Shown: positions 1 through 64,000 of the stretch, piece by piece | Numbering within the stretch: position 1 is the stretch's first letter | Layout of the letters: the number at the start of each line of letters is the position of its first letter | Source: Lactobacillus sp. PV034 | GTDB lineage: Bacteria > Bacillota > Bacilli > Lactobacillales > Lactobacillaceae | Reading direction: 5' to 3' | Length of the DNA: 64,000 bases | Assembly: GCF_014522305.1 (NCBI RefSeq) | Contig: NZ_CP041982.1 | Location: 811,001-875,000 of the forward strand | Made by a program: the position numbers and the translations under genes | The notes under the pieces: model-generated | Told to the model about the DNA's origin: nothing | What the model saw: the letters and a program-made list of their open reading frames with translations, nothing else | Database searches by the model: none

Positions 1-375
1 ACGAAGTTGTGCTTTGCCTAGTGGATCATCTGGATATCTTTTAAGTATCTCTTTAGCAGCTGAAATTCTATCTTTCGCTGTAACTGGAACATCGTCATAG
101 ACGCCCTTAGCAGTCGTTACAGACTCCGTTTGCTCTCCCCGCATAACTGATGATAAATACTCTAAAACCTCTCTAGCCCCTGCTATCTTTTCCGATTCAA
201 GCTTTTTCATCTGCTTTTCTATATAAGCTTTTAATTCAGGTTTTTTCAGGTTTTCATTTCCAATCGAGTAAGCAGTTTTAGGAGAATAGCCAGCCTTTAT
301 TGCGGCTTCTTTGGCATTTCCGCATTTGATATACTCGTCACAAAATTTCTGCTGTTTAATCGTCAACTTATTCAA
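1..375 (-). CDS. terS: Phage terminase small subunit (partial)
   Basis: The small terminase subunit recognises phage DNA at the packaging site and delivers it to the large ATPase/nuclease subunit. The 125 visible residues open with the helix-turn-helix-like segment usual for the Terminase_2 family (LTIKQQKFCDEYI from residue 4, then NAKEAAIKAGYS at about 20-31). I read the start as TTG at 375, seven bases after GGAG; an ATG at 380 is in another frame and stops after two codons. The gene runs off the left edge, so its C-terminal oligomerisation part is not seen. It would be the first gene of the late operon, which continues leftward out of the window. Confidence 0.85.
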   Translation of the reverse strand, partial: MNKLTIKQQKFCDEYIKCGNAKEAAIKAGYSPKTAYSIGNENLKKPELKAYIEKQMKKLESEKIAGAREVLEYLSSVMRGEQTESVTTAKGVYDDVPVTAKDRISAAKEILKRYPDDPLGKAQLR

Positions 376-410
376 CCCATTTCTCCACCACCTTTCAGAG
401 CAAGCAAAAA

Positions 411-428
411 GACCTAACCAATTAGGTC
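411..428 (-). terminator. Hairpin plus U-run between arpU and terminase
   Basis: Seven-base stem (GACCTAA/TTAGGTC, loop of four) followed on the minus strand by TTTTT. It would end early transcripts after arpU. It lies downstream of the candidate late promoter, so late transcripts must also cross it. Confidence 0.55.
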
Positions 429-450
429 AGGCCTTTCATACAATTTTTTC

Positions 451-479
451 ACTATAACAAATATACACTATTTAAGTAC
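451..479 (-). promoter_or_regulatory. Candidate phage late promoter
   Basis: On the minus strand TATAGT (451-456) is a reasonable -10. Seventeen bases upstream the -35 position reads GTACTT, a poor match, and is occupied by the most degenerate copy of the 11-base repeat described in the next entry. A weak -35 covered by an activator site fits an activated late promoter reading into the terminase gene. This is inferred from sequence only. Confidence 0.4.
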
Positions 480-515
480 GAACGAAGTTCGGTAAAATTC
501 CGGTTAAAGTTCGGT
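474..515. repeat. 11-base-period direct repeats, candidate ArpU binding sites
   Basis: Copies AAGTTCGGT (485-493), AATTCCGGT (496-504) and AAGTTCGGT (507-515) start exactly 11 bases apart, and a weaker copy AAGTACGAA sits at 474-482 in the same register. One helical turn spacing puts all copies on one DNA face. They overlap the 3' end of arpU and lie just upstream of the candidate late promoter, so they are natural operator candidates for ArpU. Confidence 0.55.
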
Positions 516-953
516 TTTGTAAACATGTAAATCTACACAAGGGATGCATCCATAATGTTGTTGATAATAATCAAAACTATCAGCAAACTGGATTAATGCT
601 TGTCTTCGAAGAATACTAAGTTGAGTATGTTCACGATAGATACGTTGCTGAACTAAAGTCCAACTTTCGTGTTTTATATACAAGCCAATTAATATCGTTC
701 TACTAGTTTCAGGCAAATTAACTATTGTATGATGAATAGCTTGTACTTCCCTTGCAGCATCTAACCCCCGAATAATAGCTGCTTCTTGACTATTTACTCC
801 ATTCCTATGACTAGGGGCTTCACTTAAAACAGGTGAGGATAAATCTGTTAAGCTTCTACCAGACATCAATATTAATTTTTCTAGATCTTTCTTAAGGAAT
901 TTATCTACTCTGTTTGCTGTTTTATTAATATCAATCTCTGGAAATAATTCCAC
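504..953 (-). CDS. ArpU-family late transcription regulator
   Basis: ArpU-type proteins are small phage regulators encoded just before the packaging genes; they are thought to switch on the late (packaging, structural, lysis) operon. The 149-residue length, basic N-terminal helix (NKTANRVDKFLKKDLEKLI) and sigma-like C-terminal HTH (SRTILIGLYIKHESWTLVQQRI, then ILRRQALIQFADSF) fit the family. The start is GTG at 953, behind an AGGAGG site. It is the last early gene before the terminase, the standard position, and its 3' end contains part of the repeat array that may be its own binding site. Confidence 0.85.
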   Translation of the reverse strand: MELFPEIDINKTANRVDKFLKKDLEKLILMSGRSLTDLSSPVLSEAPSHRNGVNSQEAAIIRGLDAAREVQAIHHTIVNLPETSRTILIGLYIKHESWTLVQQRIYREHTQLSILRRQALIQFADSFDYYQQHYGCIPCVDLHVYKTEL

Positions 954-1005
954 TGAAAATCCTCCTATACTTCATCTCTTACACAATTCATTCTCTACCT
1001 CTATT

Positions 1006-1437
1006 TTAACAATTTCCTACTATATGTTGTATTGCAATGTAATCCGCATCATTATGTGGCGTACTAGCTATCGAACCATATTTTTTTTCTATTTTGTGTA
1101 AATGAGAATAAAAGTTAGCATCTAATTTGAAAGAAGTTTTACGATATGAGTTATCCCATTTTAAATTTCTAGCTTTATTATTTGTAATATCACCATCTAA
1201 ATGAATAACAGTTTTAAAGTTATTAGGATTTGGAACAAAATATGTAGCTACTAGTCTATGAACTAGATGAGAATGTCTAATTTTTTTAGAATCAAATAAA
1301 GCAACTCTATGTTCACCAAGTCTGTTAATTTGCTGCTTAAGAATTTTCATTTTATTATTCATTACCAAACCAGTATTTGAGATTAGATATTTTCCATCAT
1401 ATCCATCTATCTTTTTCCACTTAATCGGCAAATCCAT
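1006..1437 (-). CDS. NUMOD4/HNH homing-type endonuclease
   Basis: A 143-residue HNH protein. The N-terminus carries a NUMOD4 DNA-binding motif (W7, GYDGKYLISNTGLV at about 12-25), followed by an HNH_3 core: H60 in VHRLV, then H79-L-D81 and N87/N91 in the DITNNKARNL stretch. The usual NH of the core is IH here, so one canonical Asn is replaced. Such enzymes are free-standing homing nucleases common among phage early genes. The start overlaps the end of the VRR-NUC gene by 17 bases, so the two are co-transcribed and perhaps coupled. The C-terminal 40 residues lack the NUMOD1 repeat often found in this family. Confidence 0.75.
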   Translation of the reverse strand: MDLPIKWKKIDGYDGKYLISNTGLVMNNKMKILKQQINRLGEHRVALFDSKKIRHSHLVHRLVATYFVPNPNNFKTVIHLDGDITNNKARNLKWDNSYRKTSFKLDANFYSHLHKIEKKYGSIASTPHNDADYIAIQHIVGNC

Positions 1438-1777
1438 ATCCTACCAACTCCTCATTTACAATTTTTAAAGCATCATCAACTGAACGTGCAATACCATGAA
1501 TTGTATTAGTTTGCATCAAGTGTTTATGAAAACGTATTTGGTCTTCCCGTGGTCTACCTTTATCGTCTTTCATTTCAATAAAGAAAATTTTATGGTTTGA
1601 ATGTTTATAGCCAAAAATATCTGGAAACCCATTGGGTAAACCTGTTCTAAACATTCTTAGAAACTTTCCTGAACTATCGCGTAAGGGTACTTGACCAACA
1701 TTAGCACGAAATACATCACACCCATTAGCCGATAATGCTGCTAATACTTGATTTTGAATATAATGTTCACTAGTCAT
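1421..1777 (-). CDS. VRR-NUC domain nuclease
   Basis: A 118-residue single-domain PD-(D/E)XK nuclease of the VRR-NUC family, standard in Siphoviridae early regions of lactic acid bacteria. Catalytic residues are visible: D53 in GFPDIFGY and E68-x-K70 in IFFIEMKDDKGR, followed by the conserved EDQIRFHKHL helix. Members act on branched or structured DNA, probably in recombination or packaging; the exact role in such phages is not established. It overlaps both neighbours by a few bases, showing tight translational coupling. Confidence 0.85.
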   Translation of the reverse strand: MTSEHYIQNQVLAALSANGCDVFRANVGQVPLRDSSGKFLRMFRTGLPNGFPDIFGYKHSNHKIFFIEMKDDKGRPREDQIRFHKHLMQTNTIHGIARSVDDALKIVNEELVGYGFAD

Positions 1778-1949
1778 TTACTTCGGTCACCATCGTAATA
1801 TATTTCGGATTAACTAGAATTAATCCTCCAGTATTTTTTTCTTTAATAAGTTGAATATCAGTCGTTGACATTCTTTGCATCCAGAAATTTAAATCACCAT
1901 CATTAGTTTCGATCACATCTCCAGTAATCGTTTCAATTTTAATCATCAT
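1770..1949 (-). CDS. Small phage protein, unknown function
   Basis: About 59 residues. I do not recognise a family. The predicted product is a mixed alpha/beta peptide with no signal, membrane segment or metal motif (it begins MMIKIETITGDVIET). The likely start is ATG 1949 (or 1946), since GAGGG lies five bases before it; a GTG six bases further upstream would fall inside that site. It overlaps the VRR-NUC gene by eight bases and the preceding small gene by 11 bases. Confidence 0.6.
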   Translation of the reverse strand: MMIKIETITGDVIETNDGDLNFWMQRMSTTDIQLIKEKNTGGLILVNPKYITMVTEVND

Positions 1950-2094
1950 GAACACCCTCTTTAATACATTTCTCTACGATTTCTGTTGCTTTATCTACTA
2001 ACTTCTTCCATCTATCAGAAGGCTCAATATAAGATAATTCATATTCCTTATCATAGATTTCTAGAATTAGTTTCTGTAAATATTGCTTATTCAT
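1939..2094 (-). CDS. Small phage protein, 51 residues
   Basis: Begins MNKQYLQKLILEIYDKEYEL and ends IKEGVHDD. Highly charged, probably helical, with no recognisable family. It starts right after the stop of the 104-residue gene and its own stop lies inside the start of the next gene, so it fits the coupled chain of early genes. The ribosome site is weak (GAAG only), which suggests translation by reinitiation after the upstream stop. Support is position and codon continuity only. Confidence 0.5.
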   Translation of the reverse strand: MNKQYLQKLILEIYDKEYELSYIEPSDRWKKLVDKATEIVEKCIKEGVHDD

Positions 2095-2100
2095 GTTTAT

Positions 2101-2415
2101 TTAAACTTCATAATAATTGTCTAGTGCATTAATAATTGTTTCTTTAAGTCCTTTAAAGCTAGTTGACTTCATATCTTTTTGCAATTCATTAAATACTTTA
2201 TACGGCACTTCTAACTCGCCAATATTTAAATTAATATTCTTGGGATGTTTAGTGAATTCAACATAAACTTTAGCTTCAATAGCAGAAACATAAGTTACTT
2301 TGTAACTATCAATTTTAAAAGCGTAACCTTCACCTAAGTAATCTTCTACCCTATTCTCAATTAATCCAAGTTGTGGATCTTTAAAATTAACCGTAAAACT
2401 CATATTACCTTTCAT
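2101..2415 (-). CDS. Hypothetical phage protein, 104 residues
   Basis: Unrecognised cytoplasmic protein. It is beta-rich at the N-terminus (SFTVNFKDPQLGLIENRVEDYL) and ends in a helix (SFKGLKETIINALDNYYEV). Two starts are possible: ATG 2415 behind AGAGGAAG, or ATG 2403 behind AAAGG. The first is used because it also overlaps the stop of the preceding 56-residue gene in an ATGA junction. Confidence 0.6.
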   Translation of the reverse strand: MKGNMSFTVNFKDPQLGLIENRVEDYLGEGYAFKIDSYKVTYVSAIEAKVYVEFTKHPKNINLNIGELEVPYKVFNELQKDMKSTSFKGLKETIINALDNYYEV

Positions 2416-2582
2416 TTATCTTCCTCTATTCTATAAAGTAATTTTTTTCGTCCGCCTTTATGTCTGCTTGGGGTTGCGTAACATCTTAATGTAGTTTTCT
2501 TAATTTTGTATTTTTCAGATAAATAATCTATTGTACCCAAATCAATAAATTTGTCGCCATTATACATTGCATACTCAATCAT
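2412..2582 (-). CDS. Small phage protein with basic C-terminus, 56 residues
   Basis: Reads MIEYAMYNGDKFIDLGTIDY then a segment ending SRHKGGRKKLLYRIEEDK. The pattern of a short acidic start, a likely helix pair (IDYLSEKYKIKKTTLRCY) and a basic tail suggests a small DNA- or RNA-binding protein with an HTH, but no family is recognised. It starts three bases after the stop of the upstream gene, uses AAAAGG in that gene as ribosome site, and overlaps the next start as ATGA. Confidence 0.6.
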   Translation of the reverse strand: MIEYAMYNGDKFIDLGTIDYLSEKYKIKKTTLRCYATPSRHKGGRKKLLYRIEEDK

Positions 2583-2584
2583 TG

Positions 2585-2794
2585 CTATTTTTCCTTTTCA
2601 GGTTCATCTAACAATTCAGTTTGAACACTGGTTAAATCAACAACTAAATCATTTTCTGCAATTTTACTCAATTGGTTTAAATCAATTTGTTGTGCGTCAG
2701 CAGTTAAATTAATAGTTACTAATGAGCCTTTAACTTTAAAGTTTTCAATATCTGAATTAAAAGTAACTTTTCTACCTGTTAATTGTTTATTCAT
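2585..2794 (-). CDS. Hypothetical phage protein, 69 residues
   Basis: Unrecognised. The product is beta-rich with alternating hydrophobic residues (KVTFNSDIENFKVKGSLVTINL) and an acidic C-terminus (LLDEPEKEK), similar in style to small phage early proteins that bind partner proteins. GAGGT nine bases before ATG 2794 is a good ribosome site. It lies in the middle of the coupled early operon. Confidence 0.6.
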   Translation of the reverse strand: MNKQLTGRKVTFNSDIENFKVKGSLVTINLTADAQQIDLNQLSKIAENDLVVDLTSVQTELLDEPEKEK

Positions 2795-2811
2795 TGTTAT
2801 TTACCTCGTTT

Positions 2812-3150
2812 TTATTTATTTAAATTATCTATTGTTTGTTTTAGTGCTTTAACGCAATCAAATACGTTTAAATGCTCCATTCCCCAGTGCATAGTATCGA
2901 AACCTGCATATAAATCGTTATCAGATACAACTTGCAATTGATCTAGAAATGTCATTCCTCCTGGGAATGGGTCAAATGCTGATAGAAATTGTGAATCATT
3001 AGCCATAATTGGATATTTAGCATTATCTTCTGACAATAATTGAACATAGCCAGTAAACCAGCCCCTCATATTATCTGAAGGGTAGAATTTTTTAATTAAT
3101 ATATTTCTTCCCCTATATTTTTCCCAAAATACAATCCGTATTTCATCCAT
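2812..3150 (-). CDS. Hypothetical phage protein, 112 residues
   Basis: Unrecognised. Acidic, aromatic-rich, with a YxxYRGR segment near the N-terminus (FWEKYRGRNILIKKFYP) and a hydrophobic core (GMTFLDQLQVVSDNDLYAGFDTMHWGMEHLNVFDCVKAL). The reading frame is open upstream to 3210, but ATG 3150 is preferred because it shares its A with the TGA stop of the small membrane-protein ORF upstream (TGATG), a classic coupling junction. Confidence 0.55.
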   Translation of the reverse strand: MDEIRIVFWEKYRGRNILIKKFYPSDNMRGWFTGYVQLLSEDNAKYPIMANDSQFLSAFDPFPGGMTFLDQLQVVSDNDLYAGFDTMHWGMEHLNVFDCVKALKQTIDNLNK

Positions 3151-3239
3151 CACATCGTGCTCACTTTCCAGATAAATAGAGCTAAGACCGATAGTGCTAT
3201 TACTGCACAACCGAAATTAACTAAATCGAATTTATTCAT
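3150..3239 (-). CDS. Tiny membrane peptide, 29 residues
   Basis: Encodes MNKFDLVNFGCAVIALSVLA followed by LFIWKVSTM: one hydrophobic helix with a charged N-terminus, typical of tiny single-pass phage proteins. It sits between two coupled genes and its TGA overlaps the next ATG. No family is recognised; support comes from gene spacing and hydrophobic pattern. Confidence 0.45.
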   Translation of the reverse strand: MNKFDLVNFGCAVIALSVLALFIWKVSTM

Positions 3240-3585
3240 CGGTATCCTCTCCGAATTTACGTCCACACATCGGACAGTATTTAATTTCTGCCGTTACATC
3301 TTCAAAAGTTTCAATCCAATAGGTTCCATTGTCTGTATCATAAACAATTGCAGATTCACCATAGCGGTCTTCCCACTTTTTACCTCTTAACCATGTTTCT
3401 TCTGGTTCATCAGCTTTATTAAACGTGCAATACTCGCATTTAGTTTTCATAAACAGGCATATCCTTTCCACTCTAGAAATATAATTTGCTGCATGTTTAA
3501 TATCAATAACTTTATGATTCTTGATAAAATCGTTAATTTCTTCGTTAATATTCTCGAAATCATTCTCAAAAATTTTCACTTTCAT
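3232..3585 (-). CDS. Zinc-ribbon phage protein with Cse60-like N-terminus
   Basis: About 117 residues. The N-terminal 45 residues (MKVKIFENDFENINEEINDF, then KVIDIKHA) resemble the small Cse60-type proteins seen in Firmicutes and phages. The rest carries two Cys pairs, CEYC and CPMC followed by GRKF, which look like one zinc ribbon with a long insertion. I choose ATG 3585 over an upstream in-frame start because AGGAG lies seven bases before it. The function is unknown; a protein-protein adaptor is a guess. Confidence 0.6.
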   Translation of the reverse strand: MKVKIFENDFENINEEINDFIKNHKVIDIKHAANYISRVERICLFMKTKCEYCTFNKADEPEETWLRGKKWEDRYGESAIVYDTDNGTYWIETFEDVTAEIKYCPMCGRKFGEDTDE

Positions 3586-3620
3586 TTTTCTACTCCTAAA
3601 TTTAACTAGACCAATTTTGT

Positions 3621-3950
3621 TTACCACTTTTTAGGTGTTATATTAAACCAATCTTCAATAAAAATTTGAATTTGCTCATCTGAATAGCCTGCTTCTTCGG
3701 CAATTTCAATAACTTCTTCTTTGCTATATGCACCTTGTAAATATTCCACGCTTACACCAAAGAATTTTGCTAATTTATTCCATGTTTCATTAGTTGGGGT
3801 GTTTAAACCTTTTTCCCATCTAGAAAAAGTGGCATAAGTTGGAGCCTTTTTTGAGTGAGTACCATTAGTGAACGTAAATTTATTAAATTCGTGAGCTAGC
3901 TCTTTTTGAGAAAGTCCTTTTTTCTTTCTTAATTGCTTAATTCTATTCAT
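3621..3950 (-). CDS. XRE-family regulator
   Basis: The N-terminal HTH_3 domain spans residues 1-70: IKQLRKKKGLSQKELAHEFN, a short insertion (TFTNGTHSKKAP), then TYATFSRWEKGLNTPTNETW and LAKFFGVSVEYLQG. The C-terminal 40 residues are acidic with a UBA-like look (EEVIEIAEEAGYSDEQIQIFIEDW). It is the first gene left of the candidate origin, separate from the repressor pair at 11 kb, so it is a third phage regulator, perhaps controlling the leftmost early genes. Confidence 0.8.
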   Translation of the reverse strand: MNRIKQLRKKKGLSQKELAHEFNKFTFTNGTHSKKAPTYATFSRWEKGLNTPTNETWNKLAKFFGVSVEYLQGAYSKEEVIEIAEEAGYSDEQIQIFIEDWFNITPKKW

Positions 3951-3966
3951 AATTCGTCCGCTAAAT

Positions 3967-4217
3967 GTAACAGTAAAAATCCGCTTGCTGTCACGCTTTT
4001 TATCCTTACTCTATCAAGAGGTTTGCCTGTGTTGTGAACAGTAGAACAGTAAAATCGGGGTCGCCTTTATATAGGCACGCTTACTACTATATATACTTAT
4101 ATATAAATATTTTATTAATAAATATATATATTACTGTCACTAGTACTTAGTAACACTGGCATATCAACATTTGTCGTGTTGACAGTTAGTGTTTATTTAC
4201 TGTTACTTAACTGTCAC
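3967..4217. other. Candidate phage replication origin: iterated TTACTGTYAC with AT-rich core
   Basis: This gap between the VapE-type helicase gene and the XRE gene is non-coding. It contains a strongly AT-rich core (about 4085-4130, mostly TA steps) flanked by copies of TTACTGTYAC. Exact copies are at 3967-3976 (reverse), 4131-4140 and 4197-4206; near copies are at 3985-3994, 4044-4052 (reverse) and 4208-4217. Iterons plus an unwinding element beside the replication genes are the layout of phage Sfi21-type origins, which lie in a non-coding gap downstream of the helicase/primase gene. Confidence 0.5.
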
Positions 4218-5529
4218 TTTTCTTTAAAAAACCTCTTACAACTTTTCCTTCAACCCTTTTTCTTGCTCCGACATCGTAACCAAGATGCTCCATGTAATAT
4301 CTAATGCTTCGTGCATCTTTACTATTTCTACCAAGAGCATCTTTATCAGAAAATAATGAGAATGCTAATTCTTGATTAGTAATAAATTCAGTATCTTTAT
4401 ATTTATTTTCAAGAATCGACATTAGTTCTTCTTCAAGACCAGTAGTATAGATAAATTGCGTCTTATTATCTTCTAATAATTGTTCTTGATGTTCAGTTAA
4501 TAGGAATGGATCTTGAGCAATCTTGTATAAATGAACTGCTTCACCCCAAAGCTTCTTTACATACTCATCTGTTAAATCTGAAACTGGACTTTTTTCCTGC
4601 TTTTTAGGATTAACATAAATTGAAATAAATCTTCTATCTCCAGAGCGATCTTTCAAGTGCCTAACTTCATTAGTGGTACGGGCAATAACAAAGCTTTTTG
4701 CAAATCTAACTGTTTTTCTTGCGTAACTTTTACGATATTCAAAAGTCTGCATAGTGATGAATTTTTTCAATTCTTCTGGTGATGCGGCATTTGATGCAGT
4801 CATTTCATCATCATTGACAATCAAAGCATTCTTCATGACTTCAAAATCATCTTTTTGCTTGAAGGTATTAAACTGGTCGGTATATAACCCGAGTGGTGCT
4901 ATTTTCTGTAATAATGATGTTTTACCAGTCCCTTGGCCACCTACTAAATCCAAAACATAATCAAATTTAGTTGTAGGATCATATACCTTAGCTACAGCGC
5001 CCATGAACCATAATCTTGTAATTAAAGCCGTGGTTTCATTCTTTTCTGCACCTAAATAGGTTGGGAAAAAATTATCTAATCTGTGTTTTTCATCCCAATG
5101 CTTACAAGCATCATCCATATAATCAACTACAGGATTGTATGAGTTCATATAAGCAACATTAGTAATCCCTTGGTCAATCACCGAATTTTTAAAAGTTGCA
5201 CCAACATAAGTAGGATTAGATTCAATATATAGTTCAATTGAATTAATCACTTGATCTGTATATTGACCTTTTGAAATCTCAATGGTCCCCAGGGATGTTT
5301 CTAACTTAACGTCTTTAACCACATCGACTTCTTGGGTAAATTCATTAAACTTAAATAATCCAACTAGCTTAGGATCGTTCTGTAAAATCAAAACTACATT
5401 TTTGACTGAAGTCGTTTTTAGTCCACCATCTCTAGTCAATTCGAAAGGCGAGCGTTTATTTTCATTATTTCTGACTACATCAGCAGCTTCTTTATTAATT
5501 TTTATGACTTTCTTTTTATCATCCGCCAC
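4207..5529 (-). CDS. VapE-family phage helicase/primase ATPase
   Basis: A 440-residue protein of the virulence-associated E family, the replicative SF3-like helicase of many lactobacillus phages. The Walker A motif GGQGTGKTS spans 197-205, and the Walker B-like segment ALIVNDDEM is about 40 residues later. It is followed by conserved YRKSYARKTVRFAKSFVIARTTN-type residues and the arginine-rich DRSGDRRF segment. The N-terminal 130 residues are the family's variable region. It overlaps the prim-pol gene by 11 bases, giving a primase-helicase pair, and its 3' end carries one copy of the presumed origin iteron. Confidence 0.88.
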   Translation of the reverse strand: MADDKKKVIKINKEAADVVRNNENKRSPFELTRDGGLKTTSVKNVVLILQNDPKLVGLFKFNEFTQEVDVVKDVKLETSLGTIEISKGQYTDQVINSIELYIESNPTYVGATFKNSVIDQGITNVAYMNSYNPVVDYMDDACKHWDEKHRLDNFFPTYLGAEKNETTALITRLWFMGAVAKVYDPTTKFDYVLDLVGGQGTGKTSLLQKIAPLGLYTDQFNTFKQKDDFEVMKNALIVNDDEMTASNAASPEELKKFITMQTFEYRKSYARKTVRFAKSFVIARTTNEVRHLKDRSGDRRFISIYVNPKKQEKSPVSDLTDEYVKKLWGEAVHLYKIAQDPFLLTEHQEQLLEDNKTQFIYTTGLEEELMSILENKYKDTEFITNQELAFSLFSDKDALGRNSKDARSIRYYMEHLGYDVGARKRVEGKVVRGFLKKSDS

Positions 5530-6316
5530 TTCTACGTCTTGCCTCCTTTTCGATCATGGAATTTACAGTTCGTTCAAGTTCGTTCATTGGTAGTGGGTCT
5601 GGGGTATTTTCATTAGCAATCACTGCTAATTTTGCTGCAACTTCTGGATCAACATTGCGTAATAATAAACCGCCCATAAAACTAGCCAAACTATCATTTC
5701 TTTGCCCAGTGTCACCAAATCCCTCAATAATAGTTTCAAACAAACCTGTCGTTTTTGTCTTTTTGTTCATCCCAACATAAAGTTGAGCAACTTTAGTTTT
5801 AGGGATTTTATCAGCTTTTTCTTTTAAAAGATCTAATAATCCTTGAGGAGCTGGTTTCATTGGAGCTTGATTAAGCCACTTATATTGCTTATCTCCTAAT
5901 GCACTTGGAGCAACAACCACGTAATTATTTACGTGTGCCTTCAAATCAACACCTGGTAAGAATCCAATGTTTTGAGTTATTTCGCCATTAGCTGGTTTTT
6001 GAAAATAAAAATGATAACCATCGTGCGCGGTTTTTTCGGTCAACGTGTCTTTAAACCATTCATCATGATTTATTTTTTTTATTGACTCTAGCCCATCGAC
6101 ATCCCCGTGACGGTCGACATCAACCACGAAGAATTTATCAGTTTTTAAAGCGATATTTGCTAAAGGGTGTGTTTGCCAAATTTTCCTAATTTCATCAGGT
6201 GTAAGAGCTGGCTTACCAGCAAACTTAATTAAAGGCTTTTTGCCGGCTCCAATTGGAATTACTGAAAATCCTTTTTCTGCATAATCAACCGCATAATTAA
6301 CTAAGTTTTGTAGCAT
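5519..6316 (-). CDS. Phage bifunctional primase/polymerase (prim-pol)
   Basis: A 265-residue AEP-type prim-pol domain protein. It contains GFSVIPIGAGKKPLIKF at 16-32, the catalytic D66-x-D68 in FFVVDVDRHG, and H102 in the HDGYHFYF strand, the three motifs of the family. The C-terminal third contains a segment found in phage primases (ETIIEGFGDTGQRNDSLASF). It makes primers for phage DNA synthesis together with the VapE-type helicase whose gene it overlaps. The usual C-terminal helicase fusion is split into that second gene. Confidence 0.88.
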   Translation of the reverse strand: MLQNLVNYAVDYAEKGFSVIPIGAGKKPLIKFAGKPALTPDEIRKIWQTHPLANIALKTDKFFVVDVDRHGDVDGLESIKKINHDEWFKDTLTEKTAHDGYHFYFQKPANGEITQNIGFLPGVDLKAHVNNYVVVAPSALGDKQYKWLNQAPMKPAPQGLLDLLKEKADKIPKTKVAQLYVGMNKKTKTTGLFETIIEGFGDTGQRNDSLASFMGGLLLRNVDPEVAAKLAVIANENTPDPLPMNELERTVNSMIEKEARRRSGG

Positions 6317-6334
6317 ACCTTACCCTCGCATAAT

Positions 6335-6904
6335 TTAAAATGGTAAATCATCATCAGTGACTGTTACGCCAGTGGCTTTAGCTGCATTTGGATCAATGGC
6401 TTTAGGCTGCTCCACTTCATCAAATTCTAAATTTCTGTAAGGTCTATCAGGGTCTTTTTTATTTTCAGTGGTTTTAATAGTTAACTTAAGCAATTTACCT
6501 TTGTAAGGCTGGAAGGCATCTTGTAATTTTTCATAGTCTTCTGATTCGGTTTCTTGTAAAAAACATTCGTCCGGAACAGGATCAAGACCAACCATTGCTC
6601 CCAATCTTTGAATTTGCTTGATATTTCTGGTTAACACACCGGCTGGCATTTTTTTACCTTTAGAAGTGGTTTCCGCAAGTGTAGGTGTAAAGAATTCTTG
6701 TCTTCCAGCTTCATCCCCAGTCGCTACTTCTAGACTAAATCTAATAAAGTCTGTTTGACTGTTCGGCCATACTCCGTGAGTTGCCCCGCTTAAGGAAACG
6801 ATATATTCACCATCTGGAATTCGCTCAAATCCAGAACCTGGCTTGTCCTTCTTAGGGTCGTAATTTTCTTTTTTAATTTGATTAAGTGCATCTGCTAAAC
6901 TCAT
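6335..6904 (-). CDS. DUF669 phage protein with SSB-like tail
   Basis: A 189-residue member of the DUF669 family that accompanies AAA ATPase and helicase genes in phage replication modules. The core (IPDGEYIVSLSGATHGVW then FIRFSLEVATGDEAG) looks like an OB-type beta fold, and the extreme C-terminus VTDDDLPF has the acidic-hydrophobic form of bacterial SSB tails. I infer that it is the phage single-strand DNA-binding protein, using its tail to recruit host partners. Its ATG shares one base with the stop of the upstream ATPase gene (TAATG). Confidence 0.8.
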   Translation of the reverse strand: MSLADALNQIKKENYDPKKDKPGSGFERIPDGEYIVSLSGATHGVWPNSQTDFIRFSLEVATGDEAGRQEFFTPTLAETTSKGKKMPAGVLTRNIKQIQRLGAMVGLDPVPDECFLQETESEDYEKLQDAFQPYKGKLLKLTIKTTENKKDPDRPYRNLEFDEVEQPKAIDPNAAKATGVTVTDDDLPF

Positions 6905-7653
6905 TATTTATCACCTTTCTTTAACTTTTCCATTTGGTCTTTTGTAAACATACCTTGGCAACTTTCAAGTAATTGCAACACTCTTTTATCAGTGATGTTT
7001 TCAGGATCGTATTTTGTTCTTACAGCTTTAACTTCACGCATGTAAGTAATATTTTGTCCTTGACCAATCTTTGAAGTTCTGATTACTAGATCACAGTTAC
7101 CATTTACGATGTTGTAGTACTTATCCTTAAGGGATTGCTTGAAAGTAGTCCTATTTGTGTCTTCATCAGTAATACTAATTTCACGGCTAATATAAATTAC
7201 ATTCATTGGTAAAGCTTTTAAGTCCATGACAAATTGTTGTAATGCTGCATTAAACATTGCATAACCTTTACCATAGGCAATATCAGCTAATGATTGAACG
7301 CCATTTTCTAAACAAATAGCTTGTTCGATCATGACGCAAATATCATCAATAACATCAACTACTACAGTTTTAAATTGTTGGTCTTCACTACCTTTTTGGT
7401 TTTGCAAAGCCACAATAATATCATCTAATTGTTGGATTGCCGAATGGGTTAATTTACCGTTTTGGTCACGTTCGTTTCTAATTTGAATTGATGGTGCTTG
7501 CCCTTGTTCGCTATTACCATCGGTATTCAAAATTAGTGGGTTTGGGAAGTAACTAGCAAAATATGATTTCCCTGACATTGTTTCTCCCCAAATAAAGAAG
7601 TTATGTGGTTGTGATTTTGGTTTTAATGTTTCTACCTTTGGTAATGTAATCAT
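6904..7653 (-). CDS. Phage RecA-like/AAA ATPase (Sak4-type)
   Basis: A 249-residue nucleotide-binding protein of the AAA_24 group. Walker A GETMSGKSYF starts at residue 23, a Walker B-like strand FKTVVVDVIDDI lies near 105, and a sensor-like MNVIYISRE lies near 165. Proteins of this type sit between the helicase and the DUF669 protein in lactic phages and are proposed single-strand annealing or RecA-like recombinases (Sak4 group). Start ATG 7653 is two bases after the helicase stop. Confidence 0.8.
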   Translation of the reverse strand: MITLPKVETLKPKSQPHNFFIWGETMSGKSYFASYFPNPLILNTDGNSEQGQAPSIQIRNERDQNGKLTHSAIQQLDDIIVALQNQKGSEDQQFKTVVVDVIDDICVMIEQAICLENGVQSLADIAYGKGYAMFNAALQQFVMDLKALPMNVIYISREISITDEDTNRTTFKQSLKDKYYNIVNGNCDLVIRTSKIGQGQNITYMREVKAVRTKYDPENITDKRVLQLLESCQGMFTKDQMEKLKKGDK

Positions 7654-7655
7654 GA

Positions 7656-9044
7656 TTATTTAAATATTCCTTTCTTTTTAGCCATGATATAAACCCATCC
7701 TGGTTTAAATCCATGTAACTTTTGATAAGCTTTCAATTCTGCATAAGACTTAAGTTCACTAACACTTTTATTCATAACGTTAGTCATAACCGTATCGTGA
7801 ATAGCGTCCTCAATGATCTTTTTACGTTCTTTACCTCTTTCAATTAAATCAACATCGGCTATTTTTTTAGCTTTATCAGGTACTTTAATTGGATTGCCAC
7901 AAATTGGACATTTACCGTCTTTTACCTGTGAAGCTTTAACTACCGCAAAGCAATAATCGCAAGTAGCAATCGCAAAAGTTGGTTCGCTTTCTTTAACCTT
8001 TTTACTTTTAGAACCAGTTATCATTGCCGACTTCCAGTCTCTTTCATCGTCTGGATAACCAAACTTTTTAAAATTATTAGCATGGTCAATGATAATCGCT
8101 GTTTTATCAGGTCTAGGATTTAAACAACGCATTGAGAATTGTAAATATAATGCTAGTGAGGCTGTCGGTCGTGCCATTATGACGCAATCAACGTTAGGTA
8201 AATCTACACCTTCAGTAAATAGGTTCACGTTAACTAAGATTTTTAATTTCTGATCTCTAAATTTTTGAACTATTTTTTCACGTTTATCTTTAGGCGTAGT
8301 TCCATCTACTTCGCTTGCTGATATTCCTGCCTCATTAAATTCAGCCGTAATTTTTAAAGCTGCATCAATTGAGTGGGCATAAACTACTGCTTGTTTATCA
8401 TTAGCAATTCTTTTATATTGCTTAACAATGTGACCAAACAATTTATTACTTAAAGCTTTATCCATAGAATCTTTTGTATAGTCACCGGTAGATGATTTTT
8501 TTAACTGCTTAACGTCAAAATCATTAGGTGGTTGAAAATATCTAAATGGTGCTAAAAAGCCTTTTTCAGTTAATTCTTGGATTGATTGACCAACGATAAT
8601 ATCATCGGCTATTAAATCTAATTGCTGCCGCCCTGTTCTAATAGGTGTTGCTGTAAATAGCAAAATAAACGCATTCGGAAACTGCTTTAAAATTCTCTGG
8701 TAACTTTTAGCCAAAGCATGGTGTGCCTCGTCTATTAGAATTAATTGCGGCTCTGATAATTTGTCAACTTTACGAGTTAATGTTTGAACCATACCTGCAG
8801 TTAGTAGCTCAGGAACTACATTCTGTTCTTTAAATGTTCTAACCGCTTGATCTAGAACTTCTTTACGATGAATTAGAAATAAAACTCGATTAGTTTTAAG
8901 CGTGGTTCTTCGTGCAATTTCTGCCATTACTACTGTTTTTCCAGTACGAGGCGGCGACTGTACGACAATTGATTTATGACCTTTTTTCATTGAATTAGTG
9001 ATTTTAGTGATTAAGTCTTGTTGATAAGGTCTTAGTTCATACAT
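7656..9044 (-). CDS. SF2 DEAH-box phage helicase
   Basis: A 462-residue superfamily 2 helicase. Motif I SPPRTGKT spans 30-37, motif II DEAH spans 105-108, motif III is LLFTATPIRT, and the C-terminal helicase domain ends in the motif VI region (ALYLQFSMRCLNPRP). A C4 zinc ribbon (CDYC...CPIC) follows. It unwinds DNA during phage replication or recombination. It is followed two bases later by the RecA-like ATPase gene, so helicase, ATPase and DUF669 protein form one coupled unit. Confidence 0.9.
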   Translation of the reverse strand: MYELRPYQQDLITKITNSMKKGHKSIVVQSPPRTGKTVVMAEIARRTTLKTNRVLFLIHRKEVLDQAVRTFKEQNVVPELLTAGMVQTLTRKVDKLSEPQLILIDEAHHALAKSYQRILKQFPNAFILLFTATPIRTGRQQLDLIADDIIVGQSIQELTEKGFLAPFRYFQPPNDFDVKQLKKSSTGDYTKDSMDKALSNKLFGHIVKQYKRIANDKQAVVYAHSIDAALKITAEFNEAGISASEVDGTTPKDKREKIVQKFRDQKLKILVNVNLFTEGVDLPNVDCVIMARPTASLALYLQFSMRCLNPRPDKTAIIIDHANNFKKFGYPDDERDWKSAMITGSKSKKVKESEPTFAIATCDYCFAVVKASQVKDGKCPICGNPIKVPDKAKKIADVDLIERGKERKKIIEDAIHDTVMTNVMNKSVSELKSYAELKAYQKLHGFKPGWVYIMAKKKGIFK

Positions 9045-9079
9045 CTCTTAGACCACCTCCCATTTAAATCCTTTAACCA

Positions 9080-9591
9080 TTACTTACGTTTTAATTCATT
9101 CAAAATATATACTTGCTGTTTGTTTGATCTATCACTATATTTTTTGAATTCTGTTTTCATAAAACTCATAAAATCATCAATCTTTTTATTTAATAATTCG
9201 ATTTCTTTTCCTTGAGATTTGATTTTTTCTAATATCAATTCAAAAGAATAATCATTGTGTGATTCAACATTGTTGTTAATTGAAATAGATTGCTTACTTG
9301 AATTATGATTAATGTTTAATTCCTTATGGGTTTCAATCATTTTGTCGGTTGGAAAGTAATCAATCATATAAGATTCTGAACAATGGAAATACTCTGCAAG
9401 CTGCTTTCTCTTTTCTTTGCTAATAAGACAACGGTAAGTTAAATACTCTCGCAGAGTATCTTTTCCCCAATTTAAATCCTCACTCACTTTGGTTGGAGTT
9501 AAATTTAATACTTCTAAATAATGATTAACTTTTTTGTGTTTAAGTAAGTTTTGTTTGATGCTACTGAATATTCAGATCTTGGTTTACTCAT
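9080..9591 (-). pseudogene. XRE-like phage protein interrupted by a frameshift
   Basis: From ATG 9591 the frame reads MSKPRSEYSVASNKTYLNTK and stops at 9514. The -1 frame carries on with VNHYLEVLNLTPTKVSEDLN and 130 further residues, including an HTH scaffold (KRKQLAEYFHCSESYMIDYF) and a coiled-coil tail. The frames join at A AAA AAG (9529-9535), exactly the heptamer that permits -1 ribosomal slippage. A one-base loss in the A run would look the same. Reading only from GTG 9487 would remove the first helices of the HTH, so the upstream frame is probably real coding sequence. ATG 9591 overlaps the previous stop. Confidence 0.6.
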
Positions 9592-9848
9592 TACTTTTTT
9601 ACCTCTTCCTTTAGTGCTAATTTATAAACTTCATGAATCGCATCATCATAAGTTGTTCTTACAATGTTTTGTAGTTGGTCTTCCAGGGTTCCATTTGAAA
9701 AACCTTTAAGTTCTGGTTTGTTTTTCTTTAACCAATTAATGGCTTTCTGATAAGTTCCTTGCTTTAAAGCTTCTCTCACTAAATTCTTAGTCCAGTCATT
9801 AAAAGCAAGTTTTGATTCTTCATAATACTTTCGATAAGCTTCAATCAT
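9591..9848 (-). CDS. Hypothetical phage protein, 85 residues
   Basis: An all-helical, highly basic protein (KLAFNDWTKNLVREALKQGT then KAINWLKKNKPELKG) without a recognised family. Its start overlaps the stop of the 101-residue gene as ATGA, and its TAA shares one base with the ATG of the frameshifted XRE-like gene. The tryptophan-lysine pattern resembles small phage early proteins of unknown role. Confidence 0.6.
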   Translation of the reverse strand: MIEAYRKYYEESKLAFNDWTKNLVREALKQGTYQKAINWLKKNKPELKGFSNGTLEDQLQNIVRTTYDDAIHEVYKLALKEEVKK

Positions 9849-10150
9849 AATTTTTCACTCTTATAGATGTCATTTAATATATCGTCTATCCATTTATCAG
9901 GTGGCATTTCATTAGTATTTTCTAGTAGCTCTACTATTAGTTCGTTTTCATCTACGTCTAATTCTTCCGCAAATTTTTCTGGTCCTAATTTTTCTAAACG
10001 TGATTTTAGAAATTCGACACCATTGTCGAAATCTGCTTCAGTGATTTCTGATGAAATAAACCAAGGTCGGTTATCTGCGTAAGCGACTAAACAGCCAGAA
10101 CCTTTAAGACGTTTCATTTTGTCTGCTATGTAATATGGATCATTAATCAT
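9845..10150 (-). CDS. Hypothetical phage protein, 101 residues
   Basis: An acidic protein with a glycine-rich beta start (KMKRLKGSGCLVAYADNRPWF) and a long acidic helical remainder (LGPEKFAEELDVDENELIVELLENTNE). I do not recognise it. It overlaps the previous gene by eight bases and the next by four, consistent with coupled early genes. Confidence 0.6.
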   Translation of the reverse strand: MINDPYYIADKMKRLKGSGCLVAYADNRPWFISSEITEADFDNGVEFLKSRLEKLGPEKFAEELDVDENELIVELLENTNEMPPDKWIDDILNDIYKSEKL

Positions 10151-10331
10151 TTACAATTTCCTCGCCTTCTACATAACTAATTTCATCTAGTTGACCTGAA
10201 TTAATCTTGTCAATAATTGGAATGCTGTCGAACCCGTAAATAGGATTATGTGGTTTAGCATTGATTCCTTTGCCGTAGCCTAAAGCAGTCATTATTACGT
10301 TTGGAAAAGATCTTTTATTAAAAACTTTCAT
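10143..10331 (-). CDS. Hypothetical phage protein, about 62 residues
   Basis: Begins MKVFNKRSFPNVIMTALGYG and ends EGEEIVND. No family is recognised. The frame is open further upstream, but AGGAG sits seven bases before ATG 10331 (another ATG lies one codon earlier), so the short form is preferred. That ribosome site overlaps the stop codon of the membrane peptide upstream. Confidence 0.55.
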   Translation of the reverse strand: MKVFNKRSFPNVIMTALGYGKGINAKPHNPIYGFDSIPIIDKINSGQLDEISYVEGEEIVND

Positions 10332-10341
10332 CATTACTCTC

Positions 10342-10437
10342 CTAAATCCAACTAAACAATAAGTAACCAAAGTACATTGTTAGAAACACACCAATACCGA
10401 TAATTTCCATACAAAACGCTTTTTCTAGTTTGCCCAT
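10342..10437 (-). CDS. Tiny membrane peptide, 31 residues
   Basis: Encodes MGKLEKAFCMEIIGIGVFLT followed by MYFGYLLFSWI: a short charged start and one transmembrane helix. It fits exactly between the DUF771 gene, which it overlaps by 13 bases, and the next gene, whose ribosome site contains its stop. Single-helix peptides like this are common early phage genes. No homologue is recalled. Confidence 0.45.
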   Translation of the reverse strand: MGKLEKAFCMEIIGIGVFLTMYFGYLLFSWI

Positions 10438-10727
10438 TTCCAATTAATTTCCTTTCTGTGGTTCTCCATCCATTCAGCAGCAGGGTATTCAAAGATAGTT
10501 ATCTTTCTACCTCTACCAGGGTGGATATCATCAACCCAATCAGGCTTAAATTTATAAAAGATTTCTTGCTTTACCCATGCTTTACTTCGACCGCCGCAAT
10601 ACTTTTTTCTAAATTCATCAAGACTGATTGTTTGTCCCATGAGGGTATGTCTTGGGACTAAATCAAGCTTGATTACTGCTTTTTGTATTGCTTCATCTAA
10701 TTCATCGGGTGGAATTACAACTTGCAT
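10425..10727 (-). CDS. DUF771-family phage protein
   Basis: A 100-residue protein of the DUF771 type, typical of the first few genes after cro in lactobacillus and lactococcal phages. It has the conserved SLDEFRKKYCGGRSKAWVKQ stretch and an aromatic-basic end (FEYPAAEWMENHRKEI). The KAWVKQEIF segment looks like an HTH recognition helix, so DNA binding is plausible but unproven. Ribosome site AAAGGAATAATAGCA precedes ATG 10727. Confidence 0.7.
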   Translation of the reverse strand: MQVVIPPDELDEAIQKAVIKLDLVPRHTLMGQTISLDEFRKKYCGGRSKAWVKQEIFYKFKPDWVDDIHPGRGRKITIFEYPAAEWMENHRKEINWKWAN

Positions 10728-10803
10728 TGCTATTATTCCTTTCTATTTTTTTATAGAACCCTCTAGCTTTCATTAATTTTTTTGGCTGAGTAATTGGTTT
10801 AAA

Positions 10804-10830
10804 AGTACTTGATCTGCTAAATCAAGTGCT
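10804..10830. terminator. Intrinsic terminator inside the early operon
   Basis: A ten-base stem (AGTACTTGAT/ATCAAGTGCT, one G-U pair, loop of seven) with a long T run on the plus strand and a shorter one on the minus strand. On the minus strand it covers the stop codon of the 44-residue gene and may reduce transcription into the later early genes. Confidence 0.55.
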
Positions 10831-10956
10831 TTTTTTTATTTCAAAATAATCAGCATTTTCATTTTCTAGAGAGTGAATAATCGCATTGGCTAAATTTCTT
10901 GTTTTAGAATCTGAACTCATAACAGGTTCTACTACTCTTAATTGATATCTCTTCAT
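10822..10956 (-). CDS. Small phage protein, 44 residues
   Basis: Begins MKRYQLRVVEPVMSSDSKTR and ends ENADYFEIKKST. It has a strong ribosome site (AAAGGAAAGG) before ATG 10956 and follows the cro-like gene directly, so it is very probably translated. No family is recognised. Its stop codon lies within the terminator stem. Confidence 0.55.
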   Translation of the reverse strand: MKRYQLRVVEPVMSSDSKTRNLANAIIHSLENENADYFEIKKST

Positions 10957-10969
10957 TTACCTTTCCTTT

Positions 10970-11158
10970 CTAGATTTTGAAATCTTGAATGACCTTTAAA
11001 ATGAATTTATTAGCAGTACTACCAGTTCTTTTCCCGCTTAAATACATGCTTACTTCCGATTTGGTCATTCCATACATTTTTGCTAGATCAGATGGTTTAA
11101 TGTTATTTTCTTTTAAATAATCATTTACTAGGTCTAATCCAGGTTTTGTAGTTGGCAT
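10970..11158 (-). CDS. Cro-like HTH regulator
   Basis: A 62-residue XRE HTH protein: LVNDYLKENNIKPSDLAKMY, GMTKSEVSMYLSGKRTG, NKFILKVIQDFKI. Size, single HTH domain and position as first gene divergent from the repressor mark it as the Cro counterpart that drives lytic entry. Ribosome site AAAGGGAGGG lies seven bases before ATG 11158. It would bind the same operator region as the repressor (11159-11424). Confidence 0.8.
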   Translation of the reverse strand: MPTTKPGLDLVNDYLKENNIKPSDLAKMYGMTKSEVSMYLSGKRTGSTANKFILKVIQDFKI

Positions 11159-11193
11159 TGTTAACCCTCCCTTTTATCAAAATTAACTAAAAA

Positions 11194-11384
11194 GTTAACA
11201 ATCTTGTTGACAATTTGACCCAATAGGATAAAATGAGAGTGTAATAAATAAGCGAAACAAACAAGCCCCTACTTGGTTTTTGATTCTCGCTATTATATTA
11301 TTTTGTGAACATTTTTGTTAACGAATTAGCTTACAAAAATATATTAACCCTATTGGATAAAATATGCAACATTTTTTATCCAAT
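11194..11384. promoter_or_regulatory. Genetic switch region with candidate operators
   Basis: The divergent gap holds two repeated motifs. GTTAAC/GTTGAC half-sites occur at 11194-11199 and 11206-11211 (paired) and at 11317-11322. The element ATWGGATAAAA occurs at 11223-11233 and 11351-11361 and inverted at 11374-11384; the last two form one inverted repeat in front of the repressor gene. A plausible repressor promoter is TTAACG (11318) with TATATT 16 bases on. A long imperfect hairpin covers 11251-11291. Confidence 0.5.
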
Positions 11385-11424
11385 TTAGCTAATTTTATTT
11401 TTGCATGCTCTAGAAAGCATTGAT

Positions 11425-11778
11425 ATGAATACATTTGATAGAATTAAAAAATTAGCGAAAAAGAATGGAATGAGTCTTCAAATAGTTGCTGAAAAGTCCG
11501 GCATTGGAATTAATACTATCTATAAATGGAAAAATTATGATCCTAAAGGAACGGATTTAGCTAAAGTGGCTAAACAATTACATACAACCACTGATTATCT
11601 TTTGTGTAATACTGATGATCCGAAAATCCCTGATAGTACTACTAATGATGGGTTATCTTGGTCGGACCTTGGTATGCCATACGGTGGCTCTATTCCTGAT
11701 GATTTAAAAGGCTACTATAAAGTTATGGCTGAACAATATGTAAAAGAGCATCCCGATTTATTTAAGGGAGATGAGTAG
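11425..11778 (+). CDS. CI-like phage repressor (XRE family)
   Basis: A 117-residue repressor with HTH_3 domain at about residues 3-62: FDRIKKLAKKNGMSLQIVAE, GIGINTIYKWKNYDPKG, LAKVAKQLHTTTDYLL. The short C-terminal part has no RecA-type autocleavage domain; instead the next gene encodes an ImmA-type protease, the partner used for SOS-linked inactivation in ICEBs1-like systems. I choose ATG 11425 behind AGAAAG rather than an upstream TTG. It maintains lysogeny by blocking the minus-strand early promoter. Confidence 0.82.
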   Translation: MNTFDRIKKLAKKNGMSLQIVAEKSGIGINTIYKWKNYDPKGTDLAKVAKQLHTTTDYLLCNTDDPKIPDSTTNDGLSWSDLGMPYGGSIPDDLKGYYKVMAEQYVKEHPDLFKGDE

Positions 11779-11780
11779 TA

Positions 11781-12173
11781 ATGTACGATGATATAATTGC
11801 GTACGAATTAAATTTTGCATTAGATCATGGTATTGGTTGCCTTATGGATAAAAATTTACCATCTGATGCTCCTAGCGTTGGATATGCCGGTAAATTCCCT
11901 ATGGTGCATATAAATACTAATTGGCATGAGAAAGATGAACTACCGTTTATTATTGCCCATGAGATTGGTCATGTTTTACTAGAAAATGGTATATATTATC
12001 ATTTGGCATTTTTAGGTAAGCAACGGGGTGAAGCAACTGCTAACGCTTTTGCAATTCAACTATTATTAAGATATTGCCAAGATAACGATTTATATTTTGA
12101 TACTTACTATAATTTTGCGGAATGCTTTAAAATTCCAAAAAATCAATATTATTTATTTGAAAGCATTGCATAG
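11781..12173 (+). CDS. ImmA/IrrE-type metallopeptidase
   Basis: A 130-residue zinc peptidase with the HEIGH active-site motif (H60-E61, H64) and the downstream helix GEATANAFAIQLLL that supplies the third ligand (E84). Family members cut the partner repressor after DNA damage or on a cue. The gene begins two bases after the repressor stop with ribosome site AAGGGAGATGAG, so the two are made together. This repressor/ImmA pair is common in prophages of lactobacilli. Confidence 0.88.
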   Translation: MYDDIIAYELNFALDHGIGCLMDKNLPSDAPSVGYAGKFPMVHINTNWHEKDELPFIIAHEIGHVLLENGIYYHLAFLGKQRGEATANAFAIQLLLRYCQDNDLYFDTYYNFAECFKIPKNQYYLFESIA

Positions 12174-12220
12174 TCCACACCGTCAATGACTATAAACTTA
12201 AGGCAATATAGGAGGCTTAT

Positions 12221-13027
12221 ATGAAAAAGAGATATGTATTAGGTGCTACTGCACTTGTATTATTAGGTTTAGGTACTAGTGCTTGTTCAAGTGATGGTTC
12301 AAGCGGCAGTGATAATTCACACTCAAAGACTGCTTCTACCCCTAAATACAACACCTTCAAAGGTAAGACTTTTACCACAAAAGATGGTGTATTAAAGATT
12401 GATAAAGTAATTAATGTTAAAGTTCATGATCCAAACTTACCTGATTCAGATTCAAACTATAACGTTGTTATGATTACTGCTTCATTCAAAAACACTTCAA
12501 AGAAATCAGTAAGTCCAAACGATTTCTTCAGAGAAAATATTAAGTTGGAGCAAAAACTATCTAATAGTACTCACGAATTAAATACTATTGGTGGTTCATA
12601 CGATGAAGGCTTATTTGGCAAGTATGCTGATTTAATCAAAGCCAATGATAATAAAGTTGATCCTGGTAAAACTGTTCAAGTAGCATTCGACTTTGACCTT
12701 GATTCTAAGAATGGAGACAAGTTAGTCGACAAATATATTTTCCAACCTGTAGATGGTTTAGGTAATGAAAATGGTAAAGCGTTAACCATGACGGCCACTA
12801 GTGAAAGTCTAATTGCTACGGATGAAACAAATACTGATGATTCATCTACTGACACTGATACCAGTTCTGATAATGACACTGACACTAATTCGGATTCTGA
12901 TTCATCTAATGATACAGACACTGATAACAACTCTGATTCAAATTCAGATAGCGATAAAGAAAATAATCAGTCGGACAGTAACACTGCAGATACTAATGAC
13001 AATAGCGATACAGATACTGATGATTAA
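12221..13027 (+). CDS. Prophage lipoprotein with DUF5067-like domain and acidic Ser/Asp/Thr tail
   Basis: The N-terminal signal ends in a lipobox-like LGTSAC with Cys22 as lipidation site; a Ser/Gly linker follows. Residues about 45-195 form an immunoglobulin-like DUF4352/DUF5067-type domain (YNVVMITASFKNTSKKSVSP is typical). The last 70 residues are almost only Asp, Ser, Thr and Asn. A lipoprotein between repressor/protease and integrase is a classic lysogenic-conversion position; in phage TP-J34 the lipoprotein Ltp there blocks superinfection. Its role here is inferred. Strong ribosome site AGGAGG. Confidence 0.8.
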   Translation: MKKRYVLGATALVLLGLGTSACSSDGSSGSDNSHSKTASTPKYNTFKGKTFTTKDGVLKIDKVINVKVHDPNLPDSDSNYNVVMITASFKNTSKKSVSPNDFFRENIKLEQKLSNSTHELNTIGGSYDEGLFGKYADLIKANDNKVDPGKTVQVAFDFDLDSKNGDKLVDKYIFQPVDGLGNENGKALTMTATSESLIATDETNTDDSSTDTDTSSDNDTDTNSDSDSSNDTDTDNNSDSNSDSDKENNQSDSNTADTNDNSDTDTDD

Positions 13028-13175
13028 TTAATTGCAAACAAAAAAGCCCCACACGGGCTAGGTGTAGAGCTTAGGCAATATTTAATATTTAAATGTTATC
13101 AAAATATAAGAGATGGGCATTTACTCGATGCCTATTTCTTATACCCTATTTTAGCAAAAATGGAGGTATTTTTAA

Positions 13176-14294
13176 ATGGCATCTGTTTATAAACGTGGTA
13201 AAACATGGACAGTCAGGTTTACTAAGAGAGAAAATGTCTATGATCCTGAATTACAAAAACGTGTTTCAAAATTAAAGCAGAAATCAAAGGGTGGTTTCAA
13301 AACAAAGGCAGAGGCTACTCAATACGGGATTAAACTTGAAGCTGAATCTATTTCAGGAGTAGATGTTACTAAGAATCCAATCTTTGCTGATTATTATAAA
13401 AATTGGATTGATGCGTTTAGATTACCTGGTGCTCGTCCTGCTACTGAAAGAAGATATCAAGTATATGTAAAACATATTAGAGATTATTTTTCTGATGAAA
13501 AAATAAAATCTATTACCAATATTGAATATCAGAGAATAATAAATAATTTCGGGCAAAAACATGCTCCTGAATCAGTTAGAAAATTAAATGGTTCTATTAG
13601 AGCTTGTGTTAAATATGCAATAAATGAAGGAGTACTGAATAAAGACTTTACTGCCAATATTAAAGTTACTGGTAATGAAAAGAAAAAGCGAAAGGTTAGC
13701 TATTTAAATGCCAATGAAATAGAAAAAGTTCTTAAAGAATGTGAAAGCAATTTACAGTCCAAGTATACCAGTCGCTACATTATTTTAACTGCATTTTTAA
13801 CTGGTGCTAGAATTGGCGAAATTACCGCTTTGCACTGGGAAGATATTAATTTTAAAAATAAAACAATTGATATTAATAAAGCACTTGATCAGGCTACCCA
13901 CGAATTAGGTCCTACTAAAAATAAATCCTCTGTTAGAAAAATAAGTGTAAATGACAAGTTACTAGACTACTTAAAACAACTTAAAGAAAACAATGAAGAT
14001 TATGTGTTTGGTTTAAAAGCTACTCACATGCCACCTACAAACAATGCAATTAACAATACACTTAGAAGCCTTTTAAAGAAAACTGGTATTAACAAACCTT
14101 CTTATCATATTCATAGTATTAGACACACCCACGTAGGCTATTTAATTTATAAAGGTGTAGATATTTATGCAATAAGTAAAAGATTAGGACACTCAAATTT
14201 AACAGTTACTTTAGATACCTACGCTAATTTACTTGACGAATATAAAGACAAGGAAAATAAAAAGATAGTTGGTTTACTTGGACAATTATTTTAA
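13176..14294 (+). CDS. int: Tyrosine-recombinase phage integrase
   Basis: A 372-residue integrase that inserts and excises the prophage. It has an N-terminal AP2-like arm-binding domain (MASVYKRGKTWTVRFTKREN), a SAM-like core-binding domain (about 68-165) and a catalytic domain with R212 (TGARIGEI), H313-x-x-R316 (HSIRH), H339 (LGHS) and nucleophile Y349 (LDTYANLL). All five canonical residues are present, so the enzyme looks active. Ribosome site GGAGG precedes ATG 13176. It is 112 bases from the tRNA-Arg gene, whose 3' end is the likely attachment site. Confidence 0.95.
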   Translation: MASVYKRGKTWTVRFTKRENVYDPELQKRVSKLKQKSKGGFKTKAEATQYGIKLEAESISGVDVTKNPIFADYYKNWIDAFRLPGARPATERRYQVYVKHIRDYFSDEKIKSITNIEYQRIINNFGQKHAPESVRKLNGSIRACVKYAINEGVLNKDFTANIKVTGNEKKKRKVSYLNANEIEKVLKECESNLQSKYTSRYIILTAFLTGARIGEITALHWEDINFKNKTIDINKALDQATHELGPTKNKSSVRKISVNDKLLDYLKQLKENNEDYVFGLKATHMPPTNNAINNTLRSLLKKTGINKPSYHIHSIRHTHVGYLIYKGVDIYAISKRLGHSNLTVTLDTYANLLDEYKDKENKKIVGLLGQLF

Positions 14295-14316
14295 ATTTGT
14301 GCATCATTTGTGCATC
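14295..14316. repeat. Tandem 11-base repeat, candidate integrase arm sites
   Basis: ATTTGTGCATC occurs twice back to back right after the integrase stop. A second tandem pair, AATTTCTTAT, lies at 14381-14400 next to the tRNA 3' end. Paired direct repeats between int and the attachment core are the usual form of arm-type binding sites. Confidence 0.5.
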
Positions 14317-14405
14317 ACTTATAAAATTTATATGTTTTCTTAATTTCTAAAATACCGTTAAATCAACATTCTTTATTCTTAATTTCTTATAATTTCTTAT
14401 AATTA

Positions 14406-14478
14406 TGACCCCCGTGAGATTCGAACTCACCTCTACGGTTTAGGAGACCATTATTCTATCCAGATGAACTAGGAGGTC
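14406..14478 (-). tRNA. tRNA-Arg (CCU anticodon), probable prophage attachment site
   Basis: A complete cloverleaf: acceptor GACCTCC/GGGGGTC, anticodon stem ATGGT/ACCGT around loop CTCCTAA (anticodon CCT, reads AGG), and T arm GTGAGTTCGAATCTCAC. No CCA is encoded. Its 3' end points at the prophage and integrase, so integration into the 3' end with restoration of the gene is the likely event. The duplicated core at the other prophage end would lie outside this window. Confidence 0.93.
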
Positions 14479-14525
14479 AAACTAGTTTTACTTTATCATA
14501 AAACTAATTTTTACACTATTATTTC

Positions 14526-15860
14526 TTAATATTGTGGCATATAAAAACTTCGGTTTGGATTATCTTCACTAGCAATCTTATCAGCAGCAAATACAAATGG
14601 CATCCAAATTAAAAGAGCTATGATGATATTAACGATTGACAAGACAATAGCTCGCCAGTCATAATTACAAGCCAGATAGGGGCCTATAATTGGAGGCATA
14701 ATACTAGGAACAAAAATTTGTACCGGATTAACCCAACCTATCTTTGTAATCCAATAAGCCAAAGACACATTAATTAGAGGTGCAACAATAAAGGGTATCA
14801 AATAGACGGGATTAAATATTACTGGTAATCCAAAAAGAACCGGCTCATTAATATTAAAGATTGATGGCGCTAGAGCCATTTTAGCAATAGTTCGAAAATC
14901 AGCCCGTTTTGAGAAAATCAAAATCGCAATTACTAATGCTAATGTTCCACCTGCTCCTCCAAACCAAACGAAGACATTAAATGAATCTTTTACCCAAATG
15001 AATGGGACATGAGTTCCAGTGTGCACAGCAGCCACATTACTATTTTCTGGAGTTAACCATAAAGAATCAATTACTGGGGTAAATACACTAATACCATTGA
15101 TACCAAAAAACCAAAAGATTTGTACTAAAAGTGTTACTAATAGGACAACGCCAAAGCCTTGCCCCAATTTTACTATTGGACCTTGAATAGCAGTCAATAA
15201 CCAATTTCCAAAATATGTACCTGTTAATCTTTGAAAAATATAATTAATAATTCCAACCGCAAATACAGAAAAAATTGATGGTAACAAAGTTGAAAATGCT
15301 ACCCATTCAGCATGAGGCATATTACTCTGAACTTTTAGTGTAATTCTAGCTTTATAAAGTAAAATAAATAAACCAGCACCTAAAGCACCAAATAAAATTG
15401 CCGTAAAGAGACCAGAAGTTGAAAATTGCGTTACATCAATCGCATGTTTTAAACTTACAGTATCTTCAGTGGAAATTTTAAGTTTGACAATGTTGGTGAT
15501 GCTCATGACAAACGCAATTAAGGCAACGATACTTGTTACAAAACGGTTTACTTCAAATGCCCTTCCAAGATGATAGCCCCATGAAATGGCGAAATAAACT
15601 GCAAAAAGTGCAAATGTACCATTCCAAACAATATTGTCAACTACCATTAAGGGCTGAAGAATAGACGCTAAATTATTCCATCCCCATTGCAACTTAAACA
15701 CATTAATCATACTATTGAACAATATTGCCAAGGATCCCGCCATAGTAACTGGTAGCAAAGTCACAAAAGCATCTCGCATCGCAACAAGCCATTTTACAGA
15801 AGCTAATTTTGCTGCTAAAGGTAAAATATATGTCTCAAGCCATTTAACTATTTTTGCCAT
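14526..15860 (-). CDS. PTS EIIC component, lactose/cellobiose family
   Basis: A 444-residue multi-pass membrane permease of the phosphotransferase system. It has the family motifs GTHVPFIWVKDSFNVFVWFG and, near the C-terminus, NINEPVLFGLPVIFNP. It moves a beta-glucoside or oligosaccharide inward while EIIB phosphorylates it. No EIIA or EIIB gene is adjacent, so it is an orphan IIC that must borrow partners. Start ATG 15860 lies inside the last codons of the DEAD-box helicase gene (17-base overlap) behind AAAGGAG, implying joint transcription. Confidence 0.88.
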   Translation of the reverse strand: MAKIVKWLETYILPLAAKLASVKWLVAMRDAFVTLLPVTMAGSLAILFNSMINVFKLQWGWNNLASILQPLMVVDNIVWNGTFALFAVYFAISWGYHLGRAFEVNRFVTSIVALIAFVMSITNIVKLKISTEDTVSLKHAIDVTQFSTSGLFTAILFGALGAGLFILLYKARITLKVQSNMPHAEWVAFSTLLPSIFSVFAVGIINYIFQRLTGTYFGNWLLTAIQGPIVKLGQGFGVVLLVTLLVQIFWFFGINGISVFTPVIDSLWLTPENSNVAAVHTGTHVPFIWVKDSFNVFVWFGGAGGTLALVIAILIFSKRADFRTIAKMALAPSIFNINEPVLFGLPVIFNPVYLIPFIVAPLINVSLAYWITKIGWVNPVQIFVPSIMPPIIGPYLACNYDWRAIVLSIVNIIIALLIWMPFVFAADKIASEDNPNRSFYMPQY

Positions 15861-17088
15861 TACTCTTTAGCTCTCCTTTTTTGGGATGATATCCTTTATT
15901 TTTTTGTTTTTTCCAACGTCTCTTTTTGTGTTTATTCTTTTTATTAACAGCCATAGAATTTTTAATGTTACTTTTCTTTTTCTGTGTTTTTGGTGGCGTG
16001 ATAGTTAGCTTATACCCATCAAAATATACCCGTTCTAACTTGTACTCACTATCTAGTAATTTTCGCAAATTACGCAAATCATGATCATCACCTAAAGTAA
16101 CAACAGTGCCAGCCTTATTCATACGTCCCGTTCTTCCGCTACGATGAATATAGGTATTTAAACTATCTGGAACTTCAAAATTAATTACATAAGTAACATT
16201 AGCTATATCTAATCCACGAGCAGCCAAATCAGTTGCAAGTAATAATTTTATTTTTCCTAATTTAAAGTCCTTAAGAATTCTTTCTCTTTTCTGTTTATTA
16301 GTTTCATTATTCAATACTTCAAACGATGTCTTACTATGACTAAATATTTTAGCAAAATGATGTTCATTTTCGTTTGAATCAAAGAATACCAGCCCCTTAA
16401 AATGGTCTAGTTTTGTCAAACGTTGTAAATACTGTAATTTATATTCATTGGATACTTTAAGAAAATAATGTTTTACCACTGATGCTTGTTCTGGCCTCAC
16501 ATCAATTACTAAAAATGTTCGGTTGAACAAATTCTCAGCATTTTTAGTAATTGTTGACTCAGAAGCTCCGAATAACAAAATCTGAGACTTAGAAGCAAGA
16601 TTTTGCCCTAAACTAGAAATTAAATCAGCTTTTGAAAATTCTAAAATATCATCAGCTTCATCAATAACTAAGCTTGTTATTGAATCGATGTTGATTTTGT
16701 TTTCTGACACAAAATCAAATAATCTTCCTGGCGTACAAACTAAGACACTTGGCTTTTCTTTTTTTAATTTTTCAAGTTGACGTTTTCTGTTACCCGCCCC
16801 TACTAATGCCAACATTTTTAAATCCAATGAATTAGCATAAGGTAATAAAGCATTTCGTGTTTGGATAGCTAATTCTGTGGTTGGTTCAAGAATTATCGCT
16901 AGGCCTGCAGTTTCTTTTGTCCTAATTAACGTTGGCAAACCATACGCAAGTGTCTTTCCTGTACCGGTTTTCGCTAATCCTACTAAACTGGCACCGTTTT
17001 TTATTGGTTCATAGGTTCTTTCTTGAATTAAAGTTGGTTTATCTTTATGATATTTTTTCAAAATTTGTTTAATCGAATCTGGATACAT
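15844..17088 (-). CDS. DEAD-box RNA helicase
   Basis: A 414-residue RNA helicase with all core motifs: Q motif (KPTLIQERTYEPI), motif I AKTGTGKT at 39-46, PTTELAIQT, TPGRLFDF, motif II DEAD at 143-146, and motif VI HRSGRTGR. The basic C-terminal tail (about 375-414, KKSNIKNSMAVNKKNKHKKR) is a likely RNA-binding extension. By family it helps ribosome assembly, RNA turnover or cold growth. It is followed by the overlapping PTS gene. Confidence 0.9.
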   Translation of the reverse strand: MYPDSIKQILKKYHKDKPTLIQERTYEPIKNGASLVGLAKTGTGKTLAYGLPTLIRTKETAGLAIILEPTTELAIQTRNALLPYANSLDLKMLALVGAGNRKRQLEKLKKEKPSVLVCTPGRLFDFVSENKINIDSITSLVIDEADDILEFSKADLISSLGQNLASKSQILLFGASESTITKNAENLFNRTFLVIDVRPEQASVVKHYFLKVSNEYKLQYLQRLTKLDHFKGLVFFDSNENEHHFAKIFSHSKTSFEVLNNETNKQKRERILKDFKLGKIKLLLATDLAARGLDIANVTYVINFEVPDSLNTYIHRSGRTGRMNKAGTVVTLGDDHDLRNLRKLLDSEYKLERVYFDGYKLTITPPKTQKKKSNIKNSMAVNKKNKHKKRRWKKQKNKGYHPKKGELKSNGKNS

Positions 17089-17099
17089 CTTTTTATTCC

Positions 17100-17810
17100 T
17101 TATTGTGTAAAACTACTACCATATTGAGCTTCATAATTGCTCATTCCTCCAATGTATGCAAACATAGTAACATTACTATTTAAGTTATCAACATTTTTTA
17201 CTTTACCAGTTTGGGTATAACACCAAAAAGTATACTCTTTTTTATCATGCAAACTTGAACCGGTGTACAAAAAATCTGTTCCTGTTGGAAAATACTTCTT
17301 TTTACTATAATCGCCAGCAATTAGAACCCTTTTCCCTACATTATTCAATTTTTGACTAAATTGCGCCATTCTTTTCCAATATGCCTCTGAATCATCTTTA
17401 ACCGCCGGCACAATCATGACTGGTAAATTACCAGTATTATTCCCAACTTGCTGTTCAAAGTAATTAAATTGATCTGCCACACTACTTTGATTACTAAAGG
17501 TAATGATTGAGCCAAATGAGAGTTTGGTTCCTAGCAGGCGTTCACGATATATAAGATAATTATCATCAAAATATGTTTTTCCTTGTGTTGCACGTAAGTA
17601 TACAAATGAGATTCCATTTTGCTCTAATTTATGCAGATCTACTCCATCCGTATTTTGATCCAATTCTATTCCTAAAATACTCATATTTGAACCACGCGGA
17701 ACCGTAGTATTAGTGCGCATATTAAAAAAAGCAAATAAGAACCCACATACTATAATAATCAAAAGTATAATAATAGCAGGAAAAGTAAAACGATGTTTAA
17801 AACGATGCAC
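17100..17810 (-). CDS. Membrane-anchored GH25-like muramidase, degenerate active site
   Basis: A 236-residue protein with an N-terminal membrane anchor (about 10-30) and a glycoside hydrolase 25 fold. In active GH25 enzymes the barrel begins with GIDVS and later has the catalytic Glu in KATEG. Here the first reads GIELDQNTDG and the second FVYLRATQGKTY, so the Asp is Glu and the catalytic Glu is Gln. The fold is clear but lysozyme activity is doubtful; it may bind rather than cut peptidoglycan. Expressed with the helicase gene 11 bases downstream. Confidence 0.78.
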   Translation of the reverse strand: MHRFKHRFTFPAIIILLIIIVCGFLFAFFNMRTNTTVPRGSNMSILGIELDQNTDGVDLHKLEQNGISFVYLRATQGKTYFDDNYLIYRERLLGTKLSFGSIITFSNQSSVADQFNYFEQQVGNNTGNLPVMIVPAVKDDSEAYWKRMAQFSQKLNNVGKRVLIAGDYSKKKYFPTGTDFLYTGSSLHDKKEYTFWCYTQTGKVKNVDNLNSNVTMFAYIGGMSNYEAQYGSSFTQ

Positions 17811-17900
17811 AGTAAATCCTCCTAGTGAATATTCTAACTAATTTTTAGCAACTGCTGCAACACTTGTAAATAATATAAGAGGATCATATTCTAACTTGTG

Positions 17901-17914
17901 AAAAAGACGTATTC
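17901..17914. repeat. Left half of a terminator stem split by the IS
   Basis: AAAAAGACGTATTC here is perfectly complementary to GAATACGTCTTTTT at 19384-19397 on the other side of the insertion element. Without the element and one GAA copy, the two arms would form a 14-base stem with a four-base AAAT loop and T runs on both strands, that is, a bidirectional terminator after the PAP2 gene. Confidence 0.7.
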
Positions 17915-17951
17915 AAATGAATGATATGAACCCTAAAATTAGGACATATTA

Positions 17952-19339
17952 TTAAGCCATTTGATTTAAAACCATATTTCGATATTGAATCGGAGTATGG
18001 TTTTTTATTGAGCTCTTAATTCTTTTGTTATTGTAGTAATAAATATATTCTTTGATTGCTTCTTCCAGCTCATCTAAATTCTTAAATGTTTTCTCAAAGC
18101 CATAGAACATTTCTCGCTTTAAAATGCCAAAAAATCCTTCCATTAATCCATCATCTAATGAATTACCTTTTCTAGACATTGATTGTTCAATCCCGTGATT
18201 TTTAAGCCAATTTTGAAAAGCTGGATGTTGATATTGCCAGCCTTGATCAGTATGAAAGATAAGCCCATTTAATGCAGGATGATCTTTATAAGCTAATTCA
18301 AGCATGTTCATTACTTGTTCTAAGACTGGATGACGACTAAGAGTGTAAGAAATTATTTCATGAGTGCAACCATCCATAATGGTGATAAATATAGTTTTTC
18401 TCCATTTAAATGAAATTCGGTTATATCAGAGTACCACTTTCTATCTGGCAAAATAGCTAGAAAATTGCGACAGATCAAATTAGGTTTGATTTTACCTACG
18501 GTACCCTGATAACTTGAGTATTTTCTTCTACGTCTAATTGCAATACCAAATAGATGCATCTTTTTCATTAGACGCTTTACTTTCTTGTGATTAATTTTAA
18601 CGCCTTCAATGTGTAATTGGGCTGTAATTCTCCTATAGCCGTATCTATGCTTGTGTTCCTCAAATATTTCTTTAATCCGTTTCATGATATCTTGATTTTT
18701 TAAATCTTTATCATCCTGTTTTAAAACATAGTAGTAATTGCTTTTAGATAAATGAGGCAAATCAGGATTAGAATTAATTGTATTTAAGATAAAAGTTACG
18801 GTTACATGAAGTTCATGCCTTAGTTCAGTAACCACCTGAGCTATTTCTTTGGCTTTTGGTTTTTTCTTTGAGAAACTAAGGCGCTTAATTTTTTTACAAA
18901 TTCGTTTTCGACAGTAAGCCTTAAGTTCTCTTGTTTTAGGTCTTTTAGTTGTTTTTGAAGTTCTTTGATTTGTTGGTCTTTGTTTTTCATGAGATGGTTT
19001 GCCTTTCTTGTGATTAATGACATTATACCCATCTTCTTTATATTTGCGAATCCAATTATGGATTAGACCCTGGCTAGGCAAGGCTAAATCTAAGGATACG
19101 TGTTGCGCAATTTCATTGTTAATAAGTACTCTTCTAATTGCTTCTTCCTTAAATTCAATTGTATAAGCAGAAGAAGATCTATCTAAAATATTGATTCCAT
19201 GACGATCTATCAAATTAAGCATATAACGGATATTACCTGAGTTTATTCTGTATTTTTTACTTAACCATGTAGAAGTTTTTCCATATTTTTTCCAATAATT
19301 ATAAATATCAATTTTATCTTGTTTTGTTAATTTAGACAT
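17952..19339 (-). pseudogene. IS3-family transposase OrfA/OrfB, two frameshifts
   Basis: From ATG 19339, OrfA starts with two HTH motifs (MSKLTKQDKIDIYNYWKK and later IEFKEEAIRRVL). Its leucine-zipper end lies in another frame (19032-18841, KELQKQLKDLKQENLRL), shifted by one extra base in the T5 run at 18983-18987. OrfB begins in the -1 frame after the slippery A AAA AAC (18859-18865), as normal for IS3. It has D1 in YSDITEFHLNG, then breaks near 18380 by loss of one base, and continues from 18377 with D2 (HTDQGWQY) and Glu (DDGLMEGFFG). Two lesions make full transposase unlikely. Confidence 0.8.
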
Positions 19340-19346
19340 AATAAAA

Positions 19347-19374
19347 CCCCGAAATTCTTGTCCAAATTTCGGGG
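19347..19374 (-). terminator. Hairpin at the IS end that blocks read-through into OrfA
   Basis: CCCCGAAATT (19347-19356) and AATTTCGGGG (19365-19374) form a perfect ten-base stem with an eight-base loop, followed on the minus strand by TTTTATT and then ATG 19339. It partly overlaps the terminal repeat. In an outside transcript it could end transcription or hide the GGGG in front of the start codon, the known self-protection of IS elements against impinging transcription. Confidence 0.6.
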
Positions 19375-19399
19375 TTCATATCAGAATACGTCTTTTTCG

Positions 19400-20041
19400 T
19401 TAAATATTAATATTCCAAATCTTCTTAACTAATCTTTGTAAACACAATTCTACTACTCCGACCCACATTAGAGCGAATGCGAGTGAGCCACACACATCAG
19501 ATGGGTAATGTGCTAACAAATAAACTCTTGAACACATTACTAATATTAACCAAATAATTAAAAGTACATCAACCCAAATTCTGGTTGTTCTATTTTCCAT
19601 TACTTTTGGTAACAATACCATTATTAGCCAAATAACTAAAATTCCCATGCCTAGAGTATGGCCGCTGGGAAAACTAAAACCATCATCAGATGGCATATGA
19701 CCGATAGGTCTCGCTCTCTGTACAAGATGCTTAACTATAAATCCAACAATATCCGCACTAATCAAAGTAATTACAAGACTTGACGCCATGGGACGCATTC
19801 GCTTCAACCAAAGAATTACTGCTAAAATTACCATCCAGAGCAGATCCATTTTTGGTGAGGCAAGAAATGAAATTCCAATCATTATACCACGCAATCCTGC
19901 AATACTCTTAATTAGACCTTGATAAAAGCTATCAAAACTATTAATCCAACTCGCCTGGATCATGATTGAAATAGCTAAAATCAAGAATATAGGTAAACCA
20001 AAATAAATTGCTATCTTAAATCTTTTCATAAAAATTCTCAT
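19400..20041 (-). CDS. PAP2-family membrane phosphatase
   Basis: About 213 residues with five to six membrane helices and the three phosphatase signatures: KHLVQRARP, PSGH (in FSFPSGHTLG) and SRVYLLAHYPSDV. It dephosphorylates a lipid phosphate at the membrane, likely undecaprenyl pyrophosphate or phosphatidic acid. Three starts are possible (TTG 20050, ATG 20041, ATG 20029); ATG 20041 with AAAG before it is a compromise. Its natural terminator has been split by the IS element just downstream. Confidence 0.85.
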   Translation of the reverse strand: MRIFMKRFKIAIYFGLPIFLILAISIMIQASWINSFDSFYQGLIKSIAGLRGIMIGISFLASPKMDLLWMVILAVILWLKRMRPMASSLVITLISADIVGFIVKHLVQRARPIGHMPSDDGFSFPSGHTLGMGILVIWLIMVLLPKVMENRTTRIWVDVLLIIWLILVMCSRVYLLAHYPSDVCGSLAFALMWVGVVELCLQRLVKKIWNINI

Positions 20042-20151
20042 TTCTTTCAAATTGACATTTCAATTCTATCATCTTAAAAACTTGCTGAAAAGATTCGAAA
20101 TCAATTCATTCAAAACATAATGTCAATATGTGATATTTCCCGGGTTATTAA

Positions 20152-21537
20152 TTATTCTCTCACATTAATTTTGCTGTGGTGATAACCGTAACCAAGATAA
20201 ATAATTAATCCTAATCCAAACCAAATCGCAGCAAAAATGAAAGTATTTATTGGCAAAAAGCACATCATGCCAACACATGCCAAACCAGAAATAATTGGCA
20301 AGACTGGATAAAAAGGTACCCTAAAACTTGGTTTTGGTAAATCTTTTCGTCTTCTAAGTAGCAAAACACCAAATGAAACAAAAGCAAAGGCTAGCAAGGT
20401 ACCAATTGAAACTAAATGAGTTAATTCATCTAAGGAGAAGAATCCACCCATCAATACAATGATTAAAGTTACTAACCAAAGTGCATTTTTAGGTAAGCCA
20501 TTTTCGTCAATTTTTCCTAAAGATTTTGGTAATAAGCCGTCACGACCGATTGAATAAACCAATCGGGAACTGGAGTAAGTCATTGAGATCATCATTGTCG
20601 TCATCCCCACCAAAGCACCTAAAGAAAGTAAATCAGCAAGCCAGCCCTGGTTAACTTGACGCAACGCGAAAGCTACTGGATTGGCAACATTCAATTTATT
20701 AAAATGAATCATTCCCGTTAAGATAATTGATACAGCCATATAAAGAACCGCCGCAATTAACAAGGTGCCAATGATTCCAATTGGCATATTCCTTTTAGGA
20801 TTTTTCACTTCAGCTGCAGAAGCAGATACACAATCAAACCCTAGAAAGGCAAAAAACACTGTAGTTGCACCGTGGAAAATACCATTCGTTCCAAATGGTA
20901 AAAATGGATGATAATTTGCTGGTTTAATGAAAAAGAGTCCTACTCCCACAAAGATAAAGATAATAATTATTTTTAGAATAACTGCAATATTATTAATCTT
21001 CATCGACTCTTTTAATCCTCGAGATAAGAGCAAAGCAATTAATAAAACACTCACAGCAGCCATCAGATTAAAGTATGTACCCTCATACGGATTAAACGCA
21101 TTGGTTAAAGCATGTGGAATTGACAAGCCAATGCTATTTAGCAGGGCATTAAAATATGCTGCCCAACCAGACGAAACGGCTGCTACAGAAAGCATATATT
21201 CTAAGATTAATGCCCAACCTAAAATCCAACCAATAATTTCTCCAAAAAGTAAATTCCCATAGGAATATGCTGACCCCGCAACTGGAATGCTAGAAGATAA
21301 TTCCGCATAACACATACTACAAAGGCCACAGACAATCGCTGCTACTAAAAAAGAGAGAGTTACTCCGGGACCTGCGGTAGTTGCAGCAACAGTTCCTGGT
21401 AAAATAAAAATTCCAGTACCAATTACTGCACCAATTCCCATGGCTAATAAGTCTTTTGCTCCCAAGCTTTTAATAAAACCTTTATCCGTTGCCAAATAAC
21501 GATCAATACTTTCTTTCCTTAAAAGGTTTAACTTCAT
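20152..21537 (-). CDS. APC-family amino-acid permease (CAT type)
   Basis: A 461-residue, about 12-helix permease of the cationic amino-acid transporter branch. It has the first-helix signature GIGAVIGTGIFILPGTVAA, the FFAFLGFDCVSASAAEVKNPKRNMP motif and a two-helix C-terminal end. Branch membership suggests Arg/Lys or broad substrates, but the leader peptide upstream is rich in Phe and Tyr, so the true substrate is open. Start ATG 21537 is set by GAGGAT six bases upstream. A strong terminator/antiterminator leader precedes it. Confidence 0.88.
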   Translation of the reverse strand: MKLNLLRKESIDRYLATDKGFIKSLGAKDLLAMGIGAVIGTGIFILPGTVAATTAGPGVTLSFLVAAIVCGLCSMCYAELSSSIPVAGSAYSYGNLLFGEIIGWILGWALILEYMLSVAAVSSGWAAYFNALLNSIGLSIPHALTNAFNPYEGTYFNLMAAVSVLLIALLLSRGLKESMKINNIAVILKIIIIFIFVGVGLFFIKPANYHPFLPFGTNGIFHGATTVFFAFLGFDCVSASAAEVKNPKRNMPIGIIGTLLIAAVLYMAVSIILTGMIHFNKLNVANPVAFALRQVNQGWLADLLSLGALVGMTTMMISMTYSSSRLVYSIGRDGLLPKSLGKIDENGLPKNALWLVTLIIVLMGGFFSLDELTHLVSIGTLLAFAFVSFGVLLLRRRKDLPKPSFRVPFYPVLPIISGLACVGMMCFLPINTFIFAAIWFGLGLIIYLGYGYHHSKINVRE

Positions 21538-21574
21538 AATTATCCTCACACGTTTAAAATCTTTTTATGAAAAA

Positions 21575-21613
21575 ATGCTAACTAGTATACCTTCTTGGTA
21601 ATCTAGTTAGCAT
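21575..21613 (-). terminator. Attenuator terminator before the APC permease
   Basis: ATGCTAACTAG (RNA sense, 21613-21603) pairs perfectly with CTAGTTAGCAT (21585-21575), with an extra four-base pair near the loop, and is followed by TTTTTT. It stands about 40 bases before the permease start, so it gates that gene. An upstream segment at 21654-21667 (ATCTAGTGAAGCAT in RNA sense) can pair with the first arm instead and would prevent terminator formation. Confidence 0.8.
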
Positions 21614-21676
21614 CGATAGACTTATCAACAAAACTTTGTGCAATATAACTTTAATGCTTCACTAGATTCATTCCTA

Positions 21677-21773
21677 GCAAAGCCACATTACAAATAACTT
21701 TGCTTAGGTACACACTTTAGAGCACATACCTAAGTAGAAAAGGCATATGCTCTACATAAAGTAAGCAAAGTTA
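21677..21773 (-). promoter_or_regulatory. Alternative hairpins of the permease leader
   Basis: Three overlapping pairings are visible. The leader-ORF segment 21762-21773 pairs perfectly over 12 bases with 21695-21706. The segment 21742-21753, at the leader stop, pairs with 21719-21730 (12 pairs, two G-U). The segment 21727-21734 pairs perfectly with 21703-21710, excluding both of the others. A further stem joins 21698-21704 to 21676-21682. Ribosome position on the leader ORF would choose between them. Confidence 0.65.
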
Positions 21774-21814
21774 AAAAAGGATTGTGTTAAATGTAATGCG
21801 TTTAAGTTATTCAT
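21752..21814 (-). CDS. Leader peptide, 20 residues, Phe/Tyr-rich
   Basis: The ORF starts at ATG 21814 behind GAAAGGAAG and ends with QSFFNFAYFM: codons 13-19 are Phe-Phe-Asn-Phe-Ala-Tyr-Phe. It is too short for the usual gene callers but has one of the better ribosome sites in the region. It is the first ORF after a promoter that otherwise leads only to the permease. Four Phe and one Tyr in seven codons just before the stop is the hallmark of an aromatic amino-acid attenuator peptide. Confidence 0.65.
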   Translation of the reverse strand: MNNLNALHLTQSFFNFAYFM

Positions 21815-21844
21815 TGCAAAACTTCCTTTCAATTGTTGTATAAC

Positions 21845-21873
21845 ATTAAAACATTATAAATATTTTTTGTCAA
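21845..21873 (-). promoter_or_regulatory. Promoter of the permease leader
   Basis: TTGACA (21873-21868) and TTTAAT (21850-21845) on the minus strand with a 17-base spacer. Transcription would begin near 21838, just ahead of the leader ORF. It lies between the hpt terminator and the leader, so permease and leader form an independent unit. Confidence 0.6.
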
Positions 21874-21892
21874 TTTTCATTTAATAAAAAAA

Positions 21893-21909
21893 GTTGCCCA
21901 TCAGGCAAC
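21893..21909 (-). terminator. Terminator after hpt
   Basis: GTTGCC/GGCAAC stem with a five-base loop and seven T residues on the minus strand. It begins just past the hpt stop codon at 21913. Confidence 0.75.
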
Positions 21910-21912
21910 CTT

Positions 21913-22482
21913 TTAACGATTTAAATTAGCTTGAATAACTTCTGGCTTAAGTACACCAATATATGGTAAATTACGGTATTCATTTAAATAATCTAAACCA
22001 TAACCTACTACAAATTCATTTTCTACATTGGCACCATAATAATCAACTTCTACATCTTCTTCACGACGCTCAGTTTTATTTAAAAGTGCACAACATTTTA
22101 CACTCTTAGCTCCGCGCTTAAGTAAATGTTCTTTCATAAACTTCAAAGTATGACCAGTATCAACAATATCTTCTACCAAAAGAACATCACGTCCCTTGAC
22201 ATCTGCTTCAACATCAATATCTAATCTTACTTTTCCACTAGATTCAAAGCCATTGCCATAGCTTGATACATCCATAAAATCATTTTGCATTTTAACATCC
22301 ATCTGACGTACCAGATCTGTTAAAAAGAAAACTGCCCCCTTCAAAACACCAACAACAATTGGATTTTTTCCAGCATATTCTTCAGTTAATTGTTTACCAA
22401 GTGTCTGACACATTTTTTGAATATCTTCTTGACTATATAAAACGCGGTCAATAATTTGATCAATATTATCGCTTTTTGCCAT
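21913..22482 (-). CDS. hpt: Hypoxanthine phosphoribosyltransferase
   Basis: A 189-residue purine salvage enzyme that makes IMP/GMP from hypoxanthine or guanine and PRPP. The PRPP-binding signature VLLVEDIVDTGHTLKF is at about 99-114, the loop ending DVSSYGNG lies near 75, and the KGAVFFLTDL stretch near 45. It is a full-length, typical enzyme. Unlike many Firmicutes, where hpt lies between tilS and ftsH, here it stands alone with its own terminator. Confidence 0.92.
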   Translation of the reverse strand: MAKSDNIDQIIDRVLYSQEDIQKMCQTLGKQLTEEYAGKNPIVVGVLKGAVFFLTDLVRQMDVKMQNDFMDVSSYGNGFESSGKVRLDIDVEADVKGRDVLLVEDIVDTGHTLKFMKEHLLKRGAKSVKCCALLNKTERREEDVEVDYYGANVENEFVVGYGLDYLNEYRNLPYIGVLKPEVIQANLNR

Positions 22483-22578
22483 TTTATCTCTCCACTACTA
22501 ATTACTCTAAAATAATACAGATGATTTTATAAATTGAATTAATTATTAGTTGAATTATAACATTTTCATATAAAAAAA

Positions 22579-22597
22579 AGCACTTACTCTAAGTACT
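22579..22597 (-). terminator. Terminator after the YnbB-type lyase
   Basis: AGCACTTA/TAAGTACT stem (one G-U) with eight T residues on the minus strand, sixteen bases past the stop of the PLP lyase gene. Confidence 0.7.
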
Positions 22598-22612
22598 TTT
22601 TGAGAATTATTT

Positions 22613-23875
22613 TTATTTTTGATAAAAAGTATCATTCACAGCACGGGTAATAGCAATCTTGTCATGCGCATAGGAAAGTCCGCCTTGAATGTAAAGCATG
22701 TAAGGATCTCTTAAAGGTCCATCAGAAGACAATTCAATCGTTGAACCTTCAATAAAACTACCAGATGCCATGACCACCTTATCTTCATAACCTTCTTGAT
22801 GGTAAGGAATTGGATCAACAAACGAATTCATTGGAGAATAATGTTGAATGGCAGCACAGAATTTCACCATTGGATCTGGTTTACCAAAAGTAACAGTTTG
22901 TACAATATCAGTTCTTGGAGCATCCCATTTTGGTGCTACATCCATGCCCATTTCTTCACATAGGGCTGCAGTATAAATCATTCCTTTAAGAGCCTCCCCA
23001 GTAGTATGTGGTGCCATAAAGAATCCTTGATACATATCACGTAAATAACCCCAAGTAGCGCCCTCACTTTTTCCAGCACCAGGAACGGTTAAACGACTCC
23101 CTGCCCCATCAATTAAATCTTGACGGCCAACAAGGAAAGCTCCACTTTTGACTAATCCTGCACCAGCATTTTTATAAAGTGAGCCAGCCATCAAATCTGC
23201 TCCATAAAAACTAGGTTCAATACTTTCAGAAAATTCGCCATAACAATTATCAATAAAAATATTAACATCTGGACGAACTTGTTTTACAAATTCAATCATT
23301 TCTTTAATTTTATCAACAGTAAAACTTGCACGTGTTGAATAGCCTAAAGAACGTTGGATAGCTACAACTTTAATTGAAGGATCCATAATATCCTTCTTTG
23401 CTTGCCCATAATTAACGTTACCATCAAGTAACTCAGTAGTCTTGAAATTAATATCGTATTCTTTCATATTACCTGGTTTATTACCAGCTAACCCAATTAC
23501 TTCTTGAATGGTGTCATATGGTGTGCCAGTTAAATAATACAAAGTATCATGAGGACGCAACATGCTAAATAGTGCAACTGCAATTGCATGAGTTCCAGAT
23601 GCAAATTGCGGACGAACTAAAGCATCATCTACTTTGAAATAATCAGCATAAATTTTTTCTAATTTATCACGGCCCATGTCATCATAGCCATAACCAGTTG
23701 ATGGAACCAAATCTTCTTCTGCAACATGATGTTTTCTAAATAAATCTAACACTCTTTGTTGGTTGTAAAGAACTTGTTCATCAATTTCATCAAGCTTAGG
23801 TTGAATTTTCTTTTCAACCTTTGCTACTTTTTCTTGTAACTCTTGTGGTAAATTTTCTTTCCAGGATAAAACCAC
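22613..23875 (-). CDS. PLP-dependent lyase, YnbB/methionine gamma-lyase-like family
   Basis: A 420-residue fold-type I PLP enzyme of the Met_gamma_lyase family (Bacillus YnbB group, once linked to aluminium resistance). It contains FASGTHAIAVALF (cofactor phosphate region), IDNCYGEF (Asp pairing with the pyridine nitrogen) and SLYKNAGAG with the PLP lysine. The exact substrate is unknown; a C-S lyase role is usually assumed. It starts with GTG 23875 behind AGGAG and follows the ornithine decarboxylase gene by 17 bases, so both come from one transcript. Confidence 0.85.
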   Translation of the reverse strand: MVLSWKENLPQELQEKVAKVEKKIQPKLDEIDEQVLYNQQRVLDLFRKHHVAEEDLVPSTGYGYDDMGRDKLEKIYADYFKVDDALVRPQFASGTHAIAVALFSMLRPHDTLYYLTGTPYDTIQEVIGLAGNKPGNMKEYDINFKTTELLDGNVNYGQAKKDIMDPSIKVVAIQRSLGYSTRASFTVDKIKEMIEFVKQVRPDVNIFIDNCYGEFSESIEPSFYGADLMAGSLYKNAGAGLVKSGAFLVGRQDLIDGAGSRLTVPGAGKSEGATWGYLRDMYQGFFMAPHTTGEALKGMIYTAALCEEMGMDVAPKWDAPRTDIVQTVTFGKPDPMVKFCAAIQHYSPMNSFVDPIPYHQEGYEDKVVMASGSFIEGSTIELSSDGPLRDPYMLYIQGGLSYAHDKIAITRAVNDTFYQK

Positions 23876-23892
23876 TCTTAGATCTCCTTTGA

Positions 23893-25992
23893 TTAATTAT
23901 TTTCTTTCAAGACTTCTGCTTGGACTTTTAGTTTACCATTTTTATCTGGCTTAAAATAGACTCCCTGAATTTCTGGTACAAAACCAGGAAACCGTTCAAT
24001 TGCGCCTTGCAGCACTTCAAAATACTTTTGATCTACCTTACTCCATCGTTCCCCTGGTGCTACGACAAAGATCCCAGGTGGATATGGTAATGCTCCTTCA
24101 AGGGCAATCCGAGTATCAATATTTTTTAAATCAACTAATTCACTTTGATTCTTCATAAATTGATAATCTGCTTCTTTAGGAGTAAGAGAATAATTTTGAA
24201 AATTATCTTTTGCAAATAATTCTTTTTGCAGTGTAAAAGTTTTATTTTTTCGATAATAATCATGCATCTCACTAGCAAGCTGTTGAATTGTATAATTTCG
24301 ATAGCGAGCTGGATATTGTTTAGCTAGTTTTGGCAATACTTTTTCCAATGGAGCATTTTGCGCAAAAAGCTCTTCAAACCTAAGTAACGCATCCAATAAT
24401 ACATCTAAATCATAGTTTGTATCACCCGGCGTCAGCAAAAATAGTAATGAATATAAGTCATTTTTGGCACGAATAATCCTTTTTTCCATTAAGAATTCTG
24501 AAACAATCGCTGCTGGTACTCCTTGATCTTCATAGCTATTTTTTGAATTATTAATCCCTGCAGTAGCCAAAGTGATTTTCATTGGATCAATCATTGCTTC
24601 ATTTGAGGCAATTTCATTAAAGCCATGCCACTTTTTCCCAGGAGTTATTTGCCACAAAGCACTATTGGTTGCTAGTTCCTCAGTGGTATAGTTATCAAAG
24701 CTATCTGGTACAAATGGCCTAAACAATTTGGAATGTTTAATTAATTGTTTTCTGAATTTAATTCCCGCACGTAAAATTTGATCCCACCATTTTTTATTAC
24801 CACTTCCACTAGTTAAGGCAGAATTAACTACTAATGAAGCATAAAGTGGATATGAATAGCTAGTTGTAACAAATTTTAAGTAGGCATTATTAAAGTGCTT
24901 ATGATCAACGTAACGATCTTGTCCTTTAAGATGACGATCCTTTTTTAAAATTTGTGAAGCCTGCCCCATTCCAGCTTGCTGCTTATGCAAAGATTGTGTA
25001 ACAAGTATTCCGGGATCATCAGGTCCTAACTCTAAATTAAGCGGAGAAAGATCCTTCATAATTGGTAAGAAGCTTTCAAATCCTCCCCAGGCACAATCAA
25101 ATAAAATATAATCACACAAGTGGCCAATTTTATCCACAATCCACTGTGGATGATAAAAAATACCATCATAAGTTTCCAGTTGGATAATTGCTAAGCGAAA
25201 GGGCCTTTTTTCCTTAGCTCGGTTTGGATCAACTTTAGCAATCTCTGCTCTGATTGCTGCTTCAGAGAGTTTAGCTGGATCCATCCCACCAATTAAGCCG
25301 AAAGCATTTCGATCAGTCGGAATATATACTGGTTTAGATCCTGTCATTACCAATGCACTATTATAGAGTGACTTATGATTATTACGATCAAATAATACCA
25401 AATCATCTTCTGTTAATAAGGCTGCCGCACAAATCGAGTTAGCGCTTGTTGTCCCATTGGTACAAAAGTAAACTTTATCAGCATTGTAAGTTTTAGCAGC
25501 TTGTTGTTCCGCTGTTAATGGGCTGCCACTATGCATCATCATGTCTCCGAGTTCCGGTACGGTGTCGCTTGTATCAGCATACATCATATTTTTGCCAAAA
25601 AAGCGGTTAAAAACAACTCCCGCGGGATGTTTATCGTAATATTGACCATTATGGTGTCCAGGAGTGGTGAAACTTACAGGTCGATCAGTTGAAAAATGAA
25701 TTAAATCTCTTAAGTATTTTGGAACCATCTTCTTGTAATAGTCAGTTGCCTGCTCAAAGATAAATTGATAATTAATATTTTTCTGTTCAAGATTAATTTT
25801 AATAATAGGAGGTTTTAACCCTGACAAAGTCTGCATCTTTTTAACAAGATCTAAATCCTGTTCATTATTTGCATCGATTACAAATGCTGCAATACTTGCT
25901 ATATTTAGCTCAGTATCAAGAGAAACCAAATTCCAGTCTCGATTTTGAGGTAAAGTAATATTTTCCCCAACCGCAATATCTAAAAAGTTCAA
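23893..25992 (-). CDS. Ornithine decarboxylase (inducible, group III PLP type)
   Basis: A 699-residue member of the Orn/Lys/Arg decarboxylase family, similar in size to the inducible Lactobacillus 30a enzyme. It has a short wing domain (1-100), then the PLP domain with TPGHHNGQ, H206 in DRNNHKS, D299 in LFDCAWGG and K337 in SLHKQQAGMGQ. It converts ornithine to putrescine, consuming a proton, and together with the divergent antiporter it gives acid resistance and proton motive force. Start is TTG 25992 with GGAGG six bases upstream. Confidence 0.9.
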   Translation of the reverse strand: MNFLDIAVGENITLPQNRDWNLVSLDTELNIASIAAFVIDANNEQDLDLVKKMQTLSGLKPPIIKINLEQKNINYQFIFEQATDYYKKMVPKYLRDLIHFSTDRPVSFTTPGHHNGQYYDKHPAGVVFNRFFGKNMMYADTSDTVPELGDMMMHSGSPLTAEQQAAKTYNADKVYFCTNGTTSANSICAAALLTEDDLVLFDRNNHKSLYNSALVMTGSKPVYIPTDRNAFGLIGGMDPAKLSEAAIRAEIAKVDPNRAKEKRPFRLAIIQLETYDGIFYHPQWIVDKIGHLCDYILFDCAWGGFESFLPIMKDLSPLNLELGPDDPGILVTQSLHKQQAGMGQASQILKKDRHLKGQDRYVDHKHFNNAYLKFVTTSYSYPLYASLVVNSALTSGSGNKKWWDQILRAGIKFRKQLIKHSKLFRPFVPDSFDNYTTEELATNSALWQITPGKKWHGFNEIASNEAMIDPMKITLATAGINNSKNSYEDQGVPAAIVSEFLMEKRIIRAKNDLYSLLFLLTPGDTNYDLDVLLDALLRFEELFAQNAPLEKVLPKLAKQYPARYRNYTIQQLASEMHDYYRKNKTFTLQKELFAKDNFQNYSLTPKEADYQFMKNQSELVDLKNIDTRIALEGALPYPPGIFVVAPGERWSKVDQKYFEVLQGAIERFPGFVPEIQGVYFKPDKNGKLKVQAEVLKENN

Positions 25993-26026
25993 AATTAACC
26001 TCCAATAATCAACTTTTTAATTCGCC

Positions 26027-26054
26027 TTGAATTATTTATAAAAATCTATATAAT
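26027..26054 (+). promoter_or_regulatory. Promoter of the antiporter transcript
   Basis: TTGAAT (26027-26032) and TATAAT (26049-26054) with a 16-base spacer. Transcription would begin near 26061 and cover a roughly 145-base leader before the permease, including the short ORF at 26109. Confidence 0.65.
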
Positions 26055-26108
26055 TTTTGGCGGACATCCTTTAGGGATAAATTATAAGGATTTCGGAGAT
26101 AAGTACAA

Positions 26109-26165
26109 ATGAAAATATTAAGTCCACTTTTACCTTTACGCCCTCCAAACCATGTTTTTAGCTAA
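26109..26165 (+). CDS. Leader peptide MKILSPLLPLRPPNHVFS before the antiporter
   Basis: An 18-codon ORF with a good ribosome site (CGGAGATAAG, ATG 26109). It contains an Arg-Pro-Pro run (codons 11-13) four codons before the end, a kind of sequence that slows ribosomes. The same codons (CGC CCT CCA, CCTCC at 26142-26146) are complementary to GGAGG (26193-26197) of the permease. The end of the ORF (26154-26161) also pairs with 26179-26186. Enterobacterial speF has the ornithine-sensing leader peptide SpeFL, but this sequence is unrelated. Confidence 0.55.
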   Translation: MKILSPLLPLRPPNHVFS

Positions 26166-26205
26166 TTAATCATTAATACTAAAAACTAATTCGGAGGTTG
26201 TTTTT

Positions 26206-27663
26206 ATGGAACATATGGAATATATCGATCTTGAGCCACAAAAAAAGCATTATATGGCGTGGCCGGTTATTGCTTTAATTGATTTTGTAACAATTATCAG
26301 TTTTGAAAATATTTTTTATCCTTTTCAAAACCAAGGTCTATCAGTTGTTATTTCATGGATCTTTTTATTCTTTTCTTACATTTTGCCCTATGCACTTATT
26401 TCGGCACAGATGAGTTTAACCTTTGATAATCAAGCCGGTGGACTAGCTTCCTGGGTACGGCGTAGCAGTAATGATACCTTAGGCTATTGGACTAGCTGGA
26501 TGTACTGGGTACAAAGTGTGCCTTATATTGTCGATGTTTCTAACTCAGTAATTGTTTCAGTTAGTTGGATGATTCTTGGCAATAACAGTTTAGACAAAAA
26601 AATGTCAACTTTTTGGTTTGGAATCTTAACTTTTGTCATCATCTTACTGTTTATTCTTTTAGAAAATCTTCTTAAGAATTCACTTGAAGTGCTATCACTT
26701 ATTGGTGGCGGTGCAATGTTTATTATGTCATTTTTATTTGTCTTATTAGCTGGCTATGCAGTAATGCATGGACATCACATTGCTACCCAACCCTTTAATT
26801 TAGCAGCATTTAAACCATCATTTAGTTTGAATTATTTCTCAACTACTGGTCTTTTAATTTTTGCTATTTCTGGAGCAGAATTAGCTGCACCTTATGTTTC
26901 TGAAATGAAAAATCCTAAACGTGACTTTCCTAAGTCCATGTGGTTGCTAGCTTTAATGACAGGATTTCTAACCATTTTTGGTACTTTGGCATTAGCTATG
27001 TTCTTCAACGCTCATCATATCCCCCATGACTTCAAGATGAACGGACCTTACTATGCCTTCCAATTACTCGGTGAGAGTTTAGGAATGGGTAAAGCCCTAA
27101 TGTATATTTTTGCAGTAGTTCAAGCAGTCTTTATGATGGCGCAGCTTGCTGTTCTGCTAGATGCTTCTAGTCGTGTCTTTGCTGGAGACGTTGCAGACAA
27201 ATTTATGCCCAAATGGCTTACTAAAAAGAATAAAAATGGTCGTCCGATTCACAGTTATACCATTACCGCTGGTTTGAGTTTATTCTTATTACTCCTAACT
27301 GGTACCTTGCCTAATATCAATACTATTTATAACTGGCTCTTAAATGTGAACGGAATTATTTCTCCCTATAAAACCTGTTGGGTGTTCTTTGCTTTTGTAG
27401 CAATGCGCATGCACCAAGAGAAATATCATTCTAGTTATACCTTTATTAAAAATAAGGCTGGTGCCTTAGCTATTGGTTTTTGGTGTTTAATTTTTACCTT
27501 TATCTGTGCAACTTTAGGCTTTATACCTCAAAATATTGCCTTTGGTACACAAGGATTTAATCACCAATTAATCATGAATATTATTACTGTGCTCGTTCTA
27601 TTTGGTCTTGGTTTTGTAATGCCATGGCTTAGAAAAAGAGAAAAAGCACGCGAAAATAAATAA
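26206..27663 (+). CDS. APC-family amino-acid antiporter (probable ornithine/putrescine exchanger)
   Basis: A 485-residue, about 12-helix APC permease resembling the glutamate:GABA and YjeM-like antiporters. It has a conserved early segment (FVTIISFENIFYPFQNQGLS), the AISGAELAAPYVSEMKNPKRDFPKSMW motif and a C-terminal EKARENK tail. Divergent pairing with ornithine decarboxylase suggests exchange of ornithine for putrescine; this is context-based. The ribosome site CGGAGG lies eight bases before ATG 26206, and its complement is inside the leader ORF. Confidence 0.82.
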   Translation: MEHMEYIDLEPQKKHYMAWPVIALIDFVTIISFENIFYPFQNQGLSVVISWIFLFFSYILPYALISAQMSLTFDNQAGGLASWVRRSSNDTLGYWTSWMYWVQSVPYIVDVSNSVIVSVSWMILGNNSLDKKMSTFWFGILTFVIILLFILLENLLKNSLEVLSLIGGGAMFIMSFLFVLLAGYAVMHGHHIATQPFNLAAFKPSFSLNYFSTTGLLIFAISGAELAAPYVSEMKNPKRDFPKSMWLLALMTGFLTIFGTLALAMFFNAHHIPHDFKMNGPYYAFQLLGESLGMGKALMYIFAVVQAVFMMAQLAVLLDASSRVFAGDVADKFMPKWLTKKNKNGRPIHSYTITAGLSLFLLLLTGTLPNINTIYNWLLNVNGIISPYKTCWVFFAFVAMRMHQEKYHSSYTFIKNKAGALAIGFWCLIFTFICATLGFIPQNIAFGTQGFNHQLIMNIITVLVLFGLGFVMPWLRKREKARENK

Positions 27664-27673
27664 ATTTAAAATT

Positions 27674-27711
27674 AAAAGACCAAGTTTCGAGTAATTGAAG
27701 CTTGGTCTTTT
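27674..27711. terminator. Bidirectional terminator between convergent genes
   Basis: AAAAGACCAAG/CTTGGTCTTT stem with A and T runs on both sides, serving the antiporter (plus) and the CorC-type gene (minus). Confidence 0.8.
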
Positions 27712-27717
27712 ATTATC

Positions 27718-29112
27718 TTATTCATTATTTTTTGATGAATTTAAATCAGTTGTTTCTGAACTACTTGATTCTTCTTTAGTGTCTTTAAGCTTAGAAACTA
27801 TAAACCAACGCATAAAGCCTTGTTCAACGCTATTAAGTTTAAATTTGAAACCATCAAATTCAACACTTTGGCCTTGTTCTAGATCAGGATAATGTTCCAT
27901 CATATATCCACCGATAGTAATTACATCACTATCTTGAAAAGTTTTAATTTTTACATGGAAATAACGTTCAAAGTCATAAAGAGTTGTTTTACCAGAAACG
28001 TGAATTTGACCATGATCATCCTTAATAATATATTCATCTGAAACATCATCAATTTCATCCTTGATTGTACCAAATAACTCTTCATAAATGTCTTTATCAG
28101 TTACAATTCCACTAGTTCCACCATATTCATCTACTACTAAGACAATTGGTGTATGACGCTTGATCATTAATTGTAAGATTTCCTGAATAAGCATTGACTC
28201 AGGCACTGTAATCATGGCACGAATAATTCTGGAAATTGGTGCCTCAGGGTCTTCTTGATATTGACTAATGATGTCATAGGCATAAACATATCCTACTACA
28301 TCATCCTTATCATTATCCCGAACAACTGGGAAACGGCTAAATCCTTCTTTTAGATACATTTTTAAGGCTTTTGCTACATTATCGGTTGCATCTAAAACTT
28401 CTAATTCAGTTCGATCCGTCATAATGTCTTTTGCAACTTTATCATTAAGTTCAAAAGCTCTTTCCATATACACCAAGTCATTTTTATCTAGTGATCCACT
28501 AGAGACGGCATTTTTGGAAAGCTTTAAAATCTCCGATTGAGAATAAACTTGCTGCTCTTCATCTGCAGACTCCATTCCTAAGAGATGGAGAATCCCACTT
28601 GCAGAAGCATTTAACAGCCATACAAAAGGATAAACAAGCCAATGAAACGCATTTAAAGGATTAACAATTGCCATTAAACATTTTACTGGCATATCAATTG
28701 CAATATTCTTTGGAACGATTTCCGTAATCACAACTTCTAAATAAGTTAAAAGGATGATCCCACAGACAGCTCCTAAAACTCCAGCTGTTTTTTCACCAAA
28801 AAAATGTCCAATTCCAAATAGATCGGTTAATAATTCTTCTATCGTCGACTCACCGAACCAACCTAAAATAACCCCGACCAAGGTGGTCCCAACTTGTGTC
28901 GTAGATAACGATTCATTTAGGTTATGGACCATATGTAAGGCACGTTCAACCTTTTTTTTATTACCAGTTCCATTTGCAAGCATTTCTTCTAATTGACTTG
29001 GTCTCGTAGTTACCAAAGAAAATTCAGCAATTACAAAGAAAATTGCCACAATAAAAGTAATAAGTATAATTATTAAATTTGTAGTTATTGTATTCGCAGA
29101 CAAATCATTCAC
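27718..29112 (-). CDS. HlyC/CorC (CNNM-CBS) family membrane protein
   Basis: A 464-residue protein with an N-terminal CNNM/DUF21 membrane domain (about 1-190, four helices), a pair of CBS domains (about 205-330, including DIMTDRTELEVLD and TPIVLVVDEYGGTSGIVT), and a C-terminal CorC_HlyC domain (about 345-430). Family members are linked to magnesium or cobalt export and to salt tolerance. The last 25 residues are Ser/Glu-rich and disordered. The gene stands alone and ends at the shared terminator. Confidence 0.88.
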   Translation of the reverse strand: MNDLSANTITTNLIIILITFIVAIFFVIAEFSLVTTRPSQLEEMLANGTGNKKKVERALHMVHNLNESLSTTQVGTTLVGVILGWFGESTIEELLTDLFGIGHFFGEKTAGVLGAVCGIILLTYLEVVITEIVPKNIAIDMPVKCLMAIVNPLNAFHWLVYPFVWLLNASASGILHLLGMESADEEQQVYSQSEILKLSKNAVSSGSLDKNDLVYMERAFELNDKVAKDIMTDRTELEVLDATDNVAKALKMYLKEGFSRFPVVRDNDKDDVVGYVYAYDIISQYQEDPEAPISRIIRAMITVPESMLIQEILQLMIKRHTPIVLVVDEYGGTSGIVTDKDIYEELFGTIKDEIDDVSDEYIIKDDHGQIHVSGKTTLYDFERYFHVKIKTFQDSDVITIGGYMMEHYPDLEQGQSVEFDGFKFKLNSVEQGFMRWFIVSKLKDTKEESSSSETTDLNSSKNNE

Positions 29113-29174
29113 CTTTTTATTAATTCTTTCTCACACCTATATTCTAGCATTAATTAGATTTTTGAAAATAAAAA

Positions 29175-29196
29175 GAACTGGAGTAAGATCCAGTTC
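29175..29196 (-). terminator. Terminator after the EamA gene
   Basis: Perfect eight-base stem GAACTGGA/TCCAGTTC with six-base loop followed on the minus strand by TTTTTATTTT. Confidence 0.75.
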
Positions 29197-29226
29197 CTCT
29201 CATTATTAATTTTTAATCTTAGAATA

Positions 29227-30098
29227 TTACTTCAATGCATCTTTTGTTAGTAATATACTTCCTATTATCATTAAAATTAGGGAAAAAATAAACAACGATG
29301 TCATCTTTTCATGGAGAAAGAGAACTGAAAGTAAAACTGATAAAAATGGTGCAACCGCATAATATGCACTAGTTTTTGCTGCTCCAATATATCGTTGTGC
29401 CAAAATATAAAAGACAATACTAATACCATAAGCAAAAAAGCCTAAAATCAAAGCTAAAATTATTACCTTTATATTAGGTAGCTTTTCATTAAAAAGTACT
29501 GCTAAGATTAAACTCCCTATTCCTACTCCTAATCCTTTAATCATAGTTACCTGTATTGGATTTCTTTGAGAAAGAACTTGAGTAAAATTATTCTCAAATC
29601 CCCAAAAGATAGTTGCCACAACAGCTAAAAAAGACCCCAAAGATAGACTTAAATTCCTTATATCACTACTACACAAGACACAACTTGCTAGTGTAATTAG
29701 GACGATTGCTGCCCAAAGAACTTTAGAAATTTTTGATGAAAAAATATTAAAGCTACAATGGCTGTCGCAACTACTTCAAAATTACCTAGTAAGGCAATAT
29801 TACCTGCACTTGTTAATTGAACACCCCAATTCATAAATATACTTGCCGCAATATTGGTGAATATTACAAATAGGAGTGCTTTATAATCACTTTTTTGAAT
29901 ACTTTTTGCTTTAAGGTTCGCTTTAGTTAAAGGAGTAAAGAGAATCAAGCCGCCAAATGTTCCTAAATATAAGAATGCCGCTAAATAAATTGGTGGACAA
30001 TTTACAATCAAAGACTTAGCAATTGGAGGGTAAAGAGCATATAGCATAGCTGAGAAAAGTGCACAAAAAATTGCAATTTTAATCTGAGAATTTTTCAT
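29227..30098 (-). pseudogene. EamA/DMT-family transporter broken by one base
   Basis: The first frame (from ATG 30098) gives the N-terminal half of a ten-helix drug/metabolite transporter and fails after ALIFFHQK. The +1-base-corrected frame continues KISKVLWAAIVLITLAS straight into the second half (29676-29227, second EamA repeat). The break is at the T5 run 29730-29734 (minus-strand AAAAA, which would need six). Together the halves make a normal-length exporter of about 290 residues. It follows the CsoR-like regulator by seven bases, so it was part of that regulator's unit. Confidence 0.8.
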
Positions 30099-30105
30099 TT
30101 TTACT

Positions 30106-30402
30106 CTAATTAATCTTATTGTATTGCTTAATCACTTGTTGCAATTTTTCCATCTCGTCTGCAACATTTGCGCCATCTTCTACTCTCAATAGTGCATGAT
30201 CAGCCTGTGCTTCTAATAAAATCTGACTTACTCTTTGAAGCGCAGATCGTGCAGCATTTATTTGAATCAGAATTTTATCATAATTATCTTCATTTCCTTC
30301 TTCAACCATTTTTTTGACTGCATTCACTTGTCCGCTTATTCTATTAAGGCGTTTTAACAATTTATCTTGATGGTGTTCTTGGTGTTCTTTTGAAATCTTC
30401 AT
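30106..30402 (-). CDS. CsoR/RcnR-family regulator lacking cysteine ligands
   Basis: A 98-residue all-helical DUF156 repressor with LKRLNRISGQVNAVKKMVEE near the N-terminus, the family signature. In copper-sensing CsoR the ligands are Cys, His, Cys. Here the first Cys position reads DNYDKIL and the last HC reads DHAL, leaving only the His, and no Cys occurs anywhere in the protein. It may sense another metal or a non-metal cue. Ribosome site AGAGGAGAG precedes ATG 30402, and an operator-like palindrome lies 28 bases upstream. Confidence 0.85.
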   Translation of the reverse strand: MKISKEHQEHHQDKLLKRLNRISGQVNAVKKMVEEGNEDNYDKILIQINAARSALQRVSQILLEAQADHALLRVEDGANVADEMEKLQQVIKQYNKIN

Positions 30403-30429
30403 TTCAATCTCTCCTCTTTACAAAAAAGA

Positions 30430-30446
30430 ATACCCCTGAGGGGTAT
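30430..30446. promoter_or_regulatory. CsoR-type operator ATACCCC-TGA-GGGGTAT
   Basis: A perfect seven-base inverted repeat with a three-base centre, matching the GC-rich TACCCC/GGGGTA form of CsoR-family operators. It lies immediately downstream of a possible -10 (TACAAT) of the regulator gene, so it indicates autoregulation of the regulator and the downstream EamA gene. Confidence 0.65.
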
Positions 30447-30477
30447 AATTGTAAAGAGTAAATTAAACTAATAAAAA

Positions 30478-30500
30478 AATTCCGAATACAATTCGGAATT
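30478..30500 (-). terminator. Terminator after nitroreductase
   Basis: Ten-base perfect stem AATTCCGAAT/ATTCGGAATT, three-base loop, with a T7 run on the minus strand. Confidence 0.8.
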
Positions 30501-30519
30501 TACAAAAGTACTTATTAAA

Positions 30520-31173
30520 TTAATCTTTAACAAATTTTACTACTCGATCAAGAGATTCACGCTTTGAACGATAATCATTAATTGAAGCACGTCTATCTTT
30601 ATAGCCTAGACCAATTCCTATACCAATTGCCTCATCCTCTGCAATTGGCATATATTGACGAATGATATCAGGATAACGCACAATTGCATGTGCTGGCATG
30701 GCAGAGATACCATGATCTACAGCAGAAAGCATTAAAGTTTGTGCGAAAGCTCCTAAATCAAAAATAGACCAAGCAGGTGATTTCTTTGGAATTGTTAAGA
30801 AAACCAAAGTTGGTGCATTAAATAAATTAATTTGAGCTTCATCAAATTGCTTCATTTCACCATGTAAAAAATAATTTAATGTATCACTCATTGTAGCCAT
30901 ATTTTGGCTTGGATAAGTATCCCACTCAACTTTCATTAGAGAAGCAAAATCTTCTCTAGGCTGTTCACCCGCTTCTGTTAAAGTCCTAAACTTTTCTCTA
31001 ATTTCTCTAACTACTTTTCCAGATGCAACATATGCACGCCAAGGTTGAGAATTTAATAAAGATGGAGAACGTTGCGCATCAGCCAAGATTGCACGAACAG
31101 TTTTTTCACTAACTCTTTGATCAGTAAATTTTCTAACTGCACGTTCTTTCTCTAAAACTTCTTCAAATTCCAT
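30520..31173 (-). CDS. Nitroreductase-family FMN oxidoreductase
   Basis: A 217-residue nitroreductase (NfnB/YdjA-like) that uses FMN and NAD(P)H to reduce nitro or quinone compounds. It shows the FMN-phosphate contact region ERAVRKFTDQRVSE at about 10-23, SPSLLNSQPWRAYVASG at 36-52, and the C-terminal IGIGIGLGYKDRRASIN stretch. It has its own terminator and a single ATG preceded by AGGAGAA. Confidence 0.87.
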   Translation of the reverse strand: MEFEEVLEKERAVRKFTDQRVSEKTVRAILADAQRSPSLLNSQPWRAYVASGKVVREIREKFRTLTEAGEQPREDFASLMKVEWDTYPSQNMATMSDTLNYFLHGEMKQFDEAQINLFNAPTLVFLTIPKKSPAWSIFDLGAFAQTLMLSAVDHGISAMPAHAIVRYPDIIRQYMPIAEDEAIGIGIGLGYKDRRASINDYRSKRESLDRVVKFVKD

Positions 31174-31282
31174 AGATATTCTCCTAACAACTTAAATATT
31201 CTTCCAAATACCCTATCCTAATATTACGTAATATTAGCTGATATTTGCAAGTATTTTATTAAAAAAATATTTGGTTAATATA

Positions 31283-31308
31283 AAAAGAGGCTACTTTTTG
31301 CCTCTTTT
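31283..31308 (-). terminator. Terminator after phosphoketolase
   Basis: AAAAGAGGC/GCCTCTTTT stem, eight-base loop, T5 on the minus strand, just past the phosphoketolase stop. Confidence 0.8.
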
Positions 31309-31315
31309 TATTTAT

Positions 31316-33724
31316 TTATTTTTCTAAACCTGTCCATTTCCATTCAGTAACTTCTGGCATATCTTTACCATTATCACGAATGTATTGGTGGTGTTTTGAA
31401 ATCATATCATCCATTTCACTAAGGAAAGCAGCGTTCTTTTCTACCATGCCTGGAACACTTTCAACGACATCTTTTGCTAAATCGAAACGATCCATGTGGT
31501 TTAAGACACGCATATCAAATGGAGTAGTAATGTCACCATTTTCTTCATAACCATGAATATGAACATCATCTTTACCACGGCCACGATCAAACCAAATAGA
31601 TTCCATCATTGGTTTGAAACCATGCCAAGCAAATACTACAGGAATATCCTTAGGGAATAAGCGATCAAATTCTTCTTTGCTCATTGCCTCTGGATTCTTT
31701 TCTGGAGTCATCATCTTCATTACATCAATTACGTTTACGTAACGGATCTTAAGATCTGGGAAACGCTTATGAAGTAAATCGATAGCTGCCAAAGTTTCGA
31801 TTGTTGGTTCAGTACCAGTTGAAGCTAACACGATATCTGGTTTTGCATCTTTATCGGTAGATGCCCAATCAACATATCCTAATCCTCTGTCTACTAATTT
31901 TTTAGCTTCTTCAATTGTAAACCATTGTGGACGTGGTTGTTTTGAAGTAACTAAAACGTTGATAACTTCACGATCTCTAAATGCCTTATCAGATACTGCA
32001 AGTAAGGAGTTAGTATCTGCTGGAAGATATTCATGAATTAAATCTGCACGTCCCTTTTCAAATAAGTGAGTAAGTAAACCTGGATCTTGGTGAGTATATC
32101 CATTGTGATCTTGTTGGAAAACAGTGGAGGTATCCACAATATTCAATGCTGGATAATCATGACGCCATTCTTGTTCTTTAGCTTTTCTCAACCACTTCAT
32201 ATGTTGAGTTAACATTGAATCTACTACACGGCCAAACGCTTCATAAGTAGCAAAGAAGCCATGACGTCCAGTAAGAACATAACCCTCAAGCCAACCTTCA
32301 TCTTGGTGTTCTGATAATTGAGAATCAATTAAACGACCAGTCTTGCTTAAGTCTTCATCGTTTGGTTCGTGAATACTTTCCATCCATTGACGTTTTTGAT
32401 TATCAAGTAATTGGAATAAGCGGTTAGATTTAGATTCATCTGGACCAAAGCCACGGAAATTATCTGGATTTAATTTAGCGATTTCATCTAAATATTTTGC
32501 CCATTCGGCCATATCTTGTTTTTCAACAGAACCTGGCTTATCAAACTTAATCGCAAAATCACGATAATCTGGCATGTTCAAAACTTTAGGATCAATTCCA
32601 CCATTAGTTACAGGATTCATTGCCATTCTTTGGTCACCTTGAACAGTATTTTCCAAGACAATATCCTTTGGAGAACCATCTTCATTGAACAATTCTTCTG
32701 GCTTGTAGCTCTTCATCCAGTCGATCAACATATCTTTATGCTCCATATCACCTTGAGCTACTGGAATTGGAATTTGGTGAGCACGGAAACTATTTTCAAT
32801 TGGGTTACCATCGAGATCAAACTTAGGACCAGTCCATCCCTTAGGAACTCTAAAGACAATCATTGGCCATTTAACTTGAGAATCATCATTATTTTCACGA
32901 GCATTCTTTTGAATAGCCTTAATTTCTTCAACTACTTGATCCATAGTCTTAGCCATTTCTTCATGAACTTCCATGTGATCCTTGTAGCCATTAAATTCAC
33001 CATCTTTATAAGCAGATACAAAGTATGGCTTCCAGCCCATTCCTTCAAAGTATTTAGTTAAATCTTCATCACTCATACGTGAGACGATAGTTGGGTTAGA
33101 AATCTTAAATCCATTAATTTGTAAGATTGGAATTACTGCTCCATCTTTAATTGGGTTAATGAACTTACTTGAGAACCATGATGCAGCTAATGGACCAGTT
33201 TCAGATTCACCATCACCGATTTCTACAGCAGCAATTACATCTGGATTATCTAAAATTGCACCTACACCATGAGAAAGTGAATAACCTAGTTCCCCACCTT
33301 CATGAATAGAACCTGGTGTTTCAGGAGCTGCATGTGAAGCAACTCCACCTGGGAAACTAAACTGTTTAAACAATTTAGTCATTCCCTTTTCATCTTGGGT
33401 AATCTCTGGATATCTTTCAGTATATGAACCATCAAGATAAGAATTTGAAACCATTACTTGGCCACCGTGACCAGAACCTTCAATATAAAACATATTTAAA
33501 TCATACTTCTTAATTGCACGATTTAAATGTGCATAAATAAAGTTCTGTGGCACAATTGTACCCCAGTGTCCAATTGGCTTAGGCTTAACATCTTCAGCTT
33601 TTAGTTCATCTTTTAAAAGTGGATTAGACATTAAGAATAATTGACCAACTGATAAATAGTTGGCTGCGCGCCAATATGCATCTACACTATTTATATATTC
33701 TTTTGAATCGTAATTTACTGCCAT
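31316..33724 (-). CDS. xpkA: Xylulose-5-phosphate/fructose-6-phosphate phosphoketolase
   Basis: A full-length 802-residue TPP enzyme that cleaves xylulose 5-phosphate (or fructose 6-phosphate) with phosphate to acetyl phosphate plus an aldose phosphate, the entry to pentose use in lactobacilli. It contains family motifs [26 protein letters not shown], the TPP signature [11 protein letters not shown], and [16 protein letters not shown]. The frame is open 30 codons further up, but ATG 33724 has the AAGGAGAAA site. It is monocistronic. Confidence 0.95.
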
Positions 33725-33851
33725 AATTTTCTCCTTAAAGTTATGTTGTAAACTTTTATTCTTCCTACAGTTAATAATAAAATAGTTAACTTCGTTATTC
33801 AACCATTTTATCAATTGGTAGGTTCCAATTTTAATTTTTCTTAATAAAGCA

Positions 33852-33879
33852 AAAGAAGGCAGTCTTCTCCGCCTTCTTT
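33852..33879 (-). terminator. Terminator after the AlkD-like gene
   Basis: Nine-base stem AAAGAAGGC/GCCTTCTTT with a ten-base loop, two bases past the stop of the AlkD-like gene, ending the nucleoside operon. Confidence 0.75.
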
Positions 33880-33880
33880 A

Positions 33881-34537
33881 CTATAAATACTTGCTACCTT
33901 CTTTAATTGAAAGCGGAGCTAATTTATCTGAGTATTTTTCGATAAAAATTTTTACCCAATTAGGATTAGTTTTTGAATAATCACGTAATGCCCAACCAAT
34001 AGCCTTGTTGATAAAAAATTCATTACTATTCAGATTATTAAGGATAATTCGTTCTAATAACTCTGTATCTAATTTTTCTTTGCGTAATAACTGATGTTCA
34101 ATTGCAACACGCCGTATCCAAAGATTACTATCTTTTGACCAAGTTAGCATCAAGTCTGCAATCCTATTATCTTTCAAACCTAAATATCCGATTGGTTTAA
34201 TCAAACTATCAATTGTATCCCACCAGGATTTTGTTCGAATGTAATTTTCAATTTTACTCATATCTGAAAATTCTAAATACTTTTTCAAAGCAATTAAATA
34301 ATCACACGCAAAATATTGCATCTCGCGATGAGGATCATCCCAAGCTTGATCCAACAAAATCCAATCAATTTTTTTATTTTTCTTTTCCTGCTTTAGATCC
34401 TCAGCATATATTTTTCGCCGTTCAGGAGTATGGTACCCATAAAACAAAAATTTGTCTTTCATATACCGCTGCATTTCATTAGCCATTTTTGCATCGGCAT
34501 TTTGCACAAATTTATTTTGTAAATTTTGAAAGTCCAT
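33881..34537 (-). CDS. AlkD-like DNA alkylation repair protein
   Basis: About 218 residues of HEAT-like helical repeats, DNA alkylation repair family. It has conserved segments KFLFYGYHTPERRKIY, the aspartate-bearing SWWDTIDSLIKPIG, and WIRRVAIEHQLLRKEKLDTELL, FFINKAIGWALRDYSKTNPNWV. Members remove 3- or 7-alkylated bases from DNA. ATG 34537 is chosen because GGAGAGTAAT, overlapping the GntR stop, precedes it. It is the last gene of the nucleoside-salvage operon, an odd place for a DNA glycosylase. Confidence 0.88.
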   Translation of the reverse strand: MDFQNLQNKFVQNADAKMANEMQRYMKDKFLFYGYHTPERRKIYAEDLKQEKKNKKIDWILLDQAWDDPHREMQYFACDYLIALKKYLEFSDMSKIENYIRTKSWWDTIDSLIKPIGYLGLKDNRIADLMLTWSKDSNLWIRRVAIEHQLLRKEKLDTELLERIILNNLNSNEFFINKAIGWALRDYSKTNPNWVKIFIEKYSDKLAPLSIKEGSKYL

Positions 34538-34538
34538 A

Positions 34539-35267
34539 TTACTCTCCATTCAAGTTCACAAAAGTATTATATTTCATGTACTTATAATGAATGCGCATAT
34601 TTGAAACTTCAAAAGGAGTTCCATCATCTAAGAAAAAGATTCCCTCCATTACACCAACAGGTTCATTAGGAGCTAACATTAACTTGGACTGATCATCTAA
34701 ATTAGACGGTTCTACAGTAATTGTTAAAAATGAACGAGTTACAGTTTTAGACTGCGTATCTTCCAGGTAGTTAAACAAAGATTTTTTTAGGATTTCTGGA
34801 TTAAGTTCTGGTGCAATCTTAATGGGAATAAACCCTGTTTCAATCATAAATGGCTGATTATCTAACAAACGTAAACGTTTAATTTGATATACGAAATCAG
34901 AGTCTTGCAAGAATAAATCTTGTTTTAAGTCTGAATTAGCCTTAATTACTTGATAATCTAGCAATTCAATACTTTGCTTTTTGCCAGGTACACTAAATGA
35001 ATCGGTAATTCCCAAGTTGGAACCATCATACTTAAAAAGAGCTTGATTTTTTAAGTATAAAGGATTGATAAAAGTGCCGCTTCCTCTTTTTTTAAAAACT
35101 ATTCCCTGTTGTGCTAGCAAGCCAAGAGCACGTTTCATAGATGAGCGGCTAACATGATATTGCTCACTTAATGATCTTTCATCGGGCAGTCGCATACCAT
35201 CATATTCTTTATTAAGAATTTTTTGTTTAATGTCACGCATCACTGAGCGATAAACTAAATCGGCCAT
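34539..35267 (-). CDS. GntR/UTRA-family regulator
   Basis: A 242-residue HutC-subfamily repressor. The winged-helix domain spans 1-70 (MRLPDERSLSEQYHVSRSSM then LGLLAQQGIVFKKRGSGTF) and the UTRA ligand domain spans about 90-240 (QIKRLRLLDNQPFMIETGFI). UTRA domains bind sugar phosphates or nucleoside-like effectors. The gene shares its first base with the stop of the nucleoside hydrolase gene (TAATG), so it probably controls its own ribonucleoside operon. Confidence 0.88.
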   Translation of the reverse strand: MADLVYRSVMRDIKQKILNKEYDGMRLPDERSLSEQYHVSRSSMKRALGLLAQQGIVFKKRGSGTFINPLYLKNQALFKYDGSNLGITDSFSVPGKKQSIELLDYQVIKANSDLKQDLFLQDSDFVYQIKRLRLLDNQPFMIETGFIPIKIAPELNPEILKKSLFNYLEDTQSKTVTRSFLTITVEPSNLDDQSKLMLAPNEPVGVMEGIFFLDDGTPFEVSNMRIHYKYMKYNTFVNLNGE

Positions 35268-36189
35268 TACTTTCTCCCTTGGTCTGCTTGTTTAATTTCT
35301 TCAATAAACCATTCAGCAAATTTTTGGGTATCAACATCAGCTGCTACTTCTGTATTAGGATTATCGCTTAAAAAGTCCATTACACTAGCACCATAAGTAT
35401 AGCGACCAGCTAATTCAATTTCGATATGAGCTGGTTTTAAATCAAAGAATTCAGGATGAAGTAAAATTCCCACAGCTGTTGGATCATAGATTTTAATGCG
35501 TTCATCACCATCAGGTTCATGAATATTAGAAAATAGTGAATACAACATATTTCCTACTTCACCACATGCCTTAATTTTATCTAATTCAGATGCAGTAATG
35601 TGAGCCTTATTTCCAATTTCAAGTGGAGCAATGCGTGTTGGCAAACCACTTTGCAACACAATTTGTGCAGCTTCTGGATCGCCAGCAATATTATATTCAG
35701 CAAATGGGCTGTGGTTACCGTGACCAATATTTCCACCCATAATTACAATTTCTTCAATTTTTTCAAGATCTTCAGGATATTGCTTAAAAAGTAAAGCAAA
35801 ATCAGTTAAGGGTCCAATTCCCATCAATGTGACTTTTTCAGGACTATTTTGAATTTCTTCGTGCATTAAAGTTGCAGCTAACCCCTTTTTAATTAAGCTA
35901 GTATCTTCCTTAGGAAATTCGTAACCCGCAATTCCAGTTTCACCATGAACAGATGCAGCACTGATAGCTGGACGTACCAAAGGTTGATTTGCTCCAACTA
36001 CAACTGGAACTTTAGTATGTAAAAAAGTTTCTAATTTTAAAGCATTTTGAAGCGTATACTTTAAAGACACATTGCCCCATGTCGCTACAATCATACGGAG
36101 ATCAACTTGAGGATCAAAAAGTAAAAATGTTGTTGCGGCAATATCATCAATTCCTGGATCAGTACTTAAAATTACTCTCTTTTTGTCAT
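35267..36189 (-). pseudogene. Ribonucleoside hydrolase, frameshift after codon 3
   Basis: A nucleoside hydrolase (IunH/RihC type) that splits ribonucleosides into base and ribose. ATG 36189 has AAAGGA upstream but reads only Met-Thr-Lys-Arg-Glu and stops. One extra A in the run at 36180-36184 gives MTKKRVILSTDPGIDD and runs into the remaining 275 residues (GNVSLKYTLQNALKL, IVIMGGNIGHGNHSPFAEYNIAGDPEAA). Without correction the internal start ATG 36094 would lose the catalytic DPGIDD loop. It is a real decay event, a slippage gene or a sequencing error. Confidence 0.8.
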
Positions 36190-36219
36190 TGCTCTTTTCC
36201 GTCCTTTCTAGTAAGACTA

Positions 36220-36738
36220 TTAATCATCATCTTCAGAATATTTAGCTTCTGATTCACGTGCCTTTTGATATTGTTTAATAAATTGTTCTTCGGGGATACT
36301 TACCTTGTTATATACATCATTTGTTGGCCAGTGTCCCTTTTTCTTAAATGTTTTGAGCAGGTTGCCAGATTTTTCAGCTTCAATTGAAAAATGATCCTCA
36401 TCACCATTCCAATCAAAACTAAGTTTAAATCTATTATTGCCTAGGCTCACCCACTTACCACTTGCATAAGTAGCATAGTAGTTATTAGTTTCTGGCATTA
36501 TATAAAGCAAAGTACCATCTTTTTTGAAATAAAAATAATCTGGCCTTTTATCCCCCTTCTCTGCTATGAAGACATCTTCAGCTGTAACTTTGTAAGCTCC
36601 ATTTAAGATGGTAGCTTCTTGATGATTACGATATATTACAAAACCAATAGCAGCAAGGATAACTAGGACTATGATAATAATCCAATTTAAACGTTTTTTT
36701 CTTTGTGGGGTTTGTGTTGTATTATTTTGATTTTCCAT
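36220..36738 (-). CDS. Membrane-anchored protein of unknown function
   Basis: 172 residues: a short Asn/Gln/Thr-rich start, basic KKRLNW, one transmembrane helix (about 19-38, WIIIIVLVILAAIGFVIY), then an extracytoplasmic beta-rich domain (NGAYKVTAEDVFIAEKGDKR, ASGKWVSLGNNRFKLSFDW) that resembles a lipocalin-like or DUF-type cell-surface domain. No family is recognised. It sits between rpiA and the hydrolase, probably in the same operon, and ends in an acidic tail (ESEAKYSEDDD). Confidence 0.65.
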   Translation of the reverse strand: MENQNNTTQTPQRKKRLNWIIIIVLVILAAIGFVIYRNHQEATILNGAYKVTAEDVFIAEKGDKRPDYFYFKKDGTLLYIMPETNNYYATYASGKWVSLGNNRFKLSFDWNGDEDHFSIEAEKSGNLLKTFKKKGHWPTNDVYNKVSIPEEQFIKQYQKARESEAKYSEDDD

Positions 36739-36754
36739 CTTACTTACTTTTTAT

Positions 36755-37453
36755 CTAAATTCTACTCTTTATTTCAATCGCACCATTAGCTTTAGCAATA
36801 ATAACTTTGTCGCAAATACCTAAAAATAAACCATGTTCAACTACACCGACTGTTTTATCAAGATATGCAGCCAATCCTTCTGGTACAGGAATCGGCTCTA
36901 TTGCTAAATCAATGATATAGTTTCCATAATGAGTAACATAGCGACTACCATCTTCATTCTTGCGCCACTGTGGCTTTAAGCCTTCAGCTTCAAATTTTTT
37001 AAAATTTTGCTCTGCTGAAATTGGTAAAACTTCAACAGGAAGTGGGAAACCACTCAAATGCTCTACAACTTTAGATTCGTCAACTATCCAAATATTTTGC
37101 TTTGAATTTATAGCAACATTTTTTTCTAAAGTTAAGGCACCGCCACCACCTTTTATTCCATCTAGATTTCGATCTACTCGATCAGCGCCATCAACGGTTA
37201 AGTCAGCCTGATCGATATCTTTTAATTCATCAACCTTGAAACCCAAACTTTCTAATTGTTTTTTACTACGATTAGAAGTTGTAACAATATGTTTTAAAGT
37301 TAACCCTTCTTTATCCTTCCGCTTTCCTAAAGCATCAATGAAAAAGGCAACCGTTGACCCAGTTCCAACTCCTAATACTGAACCATTTTTTACTAAAGCA
37401 GCTGCTTTAATTGCTGCTTCTTTTTTTAATTGATCCTGTTCTTTTTTATCCAT
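36755..37453 (-). CDS. rpiA: Ribose-5-phosphate isomerase A
   Basis: A 232-residue isomerase that interconverts ribose 5-phosphate and ribulose 5-phosphate, feeding ribose into the phosphoketolase path. The signature GVGTGSTVAFFIDALG at 22-37, the DGADRVD motif (about 87-93) and KGGGGALTLEKN with the catalytic Glu and Lys are intact. Its first base overlaps the ribokinase stop (TAATG), so the two are coupled. Confidence 0.93.
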   Translation of the reverse strand: MDKKEQDQLKKEAAIKAAALVKNGSVLGVGTGSTVAFFIDALGKRKDKEGLTLKHIVTTSNRSKKQLESLGFKVDELKDIDQADLTVDGADRVDRNLDGIKGGGGALTLEKNVAINSKQNIWIVDESKVVEHLSGFPLPVEVLPISAEQNFKKFEAEGLKPQWRKNEDGSRYVTHYGNYIIDLAIEPIPVPEGLAAYLDKTVGVVEHGLFLGICDKVIIAKANGAIEIKSRI

Positions 37454-38379
37454 TAATTTTCCTCCTTCAAAGCTTTTTCTACAATTTCTCGTTTAGGGAT
37501 AGAAGGAAAAGCCCCAAGCTTTTGTACCGTAAATGAGGAAGACTTAGAGGCGTAAATCACACTATCTTTAATATTGCTTAAATCAGTCTTCAATTCACTT
37601 GCTAATGCTCCAATAAAAGTATCACCTGCTGCTGTTGTATCAACTGGTTGGACTTTAAAAGCGGGAACTATTTCTGCTAAATCTTTATAAGAAACATATG
37701 AACCTGTACTTCCTAAGGTGATGATAACACCTTTTACTCCTAAATCATGAAAGTATTGCGCACTTTTTGCCATTGAGGCTTCATCTACAACTTCAATCCC
37801 AGTGATCCCTTGGGCTTCGGTTTCGTTGGGAGTAATAATATCTGTTAACTCTAATAATTCTTTTGGAATATTACTTTTTGCTGGTGCAGGATTTAAGATT
37901 GTTACTTTTCCTGCTTGACGTGCAATTTTAAAAGCTGCACTTGTTGCTTCAATAGGAGTTTCAAATTGAGCAATTACAAAATCACTACTTGCAATATCGT
38001 CTCTAGCAGCTTCCACATCTTCTACACTTAAATCAAAGTTAGCACCGTGCTGAATAATAATTGAGTTTTGCCCCGATTCTTGTAATAAGATATAGGCTTG
38101 TCCAGTTTGTTGATTATTACTCATTGCTATATGATCAACCTTTATGCCATTTTCTTTAAATTGATCAAGCATAAATCTTCCATTTTCATCATCACCAACG
38201 CGACCAACAAATACAGTTTCATTTTCTCCACGCACACTTGCAATTGCTTGATTAGCACCTTTACCACCAGCGGCTTTAGAAAATTCTGTCATGGCTATAG
38301 TTTCACCAGGTTGAGGTAATTTTTTGATATGTAAAATATTATCAACGTTGATTGATCCAATAATAGTCACTTTATTCAT
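37453..38379 (-). CDS. rbsK: Ribokinase
   Basis: A 308-residue PfkB-family kinase that makes ribose 5-phosphate. It has the N-terminal signature AAGGKGANQAIA at about 36-47, and the C-terminal PfkB signature with catalytic Asp (DTTAAGDTFIGALASEL at about 252-268). It is the first gene of the set rbsK, rpiA, surface protein, nucleoside hydrolase, GntR, AlkD, which together would turn ribonucleosides into pentose phosphate. Confidence 0.92.
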   Translation of the reverse strand: MNKVTIIGSINVDNILHIKKLPQPGETIAMTEFSKAAGGKGANQAIASVRGENETVFVGRVGDDENGRFMLDQFKENGIKVDHIAMSNNQQTGQAYILLQESGQNSIIIQHGANFDLSVEDVEAARDDIASSDFVIAQFETPIEATSAAFKIARQAGKVTILNPAPAKSNIPKELLELTDIITPNETEAQGITGIEVVDEASMAKSAQYFHDLGVKGVIITLGSTGSYVSYKDLAEIVPAFKVQPVDTTAAGDTFIGALASELKTDLSNIKDSVIYASKSSSFTVQKLGAFPSIPKREIVEKALKEEN

Positions 38380-38431
38380 CAGTTTCTATATCCTTTCATC
38401 AGCTATTTGGTAATTTAATTATATCAAAAAA

Positions 38432-38450
38432 GCATCCCTAGCCGAGATGC
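38432..38450 (-). terminator. Terminator after dps
   Basis: Stem GCATC/GATGC with a nine-base loop and T6 on the minus strand, about 35 bases past the dps stop. Confidence 0.6.
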
Positions 38451-38483
38451 CTTTAAGTAAATTATTAAAATACTAAATTAACT

Positions 38484-38951
38484 TTATTCACCAGCACCTG
38501 GACGTTGACCCAATTCTGCTGCGATAAGCCAAATTCTCTTCTCAATTGCAGTATGGAACTCAATTAACATATCATTAGTTGAGTCATCACCTTCAGCAGC
38601 TGATACCTTAATTCCCTCTTCATAATCGTCACGAAGAGTCTTATAGGCATCTAAAATAAGTTGAAGTCTTTCATCCATACTTAAGTCCCAAGAACCCTTT
38701 TGGTCAGGAATCTTAGTTGCTGCCAAAACTTCTTCATAAGTGGAAATTGGGCTACCATTAATTTCAATTAAACGTTCAGCAACCGTATCTTGTTGATCAG
38801 ACAATTGATCCATGACTTTATCTAAATAAAAGTGTAATTTGATAAATCTGTGTCCTAACATGTACCAATGATGTTGGTGTACTACCATATGTGCTTGAGT
38901 TAAATCTGCCACAATCTGATTTAATACTTGTTCTGTTTTAGGATATGCCAT
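38484..38951 (-). CDS. dps: Dps-family ferritin-like protein
   Basis: A 155-residue Dps/ferritin-like protein that stores iron and protects DNA from peroxide. The intersubunit ferroxidase residues are in place: QAHMVVHQHHWYMLGHRFIKL (first His and helix) and DQQDTVAERLIEINGSPIST with Asp and Glu. Length and helix pattern are normal. AGGAGG precedes ATG 38951. It is transcribed alone. Confidence 0.92.
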   Translation of the reverse strand: MAYPKTEQVLNQIVADLTQAHMVVHQHHWYMLGHRFIKLHFYLDKVMDQLSDQQDTVAERLIEINGSPISTYEEVLAATKIPDQKGSWDLSMDERLQLILDAYKTLRDDYEEGIKVSAAEGDDSTNDMLIEFHTAIEKRIWLIAAELGQRPGAGE

Positions 38952-39007
38952 AATTGTTACCTCCTAATTCCCTTTTTCCTTGTTCAGCTTTATCCTAACA
39001 TCAAAAA

Positions 39008-39031
39008 GTGCTTATCTACAAAGATAAGCAC
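39008..39031 (-). terminator. Terminator after the ABC exporter
   Basis: Perfect ten-base stem GTGCTTATCT/AGATAAGCAC, four-base loop, T5 on the minus strand. Confidence 0.85.
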
Positions 39032-39131
39032 CTTGGAATTTTAGTGATGTAAGAACAGATTTATCTCTTTTACTGAACTAAGTGGATATTGAAAAATGGA
39101 GCCGTTAACAATTTTTCTCCTAAATTAACTT

Positions 39132-40901
39132 TTATTTTTTAAATTGACTCTTCACATATTTAGCATATTTAGGTGTAGATTTAATTAATTCTTCATGCGT
39201 ACCAGCGCCGTCTACAGTACCATGATCAATAAAGTATATTCTGTCCGCATCAACAATTGTACTTAGTCGATGGGCTATAACTAAGGTGGTTCTATTTTTC
39301 ATTAATTCATTTAACGCCTTTTGTACCATTGCTTCAGATTCTGAATCCAAACTAGCTGTTGCTTCATCAAGCATTAGAATCTTAGGATCGCGTAAGAATG
39401 CTCTTGCAATTGCAATTCTTTGTCTTTGACCACCCGATAGTTTTATTCCACGTTCCCCAATTTGCGTGTTCAGTCCATCTTCCATTTCTTTAACAAAACC
39501 ATCTGCATATGCTAACTTCAATACATGCCATAATTTATCTTCAGTAACTTCTTTTTGGAGTCCATAAACTAAATTTTCTTTAATAGTTCCTGGCATGACG
39601 GCTGAGTTTTGGCCTACTAAACCAATTTGCTTACGCCAATGAGCTAAATCAATTTGATCAATATTTTCATTACCAATTTTTATTTCACCAGATGTAGGCT
39701 GGTAAAAACGCTCAATTAAAGCAAAAATGGTTGATTTACCTCCGCCAGATGGTCCTGCAAAAGCGACTACAGAATTGGGTTTAGCCTCTAAATTGATATC
39801 ATGGAGAATCTGTTTACCATTTTCATAAGAAAAGTTCACTTTTTCAAATTTTAACTCTTTGTTTGCAATATCAAATTGCTTCTTCTCAGTAAGAAATTCT
39901 TCATTTTCGCTAAGAATTTGCTGCAGACGTTCAGTTGACCCACTAGTTTTTGATAATTCGTTAAAAAATTGACTAATAATTATTACGGGACTCATAATTT
40001 GGAAAAGATACATTAAGAATGAAACCAGAGCTCCCATAGTCATTGACCCATTCATCACCCGTATTGCACCATAACCAAGAATTCCCAAAAATAGAATCAT
40101 CATCAACATATTAGTAATCGGTTGAGTAAGCGAATTAATAAATGCTTCTTTTACTCCTACCGCGTATAACTTATGAATACGATGGTGGCCATTGTTAATT
40201 TCATAGTTTTCACTATTCGATGATTTAACTAGTCTTATTTCACTTAAGACCGTTGTTGATTCACTGGAAAAATTAGCTAATTCATCTTGACGTTGACGTC
40301 CAATCTTGCGAGATTGTTTTAAAATTGGAAGCATTGCAAATACCAAAAGTGGAACTCCCACAAACATTAAAATAGTCATTTGCCAATCCATGGCAATCAT
40401 AATTACAAGTGCACCAAAGAATTGAAATAAAGAAGTCAAAGCATTGGGCAAAGTTGAAGCTAATAGCTGTTTTACCTGTGAAGTATCATTTACTAATCGC
40501 GAAGTTGTATCACCAGTTTTATTATTATCAAAATATTTAACTGGTAAGGCAAGTAATTTTCTCCAAACTAACTTGCGCAAATTAGACACCACATTTTCAC
40601 CAAAAACTCCTAAAATATAGCCAGAGATAGCACTAATAATTAGCCCGCCAATGAAGACAATTAGAGCGAGAATAATTAACTGTGGATTAAGTGACTTAAA
40701 ATTATTAATTAAACGCTGAGCTAATTGAGGAACAAAAAGATTGGCAGCTGTTCCCACAAGTCCTAATAAAATACCGATTATTAATCGTGAATAATGTGGA
40801 TGCAATTTATTAATTAAACTAAAAAATTCTTTAAAACTTAATTTTTGTCGTTCTGCGCTTAAATTCTCTTCTTTAAGCGCACTCTTATGTGAAGTGTTCA
40901 T
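39132..40901 (-). CDS. ABC multidrug exporter, half-transporter
   Basis: A 589-residue fused membrane and ATPase protein of the BmrA/LmrA type. Six helices fill about residues 35-330, then the nucleotide-binding domain with Walker A GPSGGGKST, signature LSGGQRQRIAIARAF and Walker B ILMLDEATASLD. It works as a homodimer to expel hydrophobic drugs or lipids. A MarR-type regulator is encoded upstream, and a TTAGATATCTAA palindrome lies just before its start. Confidence 0.92.
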   Translation of the reverse strand: MNTSHKSALKEENLSAERQKLSFKEFFSLINKLHPHYSRLIIGILLGLVGTAANLFVPQLAQRLINNFKSLNPQLIILALIVFIGGLIISAISGYILGVFGENVVSNLRKLVWRKLLALPVKYFDNNKTGDTTSRLVNDTSQVKQLLASTLPNALTSLFQFFGALVIMIAMDWQMTILMFVGVPLLVFAMLPILKQSRKIGRQRQDELANFSSESTTVLSEIRLVKSSNSENYEINNGHHRIHKLYAVGVKEAFINSLTQPITNMLMMILFLGILGYGAIRVMNGSMTMGALVSFLMYLFQIMSPVIIISQFFNELSKTSGSTERLQQILSENEEFLTEKKQFDIANKELKFEKVNFSYENGKQILHDINLEAKPNSVVAFAGPSGGGKSTIFALIERFYQPTSGEIKIGNENIDQIDLAHWRKQIGLVGQNSAVMPGTIKENLVYGLQKEVTEDKLWHVLKLAYADGFVKEMEDGLNTQIGERGIKLSGGQRQRIAIARAFLRDPKILMLDEATASLDSESEAMVQKALNELMKNRTTLVIAHRLSTIVDADRIYFIDHGTVDGAGTHEELIKSTPKYAKYVKSQFKK

Positions 40902-40921
40902 TTCTTTTCCTCATCAAATTG

Positions 40922-40933
40922 TTAGATATCTAA
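40922..40933. promoter_or_regulatory. MarR-type palindrome TTAGATATCTAA before the ABC exporter
   Basis: A perfect 12-base palindrome 20 bases before the exporter start. An imperfect copy (GTAGATGTCTAAC, 40953-40965) and a half-site (ATCTAAC, 40974-40980) follow in the same gap. The identical 12-mer stands before the marR-type gene. Confidence 0.7.
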
Positions 40934-41022
40934 TTTTTATATATTTAAACATGTAGATGTCTAACTGTCAATTATCTAACTTATTTCGATTAAAAGTATA
41001 AAGATGCCCGCAATTAGCATCT

Positions 41023-41469
41023 TTATTCAAAATTTATCTTCTCCATGTCTTTAATAATATGTTTCATGGCTTTATTTATCATATCAAGGTCATGCTCATC
41101 AATATTATGTAAGAGTTGTTCGTTCACCTTAGTAAAAAATAGATTAATTTGTTCAACACTCTCTTTGCCCTTTTGAGTTAAATAGATACGTTTGATGCGT
41201 GCTGACTCTTTATCTTTTTTCCGCTCAACATAGCCATCTCGTTCAAGATTTTTAACCATATTAGTGATAGATGCATTTCTTACACAAAATTTTTGTCCCA
41301 ATTCTCTTTGAATTAAACCGGGATGACGCTCTATATAGGCTAGCGACCGAGCTTGCTGCGTGGTCAAGTTCATCTGTGCAGCATAAGAATTAAAAATTCG
41401 CTGCGTATTTTTCATATATATTCTAAAGAGTTGATTAGCTTCTTCAAATTTTTCTTTTTTATTCACCAT
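41023..41469 (-). CDS. MarR-family regulator of the ABC exporter
   Basis: A 148-residue winged-helix regulator. It has NLTTQQARSLAYIERHPGLI, then QRELGQKFCVRNASITNMVK with the recognition helix, and the wing RDGYVERKKDKESARIKRIYLT. ATG 41469 is preferred because AAAGG is nine bases upstream; the ATG three codons earlier is too close to that site. Identical palindromes before this gene and before the exporter show that it probably controls both. Confidence 0.88.
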   Translation of the reverse strand: MVNKKEKFEEANQLFRIYMKNTQRIFNSYAAQMNLTTQQARSLAYIERHPGLIQRELGQKFCVRNASITNMVKNLERDGYVERKKDKESARIKRIYLTQKGKESVEQINLFFTKVNEQLLHNIDEHDLDMINKAMKHIIKDMEKINFE

Positions 41470-41501
41470 TATAATCATCCTTTACATTTTTATTATAACA
41501 G

Positions 41502-41513
41502 TTAGATATCTAA
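41502..41513. promoter_or_regulatory. MarR-type palindrome TTAGATATCTAA before marR
   Basis: Second perfect copy of the 12-base palindrome, in the context GTTAGATATCTAATT shared with the copy at 40922. It lies 33 bases before the regulator start and implies autorepression. Confidence 0.7.
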
Positions 41514-41530
41514 TTAACATTATTTAATAA

Positions 41531-41556
41531 AAAAATCTTCCCTCAGGAAGATTTTT
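41531..41556. terminator. Terminator after phoU
   Basis: Eleven-base perfect stem AAAAATCTTCC/GGAAGATTTTT with a CTCA loop and A/T runs on both sides; it ends the pst-phoU operon. Confidence 0.85.
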
Positions 41557-41560
41557 AATG

Positions 41561-42268
41561 CTACTCTTTTGAAGTGTCCGGATCAAGTCCTAACTCACTT
41601 TCAAGACTTTCATCTTCATTTAAATCAACTAGTTCACCGGAAACTTTGTAAACTACCCATTGGGCTAAGTTAACTACGTGATCACCAATACGCTCTAAAA
41701 GGCGAATTACCATAAAGTAACTTGCCGCTGCCGTAGCTGCGGTATTATCTGTTTTTACACCCTCAACAATTGATTTTCTAGCTTGCACATAAAGTTGGTC
41801 AATCTCATCATCTTCTTTTGCCACTGCACGGGCTAAGGTTTCATCACTTTGAACAAAAGCTTTTAAAACTTGGTCCAACATAAAAGTTACTTTTTTAGAC
41901 ATTTGGGTAATAATTTCTTCTGTTTCTTCAATTCTTTTATTACCCTTAACCCTAATTGTTTCAGCTGCAATTGACATTGCATTTTCACCAATTCGTTCCA
42001 AATCAGTAGTAGCCTTTAAAATAGAAATTACATTTCTAAAATCACTTGCAACTGGTTGCTGTAAAGCAATTAACTTCAACGTTCTTTTTTCTACTTTTAA
42101 AGCATCCGCCGAAATATCTTTATCATCTTTAATTAACTTTTGCGCTGCCTTTTTATCATGGTCAATAAATGCTTGCGTAGAGCCATCAATTTCTTCACTT
42201 ACATCAATTACCATGTTCATAAATCTTGTATTTAACTTCTTTAATTCATCTAAAAAAACTTCATGCAT
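41561..42268 (-). CDS. phoU: Phosphate transport regulator PhoU
   Basis: A 235-residue protein with two PhoU three-helix repeats; metal-binding repeats E/DxxxD are visible (KATTDLERIGENAMSIA and FMVIRLLERIGDHVVNLAQW). It links Pst activity to the phosphate response system. It is the last gene of the pst operon, 11 bases after the second pstB. The C-terminus is acidic (DLNEDESLESELGLDPDTSK). Confidence 0.93.
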   Translation of the reverse strand: MHEVFLDELKKLNTRFMNMVIDVSEEIDGSTQAFIDHDKKAAQKLIKDDKDISADALKVEKRTLKLIALQQPVASDFRNVISILKATTDLERIGENAMSIAAETIRVKGNKRIEETEEIITQMSKKVTFMLDQVLKAFVQSDETLARAVAKEDDEIDQLYVQARKSIVEGVKTDNTAATAAASYFMVIRLLERIGDHVVNLAQWVVYKVSGELVDLNEDESLESELGLDPDTSKE

Positions 42269-42279
42269 CTTTCTTACTC

Positions 42280-43065
42280 CTAACCAAAACGACCATTAAG
42301 GTAATCACTTGTAATTTGATTTTTGGGATTCAAGAACATCTCTTCAGTTGGACCATACTCGATAAGATCGCCATTCATTAAAAAGGCAGTCTTATCTGAA
42401 ATACGACTAGCTTGTTGTAAATTATGCGTAACCATAATAAAAGTAAATTCATGCTTTAAGTTTGCTAAAGTTTCCTCAACTTCTGAACTTGAGATGGGAT
42501 CCAGTGCACTTGTTGGTTCATCAAGCAATACCACCTTTGGATGAACTGCTAAAGCTCTAGCAATACAGATTCTTTGTTGTTGTCCACCAGAAAATGCTTG
42601 CGCATTTCGATTAAGATCATCTTTAACTTCATTCCAAATGGCAGCTTGTTTCAAACTTTCTTCTACTCGTTGATCAATTAAAGCTTTATCTCTAATTCCC
42701 TCAAGCCGTAAGCCATACGCAATATTTTTATAGACAGAAAATGGAAATGGTGCAGGTTGTTGAAAAACCATTCCTACTTCTTTTCTTAACCAAACCAGAT
42801 CTGTTTTGGGACTATAAATATTTTTTCCTTCAAAACGAATATCACCGGTAATTTTAATATTCGGAATGTCATCATTCATACGATTCAGACAGCGTAAAAA
42901 GGTTGATTTTCCACATCCAGATGGGCCGAGCAAAGCAGTTAACTCATTTTCTTTAAAATCTAAGCTAATACCATGAAGTGCTTCATGACTACCATAGCTT
43001 AAATGGACATCTTTTGTGGTAATAATTGCACCTGCATTATCTACCATACTATTCTCCTTATCCAA
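42280..43065 (-). CDS. pstB: Phosphate ABC transporter ATPase PstB (second copy)
   Basis: A 261-residue ATPase: Walker [10 protein letters not shown], signature [15 protein letters not shown], Walker [13 protein letters not shown], and the PstB-typical [16 protein letters not shown]. It energises phosphate uptake. It is one of two tandem pstB genes, a common arrangement in lactobacilli, and overlaps the first copy by eight bases. Confidence 0.94.
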
Positions 43066-43870
43066 AACTACCTCTAATGTAATCTTCTGTTAATTTTCCT
43101 TGTGGATTAGTAAAGATATTAGCTGTTGTATCATACTCAACTACATGTCCTAAATGGAAAAACGCAGTATAATCACTAATTCTTGAAGCCTGCTGCATAT
43201 TATGTGTAACCATAATCATTGAATAATCAGATCTTAATTGCTTCAAAGTATCTTCAAGTTTTGAAGTCGAAACCGGGTCAAGTGCACTTGCGGGTTCATC
43301 AAGTAAAAGTACTTCAGGCTTTAAAGCTAAAGCTCTAGCAATACATAACCGCTGCTGCTGACCACCAGACAAAGCTAAAGCACTTTTATCTAAATTATCC
43401 TTAACTTCATCCCATAAAGCTGCTGCTCTTAAACTCTCTTCTACAATTTGATCAATTTTTTTCTTGTCTCTTTCCCCATCTGCAGTCAAAGCATAGGTAA
43501 TATTCTCACGGATAGATTTTGGAAATGGATTAGGCTTTTGAAATACCATCCCAATATTTTTACGTAATTCATAAACATTAATATTAGATTTGTTAATATC
43601 TAAACCATGATAGATAATTTTTCCATCTACTCTAGCAACTTTATCATTCATCCGATTAAGACAGCGTAAAAATGTCGACTTACCAGAACCAGATCCACCA
43701 ATTAAGGCAGTAATTGTTCTTTTCTTAAACTGTAAGCTTGCATCAAATAACTTTTGTGTAGTTCCACCATAAAATACACTTAAATCTTGCGCTGATAAAA
43801 TACAATCTTTTTTGTCAAAATCAATAATATGTGGCTTTTCATTGGTAAAACTAGAAGTTTTATTTTCCAT
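43058..43870 (-). CDS. pstB: Phosphate ABC transporter ATPase PstB (first copy)
   Basis: A 270-residue ATPase with Walker [10 protein letters not shown], signature [15 protein letters not shown] and Walker [13 protein letters not shown]. It has a longer N-terminus than the second copy (about 25 residues, [18 protein letters not shown]). The two copies may form a heterodimer or respond to different conditions. Confidence 0.94.
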
Positions 43871-43880
43871 TAAACTACCT

Positions 43881-44771
43881 CTAACTCTTTGCTGCAGTCA
43901 TTTTGCTATATAAATGATTGCCTAGTATGCGTGCACCCAAATTAAATAAAATTACTACAATAATCAATAAGGCACCGGTTGCTGCTGAAACCATATTGGC
44001 ATCCGGGATGATTCCTTCAGTATTAACACGCCAAATATGAACAGCTAATGTTTCTGCTGGGCGCATGATATTCAAAAAACTTGTGGGACTAAATGGATTC
44101 CAATTAGTAAAGCTAATAATTGAACCACTTTGACCTGCAGTATAAATAAGAGCTGCTGCTTCCCCAAAAATACGACCAGCACTCAAAATGACACCAGTTA
44201 AAATTCCTGGAAGAGCTGCTGGCAATACGATTCCCTTGATAGTTTTCCAGTTAGATAAGCCCAAAGCAAGGCCCGCATCTCGCTGTGATTGGGGAACTCC
44301 TTCTAAAGCTTGCTGAATATTACTTGTCAAAGTTGGCAGATTAAAAAAGGTTAATGCTAAAGCTCCAGCTAAAATTGAAAAACCAAAGTGAAATTCAACA
44401 ACAAATAATAAATATCCGAAAAGACCGACCACGATCGAAGGAAGTGAACTTAAAATTTCAATAGTAGTTTTAATTAAAGCAGTAAACCAATTATCACTAG
44501 CATATTCAGATAAATAAATTGCCGCACCAATGGCTACAGGAATTGAAATTACTAAAGTTAATATAAGTAGATAAAGCGAATTCCATAATTGATCGCGAAC
44601 TCCTCCACCAGCTTGAAAAGAAGAAGCTTCAGATGTCAAAAAGTGCCATGATAAGTGAGGAACTCCAGATACTAAAATATTACCCAAAATTCCGACCAAA
44701 ATAATTACTACAACTCCAACTAAAGTATAGATAACTGCAGTAGCAATCTTATTGGTTATCTTTGCATTCAT
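43881..44771 (-). CDS. pstA: Phosphate ABC transporter permease PstA
   Basis: A 296-residue, six-helix inner-membrane permease with the EAA-like loop ALEGVPQSQRDAGLALGLSNWKT and the typical LSSLPSIVVGLFGYLLFV segment. It forms the channel with PstC. Its start overlaps the pstC stop by one base, so the two subunits are made in equal amounts. Confidence 0.93.
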   Translation of the reverse strand: MNAKITNKIATAVIYTLVGVVVIILVGILGNILVSGVPHLSWHFLTSEASSFQAGGGVRDQLWNSLYLLILTLVISIPVAIGAAIYLSEYASDNWFTALIKTTIEILSSLPSIVVGLFGYLLFVVEFHFGFSILAGALALTFFNLPTLTSNIQQALEGVPQSQRDAGLALGLSNWKTIKGIVLPAALPGILTGVILSAGRIFGEAAALIYTAGQSGSIISFTNWNPFSPTSFLNIMRPAETLAVHIWRVNTEGIIPDANMVSAATGALLIIVVILFNLGARILGNHLYSKMTAAKS

Positions 44772-45778
44772 TATTTTTCTCCCTTTCGACCAATTAAGCG
44801 AACTAAAAAGTTAAAGAATAAGGCCATTATCAATAGTAATAATGCTAGTGACCAAAGAGCATTATTCGGTAAAGTTCCCATAACTGTATTACCCATTTGA
44901 CTAGTTAACTGGCTAGTTAAAGTAGCAGATGGACTAATTAAATTAGTTGGCATTAATACCGCATTACCAATTACCATTTGTACTGCTAAAGCTTCACCAA
45001 AGGCTCTTGCCATTCCAAAAATAACTGCAGTTAAAATTCTAGGAGTTGCTACACGTAAAACTACACGATGAATTGTTTGCCAGTGTGTAGCACCTAATGC
45101 TAATGACGCTTTGCGATAATGTTTAGGGACAGCTTTCAAAGCATCTACTGTTAAAGAAGTAATTGTTGGTAAAACCATTACAAATAACACTAGTGTAGCT
45201 GCTAAAATCCCAAAACCTGTACCTCCGAAAATATTTCTAATAAAAGGTACAACTATTGTTAAACCCAAGAAACCATAAACTACTGAGGGAATTCCAACTA
45301 GAAGTTCTACTACGAATTGCAAATATTTACTTCCACGCTTAGAGGCATATTCAGTCATAAATAAAGCAATTGCAATCGCAAATGGAGTTGCTACAATCGC
45401 TGAAAAAAGTGTTACTGCAAAAGAAGTTACAATCATTGGAGCTGCTCCAACAAAATTCTTTCCTGCCCCTGGATTCCAATCAGATGATGTTAAAAACTTC
45501 CATAAATTAACATGATTTTGAGTAAAGGTTGCTAATCCATGAACAGCAACAAACCCGATAATTGAAACAACTAAAATAATAATTAGAATGATTGCCGCAT
45601 AGGTCAATCCCTTACCCCAATATTCTTGTCGTGTTTCTTTAGAAGGTCTAGTTAGTTTATCAACATTAGCCTTATCCGGTCCAATTTTATTTAATTTTAC
45701 GTGTTTGATTGTTTGATCTTCTAAGGCTTGATTAACAACATCTTTTAGATCTTCTTTGTTTTTATGTTTTATATTCAT
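44771..45778 (-). CDS. pstC: Phosphate ABC transporter permease PstC
   Basis: A 335-residue permease: a charged cytoplasmic N-terminal extension of about 55 residues, six helices, LLVGIPSVVYGFLGLTIVVP and the EAA-like loop ALKAVPKHYRKASLALGATHW. The long N-terminal tail (NIKHKNKEDLKDVVNQALED) is unusual and may be a regulatory contact. It lies 15 bases after pstS. Confidence 0.93.
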   Translation of the reverse strand: MNIKHKNKEDLKDVVNQALEDQTIKHVKLNKIGPDKANVDKLTRPSKETRQEYWGKGLTYAAIILIIILVVSIIGFVAVHGLATFTQNHVNLWKFLTSSDWNPGAGKNFVGAAPMIVTSFAVTLFSAIVATPFAIAIALFMTEYASKRGSKYLQFVVELLVGIPSVVYGFLGLTIVVPFIRNIFGGTGFGILAATLVLFVMVLPTITSLTVDALKAVPKHYRKASLALGATHWQTIHRVVLRVATPRILTAVIFGMARAFGEALAVQMVIGNAVLMPTNLISPSATLTSQLTSQMGNTVMGTLPNNALWSLALLLLIMALFFNFLVRLIGRKGEK

Positions 45779-45792
45779 TAGCTCTCCAGCCT

Positions 45793-46662
45793 TTAATTAC
45801 TTATAACCTGATTATTACTGTCACGAGTAACTTTCATTTCATCGATACTAATGTAACCTAATTGTGGAATTAAGCCATTTTGTACTTTCTTCGAAAGCAA
45901 ATAATTAAGAAATTCCTTAGTCATTTTATTAGTTTTACCTTTTGTATATGCATGTTCGTATGACCATAATTTCCACTTATTAGTTGTAATATTCTCATTT
46001 GTGGGCTTAACGCCATTTAAACTTAATTTTTGAATATGAGAATCTTTAGCATAAGGAGCAGAAATGTAAGAAATAGTTCCTGGAGTTGAACTAACAATTT
46101 TTCTCACAGTCCCATTCGAGTCTTGTTCTTGCGCTTTCATTGGTTCACGATTACCTAAAATTAATCTTTCAAAAGTAGAACGTGTTCCACTTCCTTTAGA
46201 GCGGTTGATAACAGTAATAGGAATATTTTTTCCACCTACTTGTTTCCAATTCGTAATTTTACCCATAAAAATTTGTGCTAATTGCTCGGTGGATAAATTC
46301 TTTACACCAGTCCCTTTATCCACAATCGGAATGATTCCAACAACGGCAATTTTATAATCTGTTAACTTAGAAGCATCGATTCCCTTTTGATTTTCTGCAA
46401 ATACATCTGACGTACCAATTTCAACTGCACCAGCTTGTATTTGACTTAATCCTGTACCAGATCCACCACCTTGAACAATAATATTGCTATTAGGATGATC
46501 TTTATGGAAATCATGACCTGCTTGCTCAGCTAAAACTTGCATAGCAGAGGATCCCATTACAGTTACCTTGTTTGCCTTAGAATTTGAACAAGCAGTAGTA
46601 AGACCAATAAGTAATAAAGCAATTAATGCTAAAGATAATTTTTTATAATTTAGTCTGTGCAT
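45793..46662 (-). CDS. pstS: Phosphate-binding lipoprotein PstS
   Basis: A 289-residue lipoprotein: signal helix ending LTTAC with Cys25 as lipid site, then the phosphate-binding fold with the binding loops VMGSSAMQVL, GGGSGTGLSQI and RSKGSGTRSTFERLIL. It captures phosphate outside the membrane for PstCAB. It is the first gene of the operon; the gap upstream (46663-46745) is AT-rich and I see no clear Pho box. Confidence 0.93.
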   Translation of the reverse strand: MHRLNYKKLSLALIALLLIGLTTACSNSKANKVTVMGSSAMQVLAEQAGHDFHKDHPNSNIIVQGGGSGTGLSQIQAGAVEIGTSDVFAENQKGIDASKLTDYKIAVVGIIPIVDKGTGVKNLSTEQLAQIFMGKITNWKQVGGKNIPITVINRSKGSGTRSTFERLILGNREPMKAQEQDSNGTVRKIVSSTPGTISYISAPYAKDSHIQKLSLNGVKPTNENITTNKWKLWSYEHAYTKGKTNKMTKEFLNYLLSKKVQNGLIPQLGYISIDEMKVTRDSNNQVISN

Positions 46663-46745
46663 TCAGCTACTCCATATAAAATTTTATATAAACAATTAAT
46701 ATTTTACCATATAGCTACTAAAGGCAAACTTATGCAAAAAAATAA

Positions 46746-46765
46746 AGATCGAAAAAATTCGATCT
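46746..46765 (-). terminator. Terminator after the MFS gene
   Basis: AGATCGAA/TTCGATCT stem with AAAA loop and a T-rich tail on the minus strand, ten bases past the MFS stop. Confidence 0.75.
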
Positions 46766-46775
46766 CTATCTTTTC

Positions 46776-47960
46776 TTATTCAATAACTTCTTTTTTCTTG
46801 ATAAATAAACAAGCTATGACTGCTATTAGAGCACTAAATACTAAACTTAAAAATGCCATCGTGTATGAACCACTATATTGAACTACTAATCCAATTAATA
46901 AAGGGCCAATAAAACCTCCCAATTGTCCACCAAAATTAACAATTCCAACTGCTGAACCATACTGCTTTTCTAAGATTATCTGAGAAATAAAACTAAAGAT
47001 TCCCGTAAATGCCAATGACTTAAAGAAATAAACTAGCATTTCAAAGGTAACAATTGCACCAAGTGAAGCAGATTTATATAATCCAAACATAAAAATTAAA
47101 GTTAGAACTGACGAAACAGTTATCATTCAACGTTCATGATTTCTAAAAATATGCACCATAACAAATCCAGCAATAAAAGCTGCTACGCCACCAGCTAAGG
47201 TAGGTAATGGGACAAGCCAAGTTAAACTTTTTAAATTAATTTTTCTTGCTTGTAAGAAATAAACTGGCATCCAGGTCTCTAAACCTTTTGTAATTATATT
47301 CAAAGCTAAGCCTATAATTATAAATGCCCAGAGGCGCTTATCCATATTTTTCCAATCAATCTTTTGACGTGCAAACTTTTCTTTTCTCTCACTATTTATC
47401 GGACGCTCAAGCAGATAATAAACAATTAAAATAATTAAACCTGCGATTCCCAACCATACAAAAGAGAAACGCCAACTGCTTGCAGCAATAATTGGAACAA
47501 TTATTAGTGGTGCAAGGACAGCTCCTAAATAATTAGAAGAAATTAACGCTGAAGTTGCTTGTGCTTTTTCTTTTTCTCCATAATCTTCAGATATATTTTT
47601 TAAAGCTGCAGAGGGATAAGGCCCCTCAGTAATCCCAAAGATAAAACGAATAACAATCAATGAACTTAATGACCAAGCCCATCCAGTAATCACAGTCATA
47701 ATTGACCAAAGTAATAAAGATAGAATAATCATTACCTTACTACCGAAGCGATCAGCCAAGTAACCCCCAGGAATTTGCATTAGTGTATAACCTAAAAAGA
47801 ATGCACTGGCTGTAGTTCCCAAGGCGGCAGCTCCAACATGAAAATCTTTTCCTATATAGGCAAGTGAAATATTTAATACTGTTCGGTCTGCGAACAATAA
47901 CATATAACCTAAATACAATAGTAAAAACGAACATAGTCGTTTTAAATTTTTAGCTTTCAT
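46776..47960 (-). pseudogene. MFS transporter with in-frame TGA
   Basis: The two halves, 277 and 116 residues, are in the same frame and separated only by a TGA codon (47127-47129) after HIFRNHER; the next codons are Met-Ile-Thr-Val-Ser-Ser. Together they make a 12-helix major facilitator of about 394 residues with the GGYLADRFGSK motif after helix 2 and ITEGPYPSAALK in helix 4, as in anion/sugar-acid symporters. The stop is best read as a TGG-to-TGA or similar nonsense change. It lies 21 bases after menE. Confidence 0.8.
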
Positions 47961-47981
47961 CCTTAACTTTTAATTTCTCCA

Positions 47982-49400
47982 TTAATCTAATCTTTTTTGT
48001 AGCTTAAAACGTTGAATTTTTCCACTAGCATTCTTTGGTAATTCTTCCACATAAACAAATTCTCGTGGCACCTTATAATGTGCTAAATGTGCATAACCAT
48101 AGGCAATTAAATCCTCTGAATTTTGTGGTTTTCCTACAACAAATGCTACTGGTACCTGCCCCCATTCAGGATCATCTTTTCCAACAACAGCTATGTCATT
48201 AATTTCTGAATCTTGGGAATAGACTTCTTCAACTTCTTGTGGAAAAATATTTTCTCCTCCAGAAATTAACATATCATCCAATCTTCCATCAATATACAAA
48301 AAGCCCTCTTGATCTAAATGACCAACATCTCCCGTTTTATACCATCCATCAACTTCTTTAGCAGGAAGTTTTTTTGGAAGGTTAAGATAGCCAGGAGTTA
48401 AAGCAGGAGTTTTAATTAAAACCTCGTTTTTTGAACTTAGTTTTAATTGTGTAGAAAATAATGGTTGACCTACTGAACCAAGCTTTCGTAAAGCATCACC
48501 TGCACTAAGAGCAACAATTTGAGAACAAGTCTCTGTCATCCCATAGCATTGAACAACTGGAATTTTTAACTGTTCGCATTGTTGCAAAGTAACCAAATCA
48601 ATCGTGCCACCGCCCAACAACATACAGCGAAATAAATTTTGATAATGCTTATGAGAGGTCTGCTGTTGAAGTAGTAATTTTTTTAACATGTAAGGAACGA
48701 CCGACATAATTGTTATTGGTTCTTGAACTAAAATATTTTCAATTTTTTCTGACTCAAACTTATCTACTAAACGTACTGTCATTCCATAAATTAAGCCACG
48801 CATAACAATCGAAAAACCACTAATATGAAAAATTGGTGCTACACAGAGCCATTCATCGGTATTTTTTAAACCTAAATTCAGCGCAGAAGAAATTGCTGAA
48901 TAAAAATGATTAGCAAAAGTCTGTAACACTCCCTTTGGATCACCAGTTGTACCAGAAGTATACATAATACTAGCTACTTTATCGAAATCAAATGTATCTA
49001 CTAAATTCACTGGTTTTGCTTCAAGAGCAAAAAAATCCTTAAACTCCATAAATACTTTATTAGTAGCCATCATTGTACGATTTAAATTTCTATCAACTAA
49101 ACATAATCGCAATTTAGCATCTTTTATTTGTCGTCTCAATTCTTCATCAGATAAACGCCAATTTAGCCAAACAATACTACGCCCCGTTGATATAACTGCT
49201 AGAGCTAAACAATAACTTTCAATATCATTTTTCGCTAATAAACCCACTGCGTTACCAGGAGTTAATAAATTTAACTTACCAGCAACTAATTCGACCCTTT
49301 CTTTTAATTCACCAAAAGTAAGTTTTTGCTTTCCATCATCAATTGCTAAATGATTAGGCTGCGTAGCAGCTTGTTTTAATAACCAATTTTGTGTTTCCAT
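47982..49400 (-). CDS. menE: o-Succinylbenzoate-CoA ligase
   Basis: A 472-residue acyl-CoA synthetase of the ANL family. It has the phosphate-binding motif SIMYTSGTTGDPKGVLQTF, the YGMTETC motif, KTGDVGHLDQEGFLYIDGR and C-terminal lysine NASGKIQRFKLQKRL. It activates o-succinylbenzoate with ATP and CoA for menaquinone/DHNA synthesis. It lies 12 bases after menB. The menF, menD, menH and menC genes that make o-succinylbenzoate are not next to it. Confidence 0.88.
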   Translation of the reverse strand: METQNWLLKQAATQPNHLAIDDGKQKLTFGELKERVELVAGKLNLLTPGNAVGLLAKNDIESYCLALAVISTGRSIVWLNWRLSDEELRRQIKDAKLRLCLVDRNLNRTMMATNKVFMEFKDFFALEAKPVNLVDTFDFDKVASIMYTSGTTGDPKGVLQTFANHFYSAISSALNLGLKNTDEWLCVAPIFHISGFSIVMRGLIYGMTVRLVDKFESEKIENILVQEPITIMSVVPYMLKKLLLQQQTSHKHYQNLFRCMLLGGGTIDLVTLQQCEQLKIPVVQCYGMTETCSQIVALSAGDALRKLGSVGQPLFSTQLKLSSKNEVLIKTPALTPGYLNLPKKLPAKEVDGWYKTGDVGHLDQEGFLYIDGRLDDMLISGGENIFPQEVEEVYSQDSEINDIAVVGKDDPEWGQVPVAFVVGKPQNSEDLIAYGYAHLAHYKVPREFVYVEELPKNASGKIQRFKLQKRLD

Positions 49401-49411
49401 AAGGGCCTTCT

Positions 49412-50233
49412 TTATGGAAATTTAGGAAATTGATCAAAATTAGGATCTCGTTTTTCATTAAATGCATCTCGGCCTTCTTTACCTTCATCAGTAGTGTAAA
49501 AGAGCATCGTTGCATCCCCACCTAACTGCTGTAAACCAGCTAAACCATCTGTTGCAGCATTCATGGCAGCCTTGATAAAACGTAATGCTGTTGGTGATCG
49601 TTTCAAAATTTCTTCACACCAAGCTATAGTCTCTTCTTCTACTTTATCTAAAGGTACTACTTTGTTAATCCAATTCATTTGATAAGCTTCTTCGGCAGTA
49701 TAAAAATGATTTAAGAACCAGACCTCTTTAGCTCTTTTTTCACCAATAGTTCTTGCTAGTAATCCAGATCCATAGCCTGCATCAAAACTACCTACCTTAG
49801 GACCAGTTTGCCCAAACTTTGCATTGTCAGCAGCAATTGTTAAATCACATACTAATTGTAAAATATTACCACCGCCAACTGACCAGCCTTTTACCATTGC
49901 AATCACTGGCTTAGGAATAATTCTAATTAAGTGTTGTAAGTCTAAGACATTTAAACGAGCAATTTTATCTGGGCCTACATAACCACCATTACCACGTACA
50001 CCTTGGTCACCACCAGATGAAAATGCCTTATCACCCGCTCCAGTTAAAATAATTACTCCAATTGTGCTATCATCTCTACAGATAGTAAATGCATCAATCA
50101 TTTCTTGCACAGTGACTGGTGTAAAAGCGTTCATTTTTTCTGGACGATTCATGGTGATCTTAGCAATTTTGCCTGAACGTTCAAAAATAACTTCTGAATA
50201 ATCCTTTACTGTCTCCCAATTTACTTTTGTCAT
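49412..50233 (-). CDS. menB: 1,4-Dihydroxy-2-naphthoyl-CoA synthase
   Basis: A 273-residue crotonase-fold enzyme that closes the ring of o-succinylbenzoyl-CoA. Motifs: [20 protein letters not shown], the oxyanion-hole [36 protein letters not shown], and [22 protein letters not shown], all characteristic of MenB. It forms an operon with menE and is divergent from the thioesterase gene by 36 bases. Confidence 0.92.
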
Positions 50234-50269
50234 ATCTTCATTCTCCTTTTAATAAACGAGGTTTCATAA

Positions 50270-50647
50270 ATGAATTTATTAGAAAATCTAGAAATTCAGA
50301 TTCAATCTATCACAGCTAACCAAGCAATCATCACGATTGAAGTAAGCGATAAATTAAAACAGCCTTATGGCATTGTTCACGGCGGAATTAATGCTGTATT
50401 AGCTGAAACAGCCGCTTCTCTTGGTGCAAATGAATGGCTAAAAGCTCAAGGTCAAACTCAAATCGCTATTGGTGTCAATCTTACCACACAGCACCTACGA
50501 CGGGTAGTAAAAGGACGAATTAAAACTATTGCTACACCCCTTAAAACTGGTCGTACTATGCAAACATGGGAAGTTAAAGAATTTAATGAAAATGATTTGA
50601 TTAGTGCAAGCACAGTCACCTTAATGAATAAAAGGCAGCCTAAATAA
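50270..50647 (+). CDS. menI: Hotdog-fold thioesterase, probable DHNA-CoA hydrolase
   Basis: A 125-residue PaaI-type thioesterase. It has the active-site segment YGIVHGGINAVLAETAASLGAN with the catalytic Glu, and the CoA-contacting VNLTTQHLRRVVKGRI. It would release DHNA from DHNA-CoA, the product of MenB. The assignment rests on divergent pairing with menB and family length; a general acyl-CoA thioesterase role cannot be excluded. Confidence 0.78.
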   Translation: MNLLENLEIQIQSITANQAIITIEVSDKLKQPYGIVHGGINAVLAETAASLGANEWLKAQGQTQIAIGVNLTTQHLRRVVKGRIKTIATPLKTGRTMQTWEVKEFNENDLISASTVTLMNKRQPK

Positions 50648-50650
50648 AAA

Positions 50651-50681
50651 AGAGATTTTAGATATTGAATCTAAAACCTCT
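50651..50681. terminator. Bidirectional terminator between thioesterase and GNAT genes
   Basis: Stem AGAGATTTTAGAT/ATCTAAAACCTCT (13 bases, one mismatch, five-base loop) flanked by A and T runs; it serves both convergent genes. Confidence 0.8.
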
Positions 50682-50687
50682 TTTTTA

Positions 50688-51218
50688 TTAATTATTTTCT
50701 TTTGTTAGCATTTCATAAACATATGAAATTTCGTCAGGGCGATATACTCCGTGTAATTCTCCCACTCTGCTAAAGCCCATCTTGTCAATCAAGTGTTGCA
50801 TTGCCTTATTATCTTCGTGGGTATCAATTCTAATTGAATCTACATCTGGGCGATTATTACGAATATAGTTAATTACGCCTTCTAATAACTGTGTTGCATA
50901 TCCATGACCAGCATGTTGTGAATGAATCGCCACACGGTGAATTACTAAATATTTATCTGTATCAATTAACCAATCACCATGTAAATTATCATATACATGA
51001 TCAGGTCCAGGAACGATTGCAATAGCTCCAACAGTTTGATCATCATCTGACTGAGCTAAATATGCCCAACCATTTTCTATATCCTCTTTAATTTGATCAG
51101 GGGATGGATAATCTCCTTGCCACTGCTCAACTCCGCGCTCAGCGAGTTGATTGGCTCCATCTTTTAGTATCATCATAATTTGATCAAAATCTGAACTAGT
51201 TGCTTGTCTAAGCTTCAT
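50688..51218 (-). CDS. GNAT-family N-acetyltransferase
   Basis: About 176 residues: GNAT fold with the N-terminal LRQATSSDFDQIMMI, the acetyl-CoA pyrophosphate loop HAGHGYATQLLEGVINYI and a C-terminal DKMGFSRVGELHGVYRPDE. The substrate is unknown. ATG 51218 has AAAGGG nine bases upstream, so the longer open frame to 51269 is not used. The ending VYEMLTKEN is typical of the family. Confidence 0.85.
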   Translation of the reverse strand: MKLRQATSSDFDQIMMILKDGANQLAERGVEQWQGDYPSPDQIKEDIENGWAYLAQSDDDQTVGAIAIVPGPDHVYDNLHGDWLIDTDKYLVIHRVAIHSQHAGHGYATQLLEGVINYIRNNRPDVDSIRIDTHEDNKAMQHLIDKMGFSRVGELHGVYRPDEISYVYEMLTKENN

Positions 51219-51301
51219 ACTTTTCATCCCTTTCAATTCTTTACAAAAGACTATTATACGAAAAAGCAAATTTTATGTAAAAGTAATTCACTTATAAAAA
51301 T

Positions 51302-51323
51302 AACCCATGGGAAGCCATGGATT
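51302..51323 (-). terminator. Terminator after the amino-acid ABC ATPase
   Basis: AACCCATGG/CCATGGATT stem (one G-U) with GAAG loop and T5 on the minus strand, five bases past the stop. Confidence 0.7.
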
Positions 51324-51327
51324 ATCT

Positions 51328-52068
51328 TTATAAAACTTTTGATAAAAAATCTTGAGCACGCTTACTTTGAGGATGATCAAAAATTTCTTCAGGTTTTCCT
51401 TTTTCAAGTACATACCCATCTGCCATAAACCAAATTTGATCAGATACTTCTCTGGCAAATCCCATTTCATGAGTAACAATTACCATTGTCATTCCTGAAT
51501 CAGCCAAATCATGCATTGTCTTTAAAACCTCACCAACCATTTCTGGATCTAAGGCACTAGTAGGTTCATCAAAAAGCATCACTTCAGGATCCATCGCTAA
51601 AGCTCGAGCAATGGCTACACGCTGCTGTTGTCCCCCTGAAAGACTGGTTGGATATTGCTTAGCAATTTGTTCTAAGCCTACCTTTTTTAAGAGCTTAATA
51701 GCTGTCTTAGTTGCTTCTTCATCACTCACACCTTTAACTTTCATTGGTGCTAGCTTAATATTTTCCATTACACTCATATTTGGAAAAAGATTAAAATTCT
51801 GGAAAACCATGCCCATTTTTTCCCTTAAAGCATCTAGTTCTCTTTCCTTTACATGAGTTAAATCACTACCTTCAAAGATAACTTTTCCAGCAGTTGGTGT
51901 TTCTAAGACATTTAAGCAGCGTAAAAAGGTTGACTTCCCTGCGCCTGATGGCCCAATAATTGAAATAACTTGTCCCTTAGTAACATTTTCATTGATATCT
52001 TTTAGGATTTCTTTTGAACCATAATTCTTTTTTAAGTGTTTAACTTCAATTAATTTGTTATTAGCCAT
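51328..52068 (-). CDS. Polar amino-acid ABC transporter ATPase (GlnQ-like)
   Basis: A 246-residue ATPase: Walker [10 protein letters not shown], signature [15 protein letters not shown], Walker [14 protein letters not shown], and the H-loop [13 protein letters not shown] typical of amino-acid importers. It pairs with the fused binding/permease protein whose gene it overlaps by eight bases. The couple forms a two-gene importer for a polar amino acid. Confidence 0.92.
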
Positions 52069-53557
52069 TTTTCTTCATCCTCTTTTCAAAGTGGTTCAAC
52101 AATCTAGTCAATGAGAAGGTCAAGATGAAGTAGATTATCATCGCTATAAATAACGGTAAAACTCCTTTATAAGTGGAAGTTTGAACTAATTGAGTTTGAT
52201 ACATTAATTCCCCAACACCTATGACTGATACTAAAGAACTGTCTTTTACTAAGGTAATAAATTCATTACCTAATGCTGGCCAAATATTTTTTATTGCTTG
52301 GGGAATAATTACATAACGATAAGCTTCACTTCTACTTAGTCCTAACGATCTAGCAGCTTCATTTTGACCTTTTGGTAGTGAATTAATTCCTGAACGGATA
52401 TCTTCTGCGACATAAGCTCCTGAATTAAGTCCAATCGCAATGATTCCCGCTAATAGAGCTGACATGTTAGAAATCAAATATCCGATACCAAAGTAAACAA
52501 ATAATATTTGTACCATTTGTGGGGTGCCACGAATAAATTCAATATAGCAGACCGCAATCCAGTGAATAAGTGGATTCTTTGATAAGCGCATCAAAGCTAA
52601 CAAGGTTCCTAAAATGATACCAATTAAAACAGAAAAAATTGTAATAACAATGGTATACCAAATACCCTTTAAGAAATAATTCCAATAAGCTAGCATCGTA
52701 TTATGCTTATTAGCAGTTTTCATTTCCTTAGCAGCGGCTGGTAAATATTTTTTATCAATTAAATTTTCTTTTTTTACGCGCTTGATTGTTTTATTAACCG
52801 CATTTACTAAATCAGGTTGACCTTTAGCCATAGCAACGGCGTTGCCAGATTGAGTAGTCTTTAAGTTAGATTTAATCGCAACTAAATTAGGATTATTTTC
52901 TTGATAGGCCTTTGCCGTTAATTCTTCTAACACTAAAGCTGTGTCTTTACCTGATTGAAGTGCTAATACTAAGTTATTAACTTTGTTTAACCCCTTAAGT
53001 GTAGAATCTGGCATCTGCTTTTTGATTTCATCGTATTGCAAACTTCCAGTTTGAGCCCCTACAGTTTTTCCCTTTAAACTCGCGATTGTAGTATATTTAT
53101 GGGCATCCTTTTTATTAACTAAGAAATAATCCCCCTTAGCACGATAGTAAATATTAGAAAATGCAACACTTTGTTTACGTTCAGGAGTTGGTGACATCCC
53201 TGAAATAACCATATCTACTTTTCCGGTTTCAAGTGCTACTAAAAGTGAATCAAAACTCATATTTTTTACTACAAGTTTGACATGAAGATCTTTTGCAATA
53301 TCTTTTGCAAGCTCCATATCTATGCCCACATATTGTGTCTTACCATGACCACTCTTAGTAAATTCAAGCGGAGGATAGTCAGCTGATGTTCCAACTATCA
53401 ATTTGCCACTTTTTTTAATCTTTTTCATTACACTACCAGTTGCCACTTTTTCTGTTTTTATAGCAGCTTGAACTGGCTTAGAATTAAAAAGCCCAAGTAC
53501 TGGGGTAACTAACAGCAATAAAGCCAAAATAAATTTGGCTATTTTGGAATTTTTCAT
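52061..53557 (-). CDS. Amino-acid ABC transporter, fused substrate-binding protein and permease
   Basis: A 498-residue fusion: signal peptide (1-32, ending VQAA), a single SBP_bac_3 binding domain (about 40-270, [35 protein letters not shown]), then a HisM-type permease domain (about 290-495, [42 protein letters not shown]). This is the GlnP-like layout of lactic acid bacteria with one binding domain. The Arg-rich leader ORF upstream (53578-53622) hints at Arg or a related substrate. Confidence 0.9.
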
Positions 53558-53577
53558 TAAAATTAAGCTCCTCTATT

Positions 53578-53622
53578 TTATTTAAATTTGTTAATTGCTG
53601 TTGAGTTACGTCGTCGTTTCAT
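53578..53622 (-). CDS. Leader ORF MKRRRNSTAINKFK
   Basis: Fourteen codons with GGAG nine bases before ATG 53622 and a stop 20 bases before the start of the binding-protein/permease gene. Codons 3-5 are three Arg in a row (CGA CGA CGT). I see no strong terminator hairpin after it, so if it regulates, it acts on translation of the next gene. Support is spacing, ribosome site and codon content. Confidence 0.4.
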   Translation of the reverse strand: MKRRRNSTAINKFK

Positions 53623-53837
53623 ATACTTTCGCTCCAAACTTTATTTTTAAATTATTTTTAATATAGTATCATACTTACTTAATACTTAGCTATAGTATTT
53701 GTAAACTTTAATTTTTTGCCCTAAATTATTCATAAAATTAATAAAAAGTACAAAAAATAGGATAAATATCGTAATATACTGCCCATTTTTCATTATTTTA
53801 GAGTATCATTGTAATAGTTTAAAGAAGGAGAATTGTC
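53623..53837. other. Divergent promoter region between the ABC transporter and udk
   Basis: An AT-rich gap with no gene of its own. On the minus strand TATGAT/TATATT near 53660-53676 could be -10 boxes for the ABC transporter, and AGTATGATACT is a small palindrome. On the plus strand the sequence before 53838 contains AGAAGGAGAA, the udk ribosome site. No terminator or riboswitch is recognised. Confidence 0.35.
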
Positions 53838-54470
53838 ATGCTGAAGAGTGAACGACCAATAATTATTGGAATTGCCGGTGGATCTGGTAGTGGTAAAACA
53901 ACTATTGCTAACGAAATTTACAACCAATTACATCAAAATGATCGTATTTTGACTATTACACAAGATTCTTACTACAAGAATAATGACAAACTTTCAATGG
54001 ATGAGAGAAAGAGAATAAACTACGATCATCCAGACGCTTTTGACATGGAATTACTAGTAAAACAACTAGATGAGTTAATCCATTATCAATCCATTGAAAT
54101 GCCAGTTTATGACTTTACCGCCCACACTAGAAGTCATGAAACCATTCATACTGAACCAGCAGATATTATAATCTTAGAAGGAATTCTAGTTCTTTCTGAT
54201 AAAAAACTTCGTGATTTAATGGACATCAAGGTCTTTGTTGACACTGATGAGGATATCAGATTTATTCGTCGCTTACAACGCGATACTGAACAACGTGGAC
54301 GAACTGTAAGTTCAGTCATTAAACAATACTTAGCTACAGTTAAGCCAATGTACAACCAGTTTATTGAGCCAACTAAGCGCTATGCTGATATTATTGTGCC
54401 AGAAGGTGGAGAAAATACTGTTGCCATTGATATGTTAACTACTAAAATTCGTTCCGTTTTAACGCGCTAA
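53838..54470 (+). CDS. udk: Uridine kinase
   Basis: A 210-residue kinase that phosphorylates uridine and cytidine. P-loop [12 protein letters not shown] at 9-20, QDSYYKN with the catalytic Asp, NYDHPDAFD (substrate), and [10 protein letters not shown] then [21 protein letters not shown], all standard. Strong site AAGGAGAA precedes ATG 53838. It is monocistronic and ends in a strong terminator. Confidence 0.93.
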
Positions 54471-54475
54471 TTAAG

Positions 54476-54507
54476 AAAAGGGAAGAAGTAACCACTTCTT
54501 CCCTTTT
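54476..54507. terminator. Bidirectional terminator after udk
   Basis: Fourteen-base perfect stem AAAAGGGAAGAAGT/ACTTCTTCCCTTTT with a four-base loop. It also ends the convergent beta-repeat gene, whose stop codon touches it. Confidence 0.9.
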
Positions 54508-55304
54508 TACTTGACCAAATTATCGCCATCTAGAGTAACCATCCTTAAAACAAAACCAGTTGGATTAAGTTTAGCTTTCATTGAACTTGTACCATTGGTG
54601 CTCTCTAGATCTGCCCTTTTAACATTTATATTCCAAGCGGTATTATTCCCTTCATTATTATTCACAATATAATCGCTCTTTAAAATTACATTAGTTAATG
54701 TAAAGTTACCTTCATAAAGAGAGCTTGAACCACCACGAAGAGTATTATCAGTCATAATAATATTTCCTTCAGTAACATCTAACTTTATTTCATTTAAATC
54801 AGAGCACAGAACTTTTAACTCACCTTCATAAGCAGATAAACTGCCCCCATTAATGGTACAGCTATGGACAATGAGATCACCACAATTAGTTTTAAGTTCA
54901 GTTTTTCCAATTCTAGAATTATAAACTTTTAATTGACCTTCCTGACACATTGCATGTAACTTTTCAATATTTAACTTGTTGAGATCAATATCACCTAATT
55001 TATTAAAAAGTTCACACTCTTGCAATTCACATGAAGCAGGAATAATTATTTTTAAGACTTGATTTGCCAAAATTCCCTGTCTATTTAAATGGGGAGTTTG
55101 GCGAATATAAAGTGTATCATCTTGCACTTTGAAAGTCGGCAAGAGATTTTCATTTCCAGCAAACACAAGTTGATAATCATTTCCTCTTTCAATAAAAAGA
55201 GTTATTTTTGCAAACTTTCCGATAATTTTAGAAAAAGAATTTAATTTAAAAACTTTTTTATGATAAGTTTTACATTTGATTCCAAGTAAATCGCCAAAAT
55301 TCAT
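54507..55304 (-). CDS. DUF4097-like beta-repeat protein
   Basis: 265 residues of repeated short beta strands ending in Gly/Asn turns (NKLGDIDLNKLNIEKLHAMC, GQLKVYNSRIGKTELKTNCG, ELKVLCSDLNEIKLDVTEGN), the pattern of DUF4097/adhesin-head beta helices. No signal peptide or membrane anchor is visible, so it is probably cytoplasmic or exported by an unknown path. The function of this family is unknown. It is monocistronic. Confidence 0.7.
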   Translation of the reverse strand: MNFGDLLGIKCKTYHKKVFKLNSFSKIIGKFAKITLFIERGNDYQLVFAGNENLLPTFKVQDDTLYIRQTPHLNRQGILANQVLKIIIPASCELQECELFNKLGDIDLNKLNIEKLHAMCQEGQLKVYNSRIGKTELKTNCGDLIVHSCTINGGSLSAYEGELKVLCSDLNEIKLDVTEGNIIMTDNTLRGGSSSLYEGNFTLTNVILKSDYIVNNNEGNNTAWNINVKRADLESTNGTSSMKAKLNPTGFVLRMVTLDGDNLVK

Positions 55305-55392
55305 AATTTTTCCTCTTACTAAACTTTCAATAAGTAATTAAATAAGATTGTGATTTGATTATTGTACTACTTTTTTAATTCGGAGCAAAATT

Positions 55393-55899
55393 TTACCAAG
55401 GCTTATCAAGAGAAATATCAGATAAAAAACCTTCTTGTCTTCGACGTTCATTTTTACGTACTTCCATTCTTTTTGAATACAAACCTGTAAGCTTTTTTTG
55501 TTCTTTTGTTTCAGCAATTAGTTTTTCATAATTTACCCTTTTCATAGGATCAAGGATTACAAAAATCATAAAGCAATAAAATCCTAGAAAGCGTTCACCA
55601 GTTAATAAATGTTCACCAATTATTTTTACAAAAACTTCGATTGAACGCTTACCAAATCCAGTTACATATGCTTCTAAACACATTGAATCGCCTAGTTTAA
55701 ACGGTTGAAGAAATTGAATTTTATCCAAAGCTGCAGTGGCAAGCCTGCTGCGAGCCACTCTCGAGGCAGCAATGGAAGCTTGTCCGTCTACCAACTCTAG
55801 AATTCTACCTCCATATACTGTTTCATGTTCATTTAAATCAGAATTTAAAACCAGGTGGTTTGAAACTACTAAAGTATCGTTACACTTGATTGTATTCAT
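55393..55899 (-). CDS. Acyl-CoA thioesterase, YkhA-like hotdog fold
   Basis: A 168-residue hotdog thioesterase: NSDLNEHETVYGGRILELVDGQASIAA carries the catalytic Asp, and KIQFLQPFKLGDSMCLEAYV the second strand. The C-terminal 45 residues are charged and unusual for the family. By family it hydrolyses acyl-CoA in the cytoplasm. It is monocistronic, upstream of the second amino-acid transporter's 3' end. Confidence 0.82.
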   Translation of the reverse strand: MNTIKCNDTLVVSNHLVLNSDLNEHETVYGGRILELVDGQASIAASRVARSRLATAALDKIQFLQPFKLGDSMCLEAYVTGFGKRSIEVFVKIIGEHLLTGERFLGFYCFMIFVILDPMKRVNYEKLIAETKEQKKLTGLYSKRMEVRKNERRRQEGFLSDISLDKPW

Positions 55900-55973
55900 C
55901 GAATTTCTCCTTTAAACCTTAAATAATTTAAGCAAATCATCTATTCTCCTTTAAATAAAAAAGCATAAAAATA

Positions 55974-56007
55974 AAAACTGATTTTCCGATAAAAGGAAAT
56001 CAGTTTT
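55974..56007 (-). terminator. Terminator after the second amino-acid ABC operon
   Basis: AAAACTGATTTTCC/GGAAATCAGTTTT stem with one bulge and a seven-base loop, T-rich tail on the minus strand, nine bases past the last permease stop. Confidence 0.75.
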
Positions 56008-56015
56008 ATTCAATC

Positions 56016-56669
56016 TTACCAGCCTGTCTTTTGCAAATGGTTGGCAAACATTGATAACGAAAAACATACAATAAAGTACATTACTGCAATAATAATATAC
56101 ATTGGAATCAAATAGGTTGAATTTTGTCCATAGATAATTTGGGCATGATACAGCAATTCTGGCAACACTATAATCGTTGCTAAAGAAGTATCCTTAACTA
56201 AAGATACAAACTGAGACAACAAGGACGGTACCATCTTATGAAGGGCTTGAGGCATAATAACATGAGTCATGGCCTGCATGTAGGTCATCCCATTTGAACG
56301 GGCGCCCTCCATTTGACCAGGATCTACAGCTCCAATCCCACTCCGAACTATTTCAGCAACCATTGCCCCTTCAAATACTACTAAAGCAATGATTGAAGCT
56401 ACAGTTGGATCAGTAACTAAGCCTAATTCTGGTAATCCAAAATAGGTAAAGAAGATAATTAATAATAGTGGCAAATTACGTATGATATCAATAATAAATC
56501 CCACGACTGCTGAAACATATTTTATTTTGACATAACGAATAAAACCCAAAATAATTCCAACAACAAATGATAAAGCAATTGAAATTAATGAAACATAGAT
56601 CGTTACCCACAAACCTTGAAGAAGAAAGCGGATATCAATCCAAGAATATGCATGAATAAAGGTTTCCAT
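56016..56669 (-). CDS. Amino-acid ABC transporter permease (second subunit)
   Basis: A 217-residue HisM/GlnP-type permease, about five helices, with IDIIRNLPLLLIIFFTYFGLPE and the EAA loop EGARSNGMTYMQAMTHVIMPQALHKMVP. It forms a heterodimer with the permease encoded just before it (19 bases away). The set ATPase, binding protein, permease, permease is a glutamine/glutamate-type importer. Confidence 0.91.
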   Translation of the reverse strand: METFIHAYSWIDIRFLLQGLWVTIYVSLISIALSFVVGIILGFIRYVKIKYVSAVVGFIIDIIRNLPLLLIIFFTYFGLPELGLVTDPTVASIIALVVFEGAMVAEIVRSGIGAVDPGQMEGARSNGMTYMQAMTHVIMPQALHKMVPSLLSQFVSLVKDTSLATIIVLPELLYHAQIIYGQNSTYLIPMYIIIAVMYFIVCFSLSMFANHLQKTGW

Positions 56670-56688
56670 TGACTAATCTTTCTCCTCT

Positions 56689-57327
56689 CTAGGCTAATTT
56701 CTTTTCTAGATAGCGCATATAATAACTGAGCGGTAACGTTAAGATAAGGTAAAATACGCCAACAATTATATAAGTATTAATCGTTTCTAGTGTTGAAAAG
56801 GCAATCGTATCTGCTTCGTACATCAAATCAAAACCAGCAACAAAGGCTAAAACTGATGAATTCTTGATTAAGTTGACGAACTGATTTCCTAGTGGCGGAA
56901 TAACAATTCTTAACGCCTGAGGTAAAATCACATATCTCATTGCCTGGCTATAGGTCATTCCGTTAGATCTTGCCCCTTCCATTTGTCCTTTTCCAACCGA
57001 ATTAATACCTGCGCGTACCGTTTCCGCAATAAAAGCAGACGAATAAAGTGCTAGTCCAATAGTTCCAGCTGCAAAACCGGACATCTTAATTCCTGATCTT
57101 GGTACAACCAAATAAAAAATCATTGTGATAACCAATAAAGGAATATTTCTAAAAATCTCAATGTATACGTGTGCCACAGCACTAGCTACTTTTGAAGGAG
57201 CAACTTCCATTAAAGCAAAAACCACTCCCAAAACCAGGCTAAAGAATAAGGCAATTAAACTACACCAAATGGTGGTCCAAAAGCCATGAATAAATTGTGG
57301 CCAGTTATCAACTAGAATCTTAACCAT
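56689..57327 (-). CDS. Amino-acid ABC transporter permease (first subunit)
   Basis: A 212-residue permease with YIEIFRNIPLLVITMIFYLVVP and EGARSNGMTYSQAMRYVILPQALRIVIPP. It shares the identical EGARSNGMTY loop with its partner, which indicates an old duplication. It overlaps the binding-protein gene by eight bases. Confidence 0.91.
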   Translation of the reverse strand: MVKILVDNWPQFIHGFWTTIWCSLIALFFSLVLGVVFALMEVAPSKVASAVAHVYIEIFRNIPLLVITMIFYLVVPRSGIKMSGFAAGTIGLALYSSAFIAETVRAGINSVGKGQMEGARSNGMTYSQAMRYVILPQALRIVIPPLGNQFVNLIKNSSVLAFVAGFDLMYEADTIAFSTLETINTYIIVGVFYLILTLPLSYYMRYLEKKLA

Positions 57328-58148
57328 TAATACCTTCAGCCTCCTTTACATTGAATCCTGGAATTCCTGAGAACCATTTCATAATTAAACGATGATAAGT
57401 TCCATCCTTTTTTAATTCTTCTAGTCCTTTATTAATTCGTTTAAGCATATCTTTTTGGCCCTTATTCACTGCAATCCCATAAGGTTCAGTTGTATAAGTT
57501 CCACCCACCAACTTATAACCAGGATTTTCGCTTGCTATTCCGGCTAAAACACCATTATCAGTAGTCATAGCTTGTCCTTGACCTGCTTTTAGAGCTGCAA
57601 AAGCTTGACCATAGTCATCATATTCTAATACTTTTGCTTTAGGAGCAAATTTTTTAACGTTTGCGACTGCAGTAGTACCTTTTACAGCAACTGCAGTTTT
57701 ACCATTTAAATCCTCTATGTTCTTAATATCACTACTATTCTTTACCAATAGTGATTGCCCTGCGTTAAAGTATGGAACTGAAAAATCAACTTGTTTTTTT
57801 ACGTTCTGGCGTAATCGTCATTGTTGCAATTGCGGCATCGATATTTCCATTTTTTAACAAAGGAATTCTTGTTTTAGGGGTGGTTTGGATAAATTGCGCC
57901 TTACCATTTTTTCCTAAGATTTGCTTGGTTAAGGCATTGGCCAAATCAATTTCAAAACCTTCAATTTTTCCAGTTTTGATATCCATTAACCCAAACAAAC
58001 GAGTATCAGCTTTTACACCCCAGTAGATAGTATTGTCTTCCTTAGCTTGCTGATATACATTTTCTTCAGACTTGCGGCCACAAGCTGATAAAGAAAACAA
58101 TAATAAGAGAAATAATGGTAAGACCAGAATTTTCTTAAATTTTTTCAT
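57320..58148 (-). pseudogene. Amino-acid-binding lipoprotein, frameshifted
   Basis: An SBP_bac_3 protein of about 275 residues. The signal helix ends LSACGRKS (lipid site Cys23); the first half stops after TMTITPERKKTS. With one T fewer in the T7 run 57794-57800 the frame continues RKKQVDFSVPYFNAGQSLLV into the second half (57748-57320: TAVAVKGTTAVANVKKFAP, YGIAVNKGQKDMLKRINKG). The lesion would disable the importer's substrate capture, unless it is a sequencing error. It sits between ATPase and permease genes. Confidence 0.82.
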
Positions 58149-58150
58149 GA

Positions 58151-58903
58151 TTAGCCACCCAACTTCTCAGTAATAACTTTACTTAAGAATTGACGTGCAC
58201 GCTCTGATTTTGGATGGTCAAAGAATACTTCAGGTTTTTCATCTTCTAAAACTTGACCTTGGTCAAAGAAAATCAAACGATCGCCGACTTCACGTGCAAA
58301 GCCCATTTCATGGGTAACAACTACCATTGTAATACCTTGATCTGCGACATAACGCATTACATCTAACACATCTTGAATCATTTCTGGATCAAGGGCACTA
58401 GTAGGTTCATCAAATAAAATCACTTTTGGATTCATTGCCAATGAACGAGCAATAGCAACACGTTGCTTTTGTCCACCAGATAATTGAGCTGGATACATAT
58501 TAGCACGATTTTCCAAGCCAACTCGTTTTAACAAGTCCATTGCTCTTTCTTTATTTTCAGCATCTGGGCGTTTCAAAACAATCTTAGGGGCTAAAGTAAT
58601 ATTTTCAAGGACAGTATGGTTATCGTACAAATTGAAGTGCTGGAATACCATTCCAACATCTTTTCTAATTTTATTTAAATTAGTTTTTTTATCTGCCAAA
58701 TCAAAGCCATTAACAATTAATTTACCCGAATTAATTGCCTCTAAACCATTAATTGTTCTAATTAAAGTACTTTTACCAGATCCCGATGGTCCGATAATTG
58801 AAACCACTTGTCCAGCATTGATGGTCAAATTGATATCTCTTAAAGCATGGTAGCTGCCATAATATTTTTCAACATGCTTAAATTCAATTATTGGTGTTGC
58901 CAT
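58151..58903 (-). CDS. Amino-acid ABC transporter ATPase (GlnQ/GltL-like)
   Basis: A 250-residue ATPase with Walker [12 protein letters not shown], signature [15 protein letters not shown], Walker [14 protein letters not shown] and the amino-acid-importer H-loop [13 protein letters not shown]. It is the first gene of the four-gene importer, with an AGGAG site before ATG 58903 and a gap of two bases to the binding-protein gene. Confidence 0.92.
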
Positions 58904-58947
58904 ATTATTCTCCTCTATTTTTTCTTATCAGATCCATTTTACTACAA

Positions 58948-58977
58948 AAAAAGAGATCCAAAATTGAATCTCTTTTT
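58948..58977 (-). terminator. Terminator after the peptide transporter
   Basis: AAAAAGAGAT/ATCTCTTTTT stem, ten-base loop, T-rich end on the minus strand, between dtpT and the ABC operon. Confidence 0.75.
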
Positions 58978-59005
58978 TATTTATTACTTTTATCTTATTT
59001 TACTT

Positions 59006-60496
59006 TTATTTTTCTTCGCTCATTAGTCGGTCAATACCCTTTACCATGAAGAAAAGAATAATACCAAAGACGATACTTACAAGACCAATAATTGCAAAAA
59101 ATGGAACTTCAGTCTTAGTTGAATAAAATTTAACAATTTGTGCAAATGCTGCTTGCCCTACGGCGTCACATAAGAACCATAAACTCATCATCTGTGAACT
59201 AAAGGCCTTAGGTGCTAAACGACTAGTTGCAGCTAATCCAATAGGTGAAATGAGCATTTCCGCAATTTCAACAATGAACCATGATCCTACAAGCCAGAAT
59301 GGACTTACTCGACCTGCTGGATGCAAAAGACCTGGAAGGGTCATAAATAAGTATGAAAGACCAGCAAACACCAAACCAGCTGCAAATTTACCTGCTGCAG
59401 ATGGCTGATTCTTCCAAGTATCCCATAGCCAAACGAAGAATGGTGTCAAGATCATGATAAATAATGGGTTCAAAGTTTGGAAGTTGGCAGCTTCAAAGTG
59501 CCATGCACCAATGTGAAGCACTGTTCTATTTTGAGCAAATAACGCTAAAACAGTAGAACCTGATTCTTCAATTCCCCAAAAGATTGCACCAGCAATAAAC
59601 AAAGGAATATAAGCCAAAACTTGTTTGTGTTCCTTCTTAGTAACTTTAGGGCTACGTAACATAATTACAAAGTAGTAAATTGGAAAAGCAATGGCTAAGA
59701 TAGTTATGATATTAATAATATTTTCAATATTTAAAGAATTGAAAACAGCCATAATTCCAAAAATTATTCCTACTAAGATAATAATTAGAAGCGTTTTCCA
59801 AACAATTGAACGTAACTTATCAGCAGGAATTGGATCAGCAGGATGCAAACTCTTTTCTGAAAGAGTCTTCTTTCCACCAAAATAATACACAACCAAACCA
59901 ATAAACATTCCAATTGCCGCAAGTGAAAAACCAGCATGGAAGTTAGCTACTTTACCAAAAGCATGAAAACCAAAACCATCTTTAGCCCATGGAACTAAAA
60001 TAGGCGCGATTGCTGCTCCTAAATTAACCCCAAAAACGTAAATACTGAATCCAGCATCACGTCGATTATCATTCGGACCATAAAGATGTCCAACCATATC
60101 AGAAACGTTTGGCTTCAAAAGGCCAGTACCCAAAACAATAAATACAATTGAAGTATATAAAGCACCGACACCCATTGGGAATGAAAGGACAATATGGCCA
60201 ATCATAATTAAGACACCACCATAAAACACAGTTTTACGTGGTCCCCAAATACGGTCAGAAACCCACCCACCGAGAATTGATGCCAACATTACTGATGAAC
60301 CATAAATTGACATAATAGATGCGGCGGTGGTTTGATTCATTCCTAATCCACCCTGACTAATTGCATAGTACATGTAGAATAGAAGAATGGCACGCATTCC
60401 ATAATAACTGAATCTTTCCCATAATTCAGTCTGGAATAAGACGGACAGTCCTTGAGGTTGTCCGAAGAATGTCTTTTCTTTTTTTGTATTTTCCAT
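59006..60496 (-). CDS. dtpT: POT-family di/tripeptide transporter
   Basis: A 496-residue proton-coupled oligopeptide transporter with 14 helices. First-helix motif ELWERFSYYGMRAILLFYMYY (the E-x-x-E-R type signature), GGWVSDRIWGPRKTVFYGG after helix 2, and FSIYVFGVNLGAAIAPI in helix 5. It brings di- and tripeptides into the cell, matching the several amino-acid importers nearby. It has its own promoter at 60554-60581. Confidence 0.93.
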   Translation of the reverse strand: MENTKKEKTFFGQPQGLSVLFQTELWERFSYYGMRAILLFYMYYAISQGGLGMNQTTAASIMSIYGSSVMLASILGGWVSDRIWGPRKTVFYGGVLIMIGHIVLSFPMGVGALYTSIVFIVLGTGLLKPNVSDMVGHLYGPNDNRRDAGFSIYVFGVNLGAAIAPILVPWAKDGFGFHAFGKVANFHAGFSLAAIGMFIGLVVYYFGGKKTLSEKSLHPADPIPADKLRSIVWKTLLIIILVGIIFGIMAVFNSLNIENIINIITILAIAFPIYYFVIMLRSPKVTKKEHKQVLAYIPLFIAGAIFWGIEESGSTVLALFAQNRTVLHIGAWHFEAANFQTLNPLFIMILTPFFVWLWDTWKNQPSAAGKFAAGLVFAGLSYLFMTLPGLLHPAGRVSPFWLVGSWFIVEIAEMLISPIGLAATSRLAPKAFSSQMMSLWFLCDAVGQAAFAQIVKFYSTKTEVPFFAIIGLVSIVFGIILFFMVKGIDRLMSEEK

Positions 60497-60553
60497 TAAA
60501 TTTTAACCTAACTTTCTTTAACTTTAATAAATTATAAAGTAAGATTGTTATAT

Positions 60554-60581
60554 TTTATAACTTTATCAAGGTTTTAGTCAA
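60554..60581 (-). promoter_or_regulatory. Promoter of dtpT
   Basis: TTGACT (60581-60576) and TATAAA (60559-60554) on the minus strand with a 16-base spacer, about 60 bases before the dtpT start. Confidence 0.6.
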
Positions 60582-60637
60582 GTTTATTACTATTCACGTA
60601 TATAATAATTATGGTGCTATTTTAATATTTATCTCAC

Positions 60638-60672
60638 AAAAAAGAGATTAAGTAACCAACTCAAACTCTTTT
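60638..60672 (-). terminator. Weak terminator after the PEBP gene
   Basis: Imperfect stem AAAAGAG...CTCTTTT with internal mismatches and a T-rich end on the minus strand, just past the PEBP gene stop. Confidence 0.4.
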
Positions 60673-60675
60673 AAT

Positions 60676-61185
60676 TTAGGCTTTTACAGGTAATTTTATC
60701 TTTGCTTTTTCCAAAATATGGCCTTCAGCTTTTTCTAAAAATTCGTTGAGCCAATATCCTGAAGGTAGCGCCAGCTTTTTATCCAAGGCGTAAACAGTCA
60801 AAGTATAATTATGGGTACCATCTGGTGGTTGTGGCCCAGTATATCCAAGCTTGGGTCCAGTTTCGCCACTCAAAAACTTGCTTGCATTACTATTTCTGCC
60901 CTGAACTAAATCAAATTGCGGATCTAAACTGGTATTTTCAGGAATCAAATGATGGCTAGGATCTATATTAGCCGCTAACCAATGAATCCACACAAAGCCA
61001 CACACAGGGACAGAATCAAAATCATCTAAGTAAATTGCTAGAGATTTAACACCTTCCGGAACATCAATAATTTCAATTGGAAAAGAAACAGCTGGTTTGC
61101 CATCAACCTTCAAATTTTCAGGCGCATGCTTAGTATATTTATCAGGTAAATATCCCTCACTATTTAAATTTACTTTTACTTTCAT
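60676..61185 (-). CDS. YbhB/YbcL-type PEBP-family protein
   Basis: About 169 residues of the phosphatidylethanolamine-binding (Raf kinase inhibitor-like) family. Motifs: LAIYLDDFDSVPVCGFVWIHWLAANID and YTGPQPPDGTHNYTLTVYALD, which line the anion pocket. In bacteria the role is unknown. ATG 61185 is used since AGGTG lies six bases before it. The gene starts within ten bases of the aminopeptidase stop, so the two are one transcript. Confidence 0.87.
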   Translation of the reverse strand: MKVKVNLNSEGYLPDKYTKHAPENLKVDGKPAVSFPIEIIDVPEGVKSLAIYLDDFDSVPVCGFVWIHWLAANIDPSHHLIPENTSLDPQFDLVQGRNSNASKFLSGETGPKLGYTGPQPPDGTHNYTLTVYALDKKLALPSGYWLNEFLEKAEGHILEKAKIKLPVKA

Positions 61186-61194
61186 TTGTTTCAC

Positions 61195-62277
61195 CTAAAT
61201 AAGTTTAAAACTATCTAATTTTTCCTTAGTCATATCACGAATAATTGCAGTAGCCAGATCCACTGAAGCCTTAAAATCGCTATAAGCACTAAAACAATAT
61301 GGAGAGTGCTCATAACGTACTGGAATTCCAATTACAATAGTTGGAGCTCCATATTCATAATAGATAGCCGCCCCATCTTGACCACCACCCGTTCTTACTG
61401 AACGAGTGTAAGGAATATGATTTTTATCTGCTAAATCACACGCATACTGTTGAAACTTAGGATTTGGTAAAAATGTTGTATCCATGTCTCGTAGCATTGG
61501 ACCACGTTTCAACCCAGTTTGAGATAACCATTCTGGCTCAAATGTATCATCTGCTGGACAACTTTCTAAAACAATACAAAGATCCGGCTTAACTTTTCTA
61601 CCAGTAACATAGGCTCCACGTAAGCCAACTTCTTCTTGAGCAGATAAAGCAGATACAACATCAAAGTTAGTCTCTTCATTCTTTAAGTTATCCAAGACAT
61701 CTATCATCGCTCCTGCTCCAAACCGATCATCAAAATCTTTACCAAAAAATAGTCCTGATTTTTCATGATATTCACATTTTACATCTACAAAAATTGGACA
61801 ACCGGTATCAATTTGATAATCATTGATAGTTTCTTGACGACTAGAGGATCCTACATCAATCGACATTTCTGCTATATCCGGAATTGAATTTCTTTCAGCT
61901 GCAGTCATAAAATGTGGTGGCTTAGTTGCTACCACGCCTGAAATATAGTCACCTGCACGGTTTCTAATCTTTACCTTAAGAGCAGGAATATTATATTTTA
62001 CCCAACCTCCAAGTGGAACAAACTTAATTAATCCATTTGGTCTTACTGCTTGAGTAATAAAACCAACTGCATCAGAATGAGCATCCATTTGAATAACTGG
62101 GCGATCTCCCTTATTTTCCTTCCTGGAAGCATAAACATTTAACATTCCATCAGTCTCAATATTAGCTGTACCTTTAGCATAACTTGAAAAAAGCTTAACA
62201 AATTCTTCTTCAAAACCTGATGTTGAATTAGCATCAGAAAATTCTTTTAACATTTCTATTTCTTGCTCTTTTTTCAT
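61195..62277 (-). CDS. M42-family metallo-aminopeptidase
   Basis: A 360-residue dinuclear metal aminopeptidase of the PepA/FrvX type. Metal ligands are visible in QMDAHSDAVGFI (His, Asp), DDRFGAGAMIDVL, SAQEEVGLRGAYV (Glu-Glu) and RTGGGQDGAAIY. It releases N-terminal residues from peptides in the cytoplasm, downstream of peptide uptake. It is the first gene of a two-gene unit with the PEBP gene. Confidence 0.9.
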   Translation of the reverse strand: MKKEQEIEMLKEFSDANSTSGFEEEFVKLFSSYAKGTANIETDGMLNVYASRKENKGDRPVIQMDAHSDAVGFITQAVRPNGLIKFVPLGGWVKYNIPALKVKIRNRAGDYISGVVATKPPHFMTAAERNSIPDIAEMSIDVGSSSRQETINDYQIDTGCPIFVDVKCEYHEKSGLFFGKDFDDRFGAGAMIDVLDNLKNEETNFDVVSALSAQEEVGLRGAYVTGRKVKPDLCIVLESCPADDTFEPEWLSQTGLKRGPMLRDMDTTFLPNPKFQQYACDLADKNHIPYTRSVRTGGGQDGAAIYYEYGAPTIVIGIPVRYEHSPYCFSAYSDFKASVDLATAIIRDMTKEKLDSFKLI

Positions 62278-62426
62278 GACGACTCCTATTACAAAATACC
62301 TATTTTTACCTTTATTCTAATCATCTATTAGAAATTAATCTATAAAATAATCCCTAAAATTACCCTTAGCTAAACTAAAAAATAAGCGTAAAATAGAATT
62401 CAGTTTTAAAAGAGGAAGTGGAGTAC

Positions 62427-63632
62427 GTGAAAAAAGAGAAGCCCATTTGGAAACGAAACCTTTTTGTACTATCAATCGCTGTCTTTATCGCAGGAATTGC
62501 GTTTTCAGAAGTCATGCCTTTCTTGCCCTTATATATTAAGACTTTAGGTGAATTTTCTAAGCAGCAATTAAATTTCTGGTCTGGTTTAGTTTTTTCTGGA
62601 ACCTACTTTGTTTCAGCCATTGTTTCTCCTTGGTGGGGGAAACTTGCTGATAAAAAAGGGCGTAAGTTAATGATTTTACGTGCCTCTATTGGAATGGCTA
62701 TTGTTATGGCAGCCATGGGATTAGTTCAAAATGTCTGGGAATTGTTTGGTTTAAGAATGTTCCAAGGAGTATTCTCTGGCTATGTTTCTAATTCAAATGC
62801 TTTAGTAGCAACTGAAACACCAAAGGAGAAATCAGGACAAGCCTTAGGTACAATGGCTTCATCATTTACTGCAGGCAACTTATTAGGACCATTTGTTGGT
62901 GGTGCCTTAGCTTCTATTTTTAGTTATCGAATTACCTTCTTTATTACTGGTGGACTTTTAACGCTTATCTTTTTCCTTTCACTTTTCTTTGTTCATGAAG
63001 ATGACTTTAAGCCGATCGAAGACAAAAAACTAGAAAGCACCAAAGGTGTAATTCAGGCATTGCGCTCTCCTGCTTTGATTTTTGGTCTGCTATTAACTAC
63101 TTTAATTATTCAAGCTGCTAACAATTCTATCAACCCGATTGTCTCCCTCTACGTTGCCCAGTTGATGCAGAATCATGGTAATATTGTATTTATTTCCGGG
63201 GTAATAGCTGCATTACCAGGAATTGCTACTTTTTTAGTTGCATCTCGTTTTGGTGTTTGGGGTGACCGGATTGGGACTCATAAAATTATTGTTGGTGGTT
63301 TTATTGCTGCAACTATTTTTTTCTTTTTAACTGCTTTTGTCCAAAATACTATCCAACTAGGAGTTTTAAGATTTTTAGTAGGATTTTCTGATGCTTGTCT
63401 AATTCCACAAGTCCAAACTTTATTAACCAAAAATTCACCTGCACAAGTTACTGGAAGAATTTTTTCTTGGAACCAAAGTGCGATGTACATTGGAAATATT
63501 GTCGGACCTTTATTAGGTTCAACTGTTGCTGGTATTTCGAGTTATAGTATGGTTTTCCTTGTTACTGCAGGCATTGTGGTTCTAAATTTAAGTCTCTTCC
63601 AACTAAACGTCATTCATAATTTGGATCGTTAA
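62427..63632 (+). CDS. MFS multidrug efflux transporter (MdtG-like)
   Basis: A 401-residue, 12-helix facilitator. It has the motif-A loop GKLADKKGRKLMILRASIGMA after helix 2, and AGNLLGPFVGGALAS in helix 5 (motif C, antiporter signature). It exports drugs or toxic metabolites for protons. GTG 62427 is chosen as start, eight bases after AGAGGAAG; an upstream GTG at 62418 lies inside that site. It stands alone and ends at a strong bidirectional terminator. Confidence 0.88.
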   Translation: MKKEKPIWKRNLFVLSIAVFIAGIAFSEVMPFLPLYIKTLGEFSKQQLNFWSGLVFSGTYFVSAIVSPWWGKLADKKGRKLMILRASIGMAIVMAAMGLVQNVWELFGLRMFQGVFSGYVSNSNALVATETPKEKSGQALGTMASSFTAGNLLGPFVGGALASIFSYRITFFITGGLLTLIFFLSLFFVHEDDFKPIEDKKLESTKGVIQALRSPALIFGLLLTTLIIQAANNSINPIVSLYVAQLMQNHGNIVFISGVIAALPGIATFLVASRFGVWGDRIGTHKIIVGGFIAATIFFFLTAFVQNTIQLGVLRFLVGFSDACLIPQVQTLLTKNSPAQVTGRIFSWNQSAMYIGNIVGPLLGSTVAGISSYSMVFLVTAGIVVLNLSLFQLNVIHNLDR

Positions 63633-63648
63633 AATTTAAGCTAACTAA

Positions 63649-63686
63649 AAAATGGTATGGATAAATTGATTTGTCCATACCATTTT
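63649..63686. terminator. Bidirectional terminator between two exporter genes
   Basis: Thirteen-base perfect stem AAAATGGTATGGA/TCCATACCATTTT with A and T runs outside; it serves the MFS gene and the convergent partial gene. Confidence 0.85.
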
Positions 63687-63695
63687 ATTTTGTCA

Positions 63696-64000
63696 TTATT
63701 TAAAGCTACTTTTTTCTTTATTATAGTTAAAGTAAAAATTAAAGATCACTGCTAAAATCAACAAAATCAAAGATACTAACATAATTTGATGGATCCCCTT
63801 ATGAAAGATTTCACGCATCAATGGTAATAAATGTTGCGGCAATAATTTAGCAGTTTTAGCATCACTTAATTCATTCAACATTTTCATCGTAATATTATGA
63901 TGTTGCTTGATTCCATTTCCTAAAGCAAAGTTCATAATAACTCCATAAACCGCGGCCATAATCGTTTGAGCCAAGATTCTAATTAAATATGAAGTAGAAG
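63696..64000 (-). CDS. C-terminal end of a DHA2/EmrB-type MFS exporter (partial)
   Basis: The frame is open to the right window edge. The last 101 residues (YLIRILAQTIMAAVYGVIMN, LSDAKTAKLLPQHLLPLMRE, FHKGIHQIMLVSLILLILAVI) look like the last two helices of a 14-helix drug exporter of the EmrB/QacA type, with the conserved gap region between them. The N-terminal part lies outside the window. Function beyond drug or metabolite export cannot be read. Confidence 0.7.
   Translation of the reverse strand, partial: STSYLIRILAQTIMAAVYGVIMNFALGNGIKQHHNITMKMLNELSDAKTAKLLPQHLLPLMREIFHKGIHQIMLVSLILLILAVIFNFYFNYNKEKSSFK

Follow-up and report, generated by a model that had tools for sequence, protein, structure and literature searches.

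Leader-peptide attenuators of the trp and pheA type have four segments and combine peptide codons for the regulated amino acid with a terminator and an antiterminator, and the his leader has a six-segment layout. Aromatic regulation in low-GC Gram-positive bacteria is said to have been treated by Panina et al. 2003, and T-boxes are the usual explanation for amino-acid control in lactic acid bacteria. The his-operon attenuator mechanism is described for enterobacteria, and the accessible text of the same source reports His-leader attenuators of Firmicutes from the B. cereus group, Eubacteriales and Erysipelotrichales, with lactobacilli not among the groups named there (PMC9413887). Tyr T-boxes are located 5' of NhaC transporters in several Firmicutes (PMC2494555). 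In Streptococcus agalactiae, the gbs1262 and gbs2033 5' UTR elements of 195 and 270 nt precede ABC-transporter operons and give premature termination. They are conserved in Lactobacillales, one of them also stands before the E. faecium aroFBC-tyrA operon, and both have been proposed as aromatic riboswitches (PMC4448216). E. faecium sRNA_2410 is treated as an sRNA in its source paper (PMC5593968).

The leader upstream of the window permease

The window is a 64,000-nucleotide stretch of the Lactobacillus sp. PV034 genome. Its minus strand carries a 0.3 kb leader 5' of an amino-acid permease gene, with a promoter, a ribosome site, an ORF ending in FFNFAYFM, hairpins and an intrinsic terminator. 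A preliminary description had presented this leader as a complete attenuator, but it missed the linking segment C. The parts are as follows.

21845..21873, minus strand: promoter TTGACA-17-TTTAAT (TTGACA 21873-21868, 17-base spacer, TTTAAT 21850-21845)
21822..21830, minus strand: ribosome binding site of the leader ORF, GAAAGGAAG, read from the sequence
21752..21814, minus strand: leader ORF of 20 codons, MNNLNALHLTQSFFNFAYFM and stop, with its ATG at 21814
21758..21778, minus strand: control codons 13-19, Phe-Phe-Asn-Phe-Ala-Tyr-Phe (FFNFAYF)
21762..21773, minus strand: segment A, within the control codons, partner of B
21719..21753, minus strand: hairpin H, nested within A:B
21722..21734, minus strand: segment G, the 3' side of H, with the alternative partner B' (13 pairs by eye, kept in relatives)
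21703..21715, minus strand: segment B', partner of G
21695..21709, minus strand: segment B, partner of A or C
21673..21684, minus strand: segment C, GGCTTTGCTAGG, partner of B or D
21654..21667, minus strand: segment D, the antiterminator, partner of C or E (D:E by fold model only)
21601..21614, minus strand: segment E, 5' arm of the terminator
21570..21586, minus strand: segment F, 3' arm of the terminator, with T6
20152..21537, minus strand: APC-superfamily amino-acid permease, the putative regulated gene (PF13520, E = 5.5e-58)

The promoter at 21873-21845, the 20-codon ORF with a strong ribosome site and FFNFAYF at codons 13-19, and the APC permease downstream all read as originally described. 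Inspection by eye likewise agrees with the three pairings given there, which are 21773-21762 with 21706-21695 (12 bases, perfect), 21753-21742 with 21730-21719 (12 pairs, two of them G-U) and 21734-21727 with 21710-21703 (8 bases, perfect, and 13 pairs with G-U included). These had been called mutually exclusive. The third does exclude the first two, but the first two are nested and compatible. The C:B interaction comprises 12 pairs with one bulge (by eye), and the terminator before the permease is the perfect 11-base hairpin that had been claimed (ATGCTAACTAG/CTAGTTAGCAT, 11 bp by eye, then T6). The antiterminator segment proposed at 21654-21667 corresponds to D, which pairs with E in the fold model.

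The segments form a chain, A:B, B:C, C:D, D:E and E:F, in which a termination set (A:B, C:D and E:F) stands against a readthrough set (B:C and D:E). This is the his-type six-segment layout, with its D:E step taken from the fold model. The original assignment to the trp/pheA type is supported as to ribosome-mediated attenuation and fails for the layout, which is his-like with an additional switch between H and G:B'. An ORF with a ribosome site, its translation predicted from the sequence, lies between promoter and gene, and an intrinsic terminator is paired with an exclusive antiterminator, the controlling pairings being backed by covariation and D:E by the fold model. The 277-nt leader folds at -89.5 kcal/mol compared to -54.1 ± 4.7 kcal/mol in 200 shuffles (z = -7.6; 0/200 as good). 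Its ORF is the sole one with five aromatic residues in the last eight among 148 short ORFs of the whole window (both strands, 12-30 residues, simple ribosome-site motif), and four others have four.

We assign a probability of about 0.9 to the reading that this leader is a leader-peptide, or ribosome-mediated, transcription attenuator, which is predicted to increase expression of the permease upon a shortage of charged tRNA-Phe and, to a smaller extent, of charged tRNA-Tyr. Its direct basis is the sequence, its conservation, the covariation of A:B, H, C:D, B:C and G:B', the presence of the terminator and the match between codons and gene.

The permease starts at the ATG at 21537. Its best NCBIfam model is BcaP, at 577 bits and under the cut-off of 690 for that model, and its substrate would be Phe, possibly Tyr. 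Two overlapping ORFs that by eye resemble an insertion-element transposase pair lie immediately 3' of the PAP2 and permease genes (window 17952-19339, minus strand). Elsewhere in the window (23893-27663), a putative lactobacillar ornithine decarboxylase (TIGR04318) is divergent from a second APC-type transporter, and the two are possibly a decarboxylase-antiporter pair.

Spread of the leader RNA and conservation of its pairings

The same leader, pairings and terminator precede the same permease in L. agrestimuris (L009) and a third species (G039), the outcome sought by the alignment of related Lactobacillus leaders suggested at the outset. Both promoter hexamers are retained in the alignment of these leaders. 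The sister peptides MNNLYSIHNFFNFAYFM and MNNWHTMQNFFNFAYFM (L. agrestimuris and G039) are variable at the N-terminus and constant in the C-terminal FFNFAYFM. A pattern search of 397 family genomes allowing up to 3 mismatches matched G000, G039 and G416, the last from another genus, Limosilactobacillus, with a peptide ending in YYNFAYFI before an MFS transporter. R1, a covariance model built from three sequences, matched 35/50 Limosilactobacillus genomes, Limosilactobacillus ingluviei (L010) among them, and 3/75 own-genus genomes, yet the permease itself has a match at E = 1e-100 in 68 of those 75.

A second model (R2) matched 100/397 Lactobacillaceae genomes in 20/40 genera, and a third (R3) matched 126/295 Lactobacillales genomes in 41/74 genera; the family and order scans scored 9-12 candidates per genome (9 in the family scan), so some carriers will have escaped detection. 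The own-genus genome G049 carries two R3 sites (L313 and L314). R3 matched 21/299 genomes of a class-wide sample, two of them (G750 and G861) outside Lactobacillales. Carriers identified by name include Fructobacillus fructosus, Lentilactobacillus kefiri, L. dabitei, L. otakiensis and Secundilactobacillus odoratitofui. A search of 20 named genomes gave a match in 8, and the Levilactobacillus brevis match is weak and lacks a leader ORF. Attenuators of this kind had been presented as rarely described in lactobacilli. This one is no rarity, as the same RNA is widespread in Lactobacillales and its codons are exchanged to match the gene.

The upstream regions of the permease were compared at 55 ortholog loci together with the own paralog and the own leader, 16 regions in full. 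Two Weissella orthologs (L029 and L031) match neither R2 nor R3 and were kept out of the family. Their leader peptides are rich in Phe (SFKxFTFF; L029 by eye), and a terminator-like hairpin lies 5' of the permease. They may represent a Phe attenuator that is independent or has diverged strongly.

A:B, H and C:D are paired in 89.6% of cells compared to 28-40% when slid (87 sequences, 86 distinct), and 28/30 of their pairs have changes on both sides, in a set that lies outside R2 training but was picked by R2. In the same set the competing interactions are paired in 90.5% of cells versus 18-44% slid for B:C, and 91.9% versus 31-41% slid for G:B'. The first set (45 sequences, 41 distinct) gives 94.1% for A:B, H and C:D, 93.8% for B:C and 94.9% for G:B'; all of these counts are uncorrected for relatedness. 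The alignments (A5 for the first set, A6 for the second) were fitted to A:B, H and C:D, not to B:C or G:B'. B:C has both-side changes at 2 pairs in the first set, a number reached by 265/500 shuffles, and at 6 pairs in the second, reached by 32/500. G:B' has 6 such pairs in each set, reached by 1/500 shuffles in the first and 23/500 in the second. The competing pairs are retained more clearly than they covary, and by some measures the covariation of B:C is weak. At 131/132 sites a terminator reaches -5 kcal/mol or better. The preliminary description had staked its reading on conserved Phe/Tyr codons and compensatory pairs in relatives, and both are found.

Leader codons and the genes behind them

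A short ORF with a ribosome-site-like motif is present at 45/45 loci of the first set, and an aromatic-ended leader ORF at 87/88 family-search sites, the weakest match (L214) being the one without. Fitting leader ORFs were found at 75/83 order-level sites read (3/3, 15/20 and 57/60); the three of 60 without one are L309, L311 and L334, the G750 site among them. Aromatic residues make up 614/1053 of the last nine positions versus 41/1040 of the earlier ones (117 distinct peptides of 132). At several leader positions Tyr and Phe are each written with either codon, so the residue is conserved beyond the base sequence.

The codons follow the gene in a table of 133 sites, whose gene classes were assigned by sequence motifs. 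The 31 leaders of NhaC-family transporters (HMM-confirmed representative L075) average 3.94 Tyr and 0.13 Phe. The 67 MFS transporter leaders carry 2.16 Phe, 3.54 Tyr and 0.27 Trp; shikimate dehydrogenase leaders (11 sites; representative L160) 1.73 Phe and 4.27 Tyr; chorismate mutase leaders (13 sites; representatives L164 and L156) 2.0 Phe and 3.85 Tyr. Phe predominates before prephenate-dehydratase-like genes (4 sites; 3.5 Phe, 0.25 Tyr) and window-type permeases (3 sites; 4 Phe, 1 Tyr). Shikimate kinase occurs at one site (L127, HMM-confirmed), and three sites are unclassified (L094, L193 and L214). Some HMM-confirmed representatives fall under curated cut-offs (NhaC, 369 of 370; TrpX, 336 and 326 of 390).

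At the order level, the genes behind aromatic leaders encode TrpX-type binding proteins, AroE, prephenate dehydratase and an aminotransferase. Behind leaders coding for Ile/Leu/Val (LISVIR, IISIIR, IIIISIIE) lie genes for acetolactate synthase, branched-chain aminotransferase, threonine ammonia-lyase and branched-chain binding proteins (L251, L253, L277, L281, L282, L285, L288, L291, L294, L297, L299, L325 and L330). Order-level gene representatives named by HMM are L277, L278, L279, L282, L288, L297, L302, L317 and L320. In a 75-row set (57/60 order-level sites, 15/20 further sites and L225-L227), aliphatic leaders stand before 13/13 branched-chain genes and aromatic leaders before 60/62 others (Fisher p = 8e-13), where related species are not independent and the branched-chain labels were given by eye, 4/13 of them HMM-named. 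The two discordant rows (L290 and L323) reflect the scoring of an out-of-frame ORF, and an aromatic ORF is present at both. Runs of pathway-matching codons are found, for the window permease by the logic of the family. Outside Lactobacillales, a leader ending in YYYFGWFS precedes a transketolase gene (L335, in G861). The product of transketolase feeds the shikimate pathway.

At L106, a Phe-rich leader is followed by genes for a prephenate-dehydratase-like protein, prephenate dehydrogenase and DAHP synthase. Proteins of ~177 residues of the first kind are located behind Phe-rich leaders at L106 (929-1462), L154, L157, L180 and L322. At 0.001 the L106 protein matches neither a Pfam nor an NCBIfam model, and sequences of solved structures gave no credible hit to it; a weak PDT match was obtained for 4/5 of the proteins (best E = 0.008). 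An AlphaFold2 model (pLDDT 93) comes closest to the prephenate dehydratase 3mwb, at a TM of 0.49, with many periplasmic-binding-type folds next, which makes the name tentative. The protein family is perhaps a divergent PheA.

It is quite likely that a single codon-programmable attenuator RNA is common to Lactobacillales. Its constant framework of competing pairings would carry codons for Phe, Tyr, mixed aromatic residues (with Trp) or Ile/Leu/Val according to the gene, and the leader would predict transporter substrates. Enterococcus sRNA_2410 would be a member, and so, probably, would the Streptococcus "aromatic riboswitches". The window leader is apparently the first recognized sequence of this large, unrecognized family. 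A full-text literature search, whose coverage leaves out most subscription journals, returned no report of the family among the matches listed.

Modeled switching and comparison with described systems

The proposed mechanism starts with control codons free of a ribosome. A:B would then form with H nested inside it, C would pair with D, and unpaired E would be left to form the E:F terminator. A ribosome stalled on the Phe/Tyr codons would mask A, so that B takes C and D is freed. Freed D would take E ahead of the synthesis of F, and RNA polymerase would enter the permease gene. On reaching the stop codon, a ribosome would disrupt H and leave G to pair with B', a state in which the fold model favors termination in some relatives and not in the window leader.

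These states were modeled by folding transcripts that stop after E, with a ribosome masking each codon in turn, in a scan that is thermodynamic and not kinetic. It covered 131 of 133 sites; L214 (no leader) and L155 (no terminator found, probably through a mis-set gene start) were dropped. The median number of D:E pairs is 0.04 in the ribosome-free transcript. It is 3.7-5.5 when the A site lies on codons -14 to -10, reaches 8.9-9.9 over codons -9 to -3, and is 2.8-3.8 between codon -2 and the stop. Relative to the ribosome-free state, D:E gains 3 or more pairs upon aromatic stalling at 78/131 sites, loses 3 or more at none and gains fewer than 3 at 53; D:E already has 3 or more pairs without a ribosome at 27/131 sites. 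At 39/131 sites stalling gives at least 3 pairs more than the stop-codon state (the reverse at 4), and at 37/131 at least 3 more than the early-codon state (the reverse at 1). When the B-C region is shuffled, D:E forms with no ribosome present (median 8.9 pairs), the mean gain drops to 1.45, compared with 5.06, and 3 or more pairs are gained at 30 sites instead of 78.

The stalled-ribosome fold proposed for the window leader gives the expected switch, with D:E modeled at 0 pairs when free and 12.9 when stalled. A ribosome on codons before 11 (3.4-8.0 pairs) is likewise predicted to favor D:E, as is one at the stop codon. The value at the stop codon is 12.8, and termination there would therefore need ribosome release. 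The sister leader L068, and L071, show almost no D:E gain, and the response is weak at chorismate-mutase sites (4/13) and AroE sites (4/10).

Database comparisons bear on what else the RNA could be. The window has no Rfam match at gathering score, and searches of the leader at E = 5 and 10 return only matches far under gathering scores. No T-box (RF00230) was found in the window at gathering score or in the leader at E = 5, and the own genome has 17 T-box matches at E = 0.001, 3 of them over the family cut-off and all outside the window. Rfam scans of 38 loci (20 with no match, 18 with three) returned a single family overlapping a leader, RF02863, "Enterococcus sRNA 2410". It exceeds its gathering score at L257, L259 and L267 on the leader strand, starts in the aligned case (L259) at the last leader codons and reaches the terminator, and has no match to the window leader.

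The RF02863 label suggests a stand-alone sRNA whose terminator marks the end of an sRNA gene. The model matches 3/18 loci of one scan on the leader strand, and sRNA_2410 is described as expressed in E. faecium, with two transcripts on Northern blots (PMC5593968). Such a gene would not account for a leader ORF in front, matching-pathway genes behind and competing pairings that reach the terminator arm, and a short RNA is also the expected terminated product of an attenuator. We regard this as the least probable of the alternatives, and sRNA_2410 is probably a terminated attenuator leader. A riboswitch that binds an aromatic amino acid as its metabolite, the proposal made for the elements before the two S. 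agalactiae operons, would share the conserved structured 5' UTR, the terminator and antiterminator and the aromatic genes downstream. PMC4448216 interprets the probable relatives in this way and records short and long transcripts from one start site. However, the short ORF and its ribosome site belong to the conserved unit, and its codons change from Phe/Tyr to Ile/Leu along with the gene while the RNA frame stays constant; a leader peptide is mentioned nowhere in the main text of that paper. A riboswitch is very unlikely on these grounds, and gene context suggests that the gbs1262 and gbs2033 elements probably belong to the attenuator family.

A further alternative is an arrest peptide, in which the nascent chain itself would halt the ribosome upon ligand binding. 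C-terminal motifs are well conserved in groups (YYYGFAYFR, FSYFR), but Phe, Tyr, Trp, Ile, Leu and Val interchange by gene, and the constant residues (Gly/Ala, Ser, Arg) sit where the codons probably serve RNA pairing too. We give this explanation no more credence than the riboswitch. Ribosome-mediated attenuation is the preferred reading. A second sensor of tRNA charging that acts via translation would alter the picture of aromatic and branched-chain sensing, and the family would reassign one Rfam "sRNA" and probably two proposed riboswitches. Leader codons suggest Tyr as the substrate of NhaC, Phe for the window permease and an aromatic compound or precursor for the MFS family. The Tyr T-boxes before NhaC genes (PMC2494555) support NhaC as a Tyr transporter.

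RF02863 is filed as an sRNA gene and in relatives shares its span with the attenuator leader. The T-box likewise couples transcription antitermination to uncharged tRNA but, unlike the window leader, reads the tRNA directly. The His-leader attenuators of Firmicutes resemble the window leader as leader-peptide attenuation in T-box-rich Gram-positive bacteria and differ by reading histidine. With the trp/pheA leaders the window leader shares leader-peptide codons, a terminator and an antiterminator, and it differs from them in its six segments plus H/G. The his attenuator has the same run of control codons, the same chain of A:B, C:D and E:F against B:C and D:E, and an intrinsic terminator. The window leader is distinguished from it by taxa, amino acids and sequence, and by the extra hairpin H that competes with G:B'.
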